Below, one piece after another: positions 1 through 9,445 of a stretch of DNA of 9,445 nt. Position 1 is the stretch's first letter. Each line of letters begins with the position of its first letter. Made by a program: the position numbers and the translations under genes. This stretch comes from Anaerolineales bacterium (lineage in GTDB: Bacteria; Chloroflexota; Anaerolineae; 4572-78; NAK82). The stretch lies in assembly GCA_024643945.1 (NCBI GenBank), contig JAHELX010000065.1:7122-16566 (forward strand), given 5' to 3'. The notes under the pieces are model-generated. The model saw only the letters and a list, made by a program, of their open reading frames with translations, made no database searches and was not told the origin of the DNA.

Positions 1-22
1 GCCGGTTGAGCTTGTACACTCT

Positions 23-715
23 TTACCCAAAGCGATATCCAACGCCCCACTCATTGTGGATCAGGCTCGGCTTCGACGGATCTTTTTCGACCTTGCGGCG
101 CAGATAGCTGATGTACAGGCGCAAGTAGTCTACCTCGCCCACGTACTCCGGCCCCCAAACTTCGGTCAGCAGAAACTCGTGCGGGAGCACGCGCCCCTTG
201 TGCCGGGACAGCACCGACAGGAGGCGGAACTCGGTTGGGCTCAGGTCCACCCGTTTGCCGTCCACTGTAACCTCATGCTTATCAAAGTCAATGACCAGAT
301 AATCATACGTGAGGATCGGTTCCCGGCCATTTCCGCCACTGGTGCTCGAACGAGAGACGCGCCGCAGTAAGGCACGGACGCGCGCCGCCAGTTCCTCAGC
401 GGTCACTGGCTTAACAATGTAATCATCGGCTCCCAGGTTCAGACCTTCGACCACATTCTCCTCCGAGCCGAGGGCCGTAAGCATAATGATAGGGACGTCG
501 GACATCTCACGAAAGCGGCGACACGTCTGCCAGCCGTCCATATCAGGCAGCATAATGTCCAGGATGACGGCATCTGGCTTAACGGCATAGGCCTTTTGCA
601 GGCCAGCGATGGCATTGTGCGCAACCTCGACCTGGAAACCTTTCTTGGTCAACATGAACCGAACCGTCTCACACAACGAGACATCGTCGTCAATGAGTAA
701 CAATGTGGCACTCAT
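23..715 (-). CDS. OmpR/PhoB-family response regulator, KdpE-like
   Basis: A DNA-binding response regulator of 230 residues that would be phosphorylated by a histidine kinase and then bind promoter DNA. An N-terminal receiver domain (about residues 4-118) carries the acidic pocket D9-D10-D11, phospho-acceptor D53 (in ILDIMLPD), T80 and K102. After a short Ser/Gly-rich linker (121-131) comes a winged-helix domain (about 137-229) with the LSPTEFRLL opening, a recognition helix around VDYLRLYISYLRRKVE and a wing ending WGVGYRF. The wording of this half is closest to KdpE-type regulators, but no kdp genes or kinase are visible, so the target is unknown. I chose the ATG at 715 rather than an in-frame ATG at 784 because AGGAGG lies 5-6 bases upstream of it and the receiver fold begins right there. 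The gene ends 22 bases from the window edge, so a kinase partner could lie just outside. Confidence 0.95.
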   Translation of the reverse strand: MSATLLLIDDDVSLCETVRFMLTKKGFQVEVAHNAIAGLQKAYAVKPDAVILDIMLPDMDGWQTCRRFREMSDVPIIMLTALGSEENVVEGLNLGADDYIVKPVTAEELAARVRALLRRVSRSSTSGGNGREPILTYDYLVIDFDKHEVTVDGKRVDLSPTEFRLLSVLSRHKGRVLPHEFLLTEVWGPEYVGEVDYLRLYISYLRRKVEKDPSKPSLIHNEWGVGYRFG

Positions 716-1160
716 ATCGGCCTCCTTTTTCCTCACTACCCCTCCCAGGAGTAAGATAGGACGCAAACGCGCCTCATAGATCACCTTGCTATCAATTCAA
801 AAGGGCACAAATGAGATCATTCACTGTCTGGGCTGCTTCAACGCACCGAGGGCTCTTCACTCCTGCACCCCAACGTCAGCGGGCACTCCCTTACCTCAGG
901 GGCACGATAGCGTCCTGAGTTCATCACAAGAGAAGAGAGGCTAGATTATGCAAGGAAGGAAGGAGATGAAGCTCGGTTATTAAGGAGATAGTAACAGTGA
1001 AAGAGCAAGTACAGCTAATATGCGCCCCAATTCGAGCATACTTAAAGAACCCCTCATAAAAACTCACCGTAATTGTATCATAGAAAAGTTTGAATTTGGT
1101 TTGAAATTGTTGGAATTCCAGCAAATTCGTCAAAAATCCACCTTGGTATGCACCCATATT
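716..1160. other. Long AT-rich divergent intergenic region
   Basis: This gap separates the divergently transcribed response regulator (minus) and phosphotransferase (plus). I see no convincing gene: the open frames here are short, lack family resemblance and overlap one another. A weak minus-strand promoter candidate for the response regulator has a TTGAAT -35 element (about 795-800) and a TATGAG -10 element with a 16-base spacer. A 20-codon frame (997-1059) does have an AAGGAG-like ribosome site but no other support. Around 1089-1124 there is a group of 11-base-spaced repeats ending in a palindrome, listed separately. Confidence 0.5.
1089..1124. promoter_or_regulatory. Phased repeats ending in palindrome, operator candidate
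   Basis: TTTGAATTTGG (1089-1099) and TTTGAAATTGT (1100-1110) are followed in the same 11-base register by TGGAATTCCAG. The last unit is the centre of a palindrome, TTGTTGGAATTCCAGCAA (1107-1124), perfect over its central 10 bases and mismatched only at one symmetric pair outside that. It lies 36 bases upstream of the -35 element of the phosphotransferase promoter, where an activator or repressor could act. AT-rich DNA produces such patterns by chance fairly often, so this is only a candidate. Confidence 0.3.
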
Positions 1161-1189
1161 TTCACTATTTGGGCACACAAGGATATAAT
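1161..1189 (+). promoter_or_regulatory. Sigma70-type promoter of the phosphotransferase gene
   Basis: A consensus -10 element TATAAT (1184-1189) is preceded, with an ideal 17-base spacer, by TTCACT (1161-1166), which matches 4 of 6 bases of TTGACA. Transcription would begin near 1196, leaving a leader of about 26 bases before the TTG start at 1222. This short leader supports that start over any downstream one. Confidence 0.75.
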
Positions 1190-1221
1190 ACTCTCAATCC
1201 TGCCCCAGAGGGACACCGACT

Positions 1222-2202
1222 TTGCCCGAATCCTTGGACATCAGAACGCTCACGGAACTGATTCTCGCCCATATCCGAGTCGATCCAGCCTCACTTCGTT
1301 TCTCATCCATCGGCACTGGCAAGCACAACACATCTTACTGGGTAGACTGCGATCTGGGCCGCTTGGTGCTGCGCATCGCCCCACCCGATGATGCCGGCTT
1401 TCTTTTCTATGAGCGGCAGATGATGCGCCAGGAACCAGAACTGCACGCCCTCATCCGTGCCCAAACGACCATTCCGGTGGCCGAGATGATCGCATATGAC
1501 TTCAGCCGGACGCGCATCGACCGTGACTATCTACTGATGACCGCCCTGCCGGGCATGCCTCTCAGCAACGTTCCCCGCCTCACTTCGGCTCAATTTCGAC
1601 GGGCCCTGTATCAAGTGGGCGAATACCTGAGTCAGCTTCATGCCCTCACCGCTGCTGACTGCCTGGGAACTGAGGCATATGGTTACCTGGGTGCGCACCA
1701 TCCTATGCATGCGCAACCCACCTGGTCAGCCGCTTTTCGCGTGATGTGGAACAAACTGCTAGACGATGTGGTTGCCTGTGGCAGCTATAGCCTCGACGAA
1801 GCCCAGGTCATGCGTGATTTGTTGGATCTGTATCTTGAACACTTTCACCGCCCCGTGGCTTCTCGCCTGCTTCATATGGACGTTTGGAGCCAGAATATTC
1901 TGATTGATGAAGTGGGGAACGTGACCGGCTTGCTGGACTTCGATCGGGCGTTGTGGGGCGACGTGGAGATCGAATTCGCTGTGCTGGACTATTGCGGCAT
2001 CAGCGAACCGGCCTTTTGGGAAAGATATGGCACGCCGCGCGACGAATCGCCTCCCGCGCTGATTCGCCGCCAATTCTACCTGCTGTATGAAGTGCAGAAG
2101 TATATGCCCATTCGCGTCTGGCGGCGAAACAATCCGGCAGGCGCTGCCCGCTACAAGCAACAGAGCTTCGCCCTGGCGGCAAAGCTCCTTCCGAATCGGT
2201 AA
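1222..2202 (+). CDS. APH/choline-kinase-like phosphotransferase
   Basis: A 326-residue protein of the aminoglycoside phosphotransferase (APH) superfamily, kinase-fold enzymes that move phosphate from ATP to a small-molecule hydroxyl. The catalytic loop is clear: HMDVWSQN (H218, D220, N225) fits HxDxxxxN, followed by LLDFDRALWGD with metal-binding D239. An N-lobe with a glycine turn (GTGKHN, 31-36) and a LVLRIA strand (48-53) precedes it; the usual ATP-contacting Lys seems to be R51. The start is TTG: no ATG exists in frame before residue 67, an in-frame stop lies at 1186, and a purine-rich AGAGGG sits 9 bases upstream. The gene has its own promoter and converges on the receiver gene, 47 bases away. 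The substrate cannot be read from the sequence; this superfamily includes many housekeeping kinases for sugars, choline or homoserine, and nothing here argues specifically for antibiotic resistance. Confidence 0.88.
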   Translation: MPESLDIRTLTELILAHIRVDPASLRFSSIGTGKHNTSYWVDCDLGRLVLRIAPPDDAGFLFYERQMMRQEPELHALIRAQTTIPVAEMIAYDFSRTRIDRDYLLMTALPGMPLSNVPRLTSAQFRRALYQVGEYLSQLHALTAADCLGTEAYGYLGAHHPMHAQPTWSAAFRVMWNKLLDDVVACGSYSLDEAQVMRDLLDLYLEHFHRPVASRLLHMDVWSQNILIDEVGNVTGLLDFDRALWGDVEIEFAVLDYCGISEPAFWERYGTPRDESPPALIRRQFYLLYEVQKYMPIRVWRRNNPAGAARYKQQSFALAAKLLPNR

Positions 2203-2249
2203 TCATCGGCCAGACATCAATACCAAAGGGCAACTATCGTGTTATCCCC

Positions 2250-2639
2250 TCAACCCCGATACCCCCCAAACCGCTGTAACAACGCCCTGGCCCGGACCAG
2301 CAACTCTTCGGGAGCCACCGGCTTCGGCACGTAATCGTCCGCACCAGCCTGAAAGCCACTGATCTTGTCGTTTACCTGCCCTTTGGCACTCAGCATAATG
2401 ATCGGCAACTGGGCCGTGCCGGACCGGGCCCGCAATTGCTGACACACCTCCAGGCCGCTCACGTCGGGCATCATCACGTCCAGGATCACCAGATCGGGCT
2501 TCACTTCCTCCGCTTTGGCCAGCCCTTCAATCCCATTCGCTGCCTCGTGGACTTCGTAGCCCGCCCGCTGGAAGATATACCCTGTCAAACGCAAAGCGGC
2601 CGGGTCGTCGTCAATTACCAAAACGCGTTGTTTTGTCAT
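2250..2639 (-). CDS. Stand-alone receiver-domain response regulator
   Basis: A 129-residue protein consisting of one receiver domain (about residues 5-124) and no output domain, comparable to CheY, DivK or Spo0F-like proteins that relay phosphate or act by protein contact. Acidic pocket D10-D11-D12, phospho-acceptor D54 (VILDVMMPD), S84 in the Thr/Ser switch position and K106 (YVPKPV) are all present, so it should be phosphorylatable. The ATG at 2639 is preceded by AAAGG about 10 bases upstream and GAGG directly adjacent. It has its own strong promoter, and its 3' end faces that of the phosphotransferase. No kinase, phosphotransfer protein or chemotaxis gene lies nearby, so its partner is unknown. 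Similarity to the receiver domain of the regulator at 23-715 is only family-level. Confidence 0.92.
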   Translation of the reverse strand: MTKQRVLVIDDDPAALRLTGYIFQRAGYEVHEAANGIEGLAKAEEVKPDLVILDVMMPDVSGLEVCQQLRARSGTAQLPIIMLSAKGQVNDKISGFQAGADDYVPKPVAPEELLVRARALLQRFGGYRG

Positions 2640-2686
2640 CCTCGCACAACCTTTCGAAATGACACACCAGGGTGTAGGATAACGAG

Positions 2687-2715
2687 ATTGTATCTTGGAG
2701 TTAAGGAAGTGTCAA
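2687..2715 (-). promoter_or_regulatory. Near-consensus sigma70 promoter of the receiver gene
   Basis: Read on the minus strand, a perfect -35 TTGACA (2715-2710) and a 17-base spacer lead to TACAAT (2692-2687), 11 of 12 consensus positions. The start of transcription would be near 2680, about 40 bases ahead of the ATG at 2639. This is the best-scoring promoter in the window and suggests strong, possibly constitutive expression of the receiver protein. Confidence 0.8.
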
Positions 2716-2923
2716 GCGCATCTCGTGCGGCACACTCAGAATTCCCGACGAAAGTAAAGCTGAATGCTGGAACCAGGAAATTTTAAGGTAATGTTCTATA
2801 CACCATACTCATGGGTTTTGTAAGTATTTTCTAATTTTCTTCCTAGTAACTTCTAAGTCAAAAGTTGTACTATAAGCAGCACGGACCTCAAGCTGCTAGT
2901 CCGCCGTTCGTACCTATGTTTTT

Positions 2924-5227
2924 GTGGTGATTGCGCTGAGGGGGGATTCTGCCATAAACAACCAGCTACCTTCCATAAATCTTGTTGTCCAAATTGGCCC
3001 TGATCCAGGCCAGGTGTTCGCTGTTCAGAAACACACCCAGACGATTGGTCGCAGCTTGGCCAACGACATCCCTATCCCTGAACCGTCGTTGTCCCGGCAG
3101 CACGCCAGAATCAGGGCAACGCCATATGGGTTTGTGATTGAAGACCTCGGCTCGACCAACGGCACTTTTGTCAACGGACAGCGGGTGACCGGCCCCACGC
3201 CGTTGCGCCCCGGTGATACTCTCCAGTTGGGTGATGTCGTCACGCTCAACGTTCAGCCCGGCCAACCCAGCCCGGGCGACCAGGTAACAGTGATCCCGGA
3301 CTCGACCCTTGTGTCTGGCAGGCCATCACCCGGCACCCCGGACTCAACCTTTGTCCCGGCTACCCCCTCTCCACCACCTGCCTCAGTCCCGCCGTTCCCC
3401 CCGGCACCCATCTACTATCCATCGGCCCGGGACAATGGTCCCTGGATATGGATTGGGGTCATCGTGGCAACTGTCTTGATTGGGGGGGCAATCATCGGAG
3501 GCCTTTACTACTACTTAACTGTGCTAGACATATCTCACCCAAAGGGCATCTCGCAGACCCAGAGTCCCCCCGAAATTTCTCAGACGCCTACAACCGTTCA
3601 GGCACAACCGGTCCCTGTAGAACCCCCCTCCCTACCTACCCCCACGGTGACCCCGCTGCCAGTCCCTGAGGCGGTCACGATTGTGGTGGGCGGAGTGCCG
3701 GCCCTCACGGCGGAGGAGGGTGAACCGCCAGAGAACCTCACGTGGATTGACGCTGGCTGCAATCGCCAGGTCGAGATCAGCACTGACGAGCCGTTGATCC
3801 TGAGATGGAGTTGGACAGTAGCCGAAGACAGCGAAACCGGCTATCTGGCCCAATGGCTGGAAGTTGCCTATTACGACGTCCGCCTGGGTGGTGTCCCTAT
3901 TACAGAGATGGGCTCGCTTAACTACTACCGCACCGAGGGTTATCATGCCAAAGACCAGCGTGGCCCTGCCCTGGAATGGTGGGTTAACGTGGGTATCTTG
4001 CCAGCCGGCGGGCATCGCGTCACGATTGAGTCATACACCACCCGCGCCGTTTCTGATGGCTTCGACGTCGACCCGGCCGATGGCCAGTTGGACGTCTATG
4101 GTCCAGGGTTGGTTGATGCCGGCTTTTGCAACATCAGCGTGGTCGCGGTGGAGGCTGCCGCCCCAACGCCGGAAGTTTCCTCCACCTCGACGCCAAACCC
4201 TACCTCGACACCAAAACCAGTCGCTACTCAGATACCAGTAGTCGCTGCGCCACTGGGTATTTTCCAGGATTTCGAAAACGAGAGCATCTGGAAGCGCGGA
4301 GACCAACCTTATGGCGAATTCAGCCGTTCCACGGTCCAAGTGCATGGCGGTCAATATGCCGGACAATTGACCTACAATTTCCCCTCCCCAGACAGCGACT
4401 ACGTTGTTTTCCTGCAAAGCCGCCCCCTGGCGGGGCAGCCCAACGCCATCTTGGCTTGGGTCTATGGCGACGGCTCCGGCCACTTCCTTAACATCTGGAT
4501 CAAAGACGCGGCTGGACAGACCTGGCAAATGACCTTTGGCCAAGTGAAGCACACCGGTTGGCAGCAGATGGCCGCCATTCTGGATCCCGGCCAGTCCTGG
4601 CCTGGCGGTCACATCAGCGGCCCAGATAACGGAGCCATTGATTACCCCATCAGCTTCCAGGCTCTGGTGCTGGACGACATTCCTGATACCTACAGCGGCA
4701 GCGGAACCATTTACATTGACGATCTCAACAGTCAGGAAGGGACTGCCCCGCCAACGTCCACACCCATACCACCCATTGGCGCGCCTACCCCGACCACAGG
4801 CGGCCAGCCCGAATCGGTGGGTAGTGACGTCTACGTTTTGAGGATAGGCGGCCAACATAGGTATGAGGAACCTTGGGGAGCACCCAAAGACGGTAACCCC
4901 TGTAGGGCTTGGGAAACCGGTAACTGGGATGATGAAAACCCCAATTTTAGGGGCTTTAATGTTGAGTTGCTGCTGACAAACAACTCAACCGCCAAAGTGC
5001 AAGATGATTGGGGCGAGAACGTGAGGTTTTTCACGGCCGAAGGGCAGGAAGTAACGGCCTGTTACTACGGCTACGCTGGGGCTGGTCCGCCGCCCGGTGG
5101 GACGACCTCTTTGACCTTTTTCAGCGTTGTCCCCAAAGGCGATTATGTGCAGATCATGCAACTTAACCTCAACGGTCAATTTATCCAGATTTGCCTGGAT
5201 GGAAGAGGCGGGTGGTCACCCTGCTGA
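2924..5227 (+). CDS. FHA-domain, single-pass membrane protein with extracellular domains
   Basis: A 767-residue protein. An N-terminal FHA domain (about residues 18-112) shows GRS (42-44), SRQH (57-60) and LGSTNGTFVNG (75-85), the phospho-threonine-binding loops of the family. A Pro-rich linker follows, then one membrane helix (about 173-200, GPWIWIGVIVATVLIGG). With FHA in the cytoplasm, the rest should be outside. Outside come a Thr/Pro linker (208-248), an unrecognised domain (about 250-410), a second Thr/Pro linker (413-440), a domain of about 160 residues (445-602) with the look of a CIA30/FlaA/carbohydrate-binding jelly roll (WVYGDGSGH, GTIYIDDL), a third linker (607-630) and a C-terminal domain (631-767) with four cysteines. 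The start is uncertain: GTG at 2924 or 2927 lacks a ribosome site, while AGGGGGG lies inside the frame at 2939-2945. The preceding gap (2716-2923) holds only a weak TACTAT -10 candidate at 2868. The binding partner is unknown. Confidence 0.85.
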   Translation: MVIALRGDSAINNQLPSINLVVQIGPDPGQVFAVQKHTQTIGRSLANDIPIPEPSLSRQHARIRATPYGFVIEDLGSTNGTFVNGQRVTGPTPLRPGDTLQLGDVVTLNVQPGQPSPGDQVTVIPDSTLVSGRPSPGTPDSTFVPATPSPPPASVPPFPPAPIYYPSARDNGPWIWIGVIVATVLIGGAIIGGLYYYLTVLDISHPKGISQTQSPPEISQTPTTVQAQPVPVEPPSLPTPTVTPLPVPEAVTIVVGGVPALTAEEGEPPENLTWIDAGCNRQVEISTDEPLILRWSWTVAEDSETGYLAQWLEVAYYDVRLGGVPITEMGSLNYYRTEGYHAKDQRGPALEWWVNVGILPAGGHRVTIESYTTRAVSDGFDVDPADGQLDVYGPGLVDAGFCNISVVAVEAAAPTPEVSSTSTPNPTSTPKPVATQIPVVAAPLGIFQDFENESIWKRGDQPYGEFSRSTVQVHGGQYAGQLTYNFPSPDSDYVVFLQSRPLAGQPNAILAWVYGDGSGHFLNIWIKDAAGQTWQMTFGQVKHTGWQQMAAILDPGQSWPGGHISGPDNGAIDYPISFQALVLDDIPDTYSGSGTIYIDDLNSQEGTAPPTSTPIPPIGAPTPTTGGQPESVGSDVYVLRIGGQHRYEEPWGAPKDGNPCRAWETGNWDDENPNFRGFNVELLLTNNSTAKVQDDWGENVRFFTAEGQEVTACYYGYAGAGPPPGGTTSLTFFSVVPKGDYVQIMQLNLNGQFIQICLDGRGGWSPC

Positions 5228-5259
5228 TGGGTATAGTATAGCAAGCGGCGAACAAAAAA

Positions 5260-5293
5260 CGGGGGAATGAACCTCTTCAGGTCCATTCCCCCG
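5260..5293. terminator. Strong hairpin after the FHA gene
   Basis: CGGGGGAATGAACC (5260-5273) pairs with GGTCCATTCCCCCG (5280-5293): 13 of 14 pairs, one A-C mismatch, with a further T-A closing pair around a CTTC loop. It sits 32 bases after the FHA stop codon and so could end that transcript, but no T-run follows on the plus strand. A run of six A (5254-5259) lies just before it, so the classic hairpin plus U-tract order is met only on the minus strand. Confidence 0.65.
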
Positions 5294-5351
5294 CTGCATT
5301 TCAAAGCGTGTTAATAGGTGCAAAGCCTGGAATCTGGCAATCTCTAATCCG

Positions 5352-5397
5352 ATTCTAACATGTGTCTAGTGTGAATCTAACACGCCCGCATTACAAT
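5352..5397 (+). promoter_or_regulatory. Possible promoter and operator of the Cys-rich gene
   Basis: A -10-like TACAAT (5392-5397) lies 30 bases before the ATG at 5428; no good -35 element stands at 16-18 bases from it. Upstream is a direct repeat, ATTCTAACA (5352-5360) and AATCTAACA (5374-5382), spaced 22 bases apart, about two helical turns, which would let two regulator molecules bind the same DNA face and compensate for the missing -35. Both parts are inferred from pattern only. Confidence 0.4.
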
Positions 5398-5427
5398 GTA
5401 GACAACGCTGAGACGAAGAGCAAGATC

Positions 5428-5643
5428 ATGCAAAAGCAATTTATGCAACACGCCGCCAATACCCGGCTGAAATGTGCCAATTGCCAGATCACTATTTACT
5501 GGATACCTACCATCGTGGATGGCGAGGCCTACTGTTGTTCCGGCTGCGCCGATGGGGGGCCATGCACGTGCGATTACAGCCATCTCCCTGAAACGGGGCA
5601 AAGACAGGCTATTGTGTTGCATCACTCGCAAAGTATCACCTAG
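5428..5643 (+). CDS. Small seven-cysteine metallothionein-like protein
   Basis: A 71-residue protein with seven cysteines in its middle: a CANC pair (C16, C19), YCCSGC (C36, C37, C40) and PCTC (C46, C48). The arrangement CxxC, about 16 residues, then YCC-x2-C-A-x-GGPCxC recalls the prokaryotic metallothionein family and also small TRASH-like or P-type-ATPase N-terminal metal sites; it should bind zinc, copper or a similar thiophilic metal. The tail is polar and includes two adjacent His (HH). I prefer the ATG at 5428 because the cysteine core begins 15 residues later and the sequence before it (an open frame back to a GTG at 5362) has no family look and would overlap the repeats described above. 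Its ribosome site is weak (GAAGAG). It stands 152 bases ahead of dnaK in the same direction, with a TATAAT between them. Confidence 0.75.
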   Translation: MQKQFMQHAANTRLKCANCQITIYWIPTIVDGEAYCCSGCADGGPCTCDYSHLPETGQRQAIVLHHSQSIT

Positions 5644-5758
5644 TGCTTGTCCGATAATATAATACCCGTGCGTTGGGTATAACTTTGCACTTCAATCGGC
5701 AAATCAGGCGTAAACTGATTGCAGAAGTAACAAGTTATTTCTGGACAAGTGCTTATCT
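5642..5758. promoter_or_regulatory. Repeated AGTGCTT(G/A)TC sites in the dnaK leader
   Basis: AGTGCTTGTCC (5642-5652) recurs as AGTGCTTATCT (5748-5758), 9 of 11 bases, 106 bases apart. The second copy is half of an imperfect palindrome, GGACAAG-TG-CTTATCT (5743-5758), and lies 38 bases before the dnaK ATG; the first has the complementary right half CTTGTCC in full. They resemble single half-sites of the HrcA operator CIRCE but do not form its 9-N9-9 inverted repeat. A regulator binding both could loop the leader. Function is inferred. Confidence 0.35.
5658..5663 (+). promoter_or_regulatory. Consensus -10 element ahead of dnaK
   Basis: A perfect TATAAT starts 15 bases after the stop codon of the Cys-rich gene. 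No recognisable -35 is found at 16-18 bases, so an activator or an alternative sigma factor may be needed. Transcription from here would give dnaK a leader of about 125 bases containing the second AGTGCTT site. Confidence 0.4.
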
Positions 5759-5795
5759 TCGGCAGCAAAAATCGTAAATCGGGAGGTTATAAGCT

Positions 5796-7709
5796 ATGTC
5801 TAAAATTATAGGAATTGACCTGGGTACAACCAACAGCGTGGTAGCAGTCATGGAAGGGGGGGACCCGACGGTAATTCCGACCGCCGAAGGCGGTCGCCTC
5901 TGCCCATCCGTGGTGGCTTTCACCAAGAGTGGTGAGCGATTGGTTGGACAGACAGCCAAACGCCAGGCCGTGGTCAACTCTGACAACACCCTCTATTCAA
6001 TCAAGCGCCTCATCGGTCGTCGCTACGAAGAAACCGAAATTGAGCGCAAGATGCTGGCCTACCAGGTCGTCGAGGGGCCGAGTGGTGACGCCCGCATTCA
6101 TGTACCCATTAATAATAAAACCTACACGCCGCAGGAAATCAGCTCGATGGTATTGGCCAAGCTCAAGGCCGACGCCGAGGCTTATCTGGGCGAGTCGGTC
6201 ACCCAGGCGGTCATCACCGTGCCTGCCTACTTCAATGACAGCCAACGCCAGGCGACCAAAGACGCCGGCAAGATCGCCGGACTGGAAGTTTTGCGCATCA
6301 TCAACGAGCCAACGGCAGCCGCCCTGGCCTATGGGCTGGACAAAAAGGAAAACGAAACCATTCTGGTCTGGGACCTGGGTGGTGGCACTTTTGATGTGAG
6401 TGTGCTTGAAGTGGGCGAAGGTGTAATCGAGGTGAAGTCCACCAACGGCGACACCCACCTGGGCGGGGACGACTGGGACCAACGCATCGTGGACTGGATC
6501 GCCGACGAGTTCCGCAAAGAGCAGGGGATCGACCTGCGCCAGGACCGGCAGGCACTTCAGCGGCTGAAGGAAGCCGCCGAGAAGGCCAAGGTCGAGTTGA
6601 GCAGCGTGCTCGAAACGGAGATCAACCTGCCCTTTATCACTGCCGACGCCAGTGGGCCCAAGCACCTGCAAATGAAGCTGACCCGCAGCAAGTTCGAGCA
6701 GTTGACCGAAAACCTGGTCAATCGCTGCCGGGAACCTTTTGAACGCGCCCTGGCGGATGCCAGGCTCAAGCCAGCGGACATCAGCGAGGTGGTATTGGTG
6801 GGCGGCGCTACCCGCATGCCCATGATACAAGACCTGGTGCGGGAACTGACCGGCGGCAAAGAGCCACACAAAGGCGTCAACCCGGACGAAGTCGTGGCCG
6901 TGGGCGCGGCTATCCAGGCCGGCGTGCTGGGTGGAGAGGTGAAGGACGTGCTGCTGCTGGATGTGACGCCTCTGTCGCTGGGTGTTGAGACCTTGGGGGG
7001 CGTGATGACCGTGCTCATCCCGCGTAACACCACCATTCCTTCCCACAAGAGTGAGGTCTTCAGCACCGCCGAGGACGGTCAGACAGCGGTAGATATCAAG
7101 GTGTTCCAGGGTGAGCGGCCCATGGCTGCCGACAATATGTTGCTGGGTCAATTCCGGTTGGACGGTATCCCGCCCGCGCCCCGCGGTATGCCGCAAATCG
7201 AGGTAGGCTTTGACATTGATGCCAACGGCATCTTGAACGTGAACGCCGCAGACAAAGCGACCGGGCGAGAACAGAAAATCACCATTACCGCCAGCACTAA
7301 CCTGGGCCAGGCGGACATCGATCGCATGATGCGTGAGGCCGAACAACACAAAGCCGAAGACGTGCGCCGCAAAGAGATCGTGGATGCGCGCAACCAGGCC
7401 GACAACCTGGCCCACCAGGTAGAAAAGACCCTGACAGATCTGGGCGACAAGGTAGATGGTGCTACCCGGGGCGACCTGGAAGCCAAGATCAACGACGTGC
7501 GCGAGGCCATCAAGACCGACGACGTGACGCGTATTAAGCGAACCATGGAGGCCTTGCAGCAGGCAAGTATGAAACTGGGTGAAACCATGTACGCCGGGCA
7601 ACCTGGCGCTACCCCCGGTGCTGCTCCTGGCAGCAACGGGACTGGCGGCGCTGAAGGTACCGGTGAGGGTGAAGGAGACGTGGTCGAAGGCGAGTTTACC
7701 GAAGCGTAA
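5796..7709 (+). CDS. dnaK: Molecular chaperone DnaK (Hsp70)
   Basis: Full-length cytoplasmic Hsp70 of 637 residues, the ATP-driven chaperone that binds exposed hydrophobic segments with help from DnaJ and GrpE. The nucleotide-binding domain (1-382) shows [11 protein letters not shown] (4-14), [12 protein letters not shown] (169-180), [10 protein letters not shown] (191-200) and [11 protein letters not shown] (332-342). The interdomain linker [13 protein letters not shown] (384-396) leads into the substrate-binding domain (to about 500), followed by the helical lid and a disordered Gly/Ala/Glu-rich tail ending [10 protein letters not shown], in keeping with the acidic EEVD-like ends of bacterial DnaK. 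The ATG has an excellent ribosome site, GGGAGG at 5781-5786. Neither grpE nor dnaJ precedes or follows it in this window, so this is a dnaK separated from its usual operon, perhaps one of several copies. No CIRCE operator was found. Confidence 0.98.
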
Positions 7710-7766
7710 CTCACAGCTTCGCAGACAACCGGGTCTCACTGCAGGTCGGTTCGACATCCAATAGTA

Positions 7767-7861
7767 AGGTGCCCGGCACTTCATCGACAGAAATGCACCA
7801 CGTCCGGGCCGCTGTCAGACGCCAGATTATGGCTTGAAGGCCGCAAAAGTGCCGGGCACCT
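7767..7861. repeat. REP-like pair of inverted palindromes (BIME-like)
   Basis: AGGTGCCCGGCACTT (7767-7781) and AAGTGCCGGGCACCT (7847-7861) are perfect 15-base inverted copies. Each arm is itself a hairpin, GTGCC-C-GGCAC plus flanking pairs. The 65 bases between contain a further GACAG (7786-7790)/CTGTC (7812-7816) stem. Two palindromes in opposite orientation around a short insert is the form of REP doublets that are moved by REP-associated tyrosine transposases; the transposase gene is not here. It lies in the 283-base gap after dnaK and may also stabilise the 3' end of that mRNA. Confidence 0.7.
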
Positions 7862-7927
7862 GAGCAGTTACGTGGCATCTAAGGAAACCAGTTTCAACCT
7901 GTAGTGAGGCCCGTGCCAGGCCAATGA

Positions 7928-7960
7928 AAGGGGGCGGCGGCCGGCTAACGCCGCCCCTTT
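7928..7960 (+). terminator. GC-rich terminator-like hairpin before the Sec-glutaredoxin gene
   Basis: GGGGCGGCG (7931-7939) pairs perfectly with CGCCGCCCC (7949-7957), extended outward by a G-T wobble and two A-T pairs, with a 9-base loop. The stem ends in TTT, a short U-tract. It lies 218 bases after dnaK and 32 bases before the glutaredoxin ATG, so it probably ends the dnaK transcript; if it did so completely the next gene would need a promoter within 32 bases, which I cannot see, so partial read-through is likely. Confidence 0.55.
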
Positions 7961-7992
7961 GAGCTACATTGCGAGCAGGAATAGGTATCATT

Positions 7993-8493
7993 ATGAGCGT
8001 AATTGTTTATACCACCCCGACCTGACCCTACTGCCGCATGGTGAAAGAGTTTCTTTCACAACGAAGCATTTCGTTCGTCGAAAAGGACGTGTCGATGGAC
8101 CGGGCAGCCGCCGTGGACATGGTGCGACGCACCGGCCAGCAGGGCGTACCTGTCACCGAGATTGACGGTGAATTCGTCATCGGTTTTGACCGGCCCCGGC
8201 TGGAACGCCTGCTGCACCAGGCGTCACGCCCCACACTGGGCGTGAGTGTGGCTGACGCGTCTCGACACGCACCAGCCGTGGGACAGGGAGCTTACGTCGG
8301 CAAAGTCCGCGCTGGCTCCGCGGCCCAACGAGCCGGCCTGAAAAAGGGGGACGTCATCACCGAAATCGGCAGCCGTCCTATCCCTGACGCCGCCACGCTG
8401 GTGAACCTTTCCCGCCGTATCGCGCCAGGACAACAAGTACGCGTGCGTTTCGTGCGAGATGGCCGGACACAGGAGACGGCTCTCGTTTTGTAG
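7993..8493 (+). CDS. Selenocysteine-containing glutaredoxin fused to a PDZ domain (UGA=Sec at 8023)
   Basis: Read through an in-frame UGA, this gene gives 166 residues. The N-terminal half (1-76) is a glutaredoxin of the YruB/NrdH-like type: MSVIVYTTPT, then UGA as residue 11, then PYC (C14), the cis-proline segment GQQGVPV (P53) and GFDRPRLERLL (64-74). The UGA replaces the nucleophilic Cys of TPTCPYC, and a SECIS-type hairpin follows, so residue 11 is best read as selenocysteine. A short linker joins a PDZ domain (about 82-166) with LGVSV, GAYVGKVRAGSAAQRAGLKKGDVI (split across residues 99-122) and TLVNLSRR, as in HtrA-type proteases but with no protease domain. No signal peptide or membrane helix is present, so it should be cytoplasmic. 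The ATG at 7993 has AGGT six bases upstream. The alternative, a start at ATG 8038, would leave a headless glutaredoxin. Other possibilities are a recent nonsense mutation or a read error. Confidence 0.88.
8023..8059 (+). promoter_or_regulatory. Bacterial SECIS element with Sec UGA codon
   Basis: The UGA is 8023-8025. GTGAAAGA (8041-8048) pairs perfectly with TCTTTCAC (8052-8059) around the loop GTT (8049-8051). The loop G stands 24 bases after the UGA, and the apical loop begins with G-U, the bases that SelB recognises in well-studied bacterial SECIS elements. The hairpin is inside the coding frame, as is usual for bacteria, encoding V17-K18-E19-F20-L21-S22. Sec insertion would need selA, selB, selC and selD elsewhere in the genome. 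Confidence 0.8.
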
Positions 8494-8512
8494 CGCCCTG
8501 AATGGGAGCGTA

Positions 8513-8534
8513 CTGTCAGCCTGGTGGCAGTCAG
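8513..8534 (+). terminator. Weak hairpin after the Sec-glutaredoxin gene
   Basis: CTGTCAGCC (8513-8521) and GGCAGTCAG (8526-8534) can pair over nine positions with two mismatches around TGGT, 20 bases after the stop codon. An AT-rich stretch (ATTTAATGTTT) follows but not a clean U-run. A terminator is possible but not well supported. Confidence 0.3.
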
Positions 8535-8569
8535 ATTTAATGTTTGATTAACCTATTTTCGATAAATTG

Positions 8570-8578
8570 TGGTACAAT
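8570..8578 (+). promoter_or_regulatory. Extended -10 promoter of the metallopeptidase gene
   Basis: TGGTACAAT fits the extended -10 form TGnTAnnnT, which can work without a good -35; none is seen at 17 bases. Transcription near 8585 would give a leader of about 190 bases that carries the large hairpin at 8634-8700. Confidence 0.5.
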
Positions 8579-8613
8579 AAAGCAAATCATATTCCGATGT
8601 GAACCAAGTGCGT

Positions 8614-8716
8614 TGCACCTTTCAATGGGTCTGTCCCAAATTTCAGGTGCTAGACCCTAAGGGTTTCAGAAAACCCTTAGGGTCTGCCAAGAATTTGGGA
8701 TGCACCCCCTTTCAAT
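8614..8716. repeat. Nested inverted repeat flanked by short direct repeats
   Basis: AGACCCTAAGGGTTT (8652-8666) and AAACCCTTAGGGTCT (8671-8685) form a perfect 15-bp stem with a CAGA loop. Outside it a second pair of arms, TCCCAAATTTC (8634-8644) and GAATTTGGGA (8691-8700), matches apart from one missing A. The whole is flanked by TGCACC-TTTCAAT (8614-8626) and TGCACC-CCC-TTTCAAT (8701-8716). No U-run follows, so it is not a plain terminator. It looks like a small dispersed palindromic element, or an RNA structure in the leader of the metallopeptidase gene. Confidence 0.65.
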
Positions 8717-8774
8717 TACAGCGGCAGGAATTTCGGAATAGTTATGTGTGAATCCGGAAACGAGGTGATATTCT

Positions 8775-9445
8775 ATGTTCTACCCAATTTGGTACAACCC
8801 ACTCTTCTTGATCTTTATGATACCGGCGCTCATCCTGGGCATTATTGCCCAGGCGGCAGTAAAAGGCCGGTTCGACAAATATTCGAAGGTTCGCACGCTG
8901 CGGGGCCTGACCGGCGCCCAGGCGGCCCGGGAGATTCTCGACAGCAACGGGCTGTATGACGTTAGCATTGAGGAAGCGGGTGGCTTTCTGAGCGATCACT
9001 ACGATCCGCGCAGCCGAACGCTACGCCTGTCACCGCAGGTGGCGCGCAACCCCTCGGTGGCCTCGGTAGGCGTGGCCGCCCACGAATCGGGCCACGCGCT
9101 GCAGCACGCCAAAGGCTACCTGCCGCTGCAAGTTCGCAGTGCGATGGTCCCGGCCGTTCAATTTGGCTCGTGGCTGGGCCCGCTTGTCATCATGGCCGGC
9201 ATCCTGCTGGAAGCCTTGATGGGCGCCTTTGCCTTGGGCAATGCACTGGCATGGTTTGGCGTGGCCCTCTTCGGCACCGTGACCGCTTTCTCCTTCGTCA
9301 CCCTGCCCGTCGAGCTGGACGCCAGTGCCCGGGCCAAGAAGCTGCTCTACCAGTACAACATCGTCGACCGCCGCGAGTTGGATGGCGTGAACAAAGTGCT
9401 CAACGCTGCTGCCTGGACCTACGTAGTCGCCGCCCTCTCGGCACT
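8775..9445 (+). CDS. Membrane zinc metallopeptidase, YugP-like (3' end cut by window)
   Basis: The first 223 residues of a membrane-bound zinc peptidase of the YugP family (Pfam Zn_peptidase_2), which usually has about 225-230 residues, so only a few are missing. An N-terminal membrane helix (about 9-28, PLFLIFMIPALILGIIAQ) is followed by a soluble part with LTGAQAAREIL (45-55), a FLSDHYDPRSRTLRLS stretch (71-86) and the zinc site HESGH (103-107, in GVAAHESGHALQH). Two hydrophobic segments (about 131-155 and 156-178) follow, then ELDAS (180-184), whose E180 is the likely third zinc ligand. The ATG has a near-perfect ribosome site, GAGGTGAT (8763-8770), which decides the start over an overlapping frame at 8744. 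The substrates of this family are not well defined; a role in membrane-protein quality control would fit the neighbouring chaperone and PDZ genes, but that is inference. Confidence 0.92.
   Translation, partial: MFYPIWYNPLFLIFMIPALILGIIAQAAVKGRFDKYSKVRTLRGLTGAQAAREILDSNGLYDVSIEEAGGFLSDHYDPRSRTLRLSPQVARNPSVASVGVAAHESGHALQHAKGYLPLQVRSAMVPAVQFGSWLGPLVIMAGILLEALMGAFALGNALAWFGVALFGTVTAFSFVTLPVELDASARAKKLLYQYNIVDRRELDGVNKVLNAAAWTYVVAALSA

What the first reader, a model, noticed from the sequence alone, without database searches (positions are those of the whole stretch)
7993..8059. In-frame UGA at a glutaredoxin active site with a SECIS hairpin: a hidden selenoprotein
The frame ATG 7993 to TAG 8493 is broken only by one UGA, and that UGA sits precisely at the nucleophilic Cys of the glutaredoxin motif (T-P-T-U-P-Y-C). 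Starting 15 bases later is a perfect 8-bp stem with a GUU loop, the loop G being 24 bases from the UGA, within the roughly 16-37 base range described for bacterial SECIS elements. Glutaredoxin residues continue seamlessly on both sides of the UGA. A random stop mutation would not be expected to coincide both with the catalytic Cys and with such a hairpin. Standard annotation would start at ATG 8038 and lose the catalytic site.
Basis: partly seen in the sequence, partly recalled or inferred. Interest (0 to 1): 0.93.

Follow-up and report, generated by a model that had tools for sequence, protein, structure and literature searches.

The report
Hidden selenium glutaredoxin fused to PDZ
This bacterial gene has the stop codon UGA exactly where a disulfide-handling enzyme's catalytic cysteine belongs, followed by an RNA hairpin that 40 of 41 compared UGA-bearing genes keep in the same place (the last in a shifted form), so the cell likely reads the UGA as selenocysteine and makes a selenium enzyme that routine gene annotation would cut short.

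Summary
ATG 7993 to TAG 8493 is a glutaredoxin + PDZ frame broken only by UGA 8023-8025 at the catalytic Cys position (TPT-U-PYC). An 8-bp hairpin with a GUU loop lies 23 nt downstream. Of 59 distinct aligned loci (window plus Chloroflexota genomes), 41 have UGA and 18 Cys at that codon. Stem pairing averages 7.7 of 8 in UGA loci (5.1 expected from synonymous recoding) and 4.5 in Cys loci (3.9 expected). All 41 UGA loops read GU(U/A/G). 27 cells show compensatory changes, reached by 0 of 500 shuffles. The source genome is not held. The closest held relative, G625 (81% identical protein, UGA kept, dnaK adjacent), has tRNA-Sec, SelA and SelD; its SelB is cut by an assembly gap. Two other window genes end in TGA, so the code is not reassigned. 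Sec glutaredoxins and NCBI's "Uxx-star" (seleno)proteins are known. The PDZ fusion is absent from the review passages I saw, and the window protein misses the NCBIfam cut-offs. Sec insertion is very likely; the PDZ-targeted reductase role is inferred.

The parts
7993..8493 (+). Grx-PDZ selenoprotein ORF (166 residues plus TAG), predicted Sec at residue 11
   Evidence: AlphaFold model of the read-through protein mean pLDDT 91.5, pTM 0.55
8023..8025 (+). in-frame UGA predicted to be decoded as selenocysteine; aligns with the catalytic Cys of TPTCPYC
   Evidence: UGA in 41 and Cys in 18 of 59 distinct aligned loci
8041..8059 (+). bacterial SECIS-type hairpin: 8-bp stem, GUU apical loop 8049-8051
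   Evidence: fits the published bSECIS constraints quoted in PMC13188914
8032..8034 (+). TGC codon of Cys14, the predicted resolving Cys of the UxxC motif
   Evidence: Cys in 41 of 41 UGA loci; column invariant in alignment A2 of 40 proteins
8230..8481 (+). HtrA/DegP-type PDZ domain (residues 80-163)
   Evidence: sequence and fold matches in the PDB include HtrA/DegP/DegQ PDZ domains
8038..8493 (+). truncated ORF that a standard gene caller would report (starts at Met16, loses the active site)
   Evidence: 15 database relatives start at this residue

Best explanation
The ORF at 7993-8493 likely encodes a selenocysteine-containing glutaredoxin fused to an HtrA-type PDZ domain, in which the UGA at 8023-8025 is predicted to be read as Sec under direction of the hairpin at 8041-8059. 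Shown by the calls: the frame, the UGA at the catalytic Cys codon, the conserved and covarying hairpin that is kept when UGA is present and mostly absent when Cys is present, and Sec machinery in the nearest held relative and in most UGA-bearing relatives. Inferred: SelB carrying Sec-tRNA(Sec) binds the hairpin and delivers Sec at the UGA. Sec11 would then attack disulfides (or other oxidised sulfur) as the nucleophile and Cys14 would resolve the selenenylsulfide. The PDZ domain would recruit client proteins by their C-termini, making a client-targeted redox-repair enzyme, probably cytosolic.
For: One UGA only, at the nucleophile codon, with coding on both sides; Tyr6, Thr10 and Cys14 around it are the same in 41 of 41 UGA loci. 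41 of 59 distinct loci have UGA and 18 have Cys at this codon. Mean stem pairs 7.7 of 8 versus 5.1 expected in UGA loci, and 4.5 versus 3.9 in Cys loci; loop GUN in 41 of 41 UGA loci. Covariation: 96.3% of cells paired against 90.3% in shuffles; 27 cells changed on both sides against a shuffled mean of 8.4 (0 of 500 reach it); sliding the register lowers pairing to 69% or less. Between two close relatives (L094 UGA, L089 Cys), 13 of the 48 nt from the UGA/TGC codon onward differ and 11 of 158 in the rest of the Grx domain; 1 of 6 third positions in the stem is kept against 46 of 53 elsewhere. G625: tRNA-Sec with TCA anticodon, 67.5 bits, SelA 545.7 bits, SelD 371.9 bits, SelB N-terminus 86% identical to a relative's, ending at a 100-N gap. 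In the 40 genomes with UGA loci in the count: SelB over cut-off in 34 and a fragment in 3 more, tRNA-Sec in 35, SelD in 34. TGA is the stop of two other window genes.
Against: The window's own genome is not held, so its sel genes are unseen. No peptide or activity data exist. Folding energy alone is unremarkable. Two of the five covariation measures are weaker: pairs with a change on both sides (3) are reached by 65 of 500 shuffles and further pair types (8) by 11 of 500. Sec machinery does not separate the two forms: all 18 Cys-form genomes also have SelB over the cut-off. One UGA locus (L065) pairs only 4 of 8 in the fixed register, although it folds as a 7-bp stem with loop AGTT, G second. 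Three UGA genomes (G036, G021, G008) have no SelB found, although each has at least one other Sec marker. The tRNA-Sec model also rings over its cut-off in 5 of 14 control genomes, not all of which are Sec users as I recall. The gene is patchy: 1 of 25 genomes in G625's order has it at E up to 1e-25. The promoter/terminator scan gave no more than chance.
Confidence: 0.93

Rival explanations
1. A pseudogene or sequencing error: UGA is a nonsense mutation (or miscall) of a Cys codon.
For: A single base separates TGA from TGC/TGT; 19 close database relatives have Cys at this site.
Against: The same codon is UGA in 40 other distinct loci, each from a different held genome, including G625, whose protein is 81% identical. 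The frame is otherwise intact and the stem-loop is conserved at synonymous sites.
Confidence: 0.03
2. The real protein starts at ATG 8038 (Met16) and is a PDZ protein with a dead, truncated glutaredoxin remnant; upstream codons and the hairpin are incidental.
For: Gene callers choose this start: 15 of 37 listed database relatives of at least 70% identity begin there.
Against: Residue 16 is Met in only 7 of 41 UGA loci (Gln 20, Thr 10, Arg 2, Ala 1, Lys 1), while Tyr6 and Thr10 before the UGA and Cys14 after it are the same in 41 of 41. The hairpin's stem and loop covary and are missing in most Cys homologues, which an internal start does not explain. No Shine-Dalgarno-like stretch was seen just upstream of 8038 (by eye).
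Confidence: 0.03
3. UGA is a sense codon throughout this organism (altered genetic code), so no SECIS is needed.
For: None found beyond the open frame itself.
Against: Two of the seven window genes checked (response regulator 2250-2639 and FHA protein 2924-5227) end at TGA, and the six other than the glutaredoxin gene are open under the standard bacterial code. tRNA-Sec with TCA anticodon is found in relatives.
Confidence: 0.005

Closest known systems
Selenoprotein glutaredoxin (UxxC, PF00462), as in the Sargasso Sea set (PMC1088965) and listed above the 'predicted' families in PMC13188914 and PMC9312934
   Same: Glutaredoxin fold, Sec at the N-terminal position of UxxC, bacterial SECIS downstream of the UGA.
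   Different: The window protein carries a C-terminal HtrA-type PDZ domain; the passages seen in those papers describe none for this family.
NCBIfam NF041212 Uxx-star family glutaredoxin-like (seleno)protein, and TIGR02196 GlrX_YruB
   Same: Best-matching Grx-domain models; Chloroflexota Cys relatives P0097 and P0110, also with a PDZ domain, score 74.8 and 73.7 (cut-off 66) on NF041212 and carry that name.
   Different: The window protein scores below both cut-offs (53.6 of 66; 80.7 of 88.55), and both models (70 and 74 positions) cover the Grx domain only.
Trx7/PDZ domain-containing (seleno)protein NF041199
   Same: A thiol-redox domain and a PDZ domain in one selenoprotein (named in PMC13188914 and, as 'PDZ domain-containing protein', in PMC9312934).
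   Different: Thioredoxin_7 domain with CxxU, model length 390; the window matches only its PDZ part (27.7 bits, cut-off 300).
HUGP/GUXX-star fusion selenoprotein NF045501
   Same: A Grx-like UXX-star domain within a fusion selenoprotein.
   Different: Different fusion partner, Grx part at the C-terminus (model positions 166-230 of 236); 32.4 bits against a cut-off of 325.

Membership tests
Bacterial selenoprotein gene (UGA-Sec with bSECIS) | In-frame UGA aligned with a conserved redox Cys of homologues | tested here: met
Bacterial selenoprotein gene (UGA-Sec with bSECIS) | Hairpin with 3-9 nt loop, 4-16 bp upper stem, G in the first two loop positions, 16-37 nt from UGA, MFE at most -7.5 kcal/mol (criteria quoted in PMC13188914) | tested here: met
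   3-nt GUU loop, 8 bp, 23 nt; -8.5 kcal/mol with flanks, though the bare 19-nt hairpin is only -7.1. bSECISearch itself was not run
Bacterial selenoprotein gene (UGA-Sec with bSECIS) | Conserved, covarying hairpin in UGA homologues | tested here: met
Bacterial selenoprotein gene (UGA-Sec with bSECIS) | selA, selB, selC, selD in the same genome | tested here: inconclusive
   Own genome not held; met in the nearest held relative G625 except that selB is cut by an assembly gap
Bacterial selenoprotein gene (UGA-Sec with bSECIS) | Sec shown in the protein | not testable with these tools
   needs 75Se labelling or mass spectrometry
Glutaredoxin (PF00462) | Score over Pfam gathering cut-off | tested here: met
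   63.8 bits, cut-off 22.9, with U read as C
NF041212 Uxx-star (seleno)protein | Score over curated cut-off (66 bits) | tested here: not met
   53.6 bits; the more distant P0050, P0097 and P0110 do pass
TIGR02196 GlrX_YruB | Score over curated cut-off (88.55 bits) | tested here: not met
   80.7 bits; the close Cys relative P0002 scores 88.1
NF041199 Trx7/PDZ (seleno)protein | Score over cut-off (300 bits) including the Trx7 domain | tested here: not met
   27.7 bits, PDZ part only

The most novel reading that the evidence does not exclude
A phylum-wide, uncatalogued family of Chloroflexota selenoproteins in which a Sec glutaredoxin is tethered to an HtrA-type PDZ domain to make a client-targeted redox-repair enzyme. 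Its active site has switched repeatedly between Sec and Cys, gaining or losing its SECIS hairpin each time, and annotation has hidden the Sec members by starting them after the UGA.
Probability: 0.45. Interest if true: 0.62.

Novelty: new variant of a known kind. Interest (0 to 1): 0.5.

Why it matters
It adds a domain architecture (Sec glutaredoxin plus PDZ) to the bacterial selenoproteome and suggests that database entries starting at Met16 have lost their catalytic site. The family needs at least 11 Sec/Cys changes on the quick tree, 5 of them forced by well-supported branches. It includes a close Sec/Cys pair in which the codon and the hairpin changed together. That makes it a good system for asking how SECIS elements are gained and lost, and for testing what a PDZ domain does for a redox enzyme.

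Tried and rejected
Altered genetic code: rejected, because TGA ends two other window genes. Pseudogene: rejected, because the UGA recurs in 40 other loci. Operon with dnaK as a family rule: in a tblastn of the window's proteins against 14 loci, dnaK was found next to the gene only in G625's locus; some of the 14 loci are short and could miss it. In the window a GC-rich inverted repeat (7928-7960) lies between the two genes. Folding energy as proof: weak. Rfam search of the window: no match. Absence of SelB in G625 first looked like a contradiction. It was resolved by finding the SelB N-terminus running into a 100-N gap; G625's single contig is a scaffold with several 100-N joins in the stretches I looked at. 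A Sec-machinery versus UGA correlation is uninformative, because Cys-form genomes also have SelB. The whole-model Foldseek search returned HtrA/DegP-type chains in the 50 rows shown; the Grx half was identified by sequence. Promoter/terminator scan: no more than chance.

Literature. Search listings only. Passages seen: PMC13188914, PMC1088965, PMC12013277, PMC9312934, PMC1914089. No paper was read whole.

Full report
What is there. The window reads ATG at 7993 to TAG at 8493 with one interruption, TGA at 8023-8025. Read through, the 166-residue product is MSVIVYTTPT-U-PYCRMVKEF..., with a glutaredoxin domain (PF00462, residues 3-62, 63.8 bits) and an HtrA-type PDZ domain (PF13180, residues 80-163, 55.4 bits). 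The AlphaFold model built on 40 aligned sequences has mean pLDDT 91.5 but pTM 0.55, so the two domains are confident and their mutual arrangement is not. Residues 11 and 14 sit at the start of the first helix (H12-23), as expected for a glutaredoxin (general knowledge).

The hairpin. Stem 8041-8048 with 8052-8059 is 8 of 8 Watson-Crick, the loop is GTT, and 23 nt separate UGA and loop. This meets the constraints quoted for bacterial SECIS elements in PMC13188914 (passages seen): 3-9 nt loop, 4-16 bp stem, G in the first two loop positions, mostly followed by G or U, 16-37 nt spacing, and energy at most -7.5 kcal/mol (here -8.5 with flanks, -7.1 for the bare 19 nt). The energy of the wider 68-nt region is not unusual (z -1.5), so energy alone proves nothing.

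Relatives. The protein search found 644 relatives, of which 120 are listed. Among 37 listed relatives of at least 70% identity, 19 have Cys at the site, 15 start exactly at Met16 and 3 start later; among 83 of 40-70% identity, 80 have Cys, 1 has Leu (P0085) and 2 start at Met16 or later. The 15 are what a gene caller would make of a UGA gene, but their DNA was not seen. A sample of 400 genomes of the phylum of G001 (Chloroflexi by the record title of L001) gave a match at E up to 1e-12 in 95 of 400. Of the 41 matches listed with E of 1.7e-31 or better, 32 contain exactly one TGA, 8 contain no stop and 1 contains a TAG. The order of G143 gave 12 of 15 genomes. A class-level search of 396 genomes gave 30 at E up to 1e-40 and brought in G625, 81% identical, with one TGA. 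In G625's own order only G625 of 25 genomes matched at E up to 1e-25, so the gene is patchy there.

UGA against Cys. I aligned 59 distinct loci at the codon: 41 UGA (window included) and 18 Cys. Dropped: L007 and L008, whose alignment piece began after the site but which have TGA and the same hairpin, and L045, a duplicate of L001. The loci were the best up to 30 per search, not all matches. UGA loci keep 8 of 8 pairs in 32, 7 in 8 and 4 in 1; loops are GTT 34, GTA 4, GTG 3. Cys loci have a mean of 4.5 pairs (3.9 expected) and scattered loops. The one poor UGA locus, L065, folds as a 7-bp stem with loop AGTT, G second, 22 nt from the UGA. On the 41-row alignment, three pairs change on both sides (U-A to C-G in 14 rows; A-U to G-C or C-G in 11; A-U to G-C in 2). 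No shuffle of 500 reaches the observed share of paired cells, number of double-sided cells or covariation score, although relatedness can inflate that control; the number of pairs with double-sided change is reached by 65 of 500 and the number of further pair types by 11 of 500. Sliding the register drops pairing from 96% to between 40 and 69%. Residue 16, the start that gene callers choose, is Met in only 7 of 41 UGA loci, while Tyr6, Thr10 and Cys14 are the same in 41 of 41.

A natural experiment. L094 (UGA, genome G475) and L089 (Cys, G420) match at 30 of 30 nt just before the codon and at 147 of 158 nt in the Grx domain after the stem. Within the stem-loop only 13 of 19 nt and 1 of 6 third positions match. 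Thirteen of the 48 positions from the codon onward differ, against 0 to 7 per 50 nt in the other blocks from -400 to +449. L094 and L088, both UGA, keep 19 of 19 in the stem-loop with 141 of 158 identity downstream. In this pair the hairpin goes with the UGA. Whether by recombination or by decay is not settled; the clustering looks like a short replaced tract.

Repeated switching. A quick maximum-likelihood tree of 77 rows (41 UGA; 36 Cys, of which 18 loci and 18 database proteins; position 11 masked) needs at least 11 changes of state, 5 of them forced by starred branches (shuffled mean about 26). The window groups with L079 of G625 (support 86), inside a starred set of 20 rows of which 18 are Cys proteins. 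The Met16-starting relatives were not in the tree, so the Sec share of that set is probably underestimated.

Sec machinery. No genome is held for the window. G625 has dnaK (89.8% identical) next to the gene, as in the window. It has tRNA-Sec with anticodon TCA, SelA and SelD, itself with a TGA. Its first SelB search found only weak matches, the best 100 bits against a cut-off of 242. A relative's SelB then found a 42-residue N-terminus, 86% identical, that ends at a run of 100 N, so SelB appears to be present but unassembled. In the 40 UGA genomes of the count, SelB is over the cut-off in 34 and present as a fragment in 3 (G625, G529, and a short piece in G455), tRNA-Sec is found in 35, and SelD in 34. 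SelA was searched in only 7 of the 40 and found in 6. The three without SelB each have another marker: G036 tRNA-Sec and SelD, G021 and G008 SelA. Controls among 14 named genomes over the cut-off: SelB 2, tRNA-Sec 5, SelA 1, SelD 2. The tRNA-Sec model alone is therefore the least specific of the four; the best hits in these 35 genomes score 64 to 78 bits against a cut-off of 47. All 18 Cys-form genomes also have SelB over the cut-off, so machinery does not distinguish the forms.

Mechanism. Shown: frame, site, hairpin, covariation, machinery in relatives. Inferred: SelB-dependent Sec insertion; Sec11 as nucleophile with Cys14 resolving; PDZ-mediated recruitment of client C-termini; cytosolic location (no signal sequence is evident by eye). 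The electron donor is unknown. The NrdH-like and YruB-like resemblance would allow a thioredoxin-reductase route, which is untested.

Known and new. Sec glutaredoxins with UxxC are established (PMC1088965; PMC13188914; PMC9312934), a glutaredoxin-like TGA cluster was listed in 2007 (PMC1914089), and NCBI already names Cys relatives with this architecture "Uxx-star family glutaredoxin-like (seleno)protein" (P0097, P0110). In PMC13188914 and PMC9312934 the word PDZ occurs once each, for the Trx7/PDZ family with CxxU. A search for papers holding selenoprotein, glutaredoxin, PDZ and Chloroflexi found none; two searches listed only those two reviews and PMC1914089, which does not contain PDZ. The window protein misses the curated cut-offs of NF041212 and TIGR02196. 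I therefore file it as a bacterial Sec glutaredoxin of a PDZ-fused variant, not as a member of either curated family.

Noticed in passing
L089 (G420) against L094 (G475): Close genes, one UGA and one Cys; differences cluster in the 48 nt that hold the codon and hairpin, like a short replaced tract.
   Followed up: partly
L072 (G415): Cys (TGT) member that still forms 7 of 8 stem pairs but with a UUU loop: possibly a recent Sec-to-Cys change with a decaying SECIS.
   Followed up: no
P0085 (database protein): A Grx-PDZ relative with Leu where the others have Cys or Sec (TPTLPYC); its DNA was not seen.
   Followed up: no
G295:C3:255374-255886: A Grx-PDZ match with one in-frame TAG instead of TGA; position of the TAG not checked.
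   Followed up: no
window 8627-8707: Nested perfect and near-perfect inverted repeats (15-nt arms with 4-nt loop inside 16-nt 81% arms), like a small palindromic mobile element downstream of the gene.
   Followed up: no
window 7767-7861: 15-nt perfect inverted repeat (AGGTGCCCGGCACTT) with 65 nt between the arms, between dnaK and the glutaredoxin gene; another small palindromic element.
   Followed up: no
window 5362-5643: Small Cys-rich ORF (CANC...CCSGCADGGPCTC) with no Pfam or NCBIfam match at E up to 0.001, just upstream of dnaK.
   Followed up: partly
G625:C1:5104650-5105582 and other SelD matches: SelD matches in most of these Chloroflexota genomes contain one TGA, so SelD is probably itself a selenoprotein there.
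   Followed up: no
G625 (L097, L116, L129): The single 5.35 Mb contig has contigs joined by runs of 100 N, so absences in it mean little.
   Followed up: yes
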